Positions 1 through 64,000 of a DNA stretch of 64,000 nt are shown in pieces; position 1 is the stretch's first letter; every line of letters starts with the position of its first letter. Under the pieces are notes generated by a model. That model was not told where the DNA came from, searched no databases, and saw only the letters and a list, made by a program, of their open reading frames with translations. The DNA lies in assembly GCA_009782175.1 (NCBI GenBank), contig WRKR01000010.1:1-64000 (forward strand), given 5' to 3'. This DNA comes from Cystobacterineae bacterium (GTDB lineage Bacteria > Myxococcota > Myxococcia > Myxococcales > Myxococcaceae). The position numbers and the translations under genes were made by a program.

Positions 1-120
1 CTCGCCCGCCTCGACCTCATGTCCAAGCGGAGCGGAGGGAATGAAGAAAAAGCATCCTTTTTCTTCATTCATGGAGCGTAGTGCAGGCGAGCTTTAGCTC
101 GCCTCAATTGAAACCGGTCT
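1..120 (+). repeat. Dispersed MITE-like repeat, copy A (left end cut by window)
   Basis: This copy aligns base for base with 49965-50083. It holds a perfect 14-bp hairpin (arms 39-52 and 57-70, loop CATC) and a perfect 8-bp hairpin (arms 85-92 and 97-104, loop TTTA). It ends in the box CAATTGAAACCGGTCT (105-120). A second, weaker box ending in CGGTCT follows at 139-149. By comparison with copy E, about 47 bp of its left end lie outside the window. No gene is seen in 1-335. Confidence 0.7.
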
Positions 121-164
121 GGAGAATTACTTCAACCTGAAAACGGTCTAAAGCAAAACAAAGC

Positions 165-199
165 AGGCGTCACTCTCCTGGAGCGGCGCCTTCTTTTTT
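165..199 (+). terminator. Probable Rho-independent terminator
   Basis: A short GC-rich inverted repeat (AGGCG at 165-169, CGCCT at 187-191) encloses a further CTCC/GGAG pairing. It is followed on the plus strand by a T-rich run, TTCTTTTTT. It would end a plus-strand transcript that starts left of the window. The stem is short, so the call is moderate. Confidence 0.4.
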
Positions 200-335
200 G
201 TTTCCCCAGGCATTTAAAAGAGGGGGCTCTTGGCTAACAAAAACCTATATAACTGCTGCCCCCTTGGGTGGAGAGCGGTGGAGGCACAGGGAATAGGCCC
301 TCATAAAACCTTTCAACCGGTGCAAAACACAAAAC

Positions 336-1733
336 TCATATATGGGTTGGCCTGCCCAAAGTCATTTCTGCCGCCTCTTTCATAATTTCAGAGAGCGTCG
401 GGTGTGCATGTATGGTGCGTGCAATGTCTTCCGTCGTACTTTCCAGGCGCAAGGCAATGCAGGCTTCGGCCAGCAACTCCGTGGCATGCGGCCCCACCAG
501 GTGTATACCCAGCACCTCGTCATATTTTTTGTCGGCTACCATTTTGGCAAGGCCTATGGCTTGGTTGGAAATGCCGGCTTTGCTAATGGCTGAAAAAGGG
601 AAAATGCCCGTCTTCACCTCATAGCCCTTCTCTTTGGCCTTCTTCTCACTCAGGCCCACCGAGGCCACCTCGGGAAAGCCATAGGTGGCGCTTGGAATTC
701 TGTCATAGCGGATGGGCTCCACCCTCTTGCCAGCCAGGTGCTCCACCGCAAGCACGGCCTGCGCAGAGGCCACATGCGCCAACATCGGCGTGGGGCAAAT
801 GTCGCCAATGGCATAAACATGGGGCTCCACCGTGCGTTGGAAAGCATCCACAGGCACAAAACCCTTTCCGTCCAACACAATGGCCGTATTCTCAAGCCCC
901 ACTCCAGAGGTTGCCGGGGCACGCCCCACCGCTGACAGCAAATATTCTGCCTCAAGCAGCTTTGTCTCCTCCCCCTGCTTTGTCAGCACCTTCACACCCT
1001 TGGGCCCCGCTTCTATGCTTTCCAGGGAGGTCCCCAAGGCCAACTTCATTTTTTTCCGCTTCAGGTGCTTCTCTAACTCCTTAGAAATGTCCTCATCTTC
1101 AAAAGGCAATATGTGGGGCATGTATTCTACCAAAGTCACCTGCGTGCCCAGTTGGTTGAAAATGGAAGCAAACTCAGTCCCCACCGCACCGGCCCCCAAT
1201 ACAATGAGGCTTGAGGGTATATGGGGAATTTCCAACATAAAATCCGAGTTTAATACCCGATGACCATCCACCGCCACATTGGACAGGGGGCGTGGAATGG
1301 AGCCTGTCGCCAAAATAATGTGCCTGGCTTGGAGCAGCTTTTTCGCCTCCGGCATGGCTACTTCCACTTGCCCTTTGCCCAACAGGCGGCCATGGCCATA
1401 AACCACCTCCACATTGTTTTTCTTCATGAGGAAGTCAATGCCTGAAGCGCCCTTGTTAACAACCTTGGCTTTGTGCGCCTGCGCAGCTTCCCAGTTGAGG
1501 CGCGGCTTCTCCAACTCTATGCCGAATGTGGCAGCTTCTAATATGTGGGAATAAAGCTCTGCCGTCCATAACAGGCACTTGGTGGGAATGCAGCCTCGGT
1601 GCAAACAAGTGCCTCCAAGCTTTTCCTCTTTCTCAACAAGGGCTGTCTTCAGGCCCAGCTGCCCTGCGCGTATGGCCGCAACATAGCCGCCTGGGCCACT
1701 GCCTATAATAACCAAATCCAAAATTTCAGCCAT
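336..1733 (-). CDS. lpdA: Dihydrolipoyl dehydrogenase (E3)
   Basis: This is the FAD flavoprotein that reoxidises dihydrolipoamide with NAD+ in the pyruvate and 2-oxoglutarate dehydrogenase or glycine cleavage complexes. The N-terminal FAD motif GSGPGGYVAAIRAGQ is followed by the redox-active disulfide segment GGTCLHRGCIPTK. A second Rossmann motif (VLGAGAVGTEFASIF) binds NAD, and the C-terminal dimer domain carries the active-site HAHPTLSE motif. The length of about 465 residues is normal for the family. The ATG at 1733 is preferred to the one at 1739 because GAGG lies 7 nt upstream of it. No E1, E2 or lipoate genes are next to it, so its partner complex is not shown here. Confidence 0.96.
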   Translation of the reverse strand: MAEILDLVIIGSGPGGYVAAIRAGQLGLKTALVEKEEKLGGTCLHRGCIPTKCLLWTAELYSHILEAATFGIELEKPRLNWEAAQAHKAKVVNKGASGIDFLMKKNNVEVVYGHGRLLGKGQVEVAMPEAKKLLQARHIILATGSIPRPLSNVAVDGHRVLNSDFMLEIPHIPSSLIVLGAGAVGTEFASIFNQLGTQVTLVEYMPHILPFEDEDISKELEKHLKRKKMKLALGTSLESIEAGPKGVKVLTKQGEETKLLEAEYLLSAVGRAPATSGVGLENTAIVLDGKGFVPVDAFQRTVEPHVYAIGDICPTPMLAHVASAQAVLAVEHLAGKRVEPIRYDRIPSATYGFPEVASVGLSEKKAKEKGYEVKTGIFPFSAISKAGISNQAIGLAKMVADKKYDEVLGIHLVGPHATELLAEACIALRLESTTEDIARTIHAHPTLSEIMKEAAEMTLGRPTHI

Positions 1734-1829
1734 GGGCATACCTCATATGCGAGAGTCTCTTGGCCTGATAGCACCCTGGTGCTATAGCGCAAGTCTTGCG
1801 AGGCATTCGCGCCTTTTGGAGGTTTTTTT

Positions 1830-2012
1830 TTGCGCCCTTTCCCTATACGCACTTTGGTGCTCATGCTTTTGGCACTGGCCGCCTATGCCTTCCTCTATTG
1901 GAAAACAGGTGGCCCTCAACCTGTGCGTCAAAAACCGATACCTCCCGCTCCGGCTCCTGCCTCTCCCGCACCCTCGTCCATGCCCCTGGAGTCCATGCCC
2001 CTGGAAATGTAG
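1830..2012 (+). CDS. Small membrane-anchored Pro/Ala-rich peptide, TTG start
   Basis: An ORF of 60 residues has one hydrophobic segment (about residues 7-24, LVLMLLALAAYAFLYW) followed by a Pro/Ala/Ser-rich tail, which looks like a single-pass membrane or periplasmic-facing peptide. GGAGG at 1818-1822 lies 7 nt before the TTG start, the best initiation signal in the gap. The stop codon falls inside the first unit of the adjacent AT-rich tandem repeat. It is not recognised as a family. Two other frames are also open here, so it remains a prediction. Confidence 0.4.
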   Translation: MRPFPIRTLVLMLLALAAYAFLYWKTGGPQPVRQKPIPPAPAPASPAPSSMPLESMPLEM

Positions 2013-2190
2013 TTAACATAATATATTGAATGTAATGTAGTTAGCGTAATGTATTGAATTTAATGTGGTTAATGCAATGTATTGAATTTAACGTGGTTAA
2101 TGCAATGTAGTTAACGTAATGTATTGAATGTAATGTGGTTAATGCAATATAGTTAATGTAATGTATTAAATCTATTGTATTTAATGTATT
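2009..2190. repeat. AT-rich 28-bp tandem repeat made of two 14-bp half-units
   Basis: Degenerate units alternate two 14-bp modules of the form GTRGTTAAYGYAAT and GTATTGAATKTAAT across about 180 bp, between the small peptide and thiO. Some positions carry only one half-unit, so the array has lost or gained 14-bp modules. It is far more AT-rich than its flanks. It could be a protein-binding array, a DNA-unwinding or curvature element, or simple slippage. Confidence 0.8.
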
Positions 2191-2230
2191 TTAAGCAAGC
2201 CCCACTTCCTTCATGGGGAGGACATTTTTT

Positions 2231-3334
2231 ATGAGCGTACTCATTCTCGGAGGCGGAATCATCGGCCTGTCCATTGCTTATCAACTCGCGCGCCTGGGGA
2301 AAAGCTGCACGCTTATAGAGGCAGGTATTCCGGGGCAAGAGGCCTCTGCGGCGGCGGGGGGGATGATTGGGCCGCAAATGGAGGCCCATGAGCCGGGCCC
2401 TCTCTTGGAGTTGGGCCTCCTGAGCCGAAAGCTTTGGCCCACTTTTGTCGCCCAGCTTGAAAAGGATGCTCAAATGCCCGTTGAGCTTCGGCGCTTTGGC
2501 GCTATACGCGTGGCTTTGGAGCCAAGCCAAGCCAAAGAGTTGGAGCAAACCGCCCAATGGCAAAAGGCCCAGGGGCTGAGGCTTGAGTTGCTGGATACAC
2601 ATGAGGCGCGTGCTTTGGAGCCTGCCCTCTCCCCTGGTGTGTTGAAGGCCCTCCACTTCCCTGAGGACTTGCAGGTGGACTCCCCTGCCCTCCTGCGCGC
2701 CCTGCTGGCCGCCACCCTCAACCTCGGCGTCACCATTCAACGCAAAAAGGCCCAAGCCATTGTGGAGCGCCAAGGCCGCGTCATCGGGGCCATGGTTGAA
2801 GGCCAACAGCTGGAGGCAGAGCACGTTGTCGTCGCCATGGGGGCGTGGAGCTCCCTCTTGCAAGGCCTGCCCTTGCCCGCTCAATCCATATACCCCTATA
2901 GAGGACAAATGGTGGAGGTTGAAGGCCCAAGGCCCTTGTTCAGGCACTTCATCATGGCCACAGGTGCCTATGCAATACCCAGGACGGATGGACGCGTTAC
3001 GCTGGGGAGCACCATGGAAAATGTGGGCTTTAACAAAAGCAACACCCCTCAGGGCCTTGGCCACATTTTAAGCATGGCCCAAAACTATTGCCCCCAACTG
3101 GGCACAGCCACTTTCCTCCGCTGCTTTGCAGGCCTTCGCCCAGCCACAACCGACACGCTCCCTCTGCTCTCCAAAACACCTCAAGGGCTTGTTTTGGCCA
3201 CCGGACATTTTCGCAATGGCATTGCTTTGGCTCCCATAACCGCACAGCTGGTGGCCGAGCTCGTCTGCGGAAAAACACCTTCCTTCGACTTAAGGCCTTT
3301 TTGCCATACACGCTTTGCCAACACCCCAACCTAA
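2231..3334 (+). CDS. thiO: Glycine oxidase ThiO, FAD-dependent
   Basis: A DAO-family flavoenzyme that oxidises glycine to iminoacetate for thiazole synthesis in the thiamine pathway. The N-terminus has a Rossmann FAD motif (LILGGGIIGLSIAYQLA) and the family segment EASAAAGGMIGPQ. The C-terminus has GLRPATTDTLPLL and a GHFRNGIALAP segment. GGGGAGG at 2215-2221 supports the ATG at 2231 rather than 2213, giving 367 residues. No thiG, thiS or thiC lies nearby. It leads a plus-strand run with the HD-GYP regulator, moaA and tyrS. Other small-amine oxidases of the DAO family are the alternative. Confidence 0.85.
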   Translation: MSVLILGGGIIGLSIAYQLARLGKSCTLIEAGIPGQEASAAAGGMIGPQMEAHEPGPLLELGLLSRKLWPTFVAQLEKDAQMPVELRRFGAIRVALEPSQAKELEQTAQWQKAQGLRLELLDTHEARALEPALSPGVLKALHFPEDLQVDSPALLRALLAATLNLGVTIQRKKAQAIVERQGRVIGAMVEGQQLEAEHVVVAMGAWSSLLQGLPLPAQSIYPYRGQMVEVEGPRPLFRHFIMATGAYAIPRTDGRVTLGSTMENVGFNKSNTPQGLGHILSMAQNYCPQLGTATFLRCFAGLRPATTDTLPLLSKTPQGLVLATGHFRNGIALAPITAQLVAELVCGKTPSFDLRPFCHTRFANTPT

Positions 3335-3343
3335 ACAAAAACC

Positions 3344-4468
3344 ATGGCCAGCAACAGCAATGAGCATTCCATACAAAACATTTTAATTGTTGATGATGAT
3401 CCTGCTGTGCGCGATGTGCTTTCGGTGCTTCTGGAAGAAGAAGGCTACCCATGCACCGTCGCACATGAGGCAGAAGCTGCCCTGAAAATGCTGGAAAACA
3501 CCCCCTTCTCCCTGGTGATCAGCGACGTCAAAATGCCTGGCAAAAGTGGGACTTGGTTGCTTGAAAAAATTCGAGAGCGACATGCGGGAACTCCCGTCAT
3601 TATGCTGACAGCTTTGGGTGAAGCGGAATTGGCTGTCGGTTGCCTGCGTATAGGCGCTTCGGACTATCTCCTCAAGCCACCTAAAATAACGGAGCTCGTC
3701 CGCTCCATTGAGCGCGTCCAGGCCAAAAAAAGCATTGAGTTGGCACAAGAGCGCTATCAACGGGAGTTGGAGGCCACGGTGGCCTCTCGCACGCGTGAAT
3801 TGCAAACAGCTCTCAAAAACGTCAACCAAAGCTATCAAAATACGCTGTTGGCACTCGTCGCCGCATTGGATGCCAGAGAGCAGGAAACCTCTGAGCACTC
3901 ATTGCGTGTCGTCGCTTATGCCTTGGCCATTGCCAGGCAATTGGAGCTGAGCAGCAAGGAGTTGCAAATTATTGGGCAAGGCGCCTTGTTGCATGACATT
4001 GGAAAAATAGGCGTGCCCGACGCCGTCTTGCTGAAACCCGGACAGTTGACGCCAGAAGAGTGGGAGCAAATGCGCCGCCACCCTCTTGTCGGCTATCAGA
4101 TGATCAAACCCATCCCCTTCCTGAGTGAGGCTGCTGAAATTATTTTAAGCCACCATGAGCATTATGATGGGACAGGCTATCCCCATGGACGAATGGCAGA
4201 AGAAATCCCCATTGGAGCGCGGATTTTTGCCATTGCGGATGCTTTGGATGCCATGACACGCGACCGCCCTTATAGAAAAGGGATGGCGCTCTCTTTGGCC
4301 CTGAAAGAAATTACCCGTTATGCCCACCAACAGTTTGATCCGCTGGTCGTCAAAGCTTTCTTGTCCATAGGAGAAAAAGAGTTGCTGCACCTTTGCAATG
4401 AGCTCCACAGCAAACCCTTGTGGCATGAAGCCTTAACGGATCAGCTGGTGAATGCCGATTTTAGATGA
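3344..4468 (+). CDS. Response regulator with HD-GYP phosphodiesterase domain (RpfG-like)
   Basis: Residues about 10-125 form a receiver domain: acidic pocket VDDDP, phospho-acceptor Asp in ISDVKMPG, and Lys in LLKPP. A coiled-coil linker (about 130-165) follows. The HD-GYP domain (about 165-350) has the metal motif HDIGKIGVPD and the signature HHEHYDGTGYP. HD-GYP domains hydrolyse cyclic di-GMP, so this is a phosphorylation-controlled enzyme that lowers c-di-GMP. Nine bases separate it from thiO and it overlaps moaA by 4 bp. No partner histidine kinase is in the window. All key residues appear intact. Confidence 0.93.
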   Translation: MASNSNEHSIQNILIVDDDPAVRDVLSVLLEEEGYPCTVAHEAEAALKMLENTPFSLVISDVKMPGKSGTWLLEKIRERHAGTPVIMLTALGEAELAVGCLRIGASDYLLKPPKITELVRSIERVQAKKSIELAQERYQRELEATVASRTRELQTALKNVNQSYQNTLLALVAALDAREQETSEHSLRVVAYALAIARQLELSSKELQIIGQGALLHDIGKIGVPDAVLLKPGQLTPEEWEQMRRHPLVGYQMIKPIPFLSEAAEIILSHHEHYDGTGYPHGRMAEEIPIGARIFAIADALDAMTRDRPYRKGMALSLALKEITRYAHQQFDPLVVKAFLSIGEKELLHLCNELHSKPLWHEALTDQLVNADFR

Positions 4469-5487
4469 TCTTCGATGCTCACCATAGAGGCATGTCGGAT
4501 TTGCGCCTCTCGCTGACAGACAGGTGCAACCTGCGTTGCTTTTATTGCATGCCACGCACCCACTATAACTGGTTGCCCAAAGCCGACATGCTCTCCTTTG
4601 AAGAAATTTCTTCTCTCGTCGAGCTCTTCCTCTCCATGGGCGTCCACAAGCTGCGCCTGACGGGCGGAGAGCCTTTGTTGCGCAAAAACCTCACAAAACT
4701 GATCTGCCTGCTGGCCAACAAACCACAACTGGAAGACTTTGCACTCACCACCAACGGCGTAGCACTTGCTCCATTGGCTTTGTCCCTCAAAGAAGCGGGG
4801 TTGCACCGGCTCACCGTGAGTTTGGACAGCTTGCAACCCCAACGTTTTGAGCACATATCCAAACGCAACAGCCACCGCCAAGTGCTCCAAGGCATTGACG
4901 CCGCCACCCAAGCCGGCTTTCCTAAAAAATTGAAGCTGGACTCCGTCATCATCCGTGGCTTCAACGATGACGAGTTGCCTGCATTGCTCCACTTCGCGCA
5001 TGAGAGGAATGTGGAAATCCGCTTCATTGAATATATGGACGTGGCGGGGGCTCTGGGCTGGTCCTGGGAGCAGGTGGTTGTGCGCCAAGAAATGCTCAGG
5101 CGCATTGAGCAAAGCTTTGGCACTGCCCTTGCCCTCGAAGCAGCAGATGCCGCCCCTGCCCAACGCTATCAACTGAGCAATGGCACCACCTTCGGAATCA
5201 TCGCCTCCGCCTCTGCCCCCTTCTGTGAGAAATGTAACCGCATACGCCTGAGTGCCGACGGCAAACTGTTTGCCTGCCTCTATGCCAGTGAAGGTTTGGA
5301 CTTGAAAAAAGAATTGCGCGCCGGAAAAACACCCTCGGAATTGCAACAACTCATCCACTCTTTCTGGAAACAACGCACAGAAAAAGGCGCAGAGCAAAGG
5401 CTTCAATTAAAAAACCGGAGAGCCTTCAAAACAGAAAAAGAGCTCCTCGAAAACCCCCACCTTGAAATGCATAAACGCGGAGGCTAA
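4465..5487 (+). CDS. moaA: GTP 3',8-cyclase MoaA, radical SAM
   Basis: Catalyses the first step of molybdenum cofactor synthesis, turning GTP into the 3',8-cyclised precursor of cyclic pyranopterin. The radical-SAM cluster motif is CNLRCFYC near residue 20, followed by the SAM-binding LTGGEPLLR. The second C-terminal cluster ligands are in CEKCNRIRLSADGKLFAC. The protein ends in the Gly-Gly dipeptide needed for MoaA activity. At 340 residues it is slightly longer than usual. Its ATG overlaps the regulator's TGA. No other moa, moe or mob gene is in view. Confidence 0.93.
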   Translation: MIFDAHHRGMSDLRLSLTDRCNLRCFYCMPRTHYNWLPKADMLSFEEISSLVELFLSMGVHKLRLTGGEPLLRKNLTKLICLLANKPQLEDFALTTNGVALAPLALSLKEAGLHRLTVSLDSLQPQRFEHISKRNSHRQVLQGIDAATQAGFPKKLKLDSVIIRGFNDDELPALLHFAHERNVEIRFIEYMDVAGALGWSWEQVVVRQEMLRRIEQSFGTALALEAADAAPAQRYQLSNGTTFGIIASASAPFCEKCNRIRLSADGKLFACLYASEGLDLKKELRAGKTPSELQQLIHSFWKQRTEKGAEQRLQLKNRRAFKTEKELLENPHLEMHKRGG

Positions 5488-5573
5488 TAAGCCAACGGAG
5501 CGCACTTCAAGTGCATAACTTGAGCAAAATGAAGTAGTGGAAGCGCTCTCGTTCCTCGCTTTTTGAGTTTGAC

Positions 5574-6833
5574 ATGCCCTCTTATATTCAAACAACCCCG
5601 GAAGAGCAGCTTCTTGAAACCACCCGCGCCTGTGTGGAGCTCCACTCTAAAAAGGAGCTTTTGGAAAAATTCAAACGTGCCTCTGCTGAAAAAAAACCCC
5701 TAACCATTAAAGTAGGCTTCGACCCCAGTCGGCCTGACTTGCATTTGGGGCACACTTTGCTGCTCATGCGCATGCGCCGCTTTCAACAATTTGGCCATAA
5801 AGTTGTTTTTCTCATTGGCGATTTTACGGCGATGATTGGAGACCCTTCGGGGAAAAACCTCACCCGCCCAGCTTTAAGCCGCGATGAAGTTTCTGCCAAT
5901 GCCGAAACCTATAAAAAACAGGTTTTCAAAATTTTGGATCCACAACAAACAGAAGTCCGTTTCAACTCAGAGTGGTTGGACGCTCTGGGCACCGAAGGGC
6001 TTGTGCGCTTGGCCTCCCATTATTCCGTCGCAAGAATGCTTGAGCGCGATGACTTTAAACAGCGCTTTCGCGAAGGGCGCACCATCACCTTGCATGAATT
6101 TCTCTATCCACTGCTTCAAGCCTATGACTCTGTCGTCCTCAAAGCGGATGTGGAGTTGGGCTCTACGGACCAAATTTTTAACCTGCTTGTGGGCCGTCAC
6201 CTCATGAGGGATCATGGGCTTGTGCCTCAAGTCGTCATGACAGGCCCCATTTTGGAAGGCATTGATGCACATATGGAAGAAGGGCGGCTTGTGGGAGACA
6301 AAATGTCCAAAAGCCTCGGAAACTATGTGGGCATTGACGAGCCTCCCGAGCAGATTTTCGGAAAACTCATGTCCATTTCGGATGAGTTGATGTGGCGTTA
6401 TTTTGAATTGCTCTCCTCCAAAAATACCCAAGAGCTTTCGGCGTTGAAACAAGCAACGCTCCTCGGTGAGAAAAACCCCAAAGACGCAAAAATAGAGCTG
6501 GCTTTAGAAATGACACAGCGCTTCTGCGGCCATGAAGCTGCACAAAAAGCTGCGGAAGCGTTTGAGCGACGTTTTTCCCGCAAAGAAATAAACGCTGAAA
6601 GCTTTGCATGCAAAGAGTTGCGCCTTGAAGGAGTGGCCACATGCTCTCTTGCCAAAATTCTCGCGCAAACACAGCTGGCAGACTCCGCCTCACAAGCGCG
6701 CAGGCTTCTGGAGCAAGGAGGCGTGCGCGTCAACCACAACAAAGTCAGCAACGCCAAAGCAGAGTTGGAAGCCGGCGAATATCTCATTCAGGTGGGAAAA
6801 CTCAAAGGCCTGCGGCTAAAATTGTTGCCCTAG
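5574..6833 (+). CDS. tyrS: Tyrosyl-tRNA synthetase
   Basis: A class I aminoacyl-tRNA synthetase that charges tRNA-Tyr. The HIGH motif appears as HLGH in RPDLHLGHTLLL and the KMSKS loop is intact in GDKMSKSLGNYVG. The last 60-70 residues form an S4 RNA-binding domain (LLEQGGVRVNHNKVSN). The length, 419 residues, is standard. It is the last gene of the plus-strand run, 86 bp after moaA, and converges on pyrF with only 20 bp between the stops. The ribosome site before the ATG is weak (GAG). Confidence 0.96.
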   Translation: MPSYIQTTPEEQLLETTRACVELHSKKELLEKFKRASAEKKPLTIKVGFDPSRPDLHLGHTLLLMRMRRFQQFGHKVVFLIGDFTAMIGDPSGKNLTRPALSRDEVSANAETYKKQVFKILDPQQTEVRFNSEWLDALGTEGLVRLASHYSVARMLERDDFKQRFREGRTITLHEFLYPLLQAYDSVVLKADVELGSTDQIFNLLVGRHLMRDHGLVPQVVMTGPILEGIDAHMEEGRLVGDKMSKSLGNYVGIDEPPEQIFGKLMSISDELMWRYFELLSSKNTQELSALKQATLLGEKNPKDAKIELALEMTQRFCGHEAAQKAAEAFERRFSRKEINAESFACKELRLEGVATCSLAKILAQTQLADSASQARRLLEQGGVRVNHNKVSNAKAELEAGEYLIQVGKLKGLRLKLLP

Positions 6834-6853
6834 GGCCTCTTCCCTTGCTTTTT

Positions 6854-7582
6854 TTAAATTTCTTCCAAAGCTTTTGTTGCTTCTTCTTCTAATAAGCATG
6901 CGGCTTGCTGTGGGTTTGGGGCCTCATAGATGGGCCTGCCGACAACCAACAAATCCGCCCCTGAAAGAATGGCCTGTCTTGGGGTTTGCACTCGGTATTG
7001 GTCTGCCTTTTTTCCTCCTTGAGGCCTTATGCCAGGGGTGCACAGCAGCATGGGGTTTCCCAACTGCCGCCTCAATGCAGGTACTTCTTCAACAGAGCAC
7101 ACCAAGCCTGAAATGCCTGCCTCTTTTGCCAGGCATGCCAAACGCTCCACCTGTGAGTGGAGCCCACCTAAAACCCCTACTGTCTCCATGGCGGCCTCAT
7201 CCATGGACGTCAACACCGTCACAGCCAACAATTGGGGAGGAGGGTGGCCACCCCGTGCAGCCCCTTGGGCCGCCCCCTCCAGGGCAGCACAAAGCATGGC
7301 CTTTCCACCTGAGGCATGCACCGTCAAATAGTCAACGCCCATGGAAGCTGCATGTGCTGAGGCCAAGGCTACGGTGTTGGGAATGTCGTGCAATTTGAGA
7401 TCTAAAAAAACACGCGCCCCAAGCTTGCGGAAAAGCTCCACCGCCTTGGGGCCATGCTCGACAAAAAGCGAAAGGCCAATTTTGACCACCCCAAAATGTA
7501 GAGCCACTTGAGCATAAAGCCGCTGTGCCAACTCTAAAGGGAGGTCCGCCGCTAAAACCAGCTTTTCAGCGGCCTTTCTCAC
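6854..7582 (-). CDS. pyrF: Orotidine 5'-phosphate decarboxylase
   Basis: Final step of UMP synthesis: decarboxylation of OMP. The catalytic Asp-Lys-Asp tetrad region is intact in FLDLKLHDIPNTV, and the phosphate-binding end is present (TPGIRPQGG, then LLVVGRPIYEAPNP). At 242 residues it fits the short bacterial PyrF group. It starts with GTG at 7582, overlapping the stop of the upstream thioredoxin-like lipoprotein gene by 4 bp (GTGA), so the two are translationally coupled. Confidence 0.95.
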   Translation of the reverse strand: MRKAAEKLVLAADLPLELAQRLYAQVALHFGVVKIGLSLFVEHGPKAVELFRKLGARVFLDLKLHDIPNTVALASAHAASMGVDYLTVHASGGKAMLCAALEGAAQGAARGGHPPPQLLAVTVLTSMDEAAMETVGVLGGLHSQVERLACLAKEAGISGLVCSVEEVPALRRQLGNPMLLCTPGIRPQGGKKADQYRVQTPRQAILSGADLLVVGRPIYEAPNPQQAACLLEEEATKALEEI

Positions 7583-8607
7583 TGGGCTTTCAAGGCCTGC
7601 TCTATTATTTCTTTGAAGTTTTCAATGGGCTGCGCACCACTCAACAGCACACCGTTAATGAAGAATGCCGGCGTCCCTTCAACACCTGCCCGCTTGCCCG
7701 CCCTCATGTCTTTTTTAACGGTTTCAGCATGTCGCCCAGAGTCCAGGCATTCTGCAAACTTGAGCGCCTCCAAGGCCAGCGTTTTGGCATGCTCCTTCAA
7801 GTCTTCAATGTCCAACTTGCTTTGGTTCTCAAACAACAGATCATGGTATTCCCAAAACTTGCCCTGATCATGCGCACAAAGTGCCGCTTCGGCAGCTTTG
7901 GGGGCCTTTGCATGAAATTTCAGAGGGAAATTGCGGAAATATAATTTCACCTCTGTGGGATAGGCCTTCACCACCTCCGCAATGGTTTCAGCGCCTTTTC
8001 GGCAAAAGGGGCATTCAAAATCTGAAAACTCGACAATGGTCACTTTGGCATTGTGAGGCCCCACAGAAGGGCCTATGGCTTCTATGCCCTCTTCAGTCAA
8101 CATAAACTTAAAGCCCGCCTCATCCAACCAAGCCTTCTGAATTTCTTGGGCAACTTTTTGGCTGGATTGGTTTCTCAGAAAGCCTTCAATCTGCCCACGC
8201 GCTTTTTCAAAGGTCATCTCCGGGGGCATTCTGGAGCGGTTTTCTTCATACATGGCCAGAATTGCTGCTTCTGTAGGAGGCTCTGTGCGGGCTTGAATTT
8301 CCTTATTCATAAAAACTCTTGCCGGCATCTCTTCTTGCTTGGCTTTCTCGTTGAGAATGGTCTCAAAAGCCATGTTCATCGCAACATTTTTTCTGAGGTT
8401 ATATAAACCAAGCTCCAGATCGACATCCTCCAGAGTGAGCGTCTTGTCGTTAAACACAGCAACAACCATGTCTGCGCGTTCAGCAGCAGTCCTCTCGGTG
8501 CTCTTTGGGGCGGTGCCCTTGGAAGCAGGAGGTGTACAAGCACTCAAGCCCAAAATGAAAACCAGTGAAGCAAAAGCCACATAAAAATATTTCGACATGT
8601 TCGACAT
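7579..8607 (-). CDS. Lipoprotein with SurA-like N-domain and DsbA-type thioredoxin domain
   Basis: A short signal peptide ends in a lipobox (LGLSAC), predicting a lipid-anchored envelope protein. Residues after it (about 45-170) resemble the SurA/PrsA N-terminal chaperone region. The C-terminal half is a DsbA/thioredoxin_4 domain with the active-site FECPFC and the cis-Pro segment GVEGTPAFFING. It probably oxidises or isomerises disulfides in the envelope. Several in-frame ATGs exist at 8643, 8619, 8607 and 8598. None has a good ribosome site, and 8607 or 8598 best fits a normal signal peptide. It is coupled to pyrF by a 4-bp overlap. Confidence 0.85.
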   Translation of the reverse strand: MSNMSKYFYVAFASLVFILGLSACTPPASKGTAPKSTERTAAERADMVVAVFNDKTLTLEDVDLELGLYNLRKNVAMNMAFETILNEKAKQEEMPARVFMNKEIQARTEPPTEAAILAMYEENRSRMPPEMTFEKARGQIEGFLRNQSSQKVAQEIQKAWLDEAGFKFMLTEEGIEAIGPSVGPHNAKVTIVEFSDFECPFCRKGAETIAEVVKAYPTEVKLYFRNFPLKFHAKAPKAAEAALCAHDQGKFWEYHDLLFENQSKLDIEDLKEHAKTLALEALKFAECLDSGRHAETVKKDMRAGKRAGVEGTPAFFINGVLLSGAQPIENFKEIIEQALKAQ

Positions 8608-8655
8608 GCTGGAGCTCATATGCTGAAACATGGCCAAGCGCAAGGCTTTGCTTTG

Positions 8656-8738
8656 TCATTGAGCGCACGGCTATGCAGTGCGCGGCGAAGGTGAACAGTC
8701 ATTGAGCGCACGGCTATGCAGTGCGCGGCGAAGGTGAA
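8656..8738. repeat. 43-bp tandem duplication covering the lpxC 3' end
   Basis: A 40-bp sequence at 8656-8695 recurs exactly at 8699-8738, a period of 43 bp. The copy at 8699 holds the last eight lpxC codons and its stop. The other copy is an untranslated duplicate just downstream. Each contains a short hairpin (GCGCAC and GTGCGC arms, 9-nt loop) that could act as a weak terminator or 3'-end stabiliser. Confidence 0.9.
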
Positions 8739-9646
8739 AACACCTCGTGAATCCACGCGGAAACGCCGCAATTGGCTTCTTCGGGTTTGAGGCTTAGCAA
8801 TTCAAATGCATTCGCATCTGACAACACGGCTTGGACCAATTGCTGGTTTAAGGTGTGCCCTGTCTTATAAGCGGTCATATGAGCCAGCAAAGGCTTGCCC
8901 AACAAAGCCAAATCCCCCAACACATCCAAAAATTTGTGGCGGACAAACTCATCAGGAAAACGAAGGCCTTCAGGGTTTAAAATGGAGAATTTGTCCACCA
9001 CTATCGCATTCTCCAGGCTCCCGCCCTGAGCCAGCCCCACTTGCTTTAACTGCTCCACATCTTGCAAAAAACAAAAGGTTCTGGCCCTTGCCAACTCTTC
9101 CATGAAGGACTCTGGGGTTATTCTCATTCCAAAAGTCTGGTTCATAATGAGCGGATGCTGAAAATCAACGGTGCAGTCAACCCAAAATTCAGAGGCAGGA
9201 GCCAGGGACGCAAACTTGTCGCCACTTCTGACCGTTATGGTTTTTTTTATAACCATATAAGTCTTCGGCACCTCTTGCTCTCTTAAGCCTGCCTCTTGCA
9301 ATATGGAGACGAAGGGGGCTGCACTTCCATCTAAAATGGGCAACTCCGGCCCATTCACCTCAATGCGTGCATTGTCAATGCCTAAACTCCTCAAGGCCGC
9401 CATCAAATGCTCAACTGTGCCTATGTGGGCTCCCTCGTGGCCCAGAGTCGTCGCCAATGAGGTATCTAAAACTTTTTCAGAAAGAGCGGGAATGACAGGT
9501 TTGTTGGGTAGATCTTCACGCACAAACACAATGCCACTGTCTACAGGTGCAGGCAAAATAACCAACTGCACAGGCTTGCCGGAATGCAAGCCTATGCCAG
9601 CGCAAAAAGCAGATCGCCTCAATGTTAATTGCCAACCAGAGCTCAT
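8714..9646 (-). CDS. lpxC: UDP-3-O-acyl-N-acetylglucosamine deacetylase
   Basis: The zinc-dependent, committed step of lipid A synthesis, showing that the organism makes lipopolysaccharide or a related lipid A. Family motifs include GIGLHSGKP at the N-terminus, HIGTVEHLMAAL with a zinc His, LDGSAAPF, and HKFLDVLGDLALLG with the second zinc His and Asp. The TGHTLNQQLV segment is also present. At 310 residues it is full length. It is not beside other lpx genes. The minus-strand start at 9646 has only a weak ribosome site. The last codons lie in a tandem duplication. Confidence 0.96.
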   Translation of the reverse strand: MSSGWQLTLRRSAFCAGIGLHSGKPVQLVILPAPVDSGIVFVREDLPNKPVIPALSEKVLDTSLATTLGHEGAHIGTVEHLMAALRSLGIDNARIEVNGPELPILDGSAAPFVSILQEAGLREQEVPKTYMVIKKTITVRSGDKFASLAPASEFWVDCTVDFQHPLIMNQTFGMRITPESFMEELARARTFCFLQDVEQLKQVGLAQGGSLENAIVVDKFSILNPEGLRFPDEFVRHKFLDVLGDLALLGKPLLAHMTAYKTGHTLNQQLVQAVLSDANAFELLSLKPEEANCGVSAWIHEVFSPSPRTA

Positions 9647-9688
9647 TTAAAGAATCAGCCTTCCTAAATCCAAGGAGGTTATAAAACC

Positions 9689-9766
9689 ATGGTCCACCTT
9701 AACGCCGCCCTTCACAAGACAGGAATGGTGCTGTCTCATGTGTTAAACATATATGCAACTACCTAA
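9689..9766 (+). CDS. Possible 25-residue peptide with a perfect Shine-Dalgarno
   Basis: AAGGAGGT at 9672-9679 precedes an ATG at 9689 by 9 nt. The frame stays open for 25 codons to TAA at 9764-9766, overlapping the end of ruvB on the other strand. The position, between lpxC and the ruv operon and antisense to both, would suit a small peptide or leader. There is no domain or homology evidence, so chance is a real possibility. Confidence 0.2.
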
Positions 9767-10794
9767 TCAGAGTTTTCTCTCTTGGGTGCTGGGTATCCAA
9801 TATACTCCCAAGTCCGCTCCGTCGCAAGACGGCCTCTGGGCGTCCTTTGCAATAAACCTTGTTGTAACAAAAAAGGTTCACACACATCCTCCAGGGTTTC
9901 CTTTTCTTCTCCTAAAGCCGCCGACAAGGTTTCAATCCCCACGGGGCCTCCTGAAAATTTTTCGACCAAAACCCTCAGGAGGCGTCTATCCATCAAATCC
10001 AAGCCTTGTTTGTCAACCTGAAGGCGATCTAAAACTTCACATGCCAAGCGGAGGTGAATGTGGCTTTGGCTTTGTATTTGGGCAAAATCTCTCACACGCC
10101 GAAGCAAGCGAATGGCAATACGCGGCGTGCCCCGAGAGCGCCGAGCAATTTCCGCAGCCCCCTCAGCGTCCAACTGCACCGAAAGCATCTGCGCAGAGCG
10201 CCGCAAAATATGCATCAGCTCTTTCTGCGTATAAAATTCCAAGCGCTCTTGTATGTGAAAACGGTTTCGCAGTGGTGAAGTCAACAAACCGACGCGCGTC
10301 GTGGCGGCCACAAGCGTAAAAGGCGCCAAATCTATTTTCATCGCACGCGCCGCTGGACCAGAATCAATCGTAATATCCAAGCGATAATCCTCCATCGCCG
10401 GATATAAATATTCTTCGACAACAGAGCCTAGCCTGTGAATTTCATCAATAAAAAGTATATCCCCGGGGGAGAGGTTCGTGAGTATTCCGGCCAGGTCGCC
10501 CTTTTTTTCTAAAGCAGGCCCGGAGCTAACATGCAAACCCACTCTCATTTCTGCAGCGAGTATATGTGCGAGGGAGGTTTTTCCAAGCCCCGGAGGGCCT
10601 GAAAACAAACAATGATCTAAGGCCTCTCTACGCTCTTGAGCTGCTTTCACATAAATTTTAATTTTTTCTATAAGTTCTGTCTGTCCCACATAGTCTGCAA
10701 AAGTTTTGGGGCGCAAAGAGAGCTCTGTGCGCAGATCTTCTTTGGCGCATTCGGGCTCCAAAACAGAGGTTTTTCGTTTTGCCAAGGTATCCAC
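9763..10794 (-). CDS. ruvB: Holliday junction branch-migration helicase RuvB
   Basis: AAA+ ATPase motor that drives branch migration with RuvA. Walker A is in [14 protein letters not shown], Walker B in [10 protein letters not shown], sensor I in [18 protein letters not shown], and the C-terminal winged-helix domain ends in [15 protein letters not shown]. The length of 343 residues is usual. It follows ruvA by 9 bp in the order ruvC-ruvA-ruvB. Confidence 0.98.
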
Positions 10795-10803
10795 CGTCCT
10801 CTA

Positions 10804-11415
10804 TCAACGCCTGCAATATTTCAGGGACTCTTTGAGAAGGGCTTCCAATTCAGCTTCTTCACTCAAATGGTCCACGGCCAAAAGCACGGCTGCGCGTGCT
10901 TTGTTTTCTTTGTAACCCAAGTTGACAAGTGCGGAAACAACATCTGCAGGCGCTCCAGGAGAGAGAGGGAGGCTTGCAGGAGCCTTGCTTGTATTTGCGG
11001 GGCTGACGCTCAAAGCGGATACTTTGTCTTTCAACTCAAGAATCAGCCGCTCGGCTGTTTTTTTCCCAACCCCTTGCAAACGCGTCAAGCAGGCCAAATC
11101 CCCTTGCTGCAAGGCAGCACACAACCCGTCAACGGCCATGCCGGAGAGAATGCCCATGGCCAATTTAGGGCCTATATGAGACACCGAAGTCAGCAGCATA
11201 AACATGGCCTCTTCGGCTTGCTCAACAAAGCCATATAAGTCTATGGCATCTTCGCGCACAAGGGTGCGTATCCTGAGGTTGAGCGGCTCATGCAAAGCAG
11301 GCAGGCGAGAGAGGGTTTGTGCGGAGCAAAACACGCGAAACCCCACACCTGCAACGTCGAGGAGCACCTCATCCTTGGCTTTGTCTTCAAGCGTTCCGGA
11401 CAGTCGAGCAATCAT
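10804..11415 (-). CDS. ruvA: Holliday junction DNA-binding protein RuvA
   Basis: Tetrameric junction-binding subunit that targets RuvB. It begins MIARLSGTLEDK, with the OB-fold domain I. The two helix-hairpin-helix motifs follow (VSHIGPKLAMGILSG and LQGVGKKTAERLILELKDK). A C-terminal RuvB-contact domain (VSALVNLGYKENKARAAV) ends the protein. At 203 residues it is typical. Its ATG overlaps the ruvC TGA by 4 bp. Confidence 0.97.
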   Translation of the reverse strand: MIARLSGTLEDKAKDEVLLDVAGVGFRVFCSAQTLSRLPALHEPLNLRIRTLVREDAIDLYGFVEQAEEAMFMLLTSVSHIGPKLAMGILSGMAVDGLCAALQQGDLACLTRLQGVGKKTAERLILELKDKVSALSVSPANTSKAPASLPLSPGAPADVVSALVNLGYKENKARAAVLLAVDHLSEEAELEALLKESLKYCRR

Positions 11416-12035
11416 CTCACTTCCCTTGGGGCGACGTAGCTTTTTTTCAAACGCTCGGCAAATGAAGAAAAAGTGGCTTTTGAGAGGGTGGTTTTCGAGA
11501 GAGTCGCCTTCGAGAGGGTGGTCTGTGAGGAGGTGTTTTGTGCGCCAGGCTGTCTAAAGCCCAAAACCGTATGTGCATGGCACAGCGCAATGGCCAGCCC
11601 ATCATAAGCATCGGCTCTCATCTGCTGCTTTGGCAACTCAAGCAAAGTCTTCACCATCCGCGTCACCGCAGCTTTGCTGCCTCCTCCTCCTGCACCTACG
11701 GCTCTCTTTATGCGCGAGGGGGTATATTCAAACACAGGAATTTTTTCTAAAGCCGCTGCCAGCAAAACCACACCGCGTGCTTGGCCAAGCAACAAAATGC
11801 CGCGCGGGTTTTTTTTTCTGCCAAAAAAAACATCTTCTACCGCCACCGCATCGGGCTTGTGCTTGCAAAGCAAGGCCTGCAGTGCCTGAAAAATGCACAG
11901 CAACTTTTCGTCCAAACGCTTCAAGTGTATTGCGCGAATAACGCCACAGTCCAAACAGCTGTATGCCTGGCCCTTCATTTCAATCACACCAAAGCCAACA
12001 AACCTGCTTCCTGGATCCACACCCACTATGCGCAT
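11412..12035 (-). CDS. ruvC: Holliday junction resolvase RuvC with repeat-containing tail
   Basis: Dimeric endonuclease that cuts Holliday junctions. The four catalytic acids are visible: Asp in IVGVDPGSR, Glu in VAVEDVFFG, and two Asp in ADAYDGLAIA. The ATG at 12035 is preferred over the GTG at 12050 because GGAGG lies 8 nt upstream. The last 45 residues extend beyond the usual RuvC end and contain a pentapeptide repeat of the type TLSKA/TLSKT, encoded by a 15-bp tandem repeat. The tail is probably disordered. The gene is coupled to ruvA and lies 43 bp downstream of yebC. Confidence 0.96.
   Translation of the reverse strand: MRIVGVDPGSRFVGFGVIEMKGQAYSCLDCGVIRAIHLKRLDEKLLCIFQALQALLCKHKPDAVAVEDVFFGRKKNPRGILLLGQARGVVLLAAALEKIPVFEYTPSRIKRAVGAGGGGSKAAVTRMVKTLLELPKQQMRADAYDGLAIALCHAHTVLGFRQPGAQNTSSQTTLSKATLSKTTLSKATFSSFAERLKKSYVAPREVR
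11474..11533. repeat. 15-bp tandem repeat, four copies, inside ruvC
   Basis: Four imperfect 15-bp units start at 11474, 11489, 11504 and 11519. They encode the TLSK[AT]-type pentapeptide repeats at the RuvC C-terminus. The unit length is a multiple of three, so copy changes would keep the reading frame. Confidence 0.85.
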
Positions 12036-12078
12036 TGCGCTGGCCTCCACTTATGCATCTTCACTCCTCACCACCTCC

Positions 12079-12831
12079 TTAAGCGTCGGAAATAGCGTCC
12101 ATGGTTGCATCATCCATTTCAAAGTTGGAAAACACATTCTGCACATCATCATGCTCTTCCAACAACTCCAGCAGCTTCATGAGTTTCTCTGCCACCGCCC
12201 CTTCAACTTTGGCCAAGGTGCTTGGAAAATAATTCCATTTGGCCACGCGAGGTTTGAGTTGGCTTTGCTCCAGAGCCTGCGCCACTTGGTGCAAATCCGC
12301 CGCAAGCGTGTGCACCTCCCAGCCCTCTCCTTCGGTGAAAACAATGTCTTCTGCTCCCGCCTCAATGGCCTTTCCCATCAGCTCTTCCTCACTCAGAGAA
12401 AGCTCAAAGCCAATAACACCTTTCTTCTCAAAAAGAAAACGTACGGAGCCTGCTGCCCCAAGGTTTCCCCCTTGCTTGGTAAATATAGAGCGAATGTCCC
12501 CCGCCGTTCGGTTGACATTGTCCGTCAGGCACTCCACCAAAACAGCAACACCACCTGGCGCATAGCCCTCATATATTATTTCTTCGAGGGCGGAGCCTTC
12601 CAACTCCCCCGTGCCTTTTTTAATGGCTCTCAATATGGTGTCATTGGGCATGTTGGCTTCACGTGCGGCCTGTACGGCAAGCCGAAGGCGCGCATTGCTC
12701 GCCACCTCCCCGCCACCTTGTCTCGCCGAAACCGTAATTTCACGAATTAACTTCGTAAACAACTTGCCCTTGCTGGCCCCCTGGGCCGCCTTCTGGCGTT
12801 TAATTTTGGTCCACCGGTTGTGGCCTGACAT
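12079..12831 (-). CDS. yebC: YebC/PmpR family regulator
   Basis: Cytoplasmic protein of the YebC/PmpR family, tied to transcriptional control and, in some members, to translation of proline-rich stretches. It begins with the family signature MSGHNRWTKIKRQKAA, and later motifs GGEVASNARLRLAVQAA and YEGYAPGGVAVLVECLTDN are intact. At 250 residues it is normal. It stands upstream of ruvCAB, a widespread gene order that suggests co-transcription. Confidence 0.95.
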   Translation of the reverse strand: MSGHNRWTKIKRQKAAQGASKGKLFTKLIREITVSARQGGGEVASNARLRLAVQAAREANMPNDTILRAIKKGTGELEGSALEEIIYEGYAPGGVAVLVECLTDNVNRTAGDIRSIFTKQGGNLGAAGSVRFLFEKKGVIGFELSLSEEELMGKAIEAGAEDIVFTEGEGWEVHTLAADLHQVAQALEQSQLKPRVAKWNYFPSTLAKVEGAVAEKLMKLLELLEEHDDVQNVFSNFEMDDATMDAISDA

Positions 12832-12865
12832 GTATACTCCTTCGCTTTCTATCCATGGGGCATTC

Positions 12866-15091
12866 CTAAAGGCGCTCTACGGAAAACACCCCTTCTAACT
12901 TTTCAAGGCTGCGCATTAACTCATTGAGCTGCTTTAGATCACTCACGCCCACCTCAAAAGTATTCACTGCGCGAGCATCTCCTGTGGCGCGGCAATTGGC
13001 CTGGGAAATGTTGACGTCTCTTTTGGAAAAGGTGTTGGAAATGTCTGCCAAAACACCGGGGCGATCTGTTGTCAACACGCGCAGGCTCACCCTCCTTTTG
13101 AAGCCTTCGTCTACGTTCCACTCTACGTCAACACGCCTGTCTGGATCTGTCGACAAAGCCTTGGGGCAACCCAACACGTGTATGGTAACCCCTCTGCCAC
13201 GCGTAATAAAACCAACAATGGCATCCCCAGGCACCGGGTTGCAACAACGACCAAAACGCACCAACACGTCATTAATGCCTGCAATGCTCACCCCACTGCT
13301 GCTGGACTTTTGCCCCACTATCTTCTTGGCAAAACTCGTCATCTTGCCAATCCCATCTCCCAATAAACCCGTCACACTTCCCATGCGTACACGAGAAGCG
13401 GGCTCCTTCTCTTCACTGAGGAGTTTCTCGGCCATCTGCAGGGCCGACACTTTCCCATAGCCAATGGCAACCAATAAGTCATTTTCTGTACGGTAACCTT
13501 GGCTTTCAGCCAGGGCTTTTAACTTGCCCGCCTTGCTCAGCTTGCTTCGGTTCAAAGAGAGTTTGCGAAACTCTTTGTCGGCCAATTCACTGCCAAGCCT
13601 TAAACTAATTTCCCGCTGCTGCTGTTTTATAAATCCACGAATGCGCTGCTGCGCACGCCCCGTCTTCACAAAGTTGAGCCAATCACTTGAGGGGTGCATC
13701 TGTGGATTGGTGAGCACCTCCACCGTATCCCCATTCTTCAACTTATAGCGCAAGGGCACTATCTTCCCGTTCACCTTCGCCCCCACACAACGGTTGCCCA
13801 CATCAGAATGGATGGCATAGGCAAAATCCACCGGCGTCGCACCCCTCGGCAAAGAGCGCACCTCCCCCATGGGCGTAAACACAAATACCTCGTCGGTAAA
13901 CAAATCCACCTTCACCGTGTCCAAAAACTCGCGCGAATCCTTTAAGTCCGTCTGCCACTCCACCAGCTGCCGAAGCCATGCAAAAGCTTCATTGCTCTTG
14001 GCCGCAAAACTGTTCTGGGAAGAAAAATTTCCCTTGGAAGAAGTGCTTTTTCCTTCTTTATAGGCCCAATGCGCAGCAATGCCTTCCTCGGCAATTCGGT
14101 GCATCTCTTTGGTGCGAATTTGTATCTCAATACGCTCGGACAAAGGCCCTATCACCGTCGTGTGCAGCGACTGATAAAGGTTGGGCTTGGGTATGGCAAT
14201 AAAGTCCTTAAAACGCCCCGGAACGGGTTTCCACATTTGGTGCACCAAACCCAGGGACTCATAACATTGCGCCAATTCGTCGACCACAATGCGAAAGGCG
14301 ATAATGTCTGAAATTTGATCAAACTCAATGTTCTGGTTGCGCATCTTTCTATAAATGCTTGAGAGGTGTTTGAAGCGGCCTGCAACCGTTGCCTCTATGC
14401 CTTCCCCTTTCAGTTTCTGCCCTATCACCTCGCATACCTCATCAATGTATTTGTCCCGCTCCTTCTTCTTGCCCTGCACCTGCTTCACCAAAGCGCTATA
14501 TTCTGTGGGCTTTAAATATTTGAATGATAGATCTTCAAGCTCCGCTTTTATCCACCCAATGCCAAGGCGGTTGGCCAGTGGAGCAAAAATGTCCACCGTC
14601 TCGCGCGCAATCCGCACTTGCGCCTCTTCTTTCATGTGATCCATCGTCCGCATGTTGTGCGTGCGATCGGCCAGCTTGACAAGAATGACGCGAATGTCCT
14701 GGGCCATCGCCACCAACATCTTCCGAATGTTCTCCGCCTGCTTCTCCTCTTGCCCTAAATTGGCAGCCGCAGAATATTTTGAAAGCTTCGTCACCCCATC
14801 CACCAAAGAGAGCACTTCAAGCCCAAACAACTCCTTTAACTCTGCTTCCGTGGCCAGGGTGTCTTCCAATGTGTCATGCAATAGCCCAGCAACAATCGAG
14901 GCTTCATCCAAATGCATTTGGGCCAACAAACCCGCAACTTCCAGAGGATGCACCAAATAAGGCTCCCCAGATTTGCGGATTTGGCCTTGGTGCACCTTGG
15001 CAGAATACACATAGGCCTTTTTGATCATTTCCAGATCTGGATTCGGGTGATAAGAACTCACTCGTTGCAAAATGTCACTTAAGCGTATCAA
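12866..15091 (-). CDS. rel: Bifunctional (p)ppGpp synthetase/hydrolase (Rel/SpoT)
   Basis: Makes and degrades the stringent-response alarmone (p)ppGpp. The N-terminal HD hydrolase has LLHDTLEDT near residue 72. The synthetase domain (about 240-360) carries RFKHLSSIYRKM and a GRFKDFIAIPKPN loop whose RFKD form is typical of bifunctional enzymes rather than RelA. A TGS domain (about 395-460) and a C-terminal ACT domain (about 665-741) follow. The start is TTG at 15091; an in-frame TAA two codons upstream rules out a longer protein. DksA, its functional partner at RNA polymerase, is encoded 2 kb away. Confidence 0.95.
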   Translation of the reverse strand: MIRLSDILQRVSSYHPNPDLEMIKKAYVYSAKVHQGQIRKSGEPYLVHPLEVAGLLAQMHLDEASIVAGLLHDTLEDTLATEAELKELFGLEVLSLVDGVTKLSKYSAAANLGQEEKQAENIRKMLVAMAQDIRVILVKLADRTHNMRTMDHMKEEAQVRIARETVDIFAPLANRLGIGWIKAELEDLSFKYLKPTEYSALVKQVQGKKKERDKYIDEVCEVIGQKLKGEGIEATVAGRFKHLSSIYRKMRNQNIEFDQISDIIAFRIVVDELAQCYESLGLVHQMWKPVPGRFKDFIAIPKPNLYQSLHTTVIGPLSERIEIQIRTKEMHRIAEEGIAAHWAYKEGKSTSSKGNFSSQNSFAAKSNEAFAWLRQLVEWQTDLKDSREFLDTVKVDLFTDEVFVFTPMGEVRSLPRGATPVDFAYAIHSDVGNRCVGAKVNGKIVPLRYKLKNGDTVEVLTNPQMHPSSDWLNFVKTGRAQQRIRGFIKQQQREISLRLGSELADKEFRKLSLNRSKLSKAGKLKALAESQGYRTENDLLVAIGYGKVSALQMAEKLLSEEKEPASRVRMGSVTGLLGDGIGKMTSFAKKIVGQKSSSSGVSIAGINDVLVRFGRCCNPVPGDAIVGFITRGRGVTIHVLGCPKALSTDPDRRVDVEWNVDEGFKRRVSLRVLTTDRPGVLADISNTFSKRDVNISQANCRATGDARAVNTFEVGVSDLKQLNELMRSLEKLEGVFSVERL

Positions 15092-15178
15092 TGGTTAAGA
15101 TGCTATCGCGGAGAGGCTATATTCGGCAATGCTTGTCTCTTGCCTCCGTCCGCTTTTAGCTCGTATTCCGAGGTTGTC

Positions 15179-16216
15179 ATGGCGTCGCTTTTGCTCAATA
15201 ACTTAGGTATCATCTGTCAAAATTGTGACTTTCTTAACCCCGCCGCTTCACGCCAGTGCTTAAGCTGCGCCCAAAGCCTCCCAGAGGCACCCGCCATAAC
15301 ACCTCCTCCTCTCTCTCCTCTGAAAGCCACCCCCTCCTCCAGCAGCTTGCAAGTCCCCACTCCACCTCAAGCTCCCTCGCAAACACCTACGCAACCTAGC
15401 CACACCTCTCCCCCCGCTTCACTCCTGCCGCCTTCTCCTCTCCCCCACGTCGATACGCCAGGGGCCATGCTTTATGCCGCTACGCATACCTATCCTACAC
15501 CTCCACAGGCCTATCCGCCACCCCAGGTGCCCCATGCCACAGCGCCTACGCCACAGCGCCTCTCCCTCCTGCAAACCAAACCCTATACCCTCCTGGCATT
15601 GAGCGGAACCTATAGAGGACAACGCTTCGCCCTCTATCAAAAAATGCAAATAGGCCGCACCCGCGGACAATTGCTCTTCTCGGACGACCCTTTCGTCTCC
15701 CCTGCCCATGCCAGCTTGTGGCTGTATAACCAAAAAGTATTTGTACGGGACGAAGGCAGTGTCTCAGGCGTTTATGTCAGCATCCCCAATAAGGAAACCA
15801 TCTCCGCTCAACAGAAATTTTGCGTGGGAATGCGTCTCTTTCGCTATTTGGGTCAACTGCCTCCTACACCACCCTATATCCCCGGACGCCTCGTCATCCA
15901 TGGTACCCCAGTCCCCGTCGATCAACCCAATTATGCCATTGAAGAAATTCTCATCGGGGATAGGCCTGGACGTACCTTCATCTCCGCCGGCCCCAGCATT
16001 TTTATAGGCTCTACCAAGTGCGACCTCTCTTATTCCCTCGACGAAGGCATGGCTCCACGGCATTGCGAGCTGACGCTTATGCCTCAATCCGCAATGCTTT
16101 GCGACCTCTCCAACGGCCTTGGCACTTATGTGCGCATCGCAGGAGACCGCTTGCTCAGCCCCGGAGATCGCCTCCGCATCGGCCAACAAATTCTTCAACT
16201 CGAGGCCCCCCTCTAA
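15179..16216 (+). CDS. Zinc-ribbon, double-FHA-domain protein
   Basis: Probable phosphothreonine-reading scaffold. A small zinc ribbon opens the protein (Cys13, Cys16, Cys27, Cys30), then a long Pro/Thr/Ser-rich linker (about 35-135). FHA domain 1 (about 145-225) has IGRTRGQ and VSPAHASL. FHA domain 2 (about 245-345) has PRHCEL and NGLGTYVRI. The ATG at 15179 is chosen over the TTG at 15140 because GAGG lies 5 nt upstream. A second FHA gene follows 62 bp later. No intact Ser/Thr kinase is adjacent, so the phosphoprotein partner is unknown. Confidence 0.75.
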   Translation: MASLLLNNLGIICQNCDFLNPAASRQCLSCAQSLPEAPAITPPPLSPLKATPSSSSLQVPTPPQAPSQTPTQPSHTSPPASLLPPSPLPHVDTPGAMLYAATHTYPTPPQAYPPPQVPHATAPTPQRLSLLQTKPYTLLALSGTYRGQRFALYQKMQIGRTRGQLLFSDDPFVSPAHASLWLYNQKVFVRDEGSVSGVYVSIPNKETISAQQKFCVGMRLFRYLGQLPPTPPYIPGRLVIHGTPVPVDQPNYAIEEILIGDRPGRTFISAGPSIFIGSTKCDLSYSLDEGMAPRHCELTLMPQSAMLCDLSNGLGTYVRIAGDRLLSPGDRLRIGQQILQLEAPL

Positions 16217-16278
16217 ATTCCACCTGCCTCCTTGACAACATAACCCCCCTCTCCTCACAATGAGGACCTGACAAAGCC

Positions 16279-16926
16279 ATGCCTCAAGTCAAAAAACCCT
16301 CCGTAACCATCCGCGTCGTCCGAGCTGATGGGGGCACCGAAAATGTATACCCCATGAAAACGGATGTCCTGCTTTGCGGCCGCACAAGCGAGCTGAGCTT
16401 GCCGGATGATCCATTCATCGCTGATGTGCAAATCCGCTTCTTCTTCTCCGGAGGACGTTTGGCCATTGAAGACATCGGCGGCGGCAACGGCGTCTTCACG
16501 CGCCTGCGCCAGGAACGAGAAATTGCTCCAGGCAGCGAGGTGCGCGCCGGACGACAACGCCTCCTCGTCGAAGCCATCCCCCCTCTCGCTCCAAACGCAG
16601 ATGGTACGACGGCATGGGGCTCCCCTGACATCGGCTTCCGCTTCCGCCTCGTCCAAATCCTCGAAGGCGGTATACGCGGCGCCGTCTTCCCCCTCAAAAT
16701 AGGCGACAACAACCTGGGCCGCGAAGCAGGCGATATTTATTTCCTCAATGATGGGTTTATTTCAGGCAGACATGCCGTCATCTCCGCCTCCCCAGAAAAA
16801 CTCACCATCAGAGACGTGGGCTCCTCCAACGGCACCTTCTTGCGCCTCGCCGCCCCCGCCTTCGTCGAAAATGGTGACCAGTTCCTCCTGGGCCGACAGC
16901 TGATGCGCGTCGATATCCAAAATTAA
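16279..16926 (+). CDS. Tandem FHA-domain protein
   Basis: A 215-residue protein built of two FHA modules. The C-terminal one (about 130-210) has the canonical set of NLGREAGD, SGRHAVI and GSSNGTFLRL, so it should bind phosphothreonine. The N-terminal one (about 15-90) keeps CGRTSE and GGGNGVFTRL but has ADVQIRF where Ser-Arg-His is expected, so it may be structural only. It probably forms an operon with the zinc-ribbon FHA gene upstream. The function is unknown beyond phospho-dependent binding. Confidence 0.75.
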   Translation: MPQVKKPSVTIRVVRADGGTENVYPMKTDVLLCGRTSELSLPDDPFIADVQIRFFFSGGRLAIEDIGGGNGVFTRLRQEREIAPGSEVRAGRQRLLVEAIPPLAPNADGTTAWGSPDIGFRFRLVQILEGGIRGAVFPLKIGDNNLGREAGDIYFLNDGFISGRHAVISASPEKLTIRDVGSSNGTFLRLAAPAFVENGDQFLLGRQLMRVDIQN

Positions 16927-16984
16927 AAAACCAGGAAACCAGAAGGCCAAAAAACCAGAAAACGAAAAAACTCACATAAAAAAA

Positions 16985-17026
16985 CAGGCAAAAAAACGGG
17001 CAAAAAAACGGGCAAAAAAAATGCCC
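16985..17026 (-). terminator. Repeat-embedded terminator-like hairpin after dksA
   Basis: Three copies of a unit like AAAAAAACGGGC end in GGGCA (17010-17014) facing TGCCC (17022-17026) across an A7 loop. On the minus strand this gives a 5-bp hairpin followed directly by GTTTTTTT, a plausible terminator for dksA. The stem is short and the repeats may simply be slippage. Confidence 0.35.
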
Positions 17027-17028
17027 CC

Positions 17029-17391
17029 TCACCCATAGGAGCGCTCCTTCTTCTCTTGCTCCTCCTTGCAACGAATGCAAAGTGTCGTCACAGGACGCGC
17101 CTCCAGGCGCTTGAGAGAAATTTCTTCTTCACAACGCTCGCAAATGCCAAAACTGCCTTCCTCAATGCGACTTAAGGCACGCTCAATTTTCTTAAGCAAA
17201 AATTTCTCTCTGTCACGCAAACGAAATACCATGCTCTGCGCATATTCACTCGAAGCCAGATCAATCTCATCCGGAAGGTCGTCCGTATCAAAATTGGATT
17301 CTTCCATTAAGGTTTTCTTGGCGTTTTCCAGGAGCGCAACTTTGCTGTCTTCAAGCATCTTCTTAAAACGCTTCAAATCCTTCGGACTCAC
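17029..17391 (-). CDS. dksA: DksA/TraR family zinc-finger transcription factor
   Basis: Binds the RNA polymerase secondary channel and works with (p)ppGpp. The coiled-coil N-terminal part carries DEIDLAS, matching the DxxDxA tip motif needed for DksA activity. The C4 zinc finger is CERCEEEI followed by CIRC. At 120 residues it is shorter than E. coli DksA (151) but usual for this group. Translation starts at GTG 17391, with AGGGAG 6 nt upstream. It is divergent from the diadenylate cyclase gene. Confidence 0.9.
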   Translation of the reverse strand: MSPKDLKRFKKMLEDSKVALLENAKKTLMEESNFDTDDLPDEIDLASSEYAQSMVFRLRDREKFLLKKIERALSRIEEGSFGICERCEEEISLKRLEARPVTTLCIRCKEEQEKKERSYG

Positions 17392-17532
17392 GGAAACTCC
17401 CTTCTGTCAGAAAAACAACTCTGCCGGAAAAACAATTCGGAGAAATAATTCGAAAAACAATGCATAGAGCATTAAGCATTCCGCTCCTCCTGTCAAGGTA
17501 AGCTATAACACTCTCATACGAGAAATAGACGT

Positions 17533-18414
17533 ATGCCCAATACAAATAAACTCAGCCTTGACTTTTTGCGCGCAGCCATAAAACTGGCCAACAGTACAGA
17601 TGTCGACCGTTTGCTCTATGTGTCTGACACGCCTATCCCCCCCCAGGAGTTGCGCGGGAAACCTTGCAAAAAAAAGCTGATTTATGCGGTGACTTCAGAA
17701 AAATTGGCCGAACGTCTTCGCAAACAAAAATATTCCGTCGTTTTGGTTCCCCCCTATGACTATTCCAGAGCAGAGCGCGTCAAAGTCGCACTCATTGCTT
17801 CTACGTCAAGCGAAAAAATAAAAGACAAAAACATTGCCATCTGCGTCACAGGCCTCCTGGGAAAACCCATTGACACGCTCATGCAAGTCCAGGTTGGAAA
17901 CGCTCTCGATGACTGCGTCGCTGCAGAAGGCGTCAAACTCGGAGAGCGCTTCAACTCCCAGGTTATTGACGCGCTCATTCAACTGGCCCTGCAAATTGGA
18001 AAAGAAGGTTTTGAAGGACACCCCATCGGCACCATCCTCACCATTGGCGACTGTGAAGCCGTCATGGCCCAAAGCCGCCAACTCACACTCAACCCCTTCC
18101 AAGGTATTCCTGAAACAGAGCGCAATATTTTGGATCCAAAAATAAGAGAGGCCATTAAAAACTTCTCTGTCCTGGATGGCGCCTTCATCATTCGAGAAGA
18201 CGGCGTCGTCCTCGCAGCAGGACGCTATCTCACAGCTACGGATGAGAATGTGCAAATTCCTCTGGGCATGGGGGCACGCCATACCGCCGCTGCCACCATT
18301 ACTTCCAGGACAGAATGCCTCGCCTTGGCCGTCAGCCAAACTTCAGGAGCTGTGCGCTTCTTCAAAAATGGTGCCATCATCCTCGAGCTCCACCAATCCA
18401 CCCGACGCATTTAA
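17533..18414 (+). CDS. Diadenylate cyclase (DAC/DisA_N domain), DacZ-like architecture
   Basis: Predicted to make cyclic di-AMP from two ATP. The C-terminal half is a DAC domain with both catalytic signatures, DGAFII (Asp215-Gly-Ala) and RHTAAA (Arg249-His250), and the upstream HPIGTILTIGD segment. No transmembrane helices are seen, unlike CdaA, and there is no DisA helix-hairpin-helix tail. The N-terminal 125 residues look like the alpha/beta domain at the end of pyruvate kinase (ICVTGLLGKPIDTLMQV), a layout known from archaeal DacZ. No c-di-AMP phosphodiesterase is in the window. It is divergent from dksA. Confidence 0.85.
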   Translation: MPNTNKLSLDFLRAAIKLANSTDVDRLLYVSDTPIPPQELRGKPCKKKLIYAVTSEKLAERLRKQKYSVVLVPPYDYSRAERVKVALIASTSSEKIKDKNIAICVTGLLGKPIDTLMQVQVGNALDDCVAAEGVKLGERFNSQVIDALIQLALQIGKEGFEGHPIGTILTIGDCEAVMAQSRQLTLNPFQGIPETERNILDPKIREAIKNFSVLDGAFIIREDGVVLAAGRYLTATDENVQIPLGMGARHTAAATITSRTECLALAVSQTSGAVRFFKNGAIILELHQSTRRI

Positions 18415-18442
18415 CTTAAGTGCCTGCACATTTTTGTGATAG

Positions 18443-18547
18443 ACGTGGTCCCAAATAACGTGCCTCAAAACAGCGTGTCCAAAAACAACGTGCCTCAAAA
18501 CAACGTGCCTCAAAACAACGTGTCCAAAAACAACGTGTCCCACAATT
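18443..18547. repeat. 15-bp tandem repeat, seven units
   Basis: The core RCGTG recurs at exact 15-bp steps (18443, 18458, 18473, 18488, 18503, 18518, 18533) within units of the form CAAAACAACGTGCCT or CAAAAACAACGTGTC. It fills most of the gap between the diadenylate cyclase stop and the PHA-system gene start, so it lies in a probable promoter or leader. The last unit ends 25 bp before the ATG. Confidence 0.9.
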
Positions 18548-18572
18548 TAAGCCACTCAAAATAAGCAAAAAA

Positions 18573-18893
18573 ATGAGAAAACTCTCAATCGAAGTCCCCC
18601 ACTCTCTGAAGCCTCAAGAAGCTCAACAACGCATAACGGCCCTCGTGGATTATTGGCACAGACAATATGGCTTCCAGAGAGCTTGGGTGGACAATGCATG
18701 TCAACTCAACGGAAGCTTCATGGGCATACAACTGGAGGCTGAAATCCACATTCTGGATAACAAAGTCAGCGGCTCCGCGAATGATCCAGGCCTCCTGCTG
18801 CGAGGGCCTGCCCACAAATACCTTTCAAAAAAAATGGCTGAATATTTGAACCCCAACAAATCCATCGAAGAAATTATCCGCCAAGATACTTAA
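18573..18893 (+). CDS. Polyhydroxyalkanoic acid system family protein
   Basis: A 106-residue protein matching the PHA_gran_rgn family by its opening (LSIEVPHSLKPQEAQQRI), a mid-protein beta region and a conserved C-terminal amphipathic helix. Family members sit in polyhydroxyalkanoate loci, but their biochemical role is not established. No phaC or phasin gene is close by, so a link to storage granules is only by family name. The gene is preceded by a seven-unit 15-bp repeat. Confidence 0.65.
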   Translation: MRKLSIEVPHSLKPQEAQQRITALVDYWHRQYGFQRAWVDNACQLNGSFMGIQLEAEIHILDNKVSGSANDPGLLLRGPAHKYLSKKMAEYLNPNKSIEEIIRQDT

Positions 18894-18935
18894 AAAAACA
18901 GCCTTTGCCCCCCCCACACACCCAACCCCCAAAAA

Positions 18936-18985
18936 CACAGTCCACCGTCAACACAGTCCACCGTCAAAAACACAGTCCACGGTGG
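18936..18985. repeat. 16-bp direct repeat, three copies
   Basis: The sequence CACAGTCCACCGTCAA occurs at 18936 and 18952. A third copy from 18971 diverges after CACAGTCCAC. The array lies in the 240-bp gap between the PHA-system gene and the tRNA and abuts a copy of the dispersed repeat. Confidence 0.8.
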
Positions 18986-18990
18986 GTTGA

Positions 18991-19089
18991 AATAGGCTCG
19001 CTGCGCGAGGCGAGCTTGAGCTTGCCTGCTCCACTGCGCTCGTCAAAGAGCGGTTTTCGTTTGAAGTGAGCCTCAAGTGAAAGCGGTCT
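18991..19089 (+). repeat. Dispersed MITE-like repeat, divergent copy B
   Basis: This copy keeps the 8-bp hairpin (arms 19008-19015 and 19020-19027, loop TTGA) with a G.T pair where copy A has G-C and copy E has A-T. It also keeps the terminal box CCTCAAGTGAAAGCGGTCT at 19071-19089. The 14-bp hairpin of copy A is missing and the two parts are separated by about 44 bp, so the copy is rearranged. Confidence 0.6.
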
Positions 19090-19091
19090 GG

Positions 19092-19123
19092 AAAAAAAAC
19101 CGGCCTCCAGGGGGAGAGGCCGG
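19092..19123 (-). terminator. Rho-independent terminator of the tRNA-Pro transcript
   Basis: A perfect 8-bp GC-rich stem (19100-19107 with 19116-19123) has an 8-nt loop and is followed on the minus strand by eight T residues (19092-19099). It lies 14 bp downstream of the tRNA 3' end. Confidence 0.85.
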
Positions 19124-19136
19124 CAAAACAAAAAAG

Positions 19137-19210
19137 TCGGGGCGACTGGATTTGAACCAGCGACCACTTGCACCCCAAGCAAGTGCGCTACCAGGCTGCG
19201 CCACGCCCCG
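19137..19210 (-). tRNA. tRNA-Pro (anticodon GGG)
   Basis: All four arms fold on the minus strand: a 7-bp acceptor stem (CGGGGCG with CGCCCCG), a D arm with GCGC stems, a 5-bp anticodon stem (CTTGC with GCAAG) around the loop TTGGGGT, and a T arm with loop TTCAAAT. Positions 34-36 read GGG, decoding CCC and CCU. CCA is not encoded. It lies downstream of ihfA and is followed by a strong terminator. Confidence 0.95.
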
Positions 19211-19257
19211 GAAAAATTCCACAACCGGCGCCCTTATGCCCAGTTCACAGCCTAAGG

Positions 19258-19575
19258 TCAAGCAAGGAATGCCCCACCCGCCGGTACTTCAGCTGCAGAC
19301 TTCGCATTCAACTCCGCTTTTAATACTTGGCTTAAGCGAAATGTCAGTCGGTGGCGCGACGCAATCTCCAACGCATCTCCAGTTTGAGGGTTCCTTCCTA
19401 TTCGCGATTTTTTATAGCGAACTTGAAAATTGCCAAAGCCGGAAATTTTTACTTTTTCGCCGCGCTCCAAAGCATCCTTCAATAAGTCAAAAACATATTC
19501 GACAATTTCAGCTGATTCTTTCTTCGAGAAGCCTACGCGCTCGTAGACACTCTCAATAATGTCTGCTTTCGTCAT
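19258..19575 (-). CDS. ihfA: Integration host factor alpha / HU-family DNA-binding protein
   Basis: A small nucleoid protein that bends DNA. The family beta-arm region is clear in KVKISGFGNFQVRYK and GRNPQTGDALEI, with helices before it. At 105 residues it includes a short C-terminal extension rich in Ala and Gly. Its position after pheS-pheT is the classic ihfA location and favours IHF-alpha over HU, although sequence alone cannot fully separate the two. Confidence 0.9.
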   Translation of the reverse strand: MTKADIIESVYERVGFSKKESAEIVEYVFDLLKDALERGEKVKISGFGNFQVRYKKSRIGRNPQTGDALEIASRHRLTFRLSQVLKAELNAKSAAEVPAGGAFLA

Positions 19576-19666
19576 AATTCAATAACTTACAGAGGGCGCT
19601 TTGCATGTCAACAAAGGCTTTATGGAAAACTTCAGTATTTTCTTAAAACTTTTTGAAACAGGCCTC

Positions 19667-22075
19667 TCAAATGCGCCGCTTCCCACCCAAAACCGTTGAT
19701 ATTTCCTCAACAATTCTCTCGTGGACCTCATTGACTTCCCCATCGGCCAAAGTCCGGTTTGGGTCTGAATAACGCAGGGCAAACGCGAAACTTTTATGGG
19801 TTTCGGCAATGGGTTTGCCCAAATAAATGTCAAAAAGCTGGACTTCCTCAAGCAAAGGCGCACCTGTTTTATACATCAGCTCCACCACCCGCTCATGGCT
19901 GCACGCTCGCGGCAACACCACGGCCAAGTCCCGAAGCACCGAGGGGTGCTCGCTGAGCGCGCATTTTCGCGGCTGCTTGGAAGCACAAAGCTTCAACTTT
20001 TCAAGCTCCAACTGAAACAAAAAAACATTCGACGGCACGTCCATGTGCTTGGCCACGCGCGGGTGCACTTCTCCCAGGCTGCCTATACGCTCCTCTCCTG
20101 CCCAAACAGAGGCACTGGCCCTCGGGTGGTAGGCCGCCTCCTCCAAGGGCTCAAAACGCACCCCCTCTACCTTCAACGCCTTAAGCAGAGACTCCACCAT
20201 CCCCTTCATGTCAAAAAAACCATAACTCTCTTCGGCTGCAGTCCATGTGCGTTTGCCCGTGCGCAGCCCCCATAACGCGCCGGCTACCTCGTGGCGCTCC
20301 AAGGCCGGAGGCGCCCCGCTTCCCCCACTGTGCGCGCGGGGGAAATAGCTGCGCCCCACCTCAAACAAGGCCGCAGACTCCGCTTGGTGACGCTTCGCAC
20401 GGCCAATGTTGTGCAACAGCCCCGGAAATAAACTCGTGCGCAAAACCGACATCTCTTCACTCATGGGGTTTTGCAAAATGACAGGGGCTTTTTCACCCAA
20501 AAGCGCCACATGCGAAGGCTGCGCAAAGGAGTAGTTGAGGACTTCACTCAAACCCATGCCGCACAAAAGCTGGCGTATTTTTCGCTCCCAAAAAAGCGCT
20601 TCGGGCAACTGCGCAGGACGCAACATGCGCGGGGGAAGCGAGGGAATATGGGCATAACCCATAATGCGCGCCACCTCCGCTATTAAATCCTCCTCATGCA
20701 ATATGTCACTGCGCGAGGAGGGCACCTCATAGGCCCCTTCACCCTGTTTTTGAAAACCCAGGGCCGACAAAATGCGCGCGGCCTCCGCCTCCTCCACCTC
20801 GTGGCCTACCACCTGGCGAAACTTGGAAGCCCTCCATGGCAATACCCTTTGTGGCTTCTCCTCCGGGTAGACTTCAAAAATGTCTCCCGCTATTTCGCCA
20901 CCCCCAAGCTGTGCCAACAACTTCGCCGCCCGCTTTAATGCCATGTGCACCTGAGAAATGTCCACGCCGCGCTCAAAACGGTGCGAGGACTCTGTCTGCA
21001 AACCGTGGCGCTTGGCCGTCTTTCGCGTGTGCACAGGCGAAAACACCGCGCACTCCAACAATACTTTGCGCGTCTGCGCGCTCACCTCGCTGTCTTTTCC
21101 GCCCATGACCCCTGCCAATGCCAAGGGGCGCTCCCCGTCGCAAATAAGCAAATCCTCCGCGGACAACACGCGCGCCTTCTCGTCCAAGGTGGTCAGCACC
21201 TCTCCCTCGCGCGCCAGGCGCACCACCATGCGCTTGGCCGGCAGCTTGTCCACGTCAAAAGCGTGCAGGGGCTGGCCATATTCCAGGAGTACATAGTTGG
21301 TGACGTCGACAAGGTTGTTAATAGCGCGTATGCCGCAAGCCGCAAGCCTCCTTCGCATCCACTGCGGGGAGGGGGCAACCGTGAGGCCCTCCACAAGGCA
21401 TGCCGCATAGCGCAGACAGCGCTCTTTGGCGGCTATTTCAATGCCAAAACCACTCGGGTGCGAAGCACTCGCTTGAGGCGGCGTTGCACACGGCGCCTCG
21501 GGAAGTTGCAAAGGCAGCGAAAGGAGTGCCGAAATGTCGCGGGCAATGCCGAGGTGGCTTAGGGCGTCGGGGCGGTCCGGTGTTATGTTCACCTCCAGCA
21601 CCACGTCGTCCAACTCGAGGGCCTTCGCCAAAGGCTCCCCCACCTTAAGCGCCTCCTCCAACAACAACAGGCCTTCTGCGTCCTCGGACAAACCCAACTC
21701 CTTCGCGGAGCACAACATGCCAAAACTTTCAACGCCGCGCACCACAGCCCGGGAAATGTGCATGCCGTTTGGGAGCTTCGCCCCCTCTTTCGCCAAAGGC
21801 ACTTTGTCGCCACTTTTGAAGTTGCGCGCGCCGCATACTATTTGCAGGGGCCCTCCCTCGCCGCAGTCCACCTTCACCACGCTCAGCTTTTCGGCGTTGG
21901 GGTGCTTTTCCACGGACACAACTTGCGCCACCACCACTGCTTCCAGGCCCGCCCCTGTGTGGCTCAACCCTTCTACCTCCAGGCCGGCCAAAGTGAGGCG
22001 CTCTGCCAATGCCTCTGCCTTTAATTCCGCAGGCACATGCACATAGTCCGACAACCATTTTAGGGAGACTTTCAT
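19667..22075 (-). CDS. pheT: Phenylalanyl-tRNA synthetase beta subunit
   Basis: Large subunit of the alpha2-beta2 class II synthetase, containing the editing site. It begins MKVSLKWLSDYV and continues with a tRNA-binding EMAP-like domain (about 40-150, VVAQVVSVEKHPNAEKLSV). The B3/B4 editing region and B5 follow, and the protein ends in a ferredoxin-fold anticodon-binding domain (LSEHPSVLRDLAVVLP). The ATG at 22075 gives 802 residues; the frame stays open upstream, but the family start is unmistakable. It follows pheS by 16 bp and precedes ihfA. Confidence 0.97.
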   Translation of the reverse strand: MKVSLKWLSDYVHVPAELKAEALAERLTLAGLEVEGLSHTGAGLEAVVVAQVVSVEKHPNAEKLSVVKVDCGEGGPLQIVCGARNFKSGDKVPLAKEGAKLPNGMHISRAVVRGVESFGMLCSAKELGLSEDAEGLLLLEEALKVGEPLAKALELDDVVLEVNITPDRPDALSHLGIARDISALLSLPLQLPEAPCATPPQASASHPSGFGIEIAAKERCLRYAACLVEGLTVAPSPQWMRRRLAACGIRAINNLVDVTNYVLLEYGQPLHAFDVDKLPAKRMVVRLAREGEVLTTLDEKARVLSAEDLLICDGERPLALAGVMGGKDSEVSAQTRKVLLECAVFSPVHTRKTAKRHGLQTESSHRFERGVDISQVHMALKRAAKLLAQLGGGEIAGDIFEVYPEEKPQRVLPWRASKFRQVVGHEVEEAEAARILSALGFQKQGEGAYEVPSSRSDILHEEDLIAEVARIMGYAHIPSLPPRMLRPAQLPEALFWERKIRQLLCGMGLSEVLNYSFAQPSHVALLGEKAPVILQNPMSEEMSVLRTSLFPGLLHNIGRAKRHQAESAALFEVGRSYFPRAHSGGSGAPPALERHEVAGALWGLRTGKRTWTAAEESYGFFDMKGMVESLLKALKVEGVRFEPLEEAAYHPRASASVWAGEERIGSLGEVHPRVAKHMDVPSNVFLFQLELEKLKLCASKQPRKCALSEHPSVLRDLAVVLPRACSHERVVELMYKTGAPLLEEVQLFDIYLGKPIAETHKSFAFALRYSDPNRTLADGEVNEVHERIVEEISTVLGGKRRI

Positions 22076-22091
22076 TGCTTTCAAACCCTTC

Positions 22092-23132
22092 TCAAAATTG
22101 CGCCAAAAAGCGTACGTCGTTTTCAAACAGCGCACGCAAGTCACCCAGGCCATAGCGAAGCATGGCCGTGCGCTCTATGCCCATGCCAAAGGCAAAACCC
22201 GTCACCTCCTGAGGGTTATAGCCCGAGGCCGAAAACACATTCGGGTGCACCATGCCCGCGCCCAAAATTTCAAGCCACCCGCTCATTTTGCAGACGCGGC
22301 AGCCTGTGCCCTGGCATATGACGCAGCCAATGTCCACTTCGGCGGAGGGCTCGGTGAAGGGGAAATAGCTTGCGCGAAAACGCGTCTTCACGCTTTCGCC
22401 GAAGAAGGCGCGCACAAAAGCGTTGAGGGTGCCTTTCAAGTCCGCCATGCTGACGTGGGTGTCGACAAAGAGGCCCTCCACCTGGTGGAACATGGGGGTG
22501 TGCGTAATGTCAAAGTCCCGGCGGTATACGCGGCCGGGCATAATGGCGCGCAGGGGCGGTGGGGAGGCCTGCATGGCGCGTATTTGCACCGGGGAGGTGT
22601 GCGTGCGCAAAACCATGGGGGGGGCATTTTCGCCAAAGCCCTCGGGGCTGACATAAAAGCTGTCCTGCATGTCGCGCGCGGGGTGGTTTTCGAGGAAATT
22701 GAGTGCCTCAAAATTATACCAGCCAAGCTCTACCTCGGGGCCGTCGGCCACCTCAAAGCCCATGCCCACAAATATGTCAACAATGTCGTCCATGGTTTGG
22801 CTGACGGGGTGGCGGTGCCCCTGGCGGCAAAGGCGCCCCGGCAGGCTTATGTCGAGTTTGGGGCCTTTAAGTGAAGCTTTAAGTGCCGCTTCTTCGGCGC
22901 GCTGCATGGCGCGCTCCAACAAGGCCTCCACCGCTGCCTTCACCTGGTTGGCCACCGCGCCTATTTTTTTTCGTTCCTCGTGGGGCAGTTTTCCCATTTG
23001 GGAAAGCCCCTGGGAGAGGGCCCCCTTCTTCCCCAGGTATTTCACCCGAAGGGCCTCCAGCTGTGCGGGGGAGTCCCCTGCCTCTATCTCCTCTTTCGCC
23101 TGCTCCAACAATGTTTGAAAATGGTTTTGCAT
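22092..23132 (-). CDS. pheS: Phenylalanyl-tRNA synthetase alpha subunit
   Basis: Catalytic subunit that activates phenylalanine and charges tRNA-Phe. An N-terminal coiled coil (about 1-85) precedes the class II catalytic core, with motif 2 around RTHTSPVQIRAM, the segment FHQVEGLFVD, and motif 3 in GFAFGMGIERTAML. Its 346 residues are normal. GAGAGG lies 5 nt before the ATG. It forms the operon pheS-pheT-ihfA. No T-box or attenuator leader was recognised upstream. Confidence 0.97.
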   Translation of the reverse strand: MQNHFQTLLEQAKEEIEAGDSPAQLEALRVKYLGKKGALSQGLSQMGKLPHEERKKIGAVANQVKAAVEALLERAMQRAEEAALKASLKGPKLDISLPGRLCRQGHRHPVSQTMDDIVDIFVGMGFEVADGPEVELGWYNFEALNFLENHPARDMQDSFYVSPEGFGENAPPMVLRTHTSPVQIRAMQASPPPLRAIMPGRVYRRDFDITHTPMFHQVEGLFVDTHVSMADLKGTLNAFVRAFFGESVKTRFRASYFPFTEPSAEVDIGCVICQGTGCRVCKMSGWLEILGAGMVHPNVFSASGYNPQEVTGFAFGMGIERTAMLRYGLGDLRALFENDVRFLAQF

Positions 23133-23171
23133 TTTAACCTCTCTACAACGTCGGCGCGGTGCAATGCCACT

Positions 23172-26100
23172 TCACTTGCATGCCTTATGCACCAGCTCAA
23201 ACAATGCGGTATACATTCCCCTGCGCGAGGTGTCTGCTTTTTCACCTCCTTGCTCTGCCGCCTTTGCATGCCACTTGGCGGCTTTTGCGGGGTTTTGGGT
23301 CACACCTTCACCTCTGCTATACATTTCCCCAAGAGTATATTGCGCGTGCACGTTTCCTCGCTCTGCGGCTTCTCTTATCCACTTCATAGCTTCTGTGTTT
23401 TGGGGTTCCTTGTCTGTTGCTTTCTGTTGGAGCCATTTCAGGGCTTGTTCATTCCCCCCTGCTGCGGCTGTTTTCATCCATTGGAAAGCCGGGGCGCTTC
23501 CTTCGTCGGCTTCTTGTGTTATTTGCGCCATGGCTTCTGTGTTGCCTTGCTCTGCCGCCTTCGCCAACCACTTCATTGCCTCCGCTTCGTCTCTCGAAAC
23601 CCCCAGGCCTTGGAAATATATTTTCCCGAGAAAAAGCTGCGCATACACTTCTCCTTGCTTTGCCGTTTGGGTGAGCCACTTCAGGGCTTGGGCCTCGTCC
23701 TTTGCCACACCTTCGCCTTTAAAATAGCCTAACCCGAGGTGGTATTGTGCTTTCACATGCCCTTGCTCTGCTGCCTTTCTAAACCACTCTGCGGCTTTTG
23801 CATGGTTTTGCTTGCGGCTCCAGCCTCCCCAATAGCTCTGCCCAAGGTGGTATTGTGCTTCCACATGCCCTTGCTCTGCTGCTTTGGCGAGCCACTTTGC
23901 GGCTTTCCTGTCATTGGGGGTTAAGCTGCTTCTTTGCTGATCATATAGGTAGTATTGCTCTTCGACATCTCCTTGCTCTGCGGATTCCTCAAGCCACTTG
24001 AGGGCCTTTCTATGTTCCCCTCCCCCCGCTTTTCTCATCCACCTCAACGCTTCTGCGTGGTTTTTCGCAACACCTCTGCCTTCGGAATAGCTCAGCCCAA
24101 GCTGGTATTGCGCATCGCTATGTTTTTCCTCCGCTGCTTTGGCAAACCACTTCGCCGCCTGCAGTTCGTCCTTCGCAACACCTTTGCCTTCTAAATACAT
24201 GAGTCCAAGCTGGTATTGCGCGTCTCCATGAAGATATGTGCTCTCAGCCGCTTTTTTGAACCACTTTGCGGCTTCTGCTTCATCCTTTGCAACGCCTTCG
24301 CCTACTAAATACATCAGCCCAAGGTGGTGTTGCAGTCCTCTGTCTCCTTTTCCCGCGTCTCCTTTTTCCGCTGCCTCTCTAAGCCCCTCCAGTGCTTGGG
24401 CATTTCCTTTTTTTGCCGCTTCTCTAAGCTCCCTCTCGGCCATCACATCTCCTTGTGCCGCCGCTTTGGCAAACCACTTCATCGCCTGGGCTTCGTCTTT
24501 CTCGACGCCTTCCCCTTTTAAATACATCTCCCCAAGGGTGCGTTGCTCCGCGCTATCTCCTTGCTCCGCGCCTTTTTTCACCTCTGCTCTGCGCCACTTC
24601 AGCGCTTGGGCATCTCCTTGTGCAGCCGCTTCTCTAAGCTTCCACTTGGCCTCTTCATCTCCTTGTTCCGCTGCTTCTTGGAGCCACTTCTGCGCCTGGG
24701 CATCGTCCTTCGCAAAGTGTCTGCGCTTCCCAAGGGTGTGTTGTGCTTTTATATGCCCTTGCGCTGCCGCTTTTTGGAGCCATGTATCGGCTTCCTCCCT
24801 GTCGTAGTCCCTCATCATCCCGAGGTTATATTGCGCTTCCGCATCCCCCCGTTGCGCGGCTTCTTCAAGCCATTTCTCGGCTTGCTTATTCCCCCGTTGC
24901 GCCGCCTCTCCCATCCACCTTGTTGCTTCTGCAGGGTTCTTCGCGACACCTTGGCCTTCGGAATAAATCAGCCCAAGCTTATATTGCGAGTCCTCCATAG
25001 GGTAGTTAAGCAGCCCTCTTTTTTCTTCCACTTTTTTGAACCACTTCGCCGCTTCTGCGTGGTTTTTTGAAGTGCCCTTGCCATAAAAATAGAGCTCTCC
25101 AAGAGCATATTGAGCGCGTTTGTTTTCTTTTTCAGACGCTGCTTCTTTGAGCCACTTCAGCGCATTCGCCTTGCCTTGTTTCGCTTCATTTTCGAGCCAG
25201 CGCACGGCCTCCTTATGGTCTTGCCTCGCCGCTTTTCTCATCCACTTCGCCGCTGCTGCATTGTCCTTGGGCACCCCTAAGCCGCTGGCATATGCCACCC
25301 CAAGGTGGCATTGCGCATGCTCATCTCCCCACTCTGCTGCTTTTTTAAATTGCTTCAGCGCTTCTGCCTCTCTTTGTTTTTCCTCTTCTCTCAGCCACCG
25401 TGCAACTTGGGCATTTCCTTGTTTTGCCAATCCCCTCAACAACTCCAGTGCATCTTTATCTCCCCTATCTGCGGCTGCTTGGAGCCACTTCACCGCCTGG
25501 GCTTCGTCTTTTGCGACGCCTTTGCCGCTCAAATAGCTCTTTGCAAGAGCGTGTTGCGCGCTCACGTGGCCTTGCTTCGCCGCTTCTTTGAACCATTGTG
25601 CGGCTTGGGTTTCGTCTTTCGCGACGCCTTTGCCTTCTAAATAGAGCTCTCCCAAAATAAATTGCACTTTCGCGTGCCCCTGCTTCGCCGCTTCTTCAAG
25701 CCACTCGACGCCGGCTATTTCCATGAAGCGCTCCATCTCCCACATCGCCCGCGGCTCCGCTTTTTTCAACGCTTTCATGAGCCACTTCACGGACTCCACC
25801 TTGTCCTTCTCAACACCCAGGCCTTTGAAATAGCTCTGCCCAAGGGCCACTTGTGCCCTTAAATACCCTTGCCTTGCTGCCTCTTGGAACCACTTCACGG
25901 CTTCTGTTTCGTCTTTCGCAATGCCTTCGCCTTCTAAATAGTTCTGCCCCAGGGTAAACTGCGCATGTGCGTTTCCTTGCTTGGCCGCGCTTATGCGCTT
26001 CCTTGTCGCCTTTGCTTTCTCCTGCACCTTTAGAAGCAGCTCTTTAGCCTCTGCATGCCCTTGCTCTGCTGCTTTGCTGAACCACTTTTCGGCCTGAGCT

Positions 26101-26990
26101 TCGTCTTTCTCAACACCCAGGCCTTCAAAATGGCTCAGCCCAAGGAAAAATTGCGCGCTCGCTTCTCCTGCTTCTGCTGCTTTTGTGGAATTGTGCGCTG
26201 CTTTTTTAAACCACGCCTTCAATTCCGCTTTGTCTTCGTCGTCCAAACCATATGCATGTTGCTCCTCCGCCAGGTGAAGTTGCGCCCACGTATGCCTCTG
26301 CTCCGCCGCCGCCTTCAGCTGCTTTATGGCTTCTTTTTTGTCTTCCTTGACGTAATAGTTACTTCTATAGTGCCCCCAGCGATAGAGCACCCCAAGCTGG
26401 TATTGCGCCTTTGCGTCCCCTTGTTCTGCTGCTTCGCTGAATTGCTCCAGTGCCTTGCTGAACCACTTCGCGGCTTCTTCTCTGTCTTCTTCTACGCCAT
26501 CGCCATTCTGATACATCTCCCCGAGAATAAATTGCGCCTTTGCGTCCCCTTGTTCGGCTTCTTTTTTGAATTGCTTCAGTGCCTTGCTGAACCACTTCGC
26601 AGCTTCTTTTTCGTCTTTCTTTGCGCCATAGCCATCCTGATAGATCTTCCCGAGAATAAATTGCGCCTTCGCCTCCCCTTGTTCGGCTGCTTTTTTGAAC
26701 CACCTCTGCGCCTTTTTTGCGTTCTCCTCGCCGCCTTTGCGGCCCAATATCATCTGCCCCACATAATATTGCGCGCCCGCGTCCCCTCCTTCTGCCGCTT
26801 GCTGACAACGCTCCCGCGTCTGTATGTTGTGTGAATAAAGCAACTCCTCCTGGCAAACCTCCGCTGCCACAAAAGACGGTTGCTCCAAAATGGTTGCTGA
26901 AAATGGACTGCTGCTGCACCCCAGCAAAGACAAGGCCCCAAGCGCCACCACTGCAATGCTTTCTTTTCTGAGCAAACCCATTTTCATCAT
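23172..26990 (-). CDS. Very large Sel1-repeat lipoprotein
   Basis: About 1272 residues. A signal peptide ends in the lipobox LSLLGC, so the mature protein is lipid-anchored. The rest is Sel1-like repeats, roughly 25 units of about 36 residues following the pattern AQYxLGxxYxxGxGVAKDxxEAxKWFxKAAEQG, with several degenerate or stretched units. Such proteins act as scaffolds for protein contacts. The ATG at 26990 is chosen because GAGG lies 6 nt upstream; the frame extends to 27026. It is 39 bp from pheS but is probably its own unit. Partner and role are unknown. Confidence 0.85.
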   Translation of the reverse strand: MMKMGLLRKESIAVVALGALSLLGCSSSPFSATILEQPSFVAAEVCQEELLYSHNIQTRERCQQAAEGGDAGAQYYVGQMILGRKGGEENAKKAQRWFKKAAEQGEAKAQFILGKIYQDGYGAKKDEKEAAKWFSKALKQFKKEAEQGDAKAQFILGEMYQNGDGVEEDREEAAKWFSKALEQFSEAAEQGDAKAQYQLGVLYRWGHYRSNYYVKEDKKEAIKQLKAAAEQRHTWAQLHLAEEQHAYGLDDEDKAELKAWFKKAAHNSTKAAEAGEASAQFFLGLSHFEGLGVEKDEAQAEKWFSKAAEQGHAEAKELLLKVQEKAKATRKRISAAKQGNAHAQFTLGQNYLEGEGIAKDETEAVKWFQEAARQGYLRAQVALGQSYFKGLGVEKDKVESVKWLMKALKKAEPRAMWEMERFMEIAGVEWLEEAAKQGHAKVQFILGELYLEGKGVAKDETQAAQWFKEAAKQGHVSAQHALAKSYLSGKGVAKDEAQAVKWLQAAADRGDKDALELLRGLAKQGNAQVARWLREEEKQREAEALKQFKKAAEWGDEHAQCHLGVAYASGLGVPKDNAAAAKWMRKAARQDHKEAVRWLENEAKQGKANALKWLKEAASEKENKRAQYALGELYFYGKGTSKNHAEAAKWFKKVEEKRGLLNYPMEDSQYKLGLIYSEGQGVAKNPAEATRWMGEAAQRGNKQAEKWLEEAAQRGDAEAQYNLGMMRDYDREEADTWLQKAAAQGHIKAQHTLGKRRHFAKDDAQAQKWLQEAAEQGDEEAKWKLREAAAQGDAQALKWRRAEVKKGAEQGDSAEQRTLGEMYLKGEGVEKDEAQAMKWFAKAAAQGDVMAERELREAAKKGNAQALEGLREAAEKGDAGKGDRGLQHHLGLMYLVGEGVAKDEAEAAKWFKKAAESTYLHGDAQYQLGLMYLEGKGVAKDELQAAKWFAKAAEEKHSDAQYQLGLSYSEGRGVAKNHAEALRWMRKAGGGEHRKALKWLEESAEQGDVEEQYYLYDQQRSSLTPNDRKAAKWLAKAAEQGHVEAQYHLGQSYWGGWSRKQNHAKAAEWFRKAAEQGHVKAQYHLGLGYFKGEGVAKDEAQALKWLTQTAKQGEVYAQLFLGKIYFQGLGVSRDEAEAMKWLAKAAEQGNTEAMAQITQEADEGSAPAFQWMKTAAAGGNEQALKWLQQKATDKEPQNTEAMKWIREAAERGNVHAQYTLGEMYSRGEGVTQNPAKAAKWHAKAAEQGGEKADTSRRGMYTALFELVHKACK

Positions 26991-27257
26991 TTTTTCCTCG
27001 AAAAATTCAACTTGGCCTTTGTGCAAGCCGCACCCCCAAAGCTTTCAGGCAGTCTGTGCACTCTTGCTTCAAATATTCGTCGTTGCTTGTTTAACAGAGG
27101 GTGATTTTAATTCAACAAAACCCCTCCCGGGAGAAAGCAAGGCCCCTGGCTTCGTTGAGGAGGAAAATGGCCCCGACCTCACGCTCAGGGCTTTTTTTTG
27201 ACTTCGCCTCAAAGCCTTCTTTAATGCAGAAAAGCCAGCTCCACCTATGAGGCCTTT

Positions 27258-27461
27258 ATGATACTGAAACCTCTCACCCCTTCACCGCTGCCTCCTCCTG
27301 AAGCCCCACCTGAAAACTCAAGCTGTACACATGTACTCGTCAGCGCAGAGCAAGTTGACAAATTGCGTGAGTTGTCCCGCAAAACCCGCATTGCACAAAG
27401 TGAATATTTGCGCGAAGCTGTGGATGATCTGCTGGAAAAATACCAATGTACCCCGCTTTAG
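27258..27461 (+). CDS. Ribbon-helix-helix DNA-binding protein
   Basis: A 67-residue protein with a Pro-rich N-terminus (about 1-22), then a predicted ribbon-helix-helix fold: a beta strand (HVLVSAEQVDKLREL), a first helix, and the second helix in QSEYLREAVDDLLEKY. This pattern matches CopG/MetJ-type repressors and antitoxins. GAGG lies 5 nt before the ATG. No toxin gene is next to it, as rpsF follows. It could be a stand-alone regulator. Confidence 0.7.
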   Translation: MILKPLTPSPLPPPEAPPENSSCTHVLVSAEQVDKLRELSRKTRIAQSEYLREAVDDLLEKYQCTPL

Positions 27462-27508
27462 GTTTTTCTTGCCTCCTTCAGCCCCATCGCTTTTCTTCTA
27501 ACTCAAGG

Positions 27509-27538
27509 TTGACAAACCCCCGCCCCCGCATTTATGAG
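27509..27538 (+). promoter_or_regulatory. Candidate sigma-70 promoter for rpsF-rpsR-rplI-dnaB
   Basis: A consensus -35 box TTGACA at 27509-27514 is followed after 18 bp by TATGAG (27533-27538), a four-of-six match to the -10 box. It lies about 120 bp upstream of rpsF and would give a leader long enough to hold the hairpin described below. Confidence 0.5.
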
Positions 27539-27596
27539 CTTGTCTGCTTCAAAACGCGGCGTGACGGGCGCGTTGCTCCCCGTCCACAGCTTGCCA

Positions 27597-27637
27597 AAAG
27601 CCGGCTGTTCCCCGCTCCCCTCCATAAGGGGGGCTTT
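27597..27637 (+). promoter_or_regulatory. Possible S6:S18-binding leader structure
   Basis: In the rpsF leader, AAAGCC (27597-27602) pairs with GGCTTT (27632-27637). An inner stem CCCC (27617-27620) with GGGG (27628-27631) closes a 7-nt loop. The 14-nt one-sided internal loop between them contains CCG. An asymmetric loop with CCG is the hallmark of the S6:S18 autoregulatory motif found before rpsF in many bacteria. It ends 19 nt before the ATG, close enough to affect ribosome loading. Confidence 0.35.
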
Positions 27638-27656
27638 CCCCAAGGGGAGGAAACAC

Positions 27657-28127
27657 ATGACACAAACATCAGCAGTCACCAAACTGCGAGAGTATGAAAC
27701 CGTTTTCCTGCTGAAACCCGAATTGCCGGACGAGCTTGTTGACCAGACCAAAGAGCGCATTCGCACCATCGTCAACCGCGAAGGTGGCAAGCTGCTTCGC
27801 TTTACGACTTGGGGCAAAAAACGCACCATGTATCCAGTGAAAGCACAGCCTCGCGCCATCTATATACACGCGCTTTATTTGGGTGGCTCTGCATTGGTGG
27901 CCGAGCTGGAGCGCAACCTGCGCAACTTTGACAACGTCCTTCGCTACCTCTCCGTGAGGCTCGCGGACAATGTCGACCCCAACACCCGCCCCGTCTCCGA
28001 AGACATTAAACTCTCCGGAGATGTTGACGACAACCGTCCCTTGGGTGGCGCTGAGCGCGATGCCGAAAGAGCTGAAATGGGTGTTTTTGACGGGGATGGG
28101 GATGATGATATGGGCGATGACTTTTAA
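27657..28127 (+). CDS. rpsF: 30S ribosomal protein S6
   Basis: Small-subunit protein that binds 16S rRNA together with S18. The core begins REYETVFLLKPEL and includes GKKRTMYPVKAQPRAIYIH and a VLRYLSVRL strand. The C-terminal 50 residues are an acidic tail rich in Asp and Gly. GGGGAGG lies 7 nt upstream of the ATG at 27657. The frame is open further upstream but lacks a ribosome site. First gene of rpsF-rpsR-rplI-dnaB. Confidence 0.95.
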   Translation: MTQTSAVTKLREYETVFLLKPELPDELVDQTKERIRTIVNREGGKLLRFTTWGKKRTMYPVKAQPRAIYIHALYLGGSALVAELERNLRNFDNVLRYLSVRLADNVDPNTRPVSEDIKLSGDVDDNRPLGGAERDAERAEMGVFDGDGDDDMGDDF

Positions 28128-28142
28128 TTTCGGGAAAACAAC

Positions 28143-28439
28143 ATGAATAACTCAAACAGCGAAAAATATTCGCGAAACGCTGACCGTAGCGCAACAGAAG
28201 ATGACAAACGCGGCACCCGGGCTTTTAGTCGCAAAAAGGCTTGCCGCTATTGCTCAGACAAAAACCTTGAGGTGGATTTTAAGGACCAGGTCGCCCTCAA
28301 ATATTTCGTCACAGAGCGAGGAAAAATTATTCCGCGCCGCATTTCCGGCAACTGCGCCAAACATCAACGCCAAATTGCCAAAGCCATTAAACGTGCTCGC
28401 GCATTGGCGCTCATTCCCTATTTGGTCGTCCAAGGATAG
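28143..28439 (+). CDS. rpsR: 30S ribosomal protein S18, zinc-binding form
   Basis: Partner of S6 on the platform of the 30S subunit. An N-terminal polar extension of about 25 residues precedes the core. The core has KKACRYC, then [22 protein letters not shown], then [14 protein letters not shown]. The CxxC plus CxxH arrangement marks the zinc-binding S18 type. It lies 15 bp after rpsF. Confidence 0.95.
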
Positions 28440-28451
28440 TGGGGTTTTGCC

Positions 28452-28898
28452 ATGAAAATTATTTTAAGAGAAGACGTTCCCAAACTTGGAAAATCCGGCG
28501 AGCTGCTCAACGTCAAGGATGGTTTTGCCCGCAACTATTTGTTGCCCAAAAAATTAGCCGTCATCGCAAACGCTTCCAACATCCGCCAGCTGGAGCATGA
28601 CAAAGCCGTCATTGCTCTGCACCAATACAAAGTGAAAAACTCTGCCGAAGCATTGGCCGGACAACTCTCTAACCTCAACCTGCAAATTGCACGCAAGGTG
28701 GGTGAGCAAGGCAGACTTTATGGCTCTGTCACCTCTTTGGATATTTCAGATGCACTGGCAGCCAAAGGTTTTGAAATAGAGCGTCGTACCATCCACCTGC
28801 CTGAGCCCATCAAAATGGCAGGTACCTTTGATATTGAGTTGAGGTTACATAAAGACGTCCATACCCAAATTAAGCTTGAGATTGTTGACGAAGCTTAA
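28452..28898 (+). CDS. rplI: 50S ribosomal protein L9
   Basis: Large-subunit protein near the L1 stalk. The signature is MKIILREDVPKLGKSGELLNVKDGFARNYL-like at the N-terminus, seen here as LGKSGELLNVKDGFARNYL, followed by the long connecting helix and a C-terminal domain containing GRLYGSVTSLDI. At 148 residues it is full length. It lies 12 bp after rpsR and 6 bp before dnaB. Confidence 0.97.
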   Translation: MKIILREDVPKLGKSGELLNVKDGFARNYLLPKKLAVIANASNIRQLEHDKAVIALHQYKVKNSAEALAGQLSNLNLQIARKVGEQGRLYGSVTSLDISDALAAKGFEIERRTIHLPEPIKMAGTFDIELRLHKDVHTQIKLEIVDEA

Positions 28899-28904
28899 TG
28901 CCTT

Positions 28905-30254
28905 GTGCGTGCCGTGGAACTTCTTTCTGAGCGCAAACATGAAGACTTAAGTGCCGAGCGCGCCGTGCTCGGCGCTTTGCTTTTTGACGGCTCCTTGCTG
29001 AGCTCTGTCGCGGAAATTCTGCTGCCTGAAGACTTTGCCTTGCCCGCACATGCTGAAATTTTCTCGGCAATGCTGGCTTTGGACTTGAGCCACCGCCCCG
29101 TTGACTTGCTGACGCTTGCAGAGGAGCTCAAAACTCGAGGAAAACTCACCACTATAGGCGGGCCGGCTTATTTGACAAGCTTGGATCAGGGCGTCCCCTT
29201 CGCCCATAACGCAGCCCCCTATGCAAAAATTGTCAAAGAGAAGGCCACGCGCAGAAACCTCGCCCATGTCGCCAAAGAAATTTTTCAGCTCGCCTCCCAA
29301 AGCACCGGCGAGTTGGATGCCATCATCGACGAGGCCGAGCGCAAACTCTTCTATGTCTCTGACAAACGACGTACGGGGGACTTGGTGCCCATGGCTGAGC
29401 TTATGGACTCCGCCCTGGCACTGCTTGAGCGCATGCGAAAGTCAGACTCCGGCGTCACAGGCCTCTCAACAGGCTTCGTTGACTTGGACTATCTCCTCAC
29501 AGGTTTCCACCCCGGTGAGTTAATTGTCATCGCCGCTCGCCCAGGCGTGGGAAAAACCTCCCTGGCCATGAATATGGCCTTAAGCGTCTCAAAAAAAGAA
29601 AACCGCGCCGTAGGCATCTTCTCCCTGGAAATGCCCTCCTTGCAGCTGCTCTCCAGACTTTTGGCCACCACCGCCCGCGTGGACGTTAAAAAACTGCGCG
29701 GAGGCCGCTTAAGCGCCAACGACGAAGCCAAACTCCAAGAGGCTGCCGCGGAACTCTTCCAGGTTAAACTCTATATAGATGACACCGGCGCCCTCTCCTC
29801 CTTTGACTTGAGGGCTAAAGCACGAAGGCTTAAAGCCAAGGAACCTGAATTGGCCCTCATTGTTATAGACTACCTCCAACTCATGCACCAAAGAGGACGC
29901 GTAGAAAGCAGACAACTGGAAGTCGCCGAAATCAGCCGCTCCCTCAAACAACTGGCCAAAGAGTTGGACGTCCCCGTCGTCGCCCTCTCCCAACTGAGCC
30001 GCAAAGTAGAAGAACGCAAGGGCGGGCGCCCCATGTTGTCTGACTTGCGTGAGTCCGGCGCCATTGAGCAGGACGCCGACGTCGTCATGTTCATCCACCG
30101 AGAAGACGACAACGAAGACAACAAAAACAAAACCACCGTCCCCATGGAGCTCATTGTCGCCAAACAACGCAACGGCCCCATCGGCTCCGTGGAGCTCGTC
30201 TTCCTCTCAGAGTATACGCGCTTTGAATGCCGCGCGCGTGGAGAGTGGGACTGA
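28905..30254 (+). CDS. dnaB: Replicative DNA helicase DnaB
   Basis: Hexameric 5'-3' helicase at the replication fork. The N-terminal collar domain begins SAERAVLGALLFDGSLL. Walker A is IAARPGVGKTSLAMN, Walker B is in LIVIDYLQLMH, and the H4 segment reads LRESGAIEQDADVVMFIHR. At 449 residues it is typical, with no intein. Translation starts at GTG 28905, immediately after rplI; linkage of dnaB to rplI is common in bacteria. Confidence 0.97.
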   Translation: MRAVELLSERKHEDLSAERAVLGALLFDGSLLSSVAEILLPEDFALPAHAEIFSAMLALDLSHRPVDLLTLAEELKTRGKLTTIGGPAYLTSLDQGVPFAHNAAPYAKIVKEKATRRNLAHVAKEIFQLASQSTGELDAIIDEAERKLFYVSDKRRTGDLVPMAELMDSALALLERMRKSDSGVTGLSTGFVDLDYLLTGFHPGELIVIAARPGVGKTSLAMNMALSVSKKENRAVGIFSLEMPSLQLLSRLLATTARVDVKKLRGGRLSANDEAKLQEAAAELFQVKLYIDDTGALSSFDLRAKARRLKAKEPELALIVIDYLQLMHQRGRVESRQLEVAEISRSLKQLAKELDVPVVALSQLSRKVEERKGGRPMLSDLRESGAIEQDADVVMFIHREDDNEDNKNKTTVPMELIVAKQRNGPIGSVELVFLSEYTRFECRARGEWD

Positions 30255-30258
30255 ACAG

Positions 30259-31326
30259 CTAGGGCGTAGAGAGGAATTTGTGCAGGCAAGCATAAACATG
30301 GGCAATGGACTCCAGGGTGGCGCACTCGTTTTGCTGGTGGGCTTCGGTGGTTTCCCCGGGGCCAAAGTTAACAGCTTCAATGCCCAAGGTTGAGAGTCGG
30401 CCCACATCCGTCCAGGCTTGTTTGGGGCGGGTGGGGAGGGCCGTATCGCGCAGGAGTTTTTGGAAGAGGGGGTTTTGGGTGCACACCTTTCCTGGGGGTG
30501 AGGCATCCGTTATGTGGAGGTAGCCATAGGGGCCCAGCAGGGTTTTCATTTCCTCAAAGGCTTCTTCAATGGTTTTGCCTGGGGCAAAGCGGTAGTTGAG
30601 GTTTAACTCAAACTGCTCTGGAATAACATTGAGTGCTTTGCCGCCGCGAGCCCACGTGGCCGACAAAACTTCATAGAAGGCATAGCCCTCTACTTTCACC
30701 TCCTGAGGTTTTTGGGCCAGAAGCATGCTCAGCAGGGGGCCTGCCGCGTGTATAGCGTTTTCTCCTTGCCAAGGGCGTGCGGAGTGCGCGGCTTTGCCTT
30801 GCAGGGTGAGGGAGAGGTGCATGCTGCCCATGCAGCCAAGCATAATGCTCTGATCCGTAGGCTCCAAGGCAATGCCAAAAGCCATGTTGTGCAAGGAGGG
30901 CAAGTTTTGCATGAGAGGCCCCAAGCCGTTTTGCTCATAACTGCCTTCTTCGGCCTCATAAAAAACCCAAATGAGGTTAAAAGGCAGCGGCAACTGCTTC
31001 AACGCCATGGCCAACCCCATCATCACCGCCACGCCGGACTTCATGTCGGTGGAGCCTCTGCCCCATACTTTGCCCTCTTCAATGCGGAAAGGGGTACCCT
31101 GGGGGTGTGCGGGTACAGTATCCAGGTGGCCAAAGAGGCCAATGCTGGGGAGGTGGCTCTCCAGGCGGCCGAGGACGAGAGAGTGTCCAATGCGCACCAC
31201 CTCCTGGGGTGGAAAATGTTGGTAGGCCCAGGCTTCTATATGGTCCGCAATAAGCTTTTCTTCGCCGGTTGGGCTGGGTATTTCACACAACCTCAAACAC
31301 AGTTTTGCCAACGCTTCAACGTTCAT
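30259..31326 (-). CDS. dapE: M20-family peptidase, probably succinyl-diaminopimelate desuccinylase
   Basis: A zinc amidohydrolase. The metal-binding motif is LFGHLDTVP and the second is GRGSTDMKSGVAVM. Further motifs are the catalytic Glu pair in FYEAEEGS and the dimerisation domain beginning GKAAHSARP. It ends with the motif TDVGRLSTLGIEAVNFGPG followed by EAHQQNE. This GPG segment and the overall form fit the DapE group used for lysine and peptidoglycan precursor synthesis. ArgE or another M20 deacylase is possible. The ATG at 31326 follows a GGGGAGG closely. It converges on dnaB with 4 bp between the stops. Confidence 0.75.
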   Translation of the reverse strand: MNVEALAKLCLRLCEIPSPTGEEKLIADHIEAWAYQHFPPQEVVRIGHSLVLGRLESHLPSIGLFGHLDTVPAHPQGTPFRIEEGKVWGRGSTDMKSGVAVMMGLAMALKQLPLPFNLIWVFYEAEEGSYEQNGLGPLMQNLPSLHNMAFGIALEPTDQSIMLGCMGSMHLSLTLQGKAAHSARPWQGENAIHAAGPLLSMLLAQKPQEVKVEGYAFYEVLSATWARGGKALNVIPEQFELNLNYRFAPGKTIEEAFEEMKTLLGPYGYLHITDASPPGKVCTQNPLFQKLLRDTALPTRPKQAWTDVGRLSTLGIEAVNFGPGETTEAHQQNECATLESIAHVYACLHKFLSTP

Positions 31327-31378
31327 GTCCTCCCCTTCACGGGCTTCGTATTTTTGTCCTATAGCAGACAAGCGCTCT

Positions 31379-32167
31379 TTAAGCGTCTTTTTGGGTGGTT
31401 TTTGCGGAAGTTTCCAAGGCAGTGCCCGGGGGGTTTCCAGAGGCTGACGCGGAGCTTTGAGGGTTGTTGGCCTTGTGCTCTGCAGGGTTTAAAGCAACCG
31501 GCGGCAGGCTGGTTTTGGGGTCGGCGCAGGCTGTCTCTTTAAGCAGCAGGGGGGCGTGGGCCATTTGTGCAATGGCCTCTGCCAGGGGGTGCAGGCGCTC
31601 TTGTGCATGGTTATATGAGGCTTCCGGCGCCCACACCTCAGGGCCTTGCAGGCATTGTCCGTCCTTCAACTCTATGAGGAGCTCACACATGGCGCTGTTG
31701 CTTTTGCGCTCAGCGCCTGCGTTATGGAAGGTATGCAGCACCACAGCGTGCACTTGTTGCAAGCCATGGCACTGTGTTTTGGCCATATAACTTTTCCATA
31801 AACCCTGGGGGCGAGCACTCCCCCACAGGGTTTTTTGTTGAGCATCCACCTCAATGCGCGTGCCACCCCAAGCCTGCCTTATGGCGCGCACAACCCCCAA
31901 CAGGCCAAAAAAAGCCACTACCAAAAACAAGGCAATGAGTGGCCACAGCAACCAGCCTGTGTCCAAAACATTGGCATAGAGGTTTATAAAGAGTGCAAAG
32001 GCAATGGCCAAAGCCATCAGGGTGCTGAGGGCCTGACGGCCAATATCCCTGAAAAAAGCTTGAGGGCGTTTGCTGACGCGCAGGCGTGTGGTGCTATATT
32101 CGTCAAGCAGCCATTCACCCCAGAGAGTGTGTTGGGGGGTGAGTGTGGATTTTTCCTGGAGTTCCAT
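31379..32167 (-). CDS. Membrane protein with two adjacent transmembrane helices
   Basis: Not recognised. A polar N-terminus (about 1-45) is followed by two hydrophobic segments (about 47-70 and 72-96, with LFLVVAFFGLLGVVRAI in the second). A soluble region of about 110 residues comes next, and then a low-complexity Pro/Ser/Asn tail. The short loop between helices suggests a hairpin with both ends in the cytoplasm. It lies upstream of the dapE-like gene with a small gap and is probably co-transcribed with it. Confidence 0.65.
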   Translation of the reverse strand: MELQEKSTLTPQHTLWGEWLLDEYSTTRLRVSKRPQAFFRDIGRQALSTLMALAIAFALFINLYANVLDTGWLLWPLIALFLVVAFFGLLGVVRAIRQAWGGTRIEVDAQQKTLWGSARPQGLWKSYMAKTQCHGLQQVHAVVLHTFHNAGAERKSNSAMCELLIELKDGQCLQGPEVWAPEASYNHAQERLHPLAEAIAQMAHAPLLLKETACADPKTSLPPVALNPAEHKANNPQSSASASGNPPGTALETSAKTTQKDA

Positions 32168-32201
32168 GCCGGCAAGCTATAGGCAAGTGCTTTGCTTGTC
32201 T

Positions 32202-32356
32202 AGGGCACTCCACTTTGCCCAAAGCCCCTCACGGAGCGGAATAGGCGAGCAAAGCGAGCCTCAACGGAGCATAGAGAAAGAGGAGAGCAAAGCTTTCGCA
32301 TTTTTCCCGGAGCGTAGCGCAGGCGAGTGCTAACGAGCCTCAAGTGAAAGCGGCCT
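32202..32356 (+). repeat. Dispersed MITE-like repeat, copy C
   Basis: The copy contains GGAGCGTAGCGCAGGCGAG, which differs from copy A at one base, and the terminal box CCTCAAGTGAAAGCGGCCT (32338-32356). A degenerate inverted match to that box begins at 32202 (AGGGCACTCCACTTTG). The end-to-end distance of about 155 bp agrees with copy E. Its hairpins are weaker than those of A and E. It touches the stop codon of the DUF3467 gene. Confidence 0.55.
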
Positions 32357-32642
32357 AATGCAAAGGCCTGTGGGCCTCGCCCACCTCAATGGGGCCATAT
32401 TGGGCCTCATAGCGAGCGAGGCTGTCTTTGAGGGTGGCCAGCAAACGCTTCATATGCCTGGGGTTGGTAATAATGCGGCTGAGCACCTTGGCACGGTTTT
32501 GCTGAGGCTGAATATAGAGAAAATCCATCGTAAACTCAGTTTCCGTGAGGTTAATGAGGGCCATGTTGCAATAAAGGCCATTGGCCACTTGCTCATCCAA
32601 AACAATTTGGAGCTGTATTTCAGGAGGGGAAGCTTCGGACAT
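32355..32642 (-). CDS. DUF3467 domain protein
   Basis: A 95-residue protein matching the DUF3467 family in order: LDEQVANGLYCNMALI, EFTMDFLYIQP, AKVLSRIITNPRHMKRLL and a terminal helix. Members are small cytoplasmic proteins of unknown function, common in Myxococcota and relatives. The ATG at 32642 is used because GGAG lies 5 nt upstream. The stop codon overlaps the end of dispersed repeat copy C, so the repeat forms its 3' end. Confidence 0.75.
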   Translation of the reverse strand: MSEASPPEIQLQIVLDEQVANGLYCNMALINLTETEFTMDFLYIQPQQNRAKVLSRIITNPRHMKRLLATLKDSLARYEAQYGPIEVGEAHRPLH

Positions 32643-32770
32643 GCCCACTCCATAGCATGAGCACACCAAAGCAGAAGTTTTTTTGGCGTGCCCTTATTTT
32701 TGCCCTATGGCCCCCCAGCCAAAAACCTGGGGGGAAGGGCAAAATTTCTTAGGCTCATTCATGGGTCATT

Positions 32771-33640
32771 TCATTGTTCGCCTTCGCCTGTCGCGCCTGC
32801 ATCCACATCTTGCGGCATGTACATCAGTTGGTAGCTCTGGGTTTGCTCCTCCCCCTCAACCTGCAGGTGTATCTCTATATTTCTCCACGTATCGAGAAAG
32901 CCTCTGGGAAAGATGCAAGACCAACCATATTCCCCTGTGGGATAGGGCTCTATGCTCTCCTGTACTTCACACCGCATCTCATCAGTTTCCCCTGTGGTGG
33001 GGGAGGAAAGTATCGCCAATACCCCTAGGTCTACGAAATCCACAAGCTGGTTTGTAACAATCTCTATGTGTACTTCCGTGTATGGTTCCACCGCGCCCCC
33101 GGGGTCCACGGACTCTCCATGCTGCCAAAGAGTCCAACGCACTATTGTTGAAATCTGCACACATTCGCCTCTCCCATCTGACGTGGCTTGGCATCTTTCT
33201 CCGTCTTCGCATCCACTCCCTTCTCTCACTGCTCCCGTTTCAGGCTCTTGAGGTATACAGACAATGTCCGTGCATGTGCCTTTCCCCTCGGGTGCACCCT
33301 CTGTGGATAGGCATATTTTTCCGTCTTCGCATGCATCCTGTTCATCCAGGTCGCAAAACTCGGGGTCGGGCTCAGTGGTGTCTTCCACGCATGTGGCTTC
33401 CTCATTTTGGACTTTGCAGGTTTTTCCTTCTTCGCATGTCTTATCGTCGCAAGGGTCGCCTCCCTGAAGAAGCTCTTGTGGCTGTTTGAGCAAACAGCTC
33501 TCCTCACCCTCTGCCATGGTGCAAACAATGCCGCCTCCGGAGGCGCAGCCCCACAAAAAAACGGCAGCCCATAAAGCAAGGCCAAAGCTCAAGGCCCGGG
33601 GTTTTTCTCGGGTGTTTAAAAAGAAAACGTTGTTGTGCAT
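32771..33640 (-). CDS. Cys-rich acidic lipoprotein
   Basis: A signal peptide ends in the lipobox VFLWGC. The next 140 residues contain four Cys-rich units with spacings like CDDKTCEEGKTC and CEDGERC, resembling the small disulfide-bonded modules of myxobacterial surface proteins. The C-terminal half looks beta-rich and lacks Cys except for one pair. AGGAG lies 7 nt before the ATG at 33640, giving 289 residues. It is a probable outer-membrane surface protein of unknown role. The gap to hypE is 143 bp. Confidence 0.7.
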   Translation of the reverse strand: MHNNVFFLNTREKPRALSFGLALWAAVFLWGCASGGGIVCTMAEGEESCLLKQPQELLQGGDPCDDKTCEEGKTCKVQNEEATCVEDTTEPDPEFCDLDEQDACEDGKICLSTEGAPEGKGTCTDIVCIPQEPETGAVREGSGCEDGERCQATSDGRGECVQISTIVRWTLWQHGESVDPGGAVEPYTEVHIEIVTNQLVDFVDLGVLAILSSPTTGETDEMRCEVQESIEPYPTGEYGWSCIFPRGFLDTWRNIEIHLQVEGEEQTQSYQLMYMPQDVDAGATGEGEQ

Positions 33641-33783
33641 GTGAATACTCCTGTTGTTCCCCATTTTTTTGTCCCCCAACTTTTGGGATGTTCCGGCCCG
33701 GCCAAGTCCGCTGTTTTCTCCTGCTGAATGTTTCAAAACAACCCGCTCCCCTGTGGCGTTTTTTCACCACCACCCCTCTCCCG

Positions 33784-34806
33784 CTAGCAAATGCGCGGCA
33801 GCTGCTCTCCCAGGGGCCAGTTTAGCACACGACGGCCGCCAAAAGCCAACTGCATTTCTACTTGGCCTTTGGGGCCCTCCTTCATGTGGCCTATGAGGCT
33901 GGCCTCCCGGCCCAGGGGGTGGGCGCGCATGGCCCCAAGCAGCCGCAAAGCATCCTCCGGAGCACATATGGCGACAAGCTTGCCCTCGTTGGCTATTTCC
34001 AGGGCCTCAAGGCCCAGCAAAGCACAGGCGGAGGCTACGGGTTTGCTCACAACAATGTCCGCCTCCCTTATAAGCACCCCCAGGCCTGAAGCCCTTGCTA
34101 GCTCATTCAGCACCGCTGAAAGGCCTCCACGCGTAGCATCCCTCAAAAAACGCAAGCATGCACCCGAGTCCACCATGGCCTTCACCAGGCCGTGCAGGCA
34201 TGCACAGTCCGAGCCAATGTCGACCTCAAAACCCAACAACTCGCGCGCTGAAAGCAAGGCAATGCCATGCTCGCCCAGGCTGCCTGAAAGCAACACCGCA
34301 TCCCCAGGCCTGGGCTGTGTGGCCCCCAAACCCAGCCCCGCCTCTACCTGCCCTATGCCCGTGGTGCTAATAAAAAGGCCGTCGGCCTTGTGGCGCTCCA
34401 CCACCTTGGTGTCACCCGCAACAATTTTTATGCCGGCCTCTTTTGCCGTGTGGGCCATGGAGTCCACCACCCGCCGCAATTGGGCCAAAGGGAAGCCCTC
34501 TTCCAAAATAAAACTCGCACTCAAATAGAGAGGGCGTGCACCAGCCATGGCCAAGTCGTTTATGGTGCCGCAAACGGCAAGCTTGCCGATGTCCCCCCCG
34601 GGGAAAAACAAGGGGGAAACAACAAAGGCATCCGTGCTGAGGGCCATGCGTCCGCGAGGGGCCTCAAAGGTGGCGCTGTCCTCTTGCAAGGCCAGCAAAG
34701 GGTTGTCAAAGGCCTCTATAAAGGCCTCTATCAGCTGGGCCATGGCACGACCGCCGGCGCCATGGCTCATCTCCACGTGGCCTTCTTTCCAGTTGAGGGG
34801 CTTCAT
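33784..34806 (-). CDS. hypE: Hydrogenase maturation protein HypE
   Basis: Dehydrates the carbamoyl group on its C-terminal Cys to thiocyanate, the source of the CN ligands of the [NiFe]-hydrogenase iron. It opens with EMSHGAGGRAMAQLI and has the PurM-like ATP site (LSTDAFVVSPLFFPGGDIGKLA, NDLAMAGA). It ends in the obligatory PRIC, with Cys as the last residue. The ATG at 34806 overlaps the hypD stop. It forms an operon hypC-hypD-hypE. Confidence 0.95.
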   Translation of the reverse strand: MKPLNWKEGHVEMSHGAGGRAMAQLIEAFIEAFDNPLLALQEDSATFEAPRGRMALSTDAFVVSPLFFPGGDIGKLAVCGTINDLAMAGARPLYLSASFILEEGFPLAQLRRVVDSMAHTAKEAGIKIVAGDTKVVERHKADGLFISTTGIGQVEAGLGLGATQPRPGDAVLLSGSLGEHGIALLSARELLGFEVDIGSDCACLHGLVKAMVDSGACLRFLRDATRGGLSAVLNELARASGLGVLIREADIVVSKPVASACALLGLEALEIANEGKLVAICAPEDALRLLGAMRAHPLGREASLIGHMKEGPKGQVEMQLAFGGRRVLNWPLGEQLPRIC

Positions 34807-35960
34807 GGGGTTTCCTCTGTTTTTTTCACCCTCAGCACTGCCATGGGCTCCTCTTGTACATAAGCATAATAGGCGGAGCAGGCACCTTCGGGGCTGAGCA
34901 TGCAGGCTCCCATGGGGGAGGCCGGGGTGCAGGCCTTGGCAAACAGGGTACACTCGGGGGGCTTTTTTTGCCCCAACAACACCTGTGCGCAGCAGCAGCG
35001 GGGGTTATCTGCCACAGGCTTATAGGGCAGTTGCCATTTGGCCTGCGCATCCCACGCGGCATAGGCGGGTGCAATGCCCAGTGCACTCTCAGGCAAGTTG
35101 CCCAGGCCGCGCCACTCAAAGTTTGGGCGGAGCACAAACGTCTCTCGCATATATTGTTGGGCGGTGGGGTTTCCTTCACGTGTGGTGGCCCGTGCAAAGC
35201 CGTTTTCCAGGCGTGCCTCGTTGCGGTTGAGTTGGCAAAGCAGGCGGTATATGGCCTCCAACAAATCCAAAGGCTCAAAGCCTGAAACACAGGTGGGTAT
35301 ACCAAAGGCCTGGGCCACTTCCTCAAAGGGCTTATAGCCTATAACGGTGCTGACGTGCCCGGGGGCCAGCATGGCGTCCAGGCCTAGCCCCCCCTGGGCA
35401 GCCCCAAAAGCCCGCAGCACGCCGCGCATGGCGGGGGGGGTCAGCACGTGGTTGCACAATATGCTGAAGTTTTTGAGGCCTTTTTGTTTGGCCAACCGCA
35501 GGGCCTGTGCCGTGGGTGGGGTGGTGGTTTCAAAGCCTATGGCAAAAAAAACCACCTCATGCTCTGGCAGGGTTTGGGCCAATTGCAGTGCCTGCATAGG
35601 CCCCAGCACCATGCGTACATCCGCGCCCTGGGCGCGGGCGCTCAGCAGGCTTTGTCCGTGGCTGCCGGGCACGCGCAGCATGTCGCCAAAGCTGCAGAGC
35701 ACCACTTTGGAGGAGGAGAGCAGCTCCAGGGCTTGGCTTATGCGTCCTGCGGGCAATACGCAGACGGGGCAGCCCGGGCCATGCACCAGGTGTATGTTGG
35801 GGGGCAGCAATGAGGGGAGGCCATATTTGCACAGTGCATGGGTATGCCCTCCGCAAAACTCCATGAGGAAATAGTCCCTGGGCTTGTCGGCCTCGCGGGC
35901 AATGGCCAAAAGCAAGCGTCGACCCAGGGCGGGGTCGGCAAAGGCATGGGCATAATTCAC
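34803..35960 (-). CDS. hypD: Hydrogenase maturation protein HypD
   Basis: Iron-sulfur scaffold on which, with HypC, the Fe(CN)2CO unit is built. It has the conserved MEFCGGHTHA, HGPGCPVCVLP and GFETTTPPTA motifs and the C-terminal 4Fe-4S ligands in RCCCAQVL and later Cys residues. At 385 residues it is usual. Translation starts at GTG 35960, overlapping the hypC stop by 4 bp. Confidence 0.95.
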   Translation of the reverse strand: MNYAHAFADPALGRRLLLAIAREADKPRDYFLMEFCGGHTHALCKYGLPSLLPPNIHLVHGPGCPVCVLPAGRISQALELLSSSKVVLCSFGDMLRVPGSHGQSLLSARAQGADVRMVLGPMQALQLAQTLPEHEVVFFAIGFETTTPPTAQALRLAKQKGLKNFSILCNHVLTPPAMRGVLRAFGAAQGGLGLDAMLAPGHVSTVIGYKPFEEVAQAFGIPTCVSGFEPLDLLEAIYRLLCQLNRNEARLENGFARATTREGNPTAQQYMRETFVLRPNFEWRGLGNLPESALGIAPAYAAWDAQAKWQLPYKPVADNPRCCCAQVLLGQKKPPECTLFAKACTPASPMGACMLSPEGACSAYYAYVQEEPMAVLRVKKTEETP

Positions 35961-36262
35961 CCCAAGCCCCCTTCTTCCGGGGTGGCCCCTTCTTCCGGGG
36001 TGGCCCCTTCTTCCGGGGTGGCCTTCGCGGGTGGCGTTGAGCCCTCCTCTCCTCCCAGGGTTTCAAACAAGTTGAGGCTTTTTTGTGCCTCCTCCTCATT
36101 CAGCACGCAAAGCGCAAAACCCACGTGTATAACCACATGGTCCCCTGCTTTGGCCTCGGGGACAAAAGCCGTGGAAATGGTTTGGCGCACCCCCTCCATC
36201 TCCACCATGGCCTCCTCATTCCCCAGCAAGCTTATTATTTTTGCAGGTACAGCCAAGCACAT
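35957..36262 (-). CDS. hypC: Hydrogenase maturation chaperone HypC with repeat tail
   Basis: Small OB-fold chaperone that carries the iron unit from HypD to the hydrogenase large subunit. The essential N-terminal Cys is in MCLAVPAKI, and GDHVVIHVGFALCVLNEEEA is intact. The last 20 residues are ATPEEG repeated three times, encoded by three exact 18-bp repeats, which makes the protein longer than usual (101 versus about 75-90). hypA, hypB, hypF and hydrogenase subunits are not in the window. Confidence 0.92.
   Translation of the reverse strand: MCLAVPAKIISLLGNEEAMVEMEGVRQTISTAFVPEAKAGDHVVIHVGFALCVLNEEEAQKSLNLFETLGGEEGSTPPAKATPEEGATPEEGATPEEGGLG
35968..36021. repeat. 18-bp tandem repeat, three exact copies, inside hypC
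   Basis: CCCCTTCTTCCGGGGTGG occurs exactly at 35968, 35986 and 36004, with a partial fourth at 36022. It encodes the ATPEEG tail of HypC. Exact identity suggests recent expansion, and the frame is preserved at any copy number. Confidence 0.95.
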
Positions 36263-36359
36263 GGCGCCCTCTTAGCTGAAATGCTCCCTGTTGGCCAGGG
36301 GCAGCTGCCTCTGCTGGTTTTCATTTAAAAATTCTCTATTCAGCGGCATAAACCGCGGC

Positions 36360-37208
36360 CTATGCCTCAAAGGTGGTGCCTATGCTGCCTGGGTGTTTGA
36401 GGGCCTCCAGCAGGGAGTTGGGAGGGGAAAGGCCCAGGAGGCATACGTGGGTTTGGCTTTCGCGTGCGGCAAGGAGGGCCCCTTCTACTTTGGGCACCAT
36501 GCCCCCATAAATTTTTTGGCTGGCCATAAGCTTGGCCACCTGCGCTCCATTGAGGTGGGCATAGCGGCTTTGGGGCTTTTCCACCTCCTCCAAAACACCG
36601 GGTACATTGGAAACGAGAAAAAGGTATTGGGCTTTGAGGCTTTTGGCCAGTTGGGCGGCGAGGCTGTCAGCGTTCACATTGAGAGGGCCTCCTTGTCCGT
36701 CATCGGCCAGGGAGGAAAGCACAGGCACAAGGCCCAGCCCGGAGAGTTTTTCCAAAAGCGCGGTGTCCACCCAGTGGACGCGGCCCACAAACCCCAAATC
36801 CACAGGGGGGGCTTGGGGCGTTTCGGCAATGCTGCCCAGGCGCTTGGCTTGCACAAGGCCTGCGGAGAGGCCGCTCAAGCACAATGCGGGCACCTTGGCC
36901 ATGCGCATGGCCGAGGCCAGGTCGCTGGAGGCCTGGCCTGCCAACGCCATTTTTATAACCTCCATGGTGGCCTCGTCGGTGATGCGTTGGCCCGCAACGT
37001 GTTGGGTTTTAAGGCCCAGGCGCCTTGAGAGTGCGGTGGCCTGAGGCCCCCCGCCGTGTACAACTACCAGGCGTATCCCCGCCTCCAACATCTGCCCCAG
37101 ACACATGCCCAGGCTATAGGCCAGGCCTTGCTTATCCATGGCCAACTCACCACCTATTTTAACAACAAACCACTGGCCTCTATGGCTTTCTAAAAATGCC
37201 TCACTCAT
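36360..37208 (-). CDS. argB: Acetylglutamate kinase
   Basis: Second step of arginine synthesis: phosphorylation of N-acetylglutamate. The amino-acid kinase fold has FVVKIGGELA, VVVHGGGPQATAL with the conserved glycines, NVNADSLAAQLA, and the C-terminal GGMVPKVEGAL. At 282 residues it is complete. Other arg genes are not adjacent. A 97-bp gap separates it from hypC and 24 bp from the DUF218 gene. Confidence 0.93.
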   Translation of the reverse strand: MSEAFLESHRGQWFVVKIGGELAMDKQGLAYSLGMCLGQMLEAGIRLVVVHGGGPQATALSRRLGLKTQHVAGQRITDEATMEVIKMALAGQASSDLASAMRMAKVPALCLSGLSAGLVQAKRLGSIAETPQAPPVDLGFVGRVHWVDTALLEKLSGLGLVPVLSSLADDGQGGPLNVNADSLAAQLAKSLKAQYLFLVSNVPGVLEEVEKPQSRYAHLNGAQVAKLMASQKIYGGMVPKVEGALLAARESQTHVCLLGLSPPNSLLEALKHPGSIGTTFEA

Positions 37209-37232
37209 GGCTTGGCCTTCCTCTCATGGGCC

Positions 37233-37835
37233 TTATCTCTCAAATGTCCACCACAAAACCCAGGGGCGTGCAAGCAGGGCAACGGCCTCGCGTGCCGTCC
37301 AATATATTTCATCCCGCAGGGGCAAGGTACGTGCGGAGGCGACGGGGGTTACGGAAAAGCCCTGGCGGCGGAAATAAGCGCAGGCGCGAAGCAGGTGGTA
37401 TCCATCGGACACCAGCACAATATGGCCTATATTGTGTTGTTTCAGCAGAGGTGCGGAAAACTCGGCATTCTGCGCCGTAGAGCGGCTTTGCTCTTCTCTC
37501 AGGCATGCCTGGGAGGGCACTTGGTTTTGCACCAGCACCTCGCAACCGGCCTGGGCTTCGGATTTGGGCATATCCACTCTGCCACCGCTGATCAGCACCC
37601 AGGGCGCTGTACCCTCATGGAAGAGTTGGGCGGCACGCTCCGCGCGTGCGCGCAGGGCCTTGGAGGGCTGCCCACGGGGCAATACTCTGGCACCCATCAC
37701 CACAATGGCCTCCCCCTTTTTTTTGGGGCTTGTGCCACTGGCCCTCCCATAGCAATATATCCACACCACGGTCCCCGCCCCTATAAACCCAAGGCCAAGC
37801 GCGGCCTTCAAGCCCAATTTGAAAAACGTCCACAT
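37233..37835 (-). CDS. DUF218 (YdcF/ElyC/SanA-like) membrane-anchored protein
   Basis: One N-terminal transmembrane helix (about residues 5-27, LKAALGLGFIGAGTVVWIY) precedes a DUF218 domain with VVMGARVLPRGQPSKALRAR, VLISGGRVDMPKSEAQ, and then STAQNAEF and LVSDGYHLLRACAYF. Family members act at the inner membrane in envelope homeostasis, but the reaction is not established. The ATG at 37835 is chosen because GGGGAG is just upstream; the frame extends to 37916. It is probably co-transcribed with argB. Confidence 0.85.
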   Translation of the reverse strand: MWTFFKLGLKAALGLGFIGAGTVVWIYCYGRASGTSPKKKGEAIVVMGARVLPRGQPSKALRARAERAAQLFHEGTAPWVLISGGRVDMPKSEAQAGCEVLVQNQVPSQACLREEQSRSTAQNAEFSAPLLKQHNIGHIVLVSDGYHLLRACAYFRRQGFSVTPVASARTLPLRDEIYWTAREAVALLARPWVLWWTFER

Positions 37836-38009
37836 AAACTCCCCAGCTTGCACCAAATCTCCCTCAACCCCTTCCATTCTCCTGGAAATTCCCCTGCCCT
37901 GGGCTACCCATAGCATGTATATGCCATACTCACTGTCTTTTTTTCTTTTTTGCTACCCCAGCTGCCGCGCTTTTTTCTCCTCCACAGCCCCCTCTTTTTG
38001 TGGGGTATT

Positions 38010-39656
38010 ATGAGGGCTCCACAAGGCAAGCTTTTGGGCCTCAAACCCAGCGAGTTGGAGAAGCTGCGCAAAACCTATAGGCGAAGGAGTTTGCCTGAAG
38101 AGGTGGTTTCCGCAGGGTTGGCCCAGCATTTGGTGGAGTTTTCGCGCCTAAGCTCCAGGCAAGTGGGGGTGTTGCTCTCCCGCAAAGGCGAAGTAGAGTG
38201 GGTGGCCGTAGGCGACGCCCACGGTATAGAGTTGCCGGACATAGGGCGCATGAGGGCGGGCAGCCACCGTCTGAGGGGGCTGCGTTGGGTGCATACGCAT
38301 TTAAAGGGGGAGCCGCTCTCTCAGGATGACTTAACGGATTTGGCTTTGTTGCGCTTGGACATGGTGGTGGCCCTGGCCATGGGTGCCCAAGGGCAGCTGG
38401 AGAGGCTTTTCCTCGGGCATTTGGTAGCCCCGCGCGAGGAGAGCCCTGCGGAAGAGGCGTTGTGGCAAACCCATACATTCCCCTTGTCCAAGCAGCCCAA
38501 TGCACAGGCCCTGGTGCAGGCCCTGGAGGAAGAGTTTGGGCGCCTCTCCCAGCAAAGGCAAGGCAACAAAGAGAGGGCCCTCTTGGTATCCGTACAGGTA
38601 GGCAGCTCCCGCCAAGAGGCCAAAGAGAGGCTTTCAGAGTTGGAGGCCTTGGCCAAAACCGCAGGTGTGGAGGTGGCGGGCACCCTGGTGCAAATGCGCA
38701 AAGCCCACGAGGCCAAAACCCTATTGGGAAAGGGAAAACTTGCCCAGTTAAACCTCCTTGCCATGCAGAAAATGGCTGAGGTGGCCATTGTGGACCCCAA
38801 CCTCTCCCCCAGCCAGGCCCACCATATTGCCAAGGCCACCTCCCTCAACGTTATAGACAGGACTCAACTCATTCTCGACATTTTTGCGCAGCGTGCCCAA
38901 AGCGCTGAGGGCAAGCTGCAGGTGGAGTTGGCCCAACTCAAATATTTGCTGCCCCGCCTTTCTCAGTCAGACACCTCCTTCTCACGTTTGGCCGGCGGCA
39001 TCGGCACACGCGGCCCCGGTGAAACCAAGCTGGAGGTGGACAGGCGCCGCATCAGAGAGCGCATAAGCCAACTGGAGCGCGGCATTGAAAGCATTTTGAA
39101 AAGCCGCAAAACCCGGCGCATGCTGCGCCAAAAGCGAGAGTTGCCGCTCATTTCCATTGTGGGCTATACCAATGCGGGCAAAAGCACACTACTCAACGCG
39201 CTGACACACGCTTCGGCTTTGGCTGAAGACAAGCTGTTTGCAACCTTGGAGCCTTTAAGCCGACGCCTGCGTTTCCCCAAGGAAAGAGAGGTGATTATTT
39301 CGGACACGGTGGGGTTTATACGCGATCTGCCCAAAGGCTTGCTGGCGGCTTTCAGGGCTACCCTGGAGGAGCTGCACAGCGCGGATTTGCTTTTGCACCT
39401 CATTGACGCCTCTGACGCAGCGGCTGAAAAACACCTCAAAGCCGTCGACATTATTTTGGAGGAGTTGGCGCTTTTGGACAAGCCGCGCCTTCTGGTGTGG
39501 AACAAGGCCGACAAGGCGGGCTTTGCGGCAGCACAACCCTTGTGCTTGAGTTATGGCGGCGTCACCATCAGCGCGCACACAGGGGAAGGCCTTGAGGCCC
39601 TGCTTCAGGAGGTGGCACAACAGTTGTTCCTCAAAACCGCTTGCCCCAAAAAATAA
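38010..39656 (+). CDS. hflX: HflX-type ribosome-associated GTPase with N-terminal extension
   Basis: Splits stalled or heat-damaged ribosomes. The HflX core (about 170-350) has GSSRQEAKERLSEL-like segments and the glycine-rich GGIGTRGPGETKLEVDRRRI. The G domain has G1 GYTNAGKST, G3 DTVGFI and G4 NKAD. Residues 1-165 are an extension found in deltaproteobacterial and clostridial HflX. It contains VHTHLKGEPLSQDDLTDL (His95, His97, Ser104, Asp107), which resembles a JAMM metal site. The ATG at 38010 follows GGGGT. The gene is 549 residues and monocistronic by context. Confidence 0.93.
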   Translation: MRAPQGKLLGLKPSELEKLRKTYRRRSLPEEVVSAGLAQHLVEFSRLSSRQVGVLLSRKGEVEWVAVGDAHGIELPDIGRMRAGSHRLRGLRWVHTHLKGEPLSQDDLTDLALLRLDMVVALAMGAQGQLERLFLGHLVAPREESPAEEALWQTHTFPLSKQPNAQALVQALEEEFGRLSQQRQGNKERALLVSVQVGSSRQEAKERLSELEALAKTAGVEVAGTLVQMRKAHEAKTLLGKGKLAQLNLLAMQKMAEVAIVDPNLSPSQAHHIAKATSLNVIDRTQLILDIFAQRAQSAEGKLQVELAQLKYLLPRLSQSDTSFSRLAGGIGTRGPGETKLEVDRRRIRERISQLERGIESILKSRKTRRMLRQKRELPLISIVGYTNAGKSTLLNALTHASALAEDKLFATLEPLSRRLRFPKEREVIISDTVGFIRDLPKGLLAAFRATLEELHSADLLLHLIDASDAAAEKHLKAVDIILEELALLDKPRLLVWNKADKAGFAAAQPLCLSYGGVTISAHTGEGLEALLQEVAQQLFLKTACPKK

Positions 39657-39662
39657 GCTCTA

Positions 39663-39688
39663 AAAATACCTCTTTGGGCAGGTATTTT
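39663..39688 (+). terminator. Hairpin after hflX, possible terminator
   Basis: A perfect 9-bp inverted repeat (AAAATACCT at 39663-39671 with AGGTATTTT at 39680-39688) encloses an 8-nt loop and ends in a short T run. The stem is AT-rich and the run short, so it may be a weak terminator between hflX and the nuo operon. Confidence 0.45.
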
Positions 39689-39772
39689 GTCTCGCCTGAA
39701 GGAATTTTCCCAGGCCCGTTTCCAGCCTCGTTGAAATCCCCCAAGGCTTCCCTTCCCTGTTGAGGGTTTGGA

Positions 39773-40312
39773 ATGTTGGGTTTTCCGTTGACTAATGTCT
39801 CGTCATTACCTACGAAGCTCGCAGCCATGTCGAGTCTGTTCACCCCAGAAGAATCCCGAAAATTTGACGAGGGAATTGCCGAGCTTCTCCTCCGCTATCC
39901 CAGTGACAGAAAGAGTGCGGCCATGCTGCCGGCTTTGCGGCTTTTGCAAACCCTCAAAGGGTGGCTTCCCCCTGAAGGCATGGAGCTTGTCGCCCAAAAA
40001 CTCGAAACCCACAAAGAGCATGCCTATGAGGTGGCCACTTTCTATGTCATGTACCACACCCAAAAACCGGGTACCTATGTCATCGATGTGTGCACAAGCC
40101 TCTCTTGCTCCCTGAGGGGGGCCGAAGGTTTGCTCGCCTATTTGGAGAAAAAATTGAATACCCGCTCAGGCCTCAATGGAGAGCGCTATTTCCTGCGTGA
40201 GGCAGAATGCCAGGCCTCCTGCGGCACCGCTCCCTGCTTCCAAATTAATGAGGACCACTTTGAAAACCTCACCCTTCAAAAAGTGGATGAAATTCTGGAG
40301 AACCTCAAATGA
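39773..40312 (+). CDS. nuoE: NADH-quinone oxidoreductase subunit E
   Basis: The 24-kDa peripheral subunit carrying the N1a [2Fe-2S] cluster. The ligands are Cys in CTSLSC and CQASC, and the helical N-terminal domain contains FYVMYHTQK. The ATG at 39773 has GAGGG 6 nt upstream; the ATG at 39827 (MSSLFTPEESRKF) fits the family start better but has a weaker ribosome site, so the start is uncertain. The gene heads nuoE-F-J-K-L-M-N and overlaps nuoF by 4 bp. Confidence 0.93.
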   Translation: MLGFPLTNVSSLPTKLAAMSSLFTPEESRKFDEGIAELLLRYPSDRKSAAMLPALRLLQTLKGWLPPEGMELVAQKLETHKEHAYEVATFYVMYHTQKPGTYVIDVCTSLSCSLRGAEGLLAYLEKKLNTRSGLNGERYFLREAECQASCGTAPCFQINEDHFENLTLQKVDEILENLK

Positions 40313-41643
40313 GTGTACCCTTTGAAAAAGTCATCTCCAGAGACTGGGACAAGCCCGCCCAAAGCACCCTCGTGGGCTATAAACGCTCCGGCGGCTATCA
40401 GGCCCTTAAAAAAGTCCTCTCCACCTCCTCCCCTCAAACCATTATTGATGAGGTGAAAAAATCCAACCTCAGAGGACGCGGCGGCGCAGGCTTTCCCACC
40501 GGCGTCAAATGGGGCTTTGTGCCCAAAGACAGTCCCAAACCCAAATACCTCTGCGTCAACGCCGATGAGTCGGAGCCTGGCACCGCGAAGGATCGCTATA
40601 TACTCGAGAGAGACCCTCACCTCCTCCTCGAAGGCATCGCCATCGCCTGTTGGGCCTTGGGCGCGCATAGCTGCTATATTTATGCGCGCGGGGAATTCAA
40701 ATATCCCTCCAGCGTGCTCGAGCGCGCCATCGCCGAAGCCTATGCCGACGGCATCTTCGGCCGCCGCCTCATGGGTACTCCCTTCGCCCTTGACGTCTAT
40801 CAGGTGCGCGGCGCAGGCGCCTATATATGCGGCGAAGAAACCGCCATGCTCGAGTCCCTCGAAGGCAAAAAAGGTTGGCCTCGCTTAAAACCCCCCTTCC
40901 CCGCTGTCTCCGGCTTGTTCGGCTGCCCTACCGTCGTCAACAACGTCGAAACCATCTCCTCCCTCCCGCGTATTTTTGAAAAGGGCCCTGAATGGTTTGC
41001 CGGCCTTGGCACAGAAAAATCCGGTGGCACCCGCCTCCTCACCCTCTCGGGCAGCGTCAACCGCCCCGGCACTTATGAGGCCCCCATGCAGGCCACCATC
41101 GAAGAAATAATTTTCTCCGAGGAATATGGCCAGGGCATGCCTGAAGGACGAAAACCCAAAGCCGTCATCCCCGGTGGCTCCTCCGCCCCCGTGTTGACGG
41201 CCTCTGAAATAGGTGTCTCCCTGGATTTTGACGCCTATAAGCCTCTGCACTCCATGGCAGGCTCTGGTGGAATTATTGTCATTGATGATGCTACCTGCAT
41301 TGTGCGGGCGCTGTGGCGCGTTACACGCTTTTATGCAGAAGAGTCCTGCGGACAATGCACGCCCTGCCGCGAGGGACAACCGTGGATGACGCGCATTCTG
41401 CGCAAAATTGAAGAAGGCCATGGGCAAGCGGAGGATTTAAAAACATTGATGGATGTGGCTTCCGCCATTGCACCCTGGCCCCCTGTAGGCCTGGGGAATA
41501 CGGTTTGTGCTTTGGGGGATGCGGGAGCATTGCCTGTGCAATCTTTTGTGACGAAGTTTCGTGATGAGTTTGAACAACACATTTCTGAGCAACGCTGCCC
41601 TTATGGCGACAAGCCATGGGGGGCCTTTGGAGAGTTTAAGTGA
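40309..41643 (+). CDS. nuoF: NADH-quinone oxidoreductase subunit F
   Basis: NADH- and FMN-binding subunit with the N3 [4Fe-4S] cluster. The NADH site is RGRGGAGFPTGVKWGF, the FMN region is in CVNADESEPGTAKDR and YICGEETAMLESLEG, and the cluster ligands are ESCGQCTPCREG plus a later Cys in NTVCALGDAG. At 444 residues it is full length. It overlaps nuoE and nuoJ by 4 bp each, so nuoG, H and I are not merely displaced by a gap: they are absent here. Confidence 0.96.
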   Translation: MSVPFEKVISRDWDKPAQSTLVGYKRSGGYQALKKVLSTSSPQTIIDEVKKSNLRGRGGAGFPTGVKWGFVPKDSPKPKYLCVNADESEPGTAKDRYILERDPHLLLEGIAIACWALGAHSCYIYARGEFKYPSSVLERAIAEAYADGIFGRRLMGTPFALDVYQVRGAGAYICGEETAMLESLEGKKGWPRLKPPFPAVSGLFGCPTVVNNVETISSLPRIFEKGPEWFAGLGTEKSGGTRLLTLSGSVNRPGTYEAPMQATIEEIIFSEEYGQGMPEGRKPKAVIPGGSSAPVLTASEIGVSLDFDAYKPLHSMAGSGGIIVIDDATCIVRALWRVTRFYAEESCGQCTPCREGQPWMTRILRKIEEGHGQAEDLKTLMDVASAIAPWPPVGLGNTVCALGDAGALPVQSFVTKFRDEFEQHISEQRCPYGDKPWGAFGEFK

Positions 41644-42179
41644 GTGTTGAAATCATCTTGTTTTTTGTCTTCTCGGTGTGCACCCTCGCCGGGGCAAGCC
41701 TGGTCATCTTTTCGAAAAGCCCCATCGCCAGTGCCATGTCGCTGGTGGCGACTTTCTTTTTCCTTGCCGGCATTTATGTGCTCTTGTTTGCACATGCCAT
41801 CGCCGCCCTTCAAATCATCGTCTATGCCGGCGCCGTCATGGTGTTGTTTGTGCTTGTCATCATGCTGCTGCCCCTTAAAGACTTGGGGCCTGCATTCCGG
41901 TTTACGCCTGCACGGTGGATAGGTGCCTTTTCTGCCGCCACCATTTTAAGCGGCCTCCTCTATGCCGCCATGCAATGGGACGAATATTTGAAAAACAAGC
42001 TGCCCCTCGGCACAGAGGCAACCAACGCCATGAGCCCGGAAACACTCTCGCGTTTTGGCACCCTGGAAGAAATAGGCCTTGCCATTTATACACGCTGGCT
42101 TTTTCCCTTTGAGGCGCTTTCTCTGCTGCTGCTTGCGGCCATTTTGGGTGCTGTGGTTATTGCCAAGGCGCGAATTTAG
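41640..42179 (+). CDS. nuoJ: NADH-quinone oxidoreductase subunit J
   Basis: Membrane subunit with five predicted helices. The family segment AGASLVIFSKSPIASAMSL and the conserved helix HAIAALQIIVYAGAVMVLF, containing the pi-bulge region, are clear. At 179 residues it is usual. It starts at GTG inside the nuoF stop (GTGA overlap) and precedes nuoK by 9 bp. Confidence 0.95.
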   Translation: MSVEIILFFVFSVCTLAGASLVIFSKSPIASAMSLVATFFFLAGIYVLLFAHAIAALQIIVYAGAVMVLFVLVIMLLPLKDLGPAFRFTPARWIGAFSAATILSGLLYAAMQWDEYLKNKLPLGTEATNAMSPETLSRFGTLEEIGLAIYTRWLFPFEALSLLLLAAILGAVVIAKARI

Positions 42180-42188
42180 GGAGGAAGA

Positions 42189-42500
42189 ATGATTCCTACA
42201 ACTGCCTGTCTCTTTTTATCGGCCATGTTGTTTTTCCTGGGAATGCTGGGGTTTCTTCTTCGAAAGAATGCCCTGGTTGTCTTCATGAGCGTAGAGCTTA
42301 TGCTGAATGCGGCCAACCTGGCCTTTATTGCATTTGCGCGTATGCATGGCGGCGTTATTGGCACCACAGGCCACGTCTCTGCGTTTTTTGTCATTGCTGT
42401 TGCTGCTGCTGAAGCGGGTGTGGGGTTGGCCATCATCATCGCCTTGTTCAGAACCCGCAGAACTCTGGACGTTGACGAAGTGCGGGCTCTGAAACACTGA
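42189..42500 (+). CDS. nuoK: NADH-quinone oxidoreductase subunit K
   Basis: Small three-helix proton-channel subunit. The conserved membrane glutamates lie in [16 protein letters not shown] and [18 protein letters not shown]. At 103 residues it is typical. GGAGG lies 4 nt before the ATG. Confidence 0.96.
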
Positions 42501-42553
42501 ATTTTTGGCTGAATTTTGGCTGAATTTGACTGAACTTTGGATAAGCGAAAACC

Positions 42554-44782
42554 ATGGAAAAGCTCTTCCCAGAATATCCATTTCCGATTCAGAATATAGA
42601 AAGCGGCTTGTGGTTGATTATTGCCTTGCCGCTTTTGGGTGCCTTCATTAATGGCGTCTTCGGCAAAGCACTCGGCCGAAAGAATGTCCACTGGGTGGCT
42701 TGTGCCTCTGTGGGCGGCTCTTTTTTGCTCTCGCTGCTTGTGATGTGGGCACTTGGCAAAGCCCAACCCGAAATCCCCGGACCCCTTGCCTATGCGCTAT
42801 CTGCGGACTATGGCACGTGGTTTGCCGTCGGGGATTTTAAAGTGAACTTTGGCCTGTTTGCGGACCGCCTCAGCGCCACCATGTTGCTGGTTATTACGGG
42901 GGTGGGCTTCCTCATTCACCTTTATTCCACCTCCTATATGGAGCACGACAAAGGCTATGCGAAATACTTCTCCTTCTTAAACCTCTTTGTCGCGATGATG
43001 TTAACCCTGGTGTTGGCCGACTCTCTGGTTTTGCTGTTTGTAGGCTGGGAGGGTGTCGGCCTCTGCAGCTATTTGCTCATCGGCTTCTGGTATGACGACG
43101 AGGCCAAGGCATGGGCGGGCCGCAAGGCTTTTATTACGAACCGCATTGGGGACTTTGGCTTTTTGGTGGCCAGCTTCCTCTTGGTTTTGTTGATGGCGGC
43201 CTCTGTCAAAGAGGCGCCTCGAGGTACCCCCGTCAGCAACCCCCGGTTTTCTGCAAGCTTGGCTGAAAAAGGCCCCCTGGCCTTCCAAAGCTTGTCCACA
43301 CTGGCTTCTACCCTGGCAACCCCTGACATTTCTGCCGCAAAACTCAAAGCGGCAAAGCCTGACCACAAACCGGCTTTGTTGATGGAGCGGGACATTCAGA
43401 CAGGCCCCCTCAAGGGCTTTAGCTATTCAGGGGTGCTTACGGTTGTTTTGCTGTTTTTTTTGCTGGGCGCCGCAGGCAAGAGCGCCCAATTGCCCCTCTA
43501 TGTGTGGCTGCCCGATGCCATGGCAGGCCCCACGCCGGTTTCCGCACTCATCCACGCGGCAACCATGGTGACGGCAGGGGTTTATTTGTTTTGCCGCATC
43601 TCCTATTTGGTGGTGCTCTCCCCCTTTGCCATGGCCACCATTGCCGTGGTGGGCTGCCTCACCGCCCTCATTGCCGCCCTCATTGCCTTTGCCCAGGATG
43701 ACATTAAAAAAATTCTGGCCTATTCCACCGTCTCCCAGCTGGGCTTCATGTTTATGGGCATCGGCTGCGGCCTGTTTTGGGCGGCCTTCCTGCACGTCGT
43801 CACCCATGCCTTTTTTAAAGCCTGCATGTTTTTGGGTGCGGGCTCCGTCATGCATGGCAACGGTGACGAAACCGACATTAAACGCTTAGGGGGCCTGCGC
43901 AAGGAAATGCCCTGGACATCCTGGACTTTCCTCATTGGCACCTTGGCCATTACGGGCATTGTTCCTCTGTCGGGCTTCTTCTCGAAGGATGCCATTTTGT
44001 TTGGCCTCGAAACACAGCAGCTGGCGGGTTATACGCCTGTGTTGCACACGCTCTATATATTGGGCCTCATTGCCGCAGCCTGCACCGCCTTCTATATGGT
44101 ACGCCTCTATGTGCTGACTTTTGAAGGAAAGCGCTCCCCACTGGCCAAACTCCCCCATGCCCATGAGAGTGCGTGGCCGATGACTTTGCCTTTGGTTATT
44201 TTGGCAACCCTCTCCATTGCGGCCATCGTCTATGGCGTCCCCTTCCTCTCGGTGCCCAATGCCCCCAACCAAACCCTCATTGAGTTTTATTTGGCGCCGG
44301 TGTTTAACGCATCCAACCAGGCAAACCAACTGGGCATGAAAGCCCACATGTTGCTGCCAGGAGAATTTGGCGGGGAAACACCTTGGAATTTGCTCTGGAC
44401 AGGTTGGATTAAGGCTTGGCTCATCGCCGTGGTGTGTGGTGGAATTTCCTGCTTCCTCTATCTCAAAGTGTGGAGGGGAGGCCGCAAATTCCCCGCCATT
44501 TTGGAGCCCCTGCGCCGCTTTGCGCACAACAAATTCTTCGTGGATGAGCTTTATGAGCTTTTGCTGATTAACCGGACCAAGGGCCTGGCCAAAGGGCTCT
44601 ATCGCTATGTAGACGCCTTCTTCGTAGATCGCGTTGCCGTGCACGGTACTGCGCAAACCGTGGGCTTTTTCGGCAGGGTGTTGCGCTGGTTTCAAAACGG
44701 CAACGTCCAGGCCTATGCATCCGCCATCGCCTTGGCGCTGGCCGTCGGCTTGACTTATGCATTGCTCCAGGTGCTCTCGTGA
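42554..44782 (+). CDS. nuoL: NADH-quinone oxidoreductase subunit L
   Basis: Distal proton-pumping subunit, antiporter-like. Core motifs include VGWEGVGLCSYLLIGFW, KSAQLPLYVWLPDAMAGPTPVSALIHAATMVTAGVYL and LAYSTVSQLGFMFM, shown here in short runs of the conserved TM5-TM8 block. At 742 residues it is over 100 longer than E. coli NuoL. A hydrophilic insert of about 80 residues (near 215-290) sits before that block, and the C-terminal lateral helix region is extended. It overlaps nuoM by 4 bp. Confidence 0.95.
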   Translation: MEKLFPEYPFPIQNIESGLWLIIALPLLGAFINGVFGKALGRKNVHWVACASVGGSFLLSLLVMWALGKAQPEIPGPLAYALSADYGTWFAVGDFKVNFGLFADRLSATMLLVITGVGFLIHLYSTSYMEHDKGYAKYFSFLNLFVAMMLTLVLADSLVLLFVGWEGVGLCSYLLIGFWYDDEAKAWAGRKAFITNRIGDFGFLVASFLLVLLMAASVKEAPRGTPVSNPRFSASLAEKGPLAFQSLSTLASTLATPDISAAKLKAAKPDHKPALLMERDIQTGPLKGFSYSGVLTVVLLFFLLGAAGKSAQLPLYVWLPDAMAGPTPVSALIHAATMVTAGVYLFCRISYLVVLSPFAMATIAVVGCLTALIAALIAFAQDDIKKILAYSTVSQLGFMFMGIGCGLFWAAFLHVVTHAFFKACMFLGAGSVMHGNGDETDIKRLGGLRKEMPWTSWTFLIGTLAITGIVPLSGFFSKDAILFGLETQQLAGYTPVLHTLYILGLIAAACTAFYMVRLYVLTFEGKRSPLAKLPHAHESAWPMTLPLVILATLSIAAIVYGVPFLSVPNAPNQTLIEFYLAPVFNASNQANQLGMKAHMLLPGEFGGETPWNLLWTGWIKAWLIAVVCGGISCFLYLKVWRGGRKFPAILEPLRRFAHNKFFVDELYELLLINRTKGLAKGLYRYVDAFFVDRVAVHGTAQTVGFFGRVLRWFQNGNVQAYASAIALALAVGLTYALLQVLS

Positions 44783-46515
44783 ACGCCTCTTCTCCGCTGT
44801 TGAATTATGTCATTTTCCTCCCCATGGCTTTTGCCCTGCTCGTCCTGCTTTTGCCAGGGAATGAGAAGGGGCAAATACGCTTTATTGCTCTCTTGGGGAT
44901 GTTGGTTAACCTGCTCACAGGTATTTGGGCTTTCGTCGCCTTCAACCCTTCAGGGCCTGAATTCCAGTTAGAATACCGTTTATTTTGGTTGTCGGATTTG
45001 GGCCTGAGCTACCACCTGGGTGTTGATGGATTGGCCATAGCGCTTGTTTTGCTCACCGCTTTTCTGGGCCCCTTGCTGGTATTGTCCTCGTGGCGTTTTG
45101 TTAACGAGCGCGTCAAAGAATTCCACGTCTGCTTGCTGGTTCTGCAAACGGCGATGATGGGGGCTTTGTGCGCGCTGGACATTATGCTGTTTTATATTTT
45201 CTTCGAGGCCATGCTCATCCCCATGTATTTTTTAATTGGGGTATTCGGCTCCGAAGAGCGCCAAAAGGCGGCCCTCAAATTTTTCCTTTATACGCTGGCA
45301 GGCTCCCTGTTGATGCTGGTGGCTTTGTTGTGCCTCTTCTTCCTGTCTGGACCTGAGGGCGCACGCAGCTTTGACTATGCCTCTATTTATAACGGCCTTC
45401 TGGAGGCCAACCGAGAAGTTGGCCTCTGCATGCAAAACAGCGCAAGCTGCTCCAACCTCTCTGCAACGGCAGCCACCTTGCTGAAATGGGGGCCGTGGAT
45501 GTTTGGGGCCTTCGCCTTGGCCTTTGCCATTAAAATACCCATGTTCCCCGTACACACCTGGTTGCCGGACGCCCACGTGCAAGCCCCCGTCGCCGGCTCC
45601 ATGGTTTTAGCAGGCGTCCTGCTGAAAATGGGGACTTTTGGTTTTTGGCGCTATGCCATGCCGCTGTTTCCGGCGCAGGCCTGGGCCTTTCAAAACCTCC
45701 TTGTCGCCCTCTCCCTGGTGGGCATTGTGTATGGCGCACTCATGTGCCTGGCACAAAAAGACATTAAAAAACTCATTGCCTATAGCTCCGTCTCCCACAT
45801 GGGTTTTTGCATGCTGGGCATGTTAACTTTCCAAAAAGAGGGCACCATGGGTGCAGCCTACCAAATGCTGAACCACGGCATTTCGACAAGCGCACTCTTC
45901 CTTCTGTTTGGCATGCTTTATGAGCGTCGCCACCTGCGCGGGGTGGCGGACTATGGCGGTATTGCCAAGGCCATGCCCATATTTACGGTTTTCTTCCTCA
46001 TTATTAGCTTCTCCTCCATTGCCGTGCCCGGCACCAATGGCTTTGTAGGCGAGTTTTTGGTGCTTTTGGGCACCTTCAGAAGCAACTTGCCTTTGTGGGC
46101 GGGCATTCTCGCAACCACGGGCGTCATTTTCGGCGCGGCCTATATGCTGTGGGTGGTGCAGCGCGTCTTCTTCGGCCCTGTCACACACCCTGCCAACACC
46201 ACTTTGAAGGACGTCAACTTTCGCGAGTTTGTTACGGTGCTGCCGCTGGTGTTGCTTGTCTTCGTCATGGGCCTAAAACCCCAACCCATTTTGGAAGTGC
46301 TTTCACCTTCTGTGGAGCGCTATATAGCGCGCGTGCACCAGGCAAGGCCCAATGCTGAAGGACAAACACTGCCTCCACAAAGAGAGAATGCCTCCCTGCG
46401 GATGTATGTACGTACTTTGCCCAGCAAAAAAACAGAGAGTGCACACATGGGGCACGCACAAGCGGAAGCGCTTGGGCCCCTCCTTGCCAACAACCCAGCA
46501 GGAGAGCGGTTATGA
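44779..46515 (+). CDS. nuoM: NADH-quinone oxidoreductase subunit M
   Basis: Second antiporter-like pump subunit. Recognisable segments are YHLGVDGLAIALVLLTAF, FEAMLIPMYFLIGVFGSE, HTWLPDAHVQAPVAGSMVL and LIAYSSVSHMGFCMLG. A soluble C-terminal tail of about 60-70 residues, rich in polar residues, follows the last helix and is longer than usual. It starts at GTG overlapping the nuoL stop and overlaps nuoN by 4 bp. Confidence 0.95.
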   Translation: MNASSPLLNYVIFLPMAFALLVLLLPGNEKGQIRFIALLGMLVNLLTGIWAFVAFNPSGPEFQLEYRLFWLSDLGLSYHLGVDGLAIALVLLTAFLGPLLVLSSWRFVNERVKEFHVCLLVLQTAMMGALCALDIMLFYIFFEAMLIPMYFLIGVFGSEERQKAALKFFLYTLAGSLLMLVALLCLFFLSGPEGARSFDYASIYNGLLEANREVGLCMQNSASCSNLSATAATLLKWGPWMFGAFALAFAIKIPMFPVHTWLPDAHVQAPVAGSMVLAGVLLKMGTFGFWRYAMPLFPAQAWAFQNLLVALSLVGIVYGALMCLAQKDIKKLIAYSSVSHMGFCMLGMLTFQKEGTMGAAYQMLNHGISTSALFLLFGMLYERRHLRGVADYGGIAKAMPIFTVFFLIISFSSIAVPGTNGFVGEFLVLLGTFRSNLPLWAGILATTGVIFGAAYMLWVVQRVFFGPVTHPANTTLKDVNFREFVTVLPLVLLVFVMGLKPQPILEVLSPSVERYIARVHQARPNAEGQTLPPQRENASLRMYVRTLPSKKTESAHMGHAQAEALGPLLANNPAGERL

Positions 46516-48122
46516 GTGCTTTTTCTAACCTGGTTTTGTCCCCCATGCTTTTGCCCGCCATGCCAGCTTCCACTGTCGTCCTCCCCAGCTTCAGCTTCCA
46601 CGAGTTTCAGCCTTTGTTGCCTGCTGCCCTCCTGGCCATAACGGCCATGTTGCTCATGCTGACAGAAGCTTTTTCAGTTTCAAAATCCCGCAGCTATCAG
46701 GCCATTCTCGCCGTGGTGGCATCGGCTGTTGCGGGCTTTCTGGCTTTTCAAAACACGCAGCTCCCCGCAGGGCTCATTTTAAATGGCCGGGGGGTTATGG
46801 ATGGGTTTTCAAGTTGGATAACGCTTATTGCCTGCCTTGCCGCAGGCATGTCCTCGCTTTTGGCGCTGGGCTTTTTCCGCCAGCGCAATGCGGAGCGCGG
46901 CGAGTTTTATGGGTTGTTGTTGTTTTCTGCCGCAGGCATGAGCCTTCTGTCTGTCTCCAATGAGTTTGTCACCCTCTTTGTCAACCTCGAGCTTATGTCA
47001 CTGGCCACTTATGCTTTGGCCGCTTTCTGGAGGCGTGGCAACCGCTCCGTGGAAGCCGGGTTTAAATATTTTATTTTGGGTGCCTTCGCCTCTGCCATTC
47101 TCATTTATGGCGTCGCCCTCCTCTATGGCGCCACGGGCACCACCCAATTGGATATGCTATACCATGTTTTGCCCAAAGCCCTTGAGGACTCTCCCTGGCT
47201 TGTTTGGTCCGGCATTATTCTGGTGCTGACAGGGCTTTCTTTCAAAATTGCGGCGGTACCTCTGCACATGTGGACTCCGGATGTTTATGAGGGGGCCCCT
47301 ACACCCGTAACAGCGCTGATGAGTGCCGGCATTAAAGCCGCGGCCTTTGTCGCTTTGCTCCGCGTCATCCTCCACATTGGCGACAGCTCCGCCATGCTTT
47401 TGCATATTTTGTGCTTTTTGGCCGCCCTTACCATGGTGGTTGGCAACCTCCTGGCCATTGCACAGCGCAATGTTAAACGCATGCTTGCCTACTCTTCCAT
47501 TGCACATGCAGGCTATATACTCATTGGCGTCGCCGCATTGTTTGCGGGAGGCCATTTGGGCAACAAAGTGGGCGTGCTCAGCGCCACTCAAATGGCCAAC
47601 TCAACAGCCGAAATGCTGCGCTCCTCGGCCTTGCAAGGCATTCTCTTCTATTTGCTCTCCTATGCCATTACGGTTGTGGGGGCCTTTGGTGTGCTTGCCG
47701 CCATAGAGAGGCGCGAGGACGACGGTGCACCCAACGCTTGGGACTTGAGCAAACTCTCCGGGCTTGCAACGCGCCGCCCGGGGTGGGCTCTGGCCATGGC
47801 TTTGTTTATGTTTTCCCTGGGAGGCATTCCCTCAACCATCGGCTTTTTAGCAAAGCTTTATTTGTTTAAAGCCGGCATGAGTGCAGGCCTCATTGGCTTG
47901 TCCATTTTGGGTGTTTTGGCCAGCGCGGCAGGCATGTATTATTATTTGCGCGTCATTGTTTATATGTACATGAGGCCCCCCACGGTGACAGAAACAGGAA
48001 TAAGGCACTGGTCCACAGAGTTTATTTTGGCTGTTTCAGCGGTGGCCGTCATTGTGCTGGGTATACTCCCGGGCCCCCTGTTGGACTGGCTCAGCCAAGC
48101 AAGCCTGTTTAGCCCCAATTAG
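46512..48122 (+). CDS. nuoN: NADH-quinone oxidoreductase subunit N
   Basis: Third antiporter-like subunit, next to NuoK. Diagnostic runs include FVNLELMSLATYALAAF, YFILGAFASAILIYGVALL, FKIAAVPLHMWTPDVYEGAP and MLAYSSIAHAGYILIG. At 536 residues with about 14 helices it is slightly long. Last gene of the nuo block; a 9-bp stem follows the stop. Confidence 0.95.
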   Translation: MSAFSNLVLSPMLLPAMPASTVVLPSFSFHEFQPLLPAALLAITAMLLMLTEAFSVSKSRSYQAILAVVASAVAGFLAFQNTQLPAGLILNGRGVMDGFSSWITLIACLAAGMSSLLALGFFRQRNAERGEFYGLLLFSAAGMSLLSVSNEFVTLFVNLELMSLATYALAAFWRRGNRSVEAGFKYFILGAFASAILIYGVALLYGATGTTQLDMLYHVLPKALEDSPWLVWSGIILVLTGLSFKIAAVPLHMWTPDVYEGAPTPVTALMSAGIKAAAFVALLRVILHIGDSSAMLLHILCFLAALTMVVGNLLAIAQRNVKRMLAYSSIAHAGYILIGVAALFAGGHLGNKVGVLSATQMANSTAEMLRSSALQGILFYLLSYAITVVGAFGVLAAIERREDDGAPNAWDLSKLSGLATRRPGWALAMALFMFSLGGIPSTIGFLAKLYLFKAGMSAGLIGLSILGVLASAAGMYYYLRVIVYMYMRPPTVTETGIRHWSTEFILAVSAVAVIVLGILPGPLLDWLSQASLFSPN

Positions 48123-48144
48123 CAGCCCTCACTCAACCGCTTCC

Positions 48145-48173
48145 GCTTGAGGCCCGCTTGAGCCTCAAGCTTT
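48145..48173 (+). terminator. Hairpin at the end of the nuo block
   Basis: A perfect 9-bp stem (GCTTGAGGC at 48145-48153 with GCCTCAAGC at 48162-48170) has an 8-nt loop and is followed by only TTT. It lies 23 bp after the nuoN stop. A terminator is likely, though the short T run could instead mean an mRNA 3'-end stabiliser. Confidence 0.5.
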
Positions 48174-48226
48174 GCCCCTCAAAACCCAACCAGGTGGCTT
48201 GGCTACGCTGCTCGGCCCTGCCTCCT

Positions 48227-48287
48227 CAAACACAGGGCTTTCCCAAACACAGGGCTTCTTCAAATACAGGGCTTTCCCAAACACAGG
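48227..48287. repeat. 17-bp tandem repeat, about 3.6 copies
   Basis: Units of the form CAAACACAGGGCTTTCC start at 48227, 48244, 48261 and 48278. This is the first of three unrelated tandem arrays in the 444-bp gap between nuoN and the pseudokinase gene. The unit is not a multiple of three, and no gene is seen across it. Confidence 0.9.
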
Positions 48288-48331
48288 CCAAGCGGCTGTG
48301 CATGGGTTTTGTTGGAAGCTGCATGCACCAA

Positions 48332-48415
48332 CAGCACCCATGCTCAGCACTTATGCTCAGCACCCATGCTCAACACTTATGCTCAGCACCCATGCTCAGC
48401 ACCCATGCTCAGCAT
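48332..48415. repeat. 13-bp tandem repeat, six or more copies
   Basis: Units of the form CAGCACCCATGCT or CAGCACTTATGCT repeat at exact 13-bp steps from 48332 to about 48415. This is the second array in the nuoN-pseudokinase gap. Confidence 0.92.
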
Positions 48416-48432
48416 GCTTGCTTCAGCAGTGC

Positions 48433-48537
48433 ATTGTTGCTTCAATAGATATTGTTGCTCCAATAGGTGTTGTTGTTTCAATAGGCATTGTTGTTTCAAT
48501 AGGTGTTGTTGTTTCAATAGGTGTTGTTGTTTGAAGG
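48433..48537. repeat. 18-bp tandem repeat, about six copies
   Basis: Units of the form RTTGTTGTTTCAATAGGT start at 48433, 48451, 48469, 48487, 48505 and 48523. The array ends 30 bp before the pseudokinase ATG and just before its ribosome site, so copy number would alter the spacing to any upstream promoter. Confidence 0.92.
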
Positions 48538-48566
48538 AGCGGAGACAAGCTGCCTGGAGGGCTGCC

Positions 48567-49502
48567 ATGAAAACAACCCAAGCTTTGGGTCCATTCCACA
48601 TAGGTGAGCGTTTATACCGGGGAGGGTGTTGGGAAGACTGCCTGGCCACGCGTATGAATATGCACGGCTATTGGCGTTTGAGGCGTCTGCTTCCCCTGTT
48701 TAACCCTTCAGAGTTGGGCCCTGTGGTTTTTGCAAACTCTGCTCGGCTTGCCTCTTCCCTCAAAATAGCTTCCGTGCTTCAACTCCAGGAAACAGGCCTC
48801 ATCGAAAATACCCACTATTGCGTATTGGAATACCCTCTGGGAGACAGCCTCGCCGGGTTGTGGCTGCTTTGCCAACGCAAAAACCAAAAGCTGAGCCCTG
48901 CCATGTGCTGCAGAATAATGAGTGAGGTGTGTGAGGCCATTGCCCAACTCTATTCCATGAGGGACAGCGGAAAACTCCCCACGAAAATTTTATTCCAAGA
49001 GCTGAGCCCTAGAGATATTTGGGTGTGCTCGGATGGGCAAAGCAAGCTGGACATCATGAACACCACGCAGACGCACGAGAAAATGGCCCTCCTCTCTCAT
49101 AACGCCACCTCAAAACAAAACTTTTATGCCCTCTCTCCTGAGCGCCTTCTCGCAAAACCCATTGACGAGCGAAGTGACGTTTTCTGCCTGGGCGCTTTGC
49201 TCTATAAAATGTTGACGGGCTCTTATCCCTTCCTGCGCGCAGACGAGAATGCCACCTTGCAAGCCCTGTGCGAAGCCAAAGCTCCTTCTCCCTCTTCTGT
49301 CAACCCGAACATCCCCTATGCCATAGACAGTTTGCTGCTCCATGCCTTGAAGGCCAACCCCGCAGAGCGCTTTGCAAGCGTCGCCAAAATGCATGAGGCA
49401 CTGGTATTGCTTATGGCTGAATGCCATTGGACGGAAACGCAAATGGAGCTTGCCTCTTTCATGTCAGAGCTCATGCCTCCTCCTCCTTCCGGGGCTCAAT
49501 AA
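48567..49502 (+). CDS. Degenerate Ser/Thr protein kinase (probable pseudokinase)
   Basis: The 311-residue protein keeps the outline of a Hanks kinase: a glycine-loop-like GERLYRGGCWEDC (about 13-25), a hinge (CVLEYPLGDSL), ALSPERL for the APE region, and DERSDVFCLGALLYKMLTG for helices F-G. Key catalytic parts are altered. The HRD triad reads FQE (143-145), the following Asn is Asp (SPRDI), no clear VAIK lysine is seen, and DFG reads DIM. It is probably a phosphate-inactive scaffold. GGAGG 6 nt upstream supports the ATG at 48567; a longer frame to 48309 merely translates the tandem arrays. Confidence 0.75.
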   Translation: MKTTQALGPFHIGERLYRGGCWEDCLATRMNMHGYWRLRRLLPLFNPSELGPVVFANSARLASSLKIASVLQLQETGLIENTHYCVLEYPLGDSLAGLWLLCQRKNQKLSPAMCCRIMSEVCEAIAQLYSMRDSGKLPTKILFQELSPRDIWVCSDGQSKLDIMNTTQTHEKMALLSHNATSKQNFYALSPERLLAKPIDERSDVFCLGALLYKMLTGSYPFLRADENATLQALCEAKAPSPSSVNPNIPYAIDSLLLHALKANPAERFASVAKMHEALVLLMAECHWTETQMELASFMSELMPPPPSGAQ

Positions 49503-49539
49503 CTCCACCCCCATGAAGAGACATTCCCCAAACCCCGCT

Positions 49540-49592
49540 AGACCGCTTTCACTTAGAACTGATTTGATTCTCCAGACCGGTTTCAATTGAGG
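49540..49592 (-). repeat. Dispersed repeat, fragment D
   Basis: Two terminal boxes lie in minus orientation: AGACCGCTTTCACTT at 49540-49554 and CCAGACCGGTTTCAATTGAGG at 49572-49592 (positions given for the plus strand). The second is the exact reverse complement of 102-122 in copy A, and the pair repeats the spacing of the two boxes after copy A. The rest of the element to the right is not recognisable. Confidence 0.65.
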
Positions 49593-49640
49593 CAAGCTAC
49601 GCCCGCCTTAAAGCTCAAAGGGCTCTGCCCAGAAAAAAGA

Positions 49641-49758
49641 AGGCGGCCAAAAGAAGGCGGCCCGATGCATAGCACCAGGCCGCGGATACGTCTGAAACGC
49701 AGCGAGACTGCTGAAATGGTGGGGGGAAACCAACTCAGCTCGAATACACTGCTGTCTC
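49641..49758 (-). ncRNA. Candidate structured small RNA with its own terminator-like hairpin
   Basis: On the minus strand a multi-hairpin fold can be drawn. GAGAC (49754-49758) pairs with GTCTC (49704-49708). Inside it, a 10-bp stem with one mismatch (49711-49720 with 49729-49738) carries a loop of TTCCCCCC. Downstream, a long GC-rich stem is closed by 49657-49662 and 49678-49683, with an inner 5-bp stem and a 3-nt loop. It is followed by CTTCTTTT and then a duplicated GGCCGCCTTCTTTTTT. TTGACT upstream (near 49785) is a possible -35 box, but the -10 is poor. No protein frame fits. Confidence 0.4.
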
Positions 49759-49917
49759 TTACATGAAGCACATTATGCGCCAAGTCAAGCCCAAAAAAGT
49801 CTCCCCCAAAAAATTCCTCTAAACCACTGTTTTTTTATAAATTTTTTTTAATATTTTTTTGAGACTCTTTTCCGTTTCCGGGGGGGGCCTTGAGAGCCTT
49901 CCCCTGCTTTTGCCTCT

Positions 49918-50083
49918 AGGCCGCTTTCACTTTGACATAAGTCTTCGCGAGGCGAGCTAAAGCCTCGTTCGCCTCGACCTCATGCCAAAGCGGAGCGGAG
50001 AGAAGGAAGAAAAAGCATGCTTTTCTTCCTTCATGGAGCGTAGTGCAGGCAAGCTTTAGCTTGCCTCAATGGAAACCGGTCTG
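49918..50083 (+). repeat. Dispersed MITE-like repeat, complete copy E
   Basis: The copy is about 166 bp, bounded by imperfect terminal inverted repeats: AGGCCGCTTTCACTT at 49918-49932, and the reverse complement of AGACCGGTTTCCATTG at 50068-50083. Inside are an 8-bp stem (49948-49955 with 49969-49976), the long hairpin (50002-50013 with 50021-50032 plus an inner pair) and the 8-bp hairpin (50047-50054 with 50059-50066, loop TTTA). Stem positions that differ from copy A change on both sides. No transposase is encoded, and target duplications are not clear. Confidence 0.7.
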
Positions 50084-50191
50084 TCGAATAACTTCAAAGG
50101 AAAACCGCTCCAGATGGCTTTTCCATGGCGTTTTGGCGTTTTCTTTTTTGTGGCGCGCAGCGGAGTGGTTTTGCGGCTATAGAGAGGCCGC

Positions 50192-51937
50192 ATGGCTGTT
50201 TCTGCTGCTGAATTTAATGGGCGAAGCCTGGCTGTGGGCCTTCTTGTCGCCGCGCTGGTTGGCCTGGCCTACCCTTATATTGTTTTGAGGCTTGGCTTTG
50301 GCCCTACTGTTTCTGTTGTCAGCGCTTTTTTGGCTTTCCTCTTGTTGCAAGGCATTGCCTTTGTCAGCGGCAAATCCAGCAATTGCAGAGAATATAATTT
50401 GGTGCAAACCGCCGGCACGGCCTCTGCACAATCAGCCTTCATGTGCGTGGTATGGGCGGCTTTCGACCTGCTCAACTCAAAACCCGAGTTGGGCCTCAAC
50501 CTCCAGCCAACACCCCTCCAAGTTTTTATTTGGATGACTTTGGCAGGCATGTTGGGCGTGTTGCTTGCGGTGCCATTGAGAAGGCATTTCATTGACGAAG
50601 AAAACCTGCCCTTCCCTGATGGGACAGCCGCGGGAGAAACCCTCAAAATATTGGATGAGGGTAGCCTTCAAGCCAAAGGCAAACTGCGCATGCTTGGCTT
50701 TGGTGGAGCCATAGGCGCCCTCTCCACATGGTTGAGAGACGGCTTCCCCGCGTGGCTGCCTGAAACATTGTTTTTCGGAAATACTTTTAAACCCCTCCAT
50801 GTCGGCTTCTCCCTCAGCTCCCTCTCTTTTGGCTCAGGCCTCATTATTGGCATGCGTGTCACAGCGGCCATGGGCATAGGCGCCCTCTTGGGTTGGTTTG
50901 TGTTGCCTTTCGTTTTGTTGAGGCAGGGGTGGATTCCATCCGCCACTTTTGCCGAAACTTTGAAGTGGACCATGTGGCCGGCAACAGGGCTTATGGTGTC
51001 TGGCGGAATAACAGCTTTGCTGTTGCATGCCCGGAAATTTGCAAACACCTTTAGAGAGCTTTCTAGGGCCCCCCTCCTGGCGCATGACGAGTTTCCTCTT
51101 GCATGGGTTTTTATAGGCTCCCTGGGGCTGGCTGGCGCCCTGGCCCTTGTCCAATATTTCTTCTTCGGCGTGGCTTTCTGGGAGTCCGCCTTGGCCATAG
51201 GCATATCCATCCTGCTTATGCTGGTAGGTACTCGCGTCCTGGGTGAAACCAACTGGGCTCCCATTTCTGTCATGGCCAACCTCGTCCAGGCACTTTTTGC
51301 CTTCTTCTCACCTCACTCCATTGCCACCAATATGGTGGCCTCCGGCATGTCAGGCAGCATTGCCGGCGGCGGAGAGCACCTCATGCAGGACTACCGTGCA
51401 GGAAAAATTGTAGGCTCCAACAACCGCTCGCTGACATTCATGCAACTTCTGGCAACCCCCGTGGGCGCTTTGGCCATTTCCATTGTCTATCCCCTGCTTA
51501 AAGCCCAACACGGCATTGGGCCCGATAAATTCGGAATTGCCCCAGAGCTGGCCCATGCCTCCGGAGCGGGGCTTACTTCTCCCATCAGCGTCAAATGGGC
51601 GGGGTTCGCCGAGTTGCTGCTGGGTGGCTTTGAGCGTCTCCCACCCTATGCCTTGCACGCCTTCCTCATAGGGGCCTTGCTGGGAGCCTTTTTAACCCTC
51701 ACCCAAAAATATGTTTCTGACAATATCCCCTCCGCAACAAGCTTGGCCTTGGGGGTTTTAATTCCCGCCCAATATATATTGCCCATGGCCCTGGGGGGCC
51801 TTTGCCAATATGCATGGAAACAACAATACCCTCGACAAGAAGCCGCGCTTTGTGTGCCGCTGGCATCCGGGCTTATTGTGGGAGAGGCTTTGCTTGCGCT
51901 CAGCATTCCGCTGTTGCATTTTCTCAATTTGTTTTAG
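50192..51937 (+). CDS. OPT-family oligopeptide transporter
   Basis: An integral membrane protein of 581 residues with about 14 predicted helices. OPT hallmarks include NCREYNLVQTAGTASAQSAF and LPFPDGTAAGETL, and late segments such as ATNMVASGMSGSIAGG. Family members import small peptides or metal chelates by proton symport; substrate cannot be told from sequence. The ATG at 50192 follows GAGAGG with a short spacer. The upstream 690 bp hold repeats and the RNA candidate. Confidence 0.9.
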   Translation: MAVSAAEFNGRSLAVGLLVAALVGLAYPYIVLRLGFGPTVSVVSAFLAFLLLQGIAFVSGKSSNCREYNLVQTAGTASAQSAFMCVVWAAFDLLNSKPELGLNLQPTPLQVFIWMTLAGMLGVLLAVPLRRHFIDEENLPFPDGTAAGETLKILDEGSLQAKGKLRMLGFGGAIGALSTWLRDGFPAWLPETLFFGNTFKPLHVGFSLSSLSFGSGLIIGMRVTAAMGIGALLGWFVLPFVLLRQGWIPSATFAETLKWTMWPATGLMVSGGITALLLHARKFANTFRELSRAPLLAHDEFPLAWVFIGSLGLAGALALVQYFFFGVAFWESALAIGISILLMLVGTRVLGETNWAPISVMANLVQALFAFFSPHSIATNMVASGMSGSIAGGGEHLMQDYRAGKIVGSNNRSLTFMQLLATPVGALAISIVYPLLKAQHGIGPDKFGIAPELAHASGAGLTSPISVKWAGFAELLLGGFERLPPYALHAFLIGALLGAFLTLTQKYVSDNIPSATSLALGVLIPAQYILPMALGGLCQYAWKQQYPRQEAALCVPLASGLIVGEALLALSIPLLHFLNLF

Positions 51938-52033
51938 CTTGTCTCTAGCCCGGAGAGGCTTTGGGCGTGTTGTCTGCCTCGCCAGGCCTGTTTCATCAGG
52001 TGCGCCTTGGCTGTTCCTGCTTTGAGGATTGAC

Positions 52034-53263
52034 ATGAAAACTCATTTTTTCAGTTGGGCGAGAGTGCTGCTTGCTGCCTCCATTGCCATCTGGCTCGCTT
52101 CGTGTGCCACTCAACAAGCATCTCAAGGGACTCCCTCCGCCGCCCAAGAGAAGGTCGAAAACCTCATCCATTTTGACACGGCTTCTTGTCAAAAACCCTC
52201 GGGCATTGTTTCTGAAGCAAGCAATGATGAAATAATCCTCGGAGGAATGCTCTCTGTCCAACCCGCCATCCTCGAGTGTTTTGTTCCTCCTCAAAACCGA
52301 AAAAACAACCAAAACATTCATGTCAAACTCACCACCTCCGTCAACAGCCACACGGTGCTTCACCAAGTTGAAGCAGAAAACTTAAGCCCAGAAGGCATTG
52401 CCTGCATAGAAACCGAACTCGCCTCTTTGCAATTCCAACTGCTCCCTCCCAGAGAGACAGAGCAAACGGCCAACATTGCCATCAACTATCCTGCCAACTC
52501 CCCGCAAATTAGCTTCGGCATCAACGAGTCCTCAGACGTCGCCGGACATGTGCGGTTGGCCATCGGCAAAGCTTGTCACTGCTATGCTCCCATGAAGGAG
52601 ATGGGGGTTGCTGAAATATTGATGAATTTAACAGTATCCGCTAAGCAGCCTGCTCAAATTTCTCTTTCAGGAAGCACCCCCATCAGCAATGAAATAGCTG
52701 CTTGCCTCACACCGGAAATTGCAAAGTTGGAGCTGAAGGCCTCACATGGCGCGTTGGAGTTGGGGCGCGTTCCTCTTCAACTTATTAACTCCAAAGCAGA
52801 AAACTTCCCTCCTGAAACCAAGTTGGAGTTGTTGTTTTTGCATGCGGATGGTTTGCGCACTCACCACGCTTCTGTCCTCGCTTTGCGCTTGGGAGAGAGG
52901 ACTCAAGCCAGTGTGGAATATAACAAACTGACGCCTAAACCTAAAGCGCGCCTCACTTCTGCCGCTATGCACAGCCTAAACAAAAGCTGCGAAAACCTGA
53001 TTGAAGCCGACGAGGCATGGGTTGCTGCCACAGAAGCACAGTTTGAATTGGACAAACGCGTCGCAGATATTACGGCGAGGCTCCGCGCCAATGATGCTCG
53101 CTGGGAAGCGGCAGCAAATGTGGCAAGCAACATCGTCCTGGAGTCCCGCGCCGCTTTGGCTGCAGCCCAAAAAATTCTGGCCTCAGATAAAAATACCTGC
53201 GCCAAAAAAGCACCTGCCCTTCCCTCCCTTTCAAAACCGAAACCTTTGAAACGCCGTCGCTAA
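52034..53263 (+). CDS. Lipoprotein of unknown function with C-terminal helical region
   Basis: Not recognised. The signal peptide ends in the lipobox IWLASC. Residues about 45-290 look like two beta-rich modules, each with a pair of Cys and a similar SPEGIACIETELASLQF / SNEIAACLTPEIAKLEL pattern. This pattern resembles the AgmX/PglI-type C-terminal modules of myxobacterial proteins. The last 100 residues are helical (SCENLIEADEAWVAATEAQ) and end in a basic tail. GAGG lies 6 nt before the ATG at 52034. It is 96 bp after the transporter gene and may share its transcript. Confidence 0.65.
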   Translation: MKTHFFSWARVLLAASIAIWLASCATQQASQGTPSAAQEKVENLIHFDTASCQKPSGIVSEASNDEIILGGMLSVQPAILECFVPPQNRKNNQNIHVKLTTSVNSHTVLHQVEAENLSPEGIACIETELASLQFQLLPPRETEQTANIAINYPANSPQISFGINESSDVAGHVRLAIGKACHCYAPMKEMGVAEILMNLTVSAKQPAQISLSGSTPISNEIAACLTPEIAKLELKASHGALELGRVPLQLINSKAENFPPETKLELLFLHADGLRTHHASVLALRLGERTQASVEYNKLTPKPKARLTSAAMHSLNKSCENLIEADEAWVAATEAQFELDKRVADITARLRANDARWEAAANVASNIVLESRAALAAAQKILASDKNTCAKKAPALPSLSKPKPLKRRR

Positions 53264-53310
53264 AACCCGCCCTCCCTAAAACCCGCCGTCTCTAAAACCA
53301 TTGTTAAAAG

Positions 53311-53931
53311 CTATGGGCCAAGAGACTGCGCATGGCGCACGGGCGTTATGTCCAGCACCTCAAAACGCCACGCATCTCTGGCTGCAAAATGCCACCACTC
53401 TTTCCGGTGGGCAATGAAGCCTTCTGACTCCATGGCTGCTTTAAGCTTGTCGCGGTTATGAGCGGCCGCCTTTGAAATACCTTCGGTGGCACCTTGGTAT
53501 GCCATGGGGCTAAACTCATCAAAAGGTGTTGGCATTTCCAGCTCAACACCTTCGGTGTCCGTCAAGGTTAAATCCACAGCAGCTCCCCGGTTGTGGTGGG
53601 AGCCTTTTTGGGGGTTGGCCACAAACCCGGGTTTTGGAAAAATTTTCCACATGGCTTTTTGCACCGACAAAGGCCTATAGCAGTCCCAAAGCTTGAGACG
53701 AAGCCCCTCTTTGGCCAAGCTTTCAGCAACACGGGTTAAACGTTTGGCAACACTCTCACGCAACAAACAACGCGACCCAGGAGGGTATAGGGCGCGACCG
53801 AGAAAATTGTCTTTCTGCGCATAACGCAACTCTATGGTGGCAGCGGGTATATATTCTGCAACATCCACCAAAGGCTCCGTGGCATATGCCCATAAAGGCA
53901 ACCCCATCAGCAAAAAAAATGGCGTTCTCAT
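53311..53931 (-). CDS. ddpX: Secreted D-Ala-D-Ala dipeptidase (VanX/DdpX family, M15D)
   Basis: A zinc peptidase cleaving D-alanyl-D-alanine. A cleavable signal peptide ends near AYATEP. Metal and catalytic motifs are [14 protein letters not shown] (SxHxxGxAxD) and KEWWHF, with the conserved Arg in [11 protein letters not shown]. At 206 residues it is the VanX/DdpX size. Location in the periplasm suggests cell-wall dipeptide recycling rather than vancomycin resistance, and no vanA or vanH is nearby. It overlaps queC by 4 bp. Confidence 0.92.
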
Positions 53932-54632
53932 GGCTGATATTTCGTCGGGTCAGCCACGCCCGCTTGAAGAAAACCACGCTTTCTCAAACGACAACTTTCG
54001 CACCGACCACAAGCCAATCCACAAAGGGAAGGTGCATAGCAGCTGTGCGTCATTGCATAGTCCACCCCAAGCAAAAGCCCTTTGTGGATGATTTGTGCCT
54101 TGGACAAACCCGCCAAGGGCGTATGAATGTGAAAGGGGGTGCCCTCAATACCTGCTTTGGTGGCAAGCCGAGCAAGGGCTTCAAAGGCCGACACAAACTC
54201 TGGCCTGCAGTCTGGATAGCCACTGTAGTCGACAGCGTTAATGCCCAAAAAAATATCCTGCGCCCCCTTTGTTTCTGCAAACCCTAAAGCCAATGCGAGA
54301 AAAATGGTGTTGCGCGCGGGAACATAAGTGGGGGGAATGCGCTCTCCAACAGTCAGTTTCTCCATGGGCAGTTTCTCCATAGAAAAATCCTCCATGGGAA
54401 CAGGAAGCTCTGAAGTCAACGCTGAGCCCCCCATTTCTCTGAGTGAGCAATGCAAAATATGCAAAGGCGCCCCCAAAGAGGTTGCTATGCGCTCTGCTGC
54501 CTTCAACTCAATGGCATGCCTTTGCCCATAGTCAACGGCAAGGCATAAAGGCGAAAAACCCTCTGCACGTGCAATGGCCAAACATGTCGTCGAGTCCAAG
54601 CCTCCCGAAAAAAGAACAATGGCCTTTCTCAT
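53928..54632 (-). CDS. queC: 7-cyano-7-deazaguanine synthase QueC
   Basis: Makes preQ0 for queuosine from 7-carboxy-7-deazaguanine with ATP and ammonia. The PP-loop motif is [10 protein letters not shown], followed by [10 protein letters not shown], and the zinc site is four Cys in [18 protein letters not shown]. An insert around residues 78-94 repeats the pattern [14 protein letters not shown], encoded by an imperfect short repeat at about 54352-54400. queD, queE and queF are not here. The gene overlaps both neighbours by 4 bp. Confidence 0.94.
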
Positions 54633-55270
54633 TCTTTTCTTATTCCTTCTATATAATAGACAACTTCTTCCTCATCGCAGTCTCCCAAGCAATCCTCTTC
54701 GGGCAAAGGCGTCGTCATGACAACCAAGGTTCCGCATGCACGCACTGCATCAAACCCGCCTGAAACAGGGCCAGGGGGAAAAATGCTTTCCCCGTCAGCA
54801 ACAGGAATGCCTTCGCTCAACGCAGCTCCACATGCACGCAACTCAGAAGGAGAAATGTTTTGTCCACCCTCAACAAGCGTATCCTCACTCAAAGCATTGC
54901 GTGGGCATTGGCCATGGAGTGACTCGTTTTGAGTCTTGCTCAACAAAGCCACATTCAATGTCTCAACCACATTTTTGTCGCAATCCCCGCATTTATATAT
55001 GCGCTCTGCCACATAAACCGAAACCATGTTTTGCCCGTCAAATTGGGCTGCACGGTTGACGTCGCGATAAACGAAATAGCCGTCAACAAGGTTGCTTTCC
55101 AAACGGAACCGCCCCTTAAATTGGAAACTGCCTTCCACGTCAAATGCGCATTCTTCTTTAAGGGGCGTTGCAGAAAACTCAAAAAGGCCTACGTCTATTG
55201 CTCCAGGCAATGAGGTTGTGCATGCCAAGCCCAAAGATAGAAATGCCACTGCCACAGCATGGTTTAACAT
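54629..55270 (-). CDS. Cys-containing lipoprotein of unknown function
   Basis: Not recognised. A short signal peptide ends in the lipobox LGLACTT. The mature protein (about 195 residues) holds several Cys pairs ([22 protein letters not shown]) and is acidic, resembling small surface lipoproteins of Myxococcota. The ATG at 55270 gives a normal signal peptide; the frame extends to 55357, but that would overlap the TPR gene and lacks a signal. It is first in the lipoprotein-queC-ddpX operon (4-bp overlaps), though no functional link is evident. Confidence 0.65.
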
Positions 55271-55326
55271 GTGAATGTGCGCATGAGGTTTTTGTGGATT
55301 TGCTCCAATGTTTTTCTCGCTATTTC

Positions 55327-58300
55327 TTATGAAGTGCTTTTTTGCGAAAAAGACCATTGCCCGAGGGCTTCCAATATATGGTTAACAATGCCTTTGAATG
55401 CTGCACTGGTTTTCAATCTTTCTCCAAAAGCATTGAAGTCAATCTCCGCATGTGCTCCTTCAAGTGCAACAAGCACACGAGCAGCAGCCATGAGTGATGG
55501 ATATGCCTTAAATGCCTCTTGAACAACCGATACCCACGTTTCACTTTCTGTGGCCAAGTCGCGACGCCCTGAAAGTACAAGCGCCAATGCCGTCAAATAA
55601 CCAAGCTCTGCTAAACCAAAGCGCGTCAAGGCCTCTTGTCCAAAAACCAACACATTGCCTGTTGCCAGCCAAGCCTCAACCCCTCCTCTTGTGTCCATAA
55701 CCAAAACCAATTCCTTGCCACCCAATTGCAAAACAACGTTGCGGAGAATTTGATAGGTTTTGGGCAAAGAGGATTCTGTCAGCAATAAAGCATCCTCAGG
55801 AGCAGGCAACACCGCACTATATTTTATGGGTGCTCCCAGAAGCATGGCCGCAGGCTCCATAGATGAGTTCAACACCGCAGCCAACTCATAAGTCCAACTC
55901 GAAAACTTCCCCTCTTCTCGCTCATGAAATACAAGCGACAAAGCCTTCCATGCTTCAACCTCTTCCCAGTTTTCTTTCAGAAGGTTTATTTGCGCGGCAA
56001 CATATAAGTCCTTCATTTCCGGCGACAAGGCCTTCTCACAAAAATCTGAAAGTTGCTTTGTCAAAACCAACGGTGGATTTTCTCTCGCCTCAAGAAATTT
56101 CCAGCCATAATCAAGAATGAGAGCTGTTTCTTCACTTGCAATGGCATTTGACAATTTGCCTGCAATAAATTGCGTTAACCTGTCCGTCGTGGGTTGTGTC
56201 TCATCCAGATCAGTCCTCGCCAAGTCTCCCTCAGCAGCTTGCGCTAAACCGCTCTCAACAGCTTGCGCTAAGTCTCCCTCAACAACTGGCGCTAAATCTC
56301 CCTCGGCAGCTTGCGCTAAGCCGCTCTCAGCAGCTTGCGCCAGATCTTCCTCAACAGCTTGCACCAATTCGTTTGCAAAGGATTGTGTCAATTCATCTCC
56401 AAAGAATTCTGCTGATTCGTCTTCGGGGAATTGCGTTGCTTCCATCAGGGATTGCATTTTGTCCGTAATGTTTCTGGCTCTGTATGCATCCTCAACGGGT
56501 TGCGTTGGCTGGCCTGTTGGCAGCTCTGCAGAAAATTTTTCAAAGTTCAGCTGCACGCGTAACTTTTGCATTTCCGGGTGATCTGCAAACTGTGAAACAA
56601 TTTCAGATGCTTGGTGGAAATGGTTGTTTTCAAAAAAGGCTGTGGCCAAGCGCAGCATGCGTTGAGTCCACAAATTGTCGGGAAGCGTATTTGGAAACTC
56701 TTTTCTCGTTTGAGAAAGCTGTTGGAAAGCTCCATCTAAATCACCCGCCTGCTCCATAGCATCTGCGGCATGAAGCCACCAGCGAGCTTTGAGGTCTCCC
56801 CCCACCATGTCAGCAGCACTCTTCCAGGCATTTGCTGCTTGCGCAAAATGCTTCAGGGAACGGTTCACCTGTGCAATGAGAAGCCAACCTTTGGTTGTTG
56901 GGCGCAACGCCAAAGAAGCACTTGCGGCACTCAGAGCTTCTTCGAAAGCCCCCGAGTTTTGAAAACCTTGTGCTGCTTCCAACAGCAGTTTGGCCGCTGC
57001 CTCTCCTGTTGCTTTTTCAGCGCGCCTTAACCATATTTGTGACAGACCTCGAATATTCCCCCGTTTCTTCCAAATACGCTCCAAGCCTTCCAAGGCTTTC
57101 AGTGAAAGCTCTTCTCCTCCTTTTTCGCTTAAAAACTCAAATGCTGCTATGGCACCATCCATGTCTTCCAGAGACTCTTTCTTCTCCCCCAACTCCATCC
57201 ATGCCTGGTAAATTTCTGGCAGCAATTCTTCAGGAGAGCGCTGAGTTAAAACGGGCAGCACTTCTCCAAGCGACACCCAATCTCCATTTTGTCTGCTTAA
57301 TCGCGCCTTGGCTTGCAATGCCGCCAGGTTTTGGTCGTCTAAAGCAAGGGCTTTGTCCAGCAAAGACAAACTTCGCCCAAAATTATCCTGAATCAGGAGC
57401 GCTGCTTCAATCAAAGCTTGTGCTCCTCTTTCTCCACTCACGGAATGCGCATAGCGCTCCCGCAAGTGCAGCTCCTCTTCCAGCATTCCCATTTCAGACA
57501 ACGTCGTCACTGTGCGGTTGAAAATCACCTCGTCAGTGGAGTTTAAATCAAACAACAACTGCAAAGCAGCAAGCCCTTTGTCTTTGAGCCCTTCTATTTT
57601 TGAAGCAGCATCCAAAAGGGAAAACGCTTCTTCACCCTGAGCTCTTTGCGCTATTACCAAGCGAACATGATAGAGGTTTTCTATGTCCCTTTGTATGGCA
57701 TAAACTTCAGCCAACCCAGACAAAGCCGCTGTGCCAAAATCACTTTCAGGGACAAGCTGCCATACTTGCTTTAATGCCTCTTCCGCATCAATAAAAGCCT
57801 GGCTCTCCATCGCCGCCTGAGACACACGAAACCAAAGCCTTGCCTGATCCTCTACACTCAAGCCTGAATTCCCTAAGTGCAACAAGCGCCTGTCAAAAGG
57901 TTGCGCAGCTTTGGCGCCTCCGGATTGAAAAGCCAATTCAGCTCGAGCATGCAACCCCTCCAGATCGTTTGGCACTCTTTCGAGCAGCAGATCATAAGCA
58001 AAAGCAGCTCCCTCCCAATCCCCTGCCTTCATCAAAACCGATGCGCGCTCTCTCAGCAATGAAAGCGCTTCTTCTTCTTCAGAGTGCTCCGCACGCTCTG
58101 CCAACAACGTGGAGAGTTTGAGGGGGTTTTGCTCAAAGCGCTTCTTCAGCCTCAAAAACGCACGGTCATCCTGTGGACATATTTCAAAAGCAAGCTGCTC
58201 ACACTGCACCGCTTCTTCTTGCTCACCCCATTGCTCAAAAATGTCCGCTGCCTCCAAAAACCGCACCAGCCCTTGCTCTGAAGGCTCCACTCCAGCTCGA

Positions 58301-61300
58301 CGGGCCAACAGCTTGGCCAAGCTCAACCATTCTCCTTGCTCTCTTAAAAAGCTGCAATACCTTTCGAAAACAGCATGCAAAGGGCTGCGCTCCAATAGCA
58401 GTTTGTCCAACTCTGCTGCCTCGTTGTGCTGCTTCAGCGTGTGAAGCTTGTCGGCAACGCACAGCAGCAAATGCATGTCTTCTGGTGCAGCAACGCGCGC
58501 GGCCAACAAAGCTGAAATGGCTTGGGCTTCACAAGCGGGTTGCTTCTCCCATATTTCCGCAGCTCGCATGAGCAAAGCAGCGCGCTCGCCTTCAACAGAA
58601 GTGGAAGCCAAGGTTTCAAAATAAGCCGCCATTTCTTCCTGGCGGTTTTGGCTTTCTAAAAATGCCAACAACCGCTGTTCTGCCAACTCAAAGCGAGGCT
58701 GCAACTTGAGGGCTGTTTTTAAAGCTTCCTGTTGCTCGCTGAAATTTCCAAGCTCCTGATAAGTATCCGCAAGCGCCACGAGAGACTTTGCCTTCTCTTG
58801 ACGCTCTGGCGTACTTCCTATGCAACGCAACAGCCACAACACACGGGTTTTGGCTTGCTCCATTTTTTGAGTTATTTCACGCCCCAGATTGGCAACCGCC
58901 CATTGAGGTGAAAGCCTCCATGCTGCCTCCAAATGGCCCAAGGCCTCTTGCCAACCCCCCTGTTTTTCCATAACCAGACGTGCTTGCCGAATATAAACCT
59001 CTGCCGCCTCCTGGTGTCTCCCCTCGTCCTCACAAAGCTCAGCCATGGCCTGCAGCGTGCGCAAAACCTCATGGATATTTCCCAATAACTCTTGCGCTCC
59101 TAACTCCTCTTCCCATGCCTCCAGTGCACCTTGAATGTCTCCCGCTCCAAGACGCAGCAAGGCAAGTTTGTTTAAATGTTTGGAAACAAGCTCCGGTTGG
59201 TTGAGTGGACGAAGCAAAGCCACATGCTCTTCTTGAAGGCTCTGCAGGTTTTCAGCTGTTTTTTCCGCTAACAAAAACAAACTCTCGCCCAAAGAGGTAT
59301 TTTTTAATTCGAGAAAAGCTTGCCGTGCAAACGCCAATGTTTGGCCAAAGAAACTTTCCCCCATCGGTTGCTCTTCAAAATGCTTGAGCCAAAAAAGCAT
59401 TCCCGCTTCTGCATTTTGAGCAGAAAGCAACGCCACCATTTTGTTGAGTGCCGGCAAGCATTGAGGGGAAGAGGAAAGAATATCCTCCAAAACAAGCTTG
59501 GCCTCTTCTGGTTTTCCAGCTGTTTCCAAAACATCCGCCAAATACAGTTTGGCCTGCTGACTTTCTTCGGGAAATGCAGCCGCATCCAAAGCTTCTGCCC
59601 ACTGCCTAACAACAGGCAACGCTTCTTCTATGGCACCTTTAAAATAAAGTAGCCTGGCAAACCGGCTTAACTCTTCCCCTTCGGCAGGGTGGAGTTTTTG
59701 CGCTTCTCTGAGCAAATGCAATTCTCTGCCATCATCGCTGAGCTGTTGTGCCCACTTCGCTGCATAGCGCAGCAAGCTTGCCGCTTGCACAGGGGGGGTA
59801 TTTTTGGCTGCTGCTTCTAAAAAACCAATGGCCTCTTGGAGTTCATTCTTTTTCGCCAGAAGCTCTGCAAGCGTGACGCGCAACGGCTGGCTTGGGTTTC
59901 CCAACACAATGGCTCTTCGGAGCGCAGCTTCAGCGGGAGCAAGCCAATTCAGTTTCTCCAAATAAACACGGGCCAACTCTTCATAAAGCAGCGCTGCTCC
60001 TGCTTTCGGCGCACGCAGCGCTTCTGCAGAAAGCACTTCGGACAAACCTTCAAAGTCGCCAACCTCTCTCAAGCAGCGTTTATAGCCTTCCAGCGCCGTC
60101 TCGTTGGATGGGGATAAGGCAAGAACTTCATCAAAAACTTGGCTTGCTTCTGCAAGCATGCCCCTTGTTTCCAGCGAGCCGGCGCGCGCCAAAAGGGCTT
60201 CGACACGCAAAGCATTGGGGCCTTGCTGTGCAGCCTTTGCAAAGGCCTCTTCAGCAGCAACAACATCCCCTTCTTCAAGCTTCTTTTGTGCCAAGCACAT
60301 CCAAGCTTGTGAGCGCACCGCTTCTGCAATGGGCAATTGGAGCGCAAGCTCCCAAGCTTGCACGCTCCAGGCAGCTTCAGGCATTTTTGCCAACGCAACC
60401 ACGCGGCCAGCTGCTTTTTGAAGGGCAGCCTCGTCTGATATTCCCGTCTCAACCGCTTGCCTCCAACAAGCCAACTCTTCGTCAAATGCTCCAAGCTCAC
60501 ACTCAATGCCTGCAAGGTGAACCAAAAGCTCCACGGAGGGCACAGCAAACAGAAACTTCGCCTGTCGCAAATCCTCTTTGGCTTTTGCAAAATCCCCCAT
60601 GGCCATATAGAGGTTTGCCCGTTCCCAAAACCAAGAAGCTTTTTGCTCCTTAACGGAGCAATGAATGAGGGCTTCTAACCAAAGTATTTTTTCTGGAGCT
60701 GCCGCCCCATTGCGAGCATATTTCCAAAGCAACTGTGGCGCCCAAGCATCTTCTGTCTCTTCAGAGAAGGCTTGGCGAAGCAACTCAACAATGGATGCTT
60801 GGACTCCCAGAGAAAGCGAAGCTTCAATATATTTTCGACGTATTGCCTTGGACTCTTCTTGAGGCACCAATGGCCACAGCTTTTCCAGGCATTCAACCTC
60901 AGCAGAAACATCCTCTGTCGTCTGAAAAAGCAATACGGCCATTCTCAACAACTCAATGTCCTGCGAAACATGTGGCAAGCACATTTTGACCCACTCCGCC
61001 GCCCTTTTGCTTTGAGCAAGTGCATGGGCACAAAAAGCAGCGCGCCTGGCAACTTCAACACGGTCTATGGACAAAGAAACTTGCTCTTGCTCTGTGGCAC
61101 TTAGCAAAATTTCGCAGTCATCCAAAGCAACAGCCGGCTCCACCTTCTCTGTCAACAAACTCCTTCTGAGTCTGGCAGCCAACAACAAACCATTGCAAGC
61201 AATGGCCTTCGTCAAAAGCTCCACCTCTTCAGGCTCTCCAACTTTCAACTGAGCAGCAGCCCAATAGCTTTCAGCCGCTCTCTTGGGCTCCACCGTATGA

Positions 61301-64000
61301 GTAGCGCACTCCGTCCAAAGCCGCGCGGCTTCTTGAGCGTCACCACTGCTTTCTGCCATTCTCGCCATCTGCTCCAATGCATAGGCTGCCTCGGGGCTGC
61401 TTGGCGCCACCTCAATGGCCGCTTGCAAACGCTGTACAGCCGGCATTCTCTGGGACAAATCCAAAAGCTGTTGTGCACTTTGGAAATAAAATAGGGCTGC
61501 CTCGCGAATGCGGCCTGCTTCACCCAAAGCTTGTGCACGTTTGTTCCAAAACTCAGCCAACTCAGCATAGGCAGCTTGGCTGCGCAACATGGCCTCCAGC
61601 TTGCCAGCCAACTCATCATCAAGGCGCCGGTGCACAAAAGCCTCTGAATAACACTGCAAAGCAGTCTCCTTGTCCCCCAGCCCTTCATAAGCCTTCCCCA
61701 ATTGCGCACGTATTTTGGCAATTTGCTCCGGCTGGTTGGTTGAAGAAGGGAGTGCAAGCCATGTCTCCAAAGCTTCCTTGGCCACATCCGCTCGCTCGCA
61801 CCTCCACGCCAACTCAACAAGCTCTGAAAGGCTGCCGGGCTCCTTCGTCCACAAAGCCACCTTCTGCAATGCTTCCAAGGCTTCTTTCTTTCGGCCCAGC
61901 CTTGCTTCAAAAACAGAAGCCAACTCTCGGAAAGCCTGCGTCGCCATGGGTTTGTCACCCTGGCGAAGCGCAATGGCGCCACGCTTCTCCAAAACGGTGA
62001 CAAGTGCAGGCATGTCATGTTGCAAACGGAGCAAATGACTGAGCTCTCCAAGCAACACCACATCCTCAGGCTCTTCTTGAAGCACCGCATTTAAAGAAGC
62101 AATGGCCAAAGGAAAATCCCCCACGGCTTTTGCGGATATGGCCAAGCGTCGGTGCAGCAATACCTTCCTGTGTGCGTCTGTCTCTTGCAACACCAACCCC
62201 TTAAGCACCTTGCAAACCAACGCACCGTTTTGCATTAGCTCGGCAAGCGACAATAAAGCCTCCAGGGTGGGGCGATGCGTCGGCGTGGCCTCAAACGCTG
62301 TTAAAAGCAGCTTGAGGGCATGCTCGGGTTTGCTCAACGGACCTCGATAAAGCTCTGCTGCTTCCAGCAAAAGCTCCGTCTTCTTCTGAGGAATGTTGAC
62401 GAAGGGGGCAGCGCGCTCACATATGTCGGCAAGCTCTGCCAACTTGCCGGCATTGCGGAACTTCGGCAACAACTCTTCAAGCAAAGACAAGTCCGAGGGC
62501 TCCAAAAAGAGTGCTGCCTCCAAATGGGTTTGCGCAAGCAGCGGGTTTTCCATTCTCGTCTGATAAAGGTGTGCCAATGCATGGTGTGCATGCGAAGCAA
62601 TTTTTTGGTTTTCCTTGGATTTAGGCAAAGAGCCCACCAACTCAATGGCCTGCTGAAATGAGGTTAGGGCTTCTGGCAAATGCCCCAAAACCTCGGCTAC
62701 GCGCCCTTGGCTTAACAAGGCCTCTGCGGAATGTGGCAAAAGCGAAGCCGCCTCACGGTAGCGAAGCAAGGCGTTTTCAGGCTGCTTTAAACCTTCTTCC
62801 CAAACTTTTCCTGCCCACATGTTGGCTTTTCCCACAAGTGGAATGTCATGGCGCAACAAGGCCACTTGCCGAAGTCTGTCCAAAGTTTTGAGCGCTCTTA
62901 GGTGCTCATCTCCCTGGAAACACAATTGCCCAAGGTGCAACAGGGCTTCGGGGTGGTCTGGCAAAATGCGAAGCGCAGCCTCACAATGCAGCCTGGCTCC
63001 AGCCAACTCCTCTGAGGACATGGCGCAAAGCCTGGCCAGGTGCGTATGCGCATGCGCCACTTCCATGTTGTCGCGCGAAAGCGCTGCAAGGCGCCTATAG
63101 GCGCGTATGGCGCCGGCCCTGTCTCTTGCTTTGTCGCAAGACTCTGCCAAAGCCCTCAACGAAGGCACATGGTCCGGCCGAATTCCCAAGGCTTCATGCA
63201 AAGCAGCAACAGCTATTTGCGGCGCCTGCTCTCTGCATATGCGCACAGCAGCCGTTGCTGCAAAAAAAGCCGAAGTCTCTTCTTGGTTTTTTCGAGCCAA
63301 CTGGCAAAGCTTCAAAAAGCATTCTCCTGCCTTGGCAGCCTCTCCGCGTTTTTCGTGGATGATGGCTTCTATCCACAAAGGCACTGCTGACTGAGGCCTT
63401 CGGCGAAGCAGCACCTGCGTCAAGTCCAAAGCAAACTCATGCGCCTGGGTTTCAGTGAGCATTAAGCTCAACAACCGCTCCACCGCAAAGGGGTGTGCCT
63501 CCATCGCCTCGCCTAATTTCAAATAGGCATTGCGCGCCTCATCCAACTGGCCTCTTGCCAACAACTGCTCCGCATCAGCAAAGGCACGCGCACCTTCGAG
63601 GTTTAACAACAAGGACTCATCCGGCAACATCAACGGAGGCATTCCCCCTGCTGAAAACTTCAGACGAATTCCCTTGGCGTCCACGCTGGCCTCCGCCAAA
63701 CGGGCCATCTCCAATGAAGGAATTCTATAGCCCCGGGAAACCGCCGCCCTCTCCACCAAACTGGGCAAAATGCGCGTCGTAAACCCATGTACACCCTGAA
63801 GGCGGACTTCAGGCAATATGCCGGAAGCCCCCAAAACCTCTACCAACTGCACCGCCAAACGCGACACCGGCATGGCCGCATAGGCATAGAGACGAAAGTC
63901 ATAAAAATAGACAGCCAACGTCTCCCCATCCCCGTCAAAGGCCATTTTCAAAGTGAAAGGGGCTAAGTTATATAAGCCTTGCCCCTCAATAAAACCATTG
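55327..64000 (-). CDS. Giant TPR-repeat protein (N-terminus beyond window)
   Basis: At least 2874 residues, nearly all helical tetratricopeptide-like repeats (for example ARLHCEAALRILPDHPEALL and ALTSFQQAIELVGSLP). The first ATG in the window is at 63945 (TTG 63951), without a ribosome site. The same frame stays open to the right edge and reads GFIEGQGLYNLAPFTLKM just before it, so the gene probably begins outside. Near residues 2530-2595 lies an 8-residue Ala/Glu repeat. The last 300 residues look like a separate globular domain. No signal peptide is seen. It is probably a large scaffold of unknown partner. Confidence 0.85.
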   Translation of the reverse strand, partial: NGFIEGQGLYNLAPFTLKMAFDGDGETLAVYFYDFRLYAYAAMPVSRLAVQLVEVLGASGILPEVRLQGVHGFTTRILPSLVERAAVSRGYRIPSLEMARLAEASVDAKGIRLKFSAGGMPPLMLPDESLLLNLEGARAFADAEQLLARGQLDEARNAYLKLGEAMEAHPFAVERLLSLMLTETQAHEFALDLTQVLLRRRPQSAVPLWIEAIIHEKRGEAAKAGECFLKLCQLARKNQEETSAFFAATAAVRICREQAPQIAVAALHEALGIRPDHVPSLRALAESCDKARDRAGAIRAYRRLAALSRDNMEVAHAHTHLARLCAMSSEELAGARLHCEAALRILPDHPEALLHLGQLCFQGDEHLRALKTLDRLRQVALLRHDIPLVGKANMWAGKVWEEGLKQPENALLRYREAASLLPHSAEALLSQGRVAEVLGHLPEALTSFQQAIELVGSLPKSKENQKIASHAHHALAHLYQTRMENPLLAQTHLEAALFLEPSDLSLLEELLPKFRNAGKLAELADICERAAPFVNIPQKKTELLLEAAELYRGPLSKPEHALKLLLTAFEATPTHRPTLEALLSLAELMQNGALVCKVLKGLVLQETDAHRKVLLHRRLAISAKAVGDFPLAIASLNAVLQEEPEDVVLLGELSHLLRLQHDMPALVTVLEKRGAIALRQGDKPMATQAFRELASVFEARLGRKKEALEALQKVALWTKEPGSLSELVELAWRCERADVAKEALETWLALPSSTNQPEQIAKIRAQLGKAYEGLGDKETALQCYSEAFVHRRLDDELAGKLEAMLRSQAAYAELAEFWNKRAQALGEAGRIREAALFYFQSAQQLLDLSQRMPAVQRLQAAIEVAPSSPEAAYALEQMARMAESSGDAQEAARLWTECATHTVEPKRAAESYWAAAQLKVGEPEEVELLTKAIACNGLLLAARLRRSLLTEKVEPAVALDDCEILLSATEQEQVSLSIDRVEVARRAAFCAHALAQSKRAAEWVKMCLPHVSQDIELLRMAVLLFQTTEDVSAEVECLEKLWPLVPQEESKAIRRKYIEASLSLGVQASIVELLRQAFSEETEDAWAPQLLWKYARNGAAAPEKILWLEALIHCSVKEQKASWFWERANLYMAMGDFAKAKEDLRQAKFLFAVPSVELLVHLAGIECELGAFDEELACWRQAVETGISDEAALQKAAGRVVALAKMPEAAWSVQAWELALQLPIAEAVRSQAWMCLAQKKLEEGDVVAAEEAFAKAAQQGPNALRVEALLARAGSLETRGMLAEASQVFDEVLALSPSNETALEGYKRCLREVGDFEGLSEVLSAEALRAPKAGAALLYEELARVYLEKLNWLAPAEAALRRAIVLGNPSQPLRVTLAELLAKKNELQEAIGFLEAAAKNTPPVQAASLLRYAAKWAQQLSDDGRELHLLREAQKLHPAEGEELSRFARLLYFKGAIEEALPVVRQWAEALDAAAFPEESQQAKLYLADVLETAGKPEEAKLVLEDILSSSPQCLPALNKMVALLSAQNAEAGMLFWLKHFEEQPMGESFFGQTLAFARQAFLELKNTSLGESLFLLAEKTAENLQSLQEEHVALLRPLNQPELVSKHLNKLALLRLGAGDIQGALEAWEEELGAQELLGNIHEVLRTLQAMAELCEDEGRHQEAAEVYIRQARLVMEKQGGWQEALGHLEAAWRLSPQWAVANLGREITQKMEQAKTRVLWLLRCIGSTPERQEKAKSLVALADTYQELGNFSEQQEALKTALKLQPRFELAEQRLLAFLESQNRQEEMAAYFETLASTSVEGERAALLMRAAEIWEKQPACEAQAISALLAARVAAPEDMHLLLCVADKLHTLKQHNEAAELDKLLLERSPLHAVFERYCSFLREQGEWLSLAKLLARRAGVEPSEQGLVRFLEAADIFEQWGEQEEAVQCEQLAFEICPQDDRAFLRLKKRFEQNPLKLSTLLAERAEHSEEEEALSLLRERASVLMKAGDWEGAAFAYDLLLERVPNDLEGLHARAELAFQSGGAKAAQPFDRRLLHLGNSGLSVEDQARLWFRVSQAAMESQAFIDAEEALKQVWQLVPESDFGTAALSGLAEVYAIQRDIENLYHVRLVIAQRAQGEEAFSLLDAASKIEGLKDKGLAALQLLFDLNSTDEVIFNRTVTTLSEMGMLEEELHLRERYAHSVSGERGAQALIEAALLIQDNFGRSLSLLDKALALDDQNLAALQAKARLSRQNGDWVSLGEVLPVLTQRSPEELLPEIYQAWMELGEKKESLEDMDGAIAAFEFLSEKGGEELSLKALEGLERIWKKRGNIRGLSQIWLRRAEKATGEAAAKLLLEAAQGFQNSGAFEEALSAASASLALRPTTKGWLLIAQVNRSLKHFAQAANAWKSAADMVGGDLKARWWLHAADAMEQAGDLDGAFQQLSQTRKEFPNTLPDNLWTQRMLRLATAFFENNHFHQASEIVSQFADHPEMQKLRVQLNFEKFSAELPTGQPTQPVEDAYRARNITDKMQSLMEATQFPEDESAEFFGDELTQSFANELVQAVEEDLAQAAESGLAQAAEGDLAPVVEGDLAQAVESGLAQAAEGDLARTDLDETQPTTDRLTQFIAGKLSNAIASEETALILDYGWKFLEARENPPLVLTKQLSDFCEKALSPEMKDLYVAAQINLLKENWEEVEAWKALSLVFHEREEGKFSSWTYELAAVLNSSMEPAAMLLGAPIKYSAVLPAPEDALLLTESSLPKTYQILRNVVLQLGGKELVLVMDTRGGVEAWLATGNVLVFGQEALTRFGLAELGYLTALALVLSGRRDLATESETWVSVVQEAFKAYPSLMAAARVLVALEGAHAEIDFNAFGERLKTSAAFKGIVNHILEALGQWSFSQKSTS
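56210..56380. repeat. 24-bp tandem repeat inside the TPR gene
   Basis: About six recognisable 24-bp units encode an 8-residue repeat of the type EGDLAQAA / ESGLAQAV, with two more degenerate units beyond them. The unit is a multiple of three. The repeat sits between the TPR array and the C-terminal domain and would form a flexible or helical acidic linker. Confidence 0.85.

Follow-up and report, generated by a model that had tools for sequence, protein, structure and literature searches.

A MITE-like repeat family with covarying hairpin modules in a Cystobacterineae bacterium and its closest relatives

The IS630-derived MITEs, such as RUP of Streptococcus pneumoniae and Correia of Neisseria, are short, gene-less elements bounded by terminal inverted repeats (TIRs), with TA within the target, a strong fold, a high copy number and a supposed mobilisation in trans. 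BOX of S. pneumoniae (boxA-boxB(n)-boxC) is composite, its independently folding internal module being absent or repeated, and BOX elements insert into one another (PMC3049150). REP/BIME and REPIN with RAYT are extragenic palindromes with a short G-rich foot, present in high copy and in mosaic arrangement (PMC2817692, PMC3116915). MITEPsy1 of Pseudomonas syringae, of about 100 bp with 18-nt TIRs, is thought to be IS5-derived and duplicates CTAG or YTAA as its target (PMC3189936). Apart from RAYT and the IS5 derivation, the repeat family described here shares these features with each of the systems in turn, the likeness to BOX being one of modular architecture by description. It was found in a stretch of 64,000 nucleotides (the window; G000:C10:1-64000) of a 2.70-Mb genome assembled into 65 contigs (99.95% complete), and is probably a genus-restricted, non-autonomous DNA transposon (MITE), with a likely IS630-like source and with the complementarity of its stem arms kept at the DNA level.

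Copies in the window and anatomy of the element

A sequence-only reading of the window had described a MITE-like repeat family in five related copies (A to E), and both the family and the copies were borne out. All of the base pairs that it quoted were read directly off the sequence: the fourth pair of the long stem is T42-A67 in copy A versus G50005-C50029 in copy E, and the fifth pair of the short stem is G89-C100 in copy A, G19012.T19023 in copy B and A50051-T50062 in copy E. The five loci stand as reported, whereas their boundaries did not hold and have been mended for copies E and C; copies A, B and D are incomplete or decayed (Table 1). The end of copy E was moved to 50113 because the outer end lies about 30 bp past the inner terminus at 50082. 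At copy B both flanks align with the orthologous locus of the related genome G034, where no copy can be recognised, and the stretch that carries copy A (C10:1-121) also begins contig C30 (blastn).

Table 1. Repeat copies, parts of copy E and other features of the window
Feature	Position	Strand	Evidence or description
Copy A, truncated at the contig C10 start, right part only	1..150	+	long stem at 39-70, short hairpin at 85-104, TA of the right end at 149-150
Copy B, decayed	18990..19091	+	right terminus 19068-19089 intact
Copy C, diverged, two hairpin units	32200..32358	+	CTAG left, CTAA right
Copy D, truncated right end	49538..49599	-	CTAG 49538-49541 marks the outer end; also inner terminus and half of a short hairpin
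Copy E, whole element	49916..50113	+	sequence; similar by blastn to 40+ genomic copies; matched by the covariance model at 49917-50002 (E=2e-4); order: left terminus, hairpin module, inner right terminus, outer right end; CTAG left 49916-49919, decayed CCAG right 50110-50113
Copy E, left TIR AGGCCGCTTTCACTTTGACATA	49918..49939	+	fits consensus AGACCGCTTTCACTTTGACATG
Copy E, hairpin module	49992..50067	+	GGAGCGGAG, long stem, GGAGCGTAG, short hairpin, CCTC
Copy E, long stem, GAAGGAAG... allele	50002..50032	+	right arm one T short
Copy E, short hairpin	50047..50066	+	AGGCAAGC TTTA GCTTGCCT; read from sequence
Copy E, inner right terminus CAATGGAAACCGGTCT and variable tail to the outer right end	50067..50113	+	inner terminus ends at 50082
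Short intergenic tandem arrays, 13-18 bp units, unrelated to the MITE	1978-2202, 18443-18547, 18940-18985, 48220-48287, 48319-48422, 48431-48535		
Open reading frame, 1,284 aa, Sel1-like	23172-27026		named from repeat appearance only
Open reading frame, 2,874 aa, TPR-like	55327-63951		named from repeat appearance only

A full-length element reads CTAG, TIR, interior, TIR and CTAG, with a TA-containing variant in place of CTAG in some flanks, the TIRs of about 22 bp carrying GACCGSTTYCAMTTTGRCATGA at both ends. At its shortest, as in L164, a full element is the 126-bp core, running from CTAGACCG to CGGTCTAG, and longer forms, up to 403 bp, carry additional hairpins at fixed points. Most copies in the own genome have an extra tail of about 34 bp, at whose end the terminal motif recurs. 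The largest of the optional modules consists of GGAGCGGAG, a long palindrome, GGAGCGKAG, a short hairpin and CCTC; it may adjoin the right end on the inner side, lie within the left end in reverse orientation, occupy both places or be missing. Its long stem occurs in at least eight sequence alleles, each staying complementary. Chimaeric stems, with the left arm from one allele and the right arm from another, are found in L018, L019 and L243, as expected from recombination or deletion between modules. The palindromic module is an optional insert inside either end of an element whose single strand folds end to end.

Two related kinds of sequence were seen beside this family. The long-stem module occurs without MITE ends in L029, L236, L259, L260 and L263, beside repeats of the GCAGGGCG/GGGCCGCAGGCCC type, a context that constitutes a second mosaic repeat family. 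A longer, nearly all-palindromic element with ends TAGACCGATTCAAAGTTGAAATG (L215:2064-2247 in G034:C1, with a G020 copy in L172) represents a sister MITE subfamily.

Copy number, target site and transposase

Copy E gave 77 blastn matches genome-wide. The TIR pattern matched 189 times, against 10 for a reversed-pattern control, and the corresponding counts were 71 against 0 for the left end pattern, 82 against 1 for the inner right end and 44 against 0 for the box pattern of the hairpin module. A genome search with a covariance model, the check that the sequence-only reading had named, was run with the core and yielded at least 68 matches at E<=0.001 in the own genome, some copies being counted on both strands. 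The family is thus far larger than five copies, and the possibility held out against it, that just these few exist, fails on the counts against controls. Copies were gathered by searches and from fetched stretches, and the copy counts, including the figure of more than 50 in the own genome, are lower bounds since covariance-model scoring covered 150 of 1,681 first-look candidates. The elements are short, non-coding, dispersed and in many copies nearly identical.

The family is present in all three members of the genus (G000, G020 and G034) and in none of the 36 genomes sampled from other genera of the same family. In a search of 84,980 species, each represented by one genome, the left end was found solely in the related metagenome-assembled genome 'Cystobacterineae bacterium isolate Emb289P3bin65', a lineage that, from the isolate name and PMC7024585, appears to come from termite gut; a search of plasmids, phages and viral contigs gave no match. 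The genomes of this genus measure 2.1-2.7 Mb versus 3.9-13 Mb elsewhere in the family, marking a reduced lineage.

In 164 of 169 left-end contexts, taken from all fetched loci of which some overlap, A precedes GACC, giving a (C)TA pattern. The empty site was observed by comparison with G034, in which L227 reads GGGTAGGCCTCAA with a single GTAG, versus AAGCTAG-element-CTAGGCCTCAA at L070 of the own genome; consistent with this, a gene that ends CCC-TAG in G034 (L231) reads CGC-TAG-element in the own copy (L080). One clean case and two diverged ones underlie this comparison; at L069 and L042 (copy B) the alignments have diverged too far to place the target and were left out for that purpose. Since the target is present once in the empty site, it is identified as TA within CTAG. 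Duplication of TA with a preference for CTAG, as seen here, is characteristic of IS630/Tc1-mariner elements, with the proviso that TA and CTAG duplications are indistinguishable on a palindromic target; the preference of IS630 for TA in CTAG is attributed to Tenzen and Ohtsubo (1991) as cited in PMC2170065. Given the clean empty site and the near-identical copies, the element transposes or recently did, and the earlier opposition between an RNA structure and a merely decaying transposon is false.

The element was most likely moved by a trans-acting, IS630-like transposase with TA within CTAG as target, of which no intact source is left in the assemblies. A transposase with matching ends was not found in the three draft genomes of the genus, which is weak evidence of absence because assemblies break at repeats and a multicopy IS may be missing from them. 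No DDE_3 (IS630) gene was detected in the own genome, and among TIR pairs 0.6-3.5 kb apart none encloses a transposase, the pairs enclosing ordinary genes or nothing. A decayed IS630-type DDE_3 fragment (...EAAGATIRYLPPYSPDLKS...) lies just after tyrS in G020 (L266:1336-1632, G020:C219), with no recognisable matching ends.

Movement by an IS5-type (IS427-like) transposase with a 4-bp CTAG duplication, from a relative of the single DDE_Tnp_1 element of this genome, is unlikely. That element (L235:1096-1930, at about 56,600 of G000:C7), an IS5/IS427-like IS with two overlapping frames, has CTAG on its own flanks too and has inserted at the margin of a decayed MITE copy, and MITEPsy1 offers a precedent for the target (PMC3189936). 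Its ends AGCGTGTCGTCAATAAAT, however, are unlike the MITE ends AGACCGCTTTCACTT, for which reason it was rejected as the source, and in flanks that depart from CTAG the TA is better kept than the C. Because the outer C varies more than TA, IS630 is favoured over IS5.

Insertion at stop codons

Among the 41 elements with usable flanks, 19 (46%) supply at their left junction the stop codon for a frame longer than 100 codons, whereas the two alternative frames combined yield 6 readings of this kind; genes were called simply as longest ORFs. In L036, L127 and L013, both of two convergent flanking genes end at the junctions. Insertion at a stop codon leaves the gene unbroken: the stop is restored because the target is duplicated, and it is restored on both sides where convergent genes share the palindromic CTAG. 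Neighbouring genes were convergent in 24 cases, codirectional in 13 and divergent in 4 (raw counts).

The background of CTAG was examined for comparison. In 391 kb of G034 stretches CTAG occurs 293 times versus 1,511 expected from base composition, an about five-fold depletion. In the window and the G034 stretches together, 44 of 307 CTAG sites (14%) fall at predicted stop codons and 197 lie inside genes. If insertions inside genes are purged, the share of stop codons among the sites outside genes and at stops becomes 44/110 (40%), which is close to the 46% seen, and special recognition of stop codons is therefore unnecessary. Insertions within genes presumably were purged, concentrating the survivors at gene ends, and the depletion of CTAG together with the share of C-TAG stops may have shaped the surviving insertion sites. 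The family illustrates a simple way for a transposon to do little harm: its palindromic target is rare inside genes, is created by C-TAG stops and is restored by duplication, which rebuilds the stop on both strands at once where convergent genes share the site.

Stem covariation and comparison with known systems

The compensatory changes noticed in the window copies proved to extend genome-wide beyond chance in covariation tests. In eleven distinct 57-nt modules, 97.7% of the stem cells are paired and 10 of 16 pairs change on both sides, one long-stem pair showing all four Watson-Crick types. The covariation score of the module was 0.534 versus 0.173 when shuffled (0/500) and at most 0.138 when the alignment was slid; as the copies share ancestry, shuffle counts are not probabilities and the slid control is the safer one. 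When whole right arms were shuffled, Watson-Crick pairing fell to 72% versus the observed 96% (0/5000), and a shorter, less variable class of modules gave a weaker signal (52/5000). The 18 cores from three species share an end-to-end fold of 43 pairs, 6 with two-sided change, among them the linked change of TTTCG to TTTTG opposite CGAAA to CAAAA. The A1 consensus of the core folds at -39.75 kcal/mol, and the z value of the DNA fold is -5.0 (core) or -6.9 (module). Of the long stem, the two innermost bases are free but the pairs flanking them covary; folding of a single strand therefore plays some part.

Template switching between inverted-repeat arms leaves just such a compensatory signature and needs no selection on RNA; during replication it both makes and mends perfect stems, inverts loops and replaces a run of adjacent pairs in one step (PMC8794818, PMC8604942). 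The stem alleles of the present family differ by blocks of neighbouring pairs, which fits template switching. Template switching or selection on folded single-stranded DNA accounts for the covariation as well as selection on RNA does. Arm complementarity is probably kept at the DNA level, by template switching or by gene conversion between arms and copies, and this upkeep, whether or not a fold that serves transposition is also selected, would explain the stems better than selection on a transcript. Selection for a fold that is used in mobility is possible.

A rival proposal, in which mobility in the style of IS200/IS605 or REP/RAYT keeps the stems under selection as single-stranded DNA folds or cruciforms and template switching does not homogenise them, is doubtful. 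The free innermost bases with covarying flanks and the occurrence of the module outside the MITE are in its favour, and GCGAAGC, which forms a DNA mini-hairpin of unusual stability, is frequent in the short hairpins. In addition, each hairpin has GGAGCGKAG at its 5' foot, recalling the GTAG/GTGG foot of REPs (table in PMC2817692). However, a Y1_Tnp/RAYT transposase gene was found in none of the three genus genomes, the E. coli control being positive; TIRs and a duplicated target are DDE traits; and the module is optional, elements of 126 bp without it having spread well. In a related but rather improbable scheme, the unit formed by GGAGCGGAG, palindrome, GGAGCGKAG and short hairpin is mobile on its own and enters the MITE and other repeats as a folded strand, its stem being rewritten whole yet complementary either by repeated template switching or by an enzyme that reads the foot boxes and the fold, not the stem sequence.

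Selection on a structured RNA, with transcription of the copies and a role of the hairpins within the RNA (attenuation, stability or protein binding), is quite improbable; the earlier reading had seen selection on an RNA, or on a folded single strand, implied by the series G-C, G.U and A-U at one pair. The series is real, the two-sided covariation is strong and beyond chance as expected of a structured RNA, and many copies lie at the 3' ends of genes where they would be transcribed. Selection on RNA predicts one privileged strand, G.U intermediates and intolerance of broken stems, a pattern that the copies do not clearly show. No single transcript strand appears privileged, because the module is opposite at the two ends of the element and occurs also outside it; it is moreover optional, A.C, A.G and T.C accompany G.U among the mispairs, and the unpaired chimaeric stems of L018, L019 and L243 persist. 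At the Rfam gathering score a single tRNA was the only match in the window, and at E<0.1 two sub-threshold microRNA models fell on perfect hairpins; the element itself contains no intrinsic terminator. The inference of RNA selection is thus not established. An assembly artefact, with collapsed or chimaeric repeats at contig ends yielding apparent variants, is barely credible: contigs C5, C10, C13, C22, C27, C28, C30, C38, C41-C43, C55, C57 and C62 start or end in a copy and C10 and C30 start with identical bases, but most copies analysed are internal to contigs with unique flanks and the same family with the same fold occurs in two independently assembled relatives; some contig-end copies only, such as copy A, are affected.

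Two-sided pair changes are widely held to be proof of functional RNA. Here, in a clear natural case, dozens of copies of an evident transposon within one genome carry them, and this MITE allows the step from covariation to RNA to be examined directly against template switching.

From the known systems the family is set apart in several respects. Unlike RUP and Correia, to which it is unrelated in sequence, it has no source element found, and it carries optional palindromic modules near both ends and makes precise use of C-TAG stop codons. Unlike that of BOX, its module is inverted at the two ends, has at least eight complementary long-stem alleles and occurs also outside the element. In contrast to REP/RAYT, it resides in a genus without RAYT, is bounded by TIRs, duplicates its target and has a variable, not a conserved, stem sequence. 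With MITEPsy1 it has no terminal sequence in common, the pattern of its ends being TAGACCGSTTYCAMTTTGRCATG; the source of MITEPsy1 is probably IS5, and no modules have been described for it (PMC3189936). The family is best filed as a new genus-level MITE family, IS630-like by its target and BOX-like in its modules.
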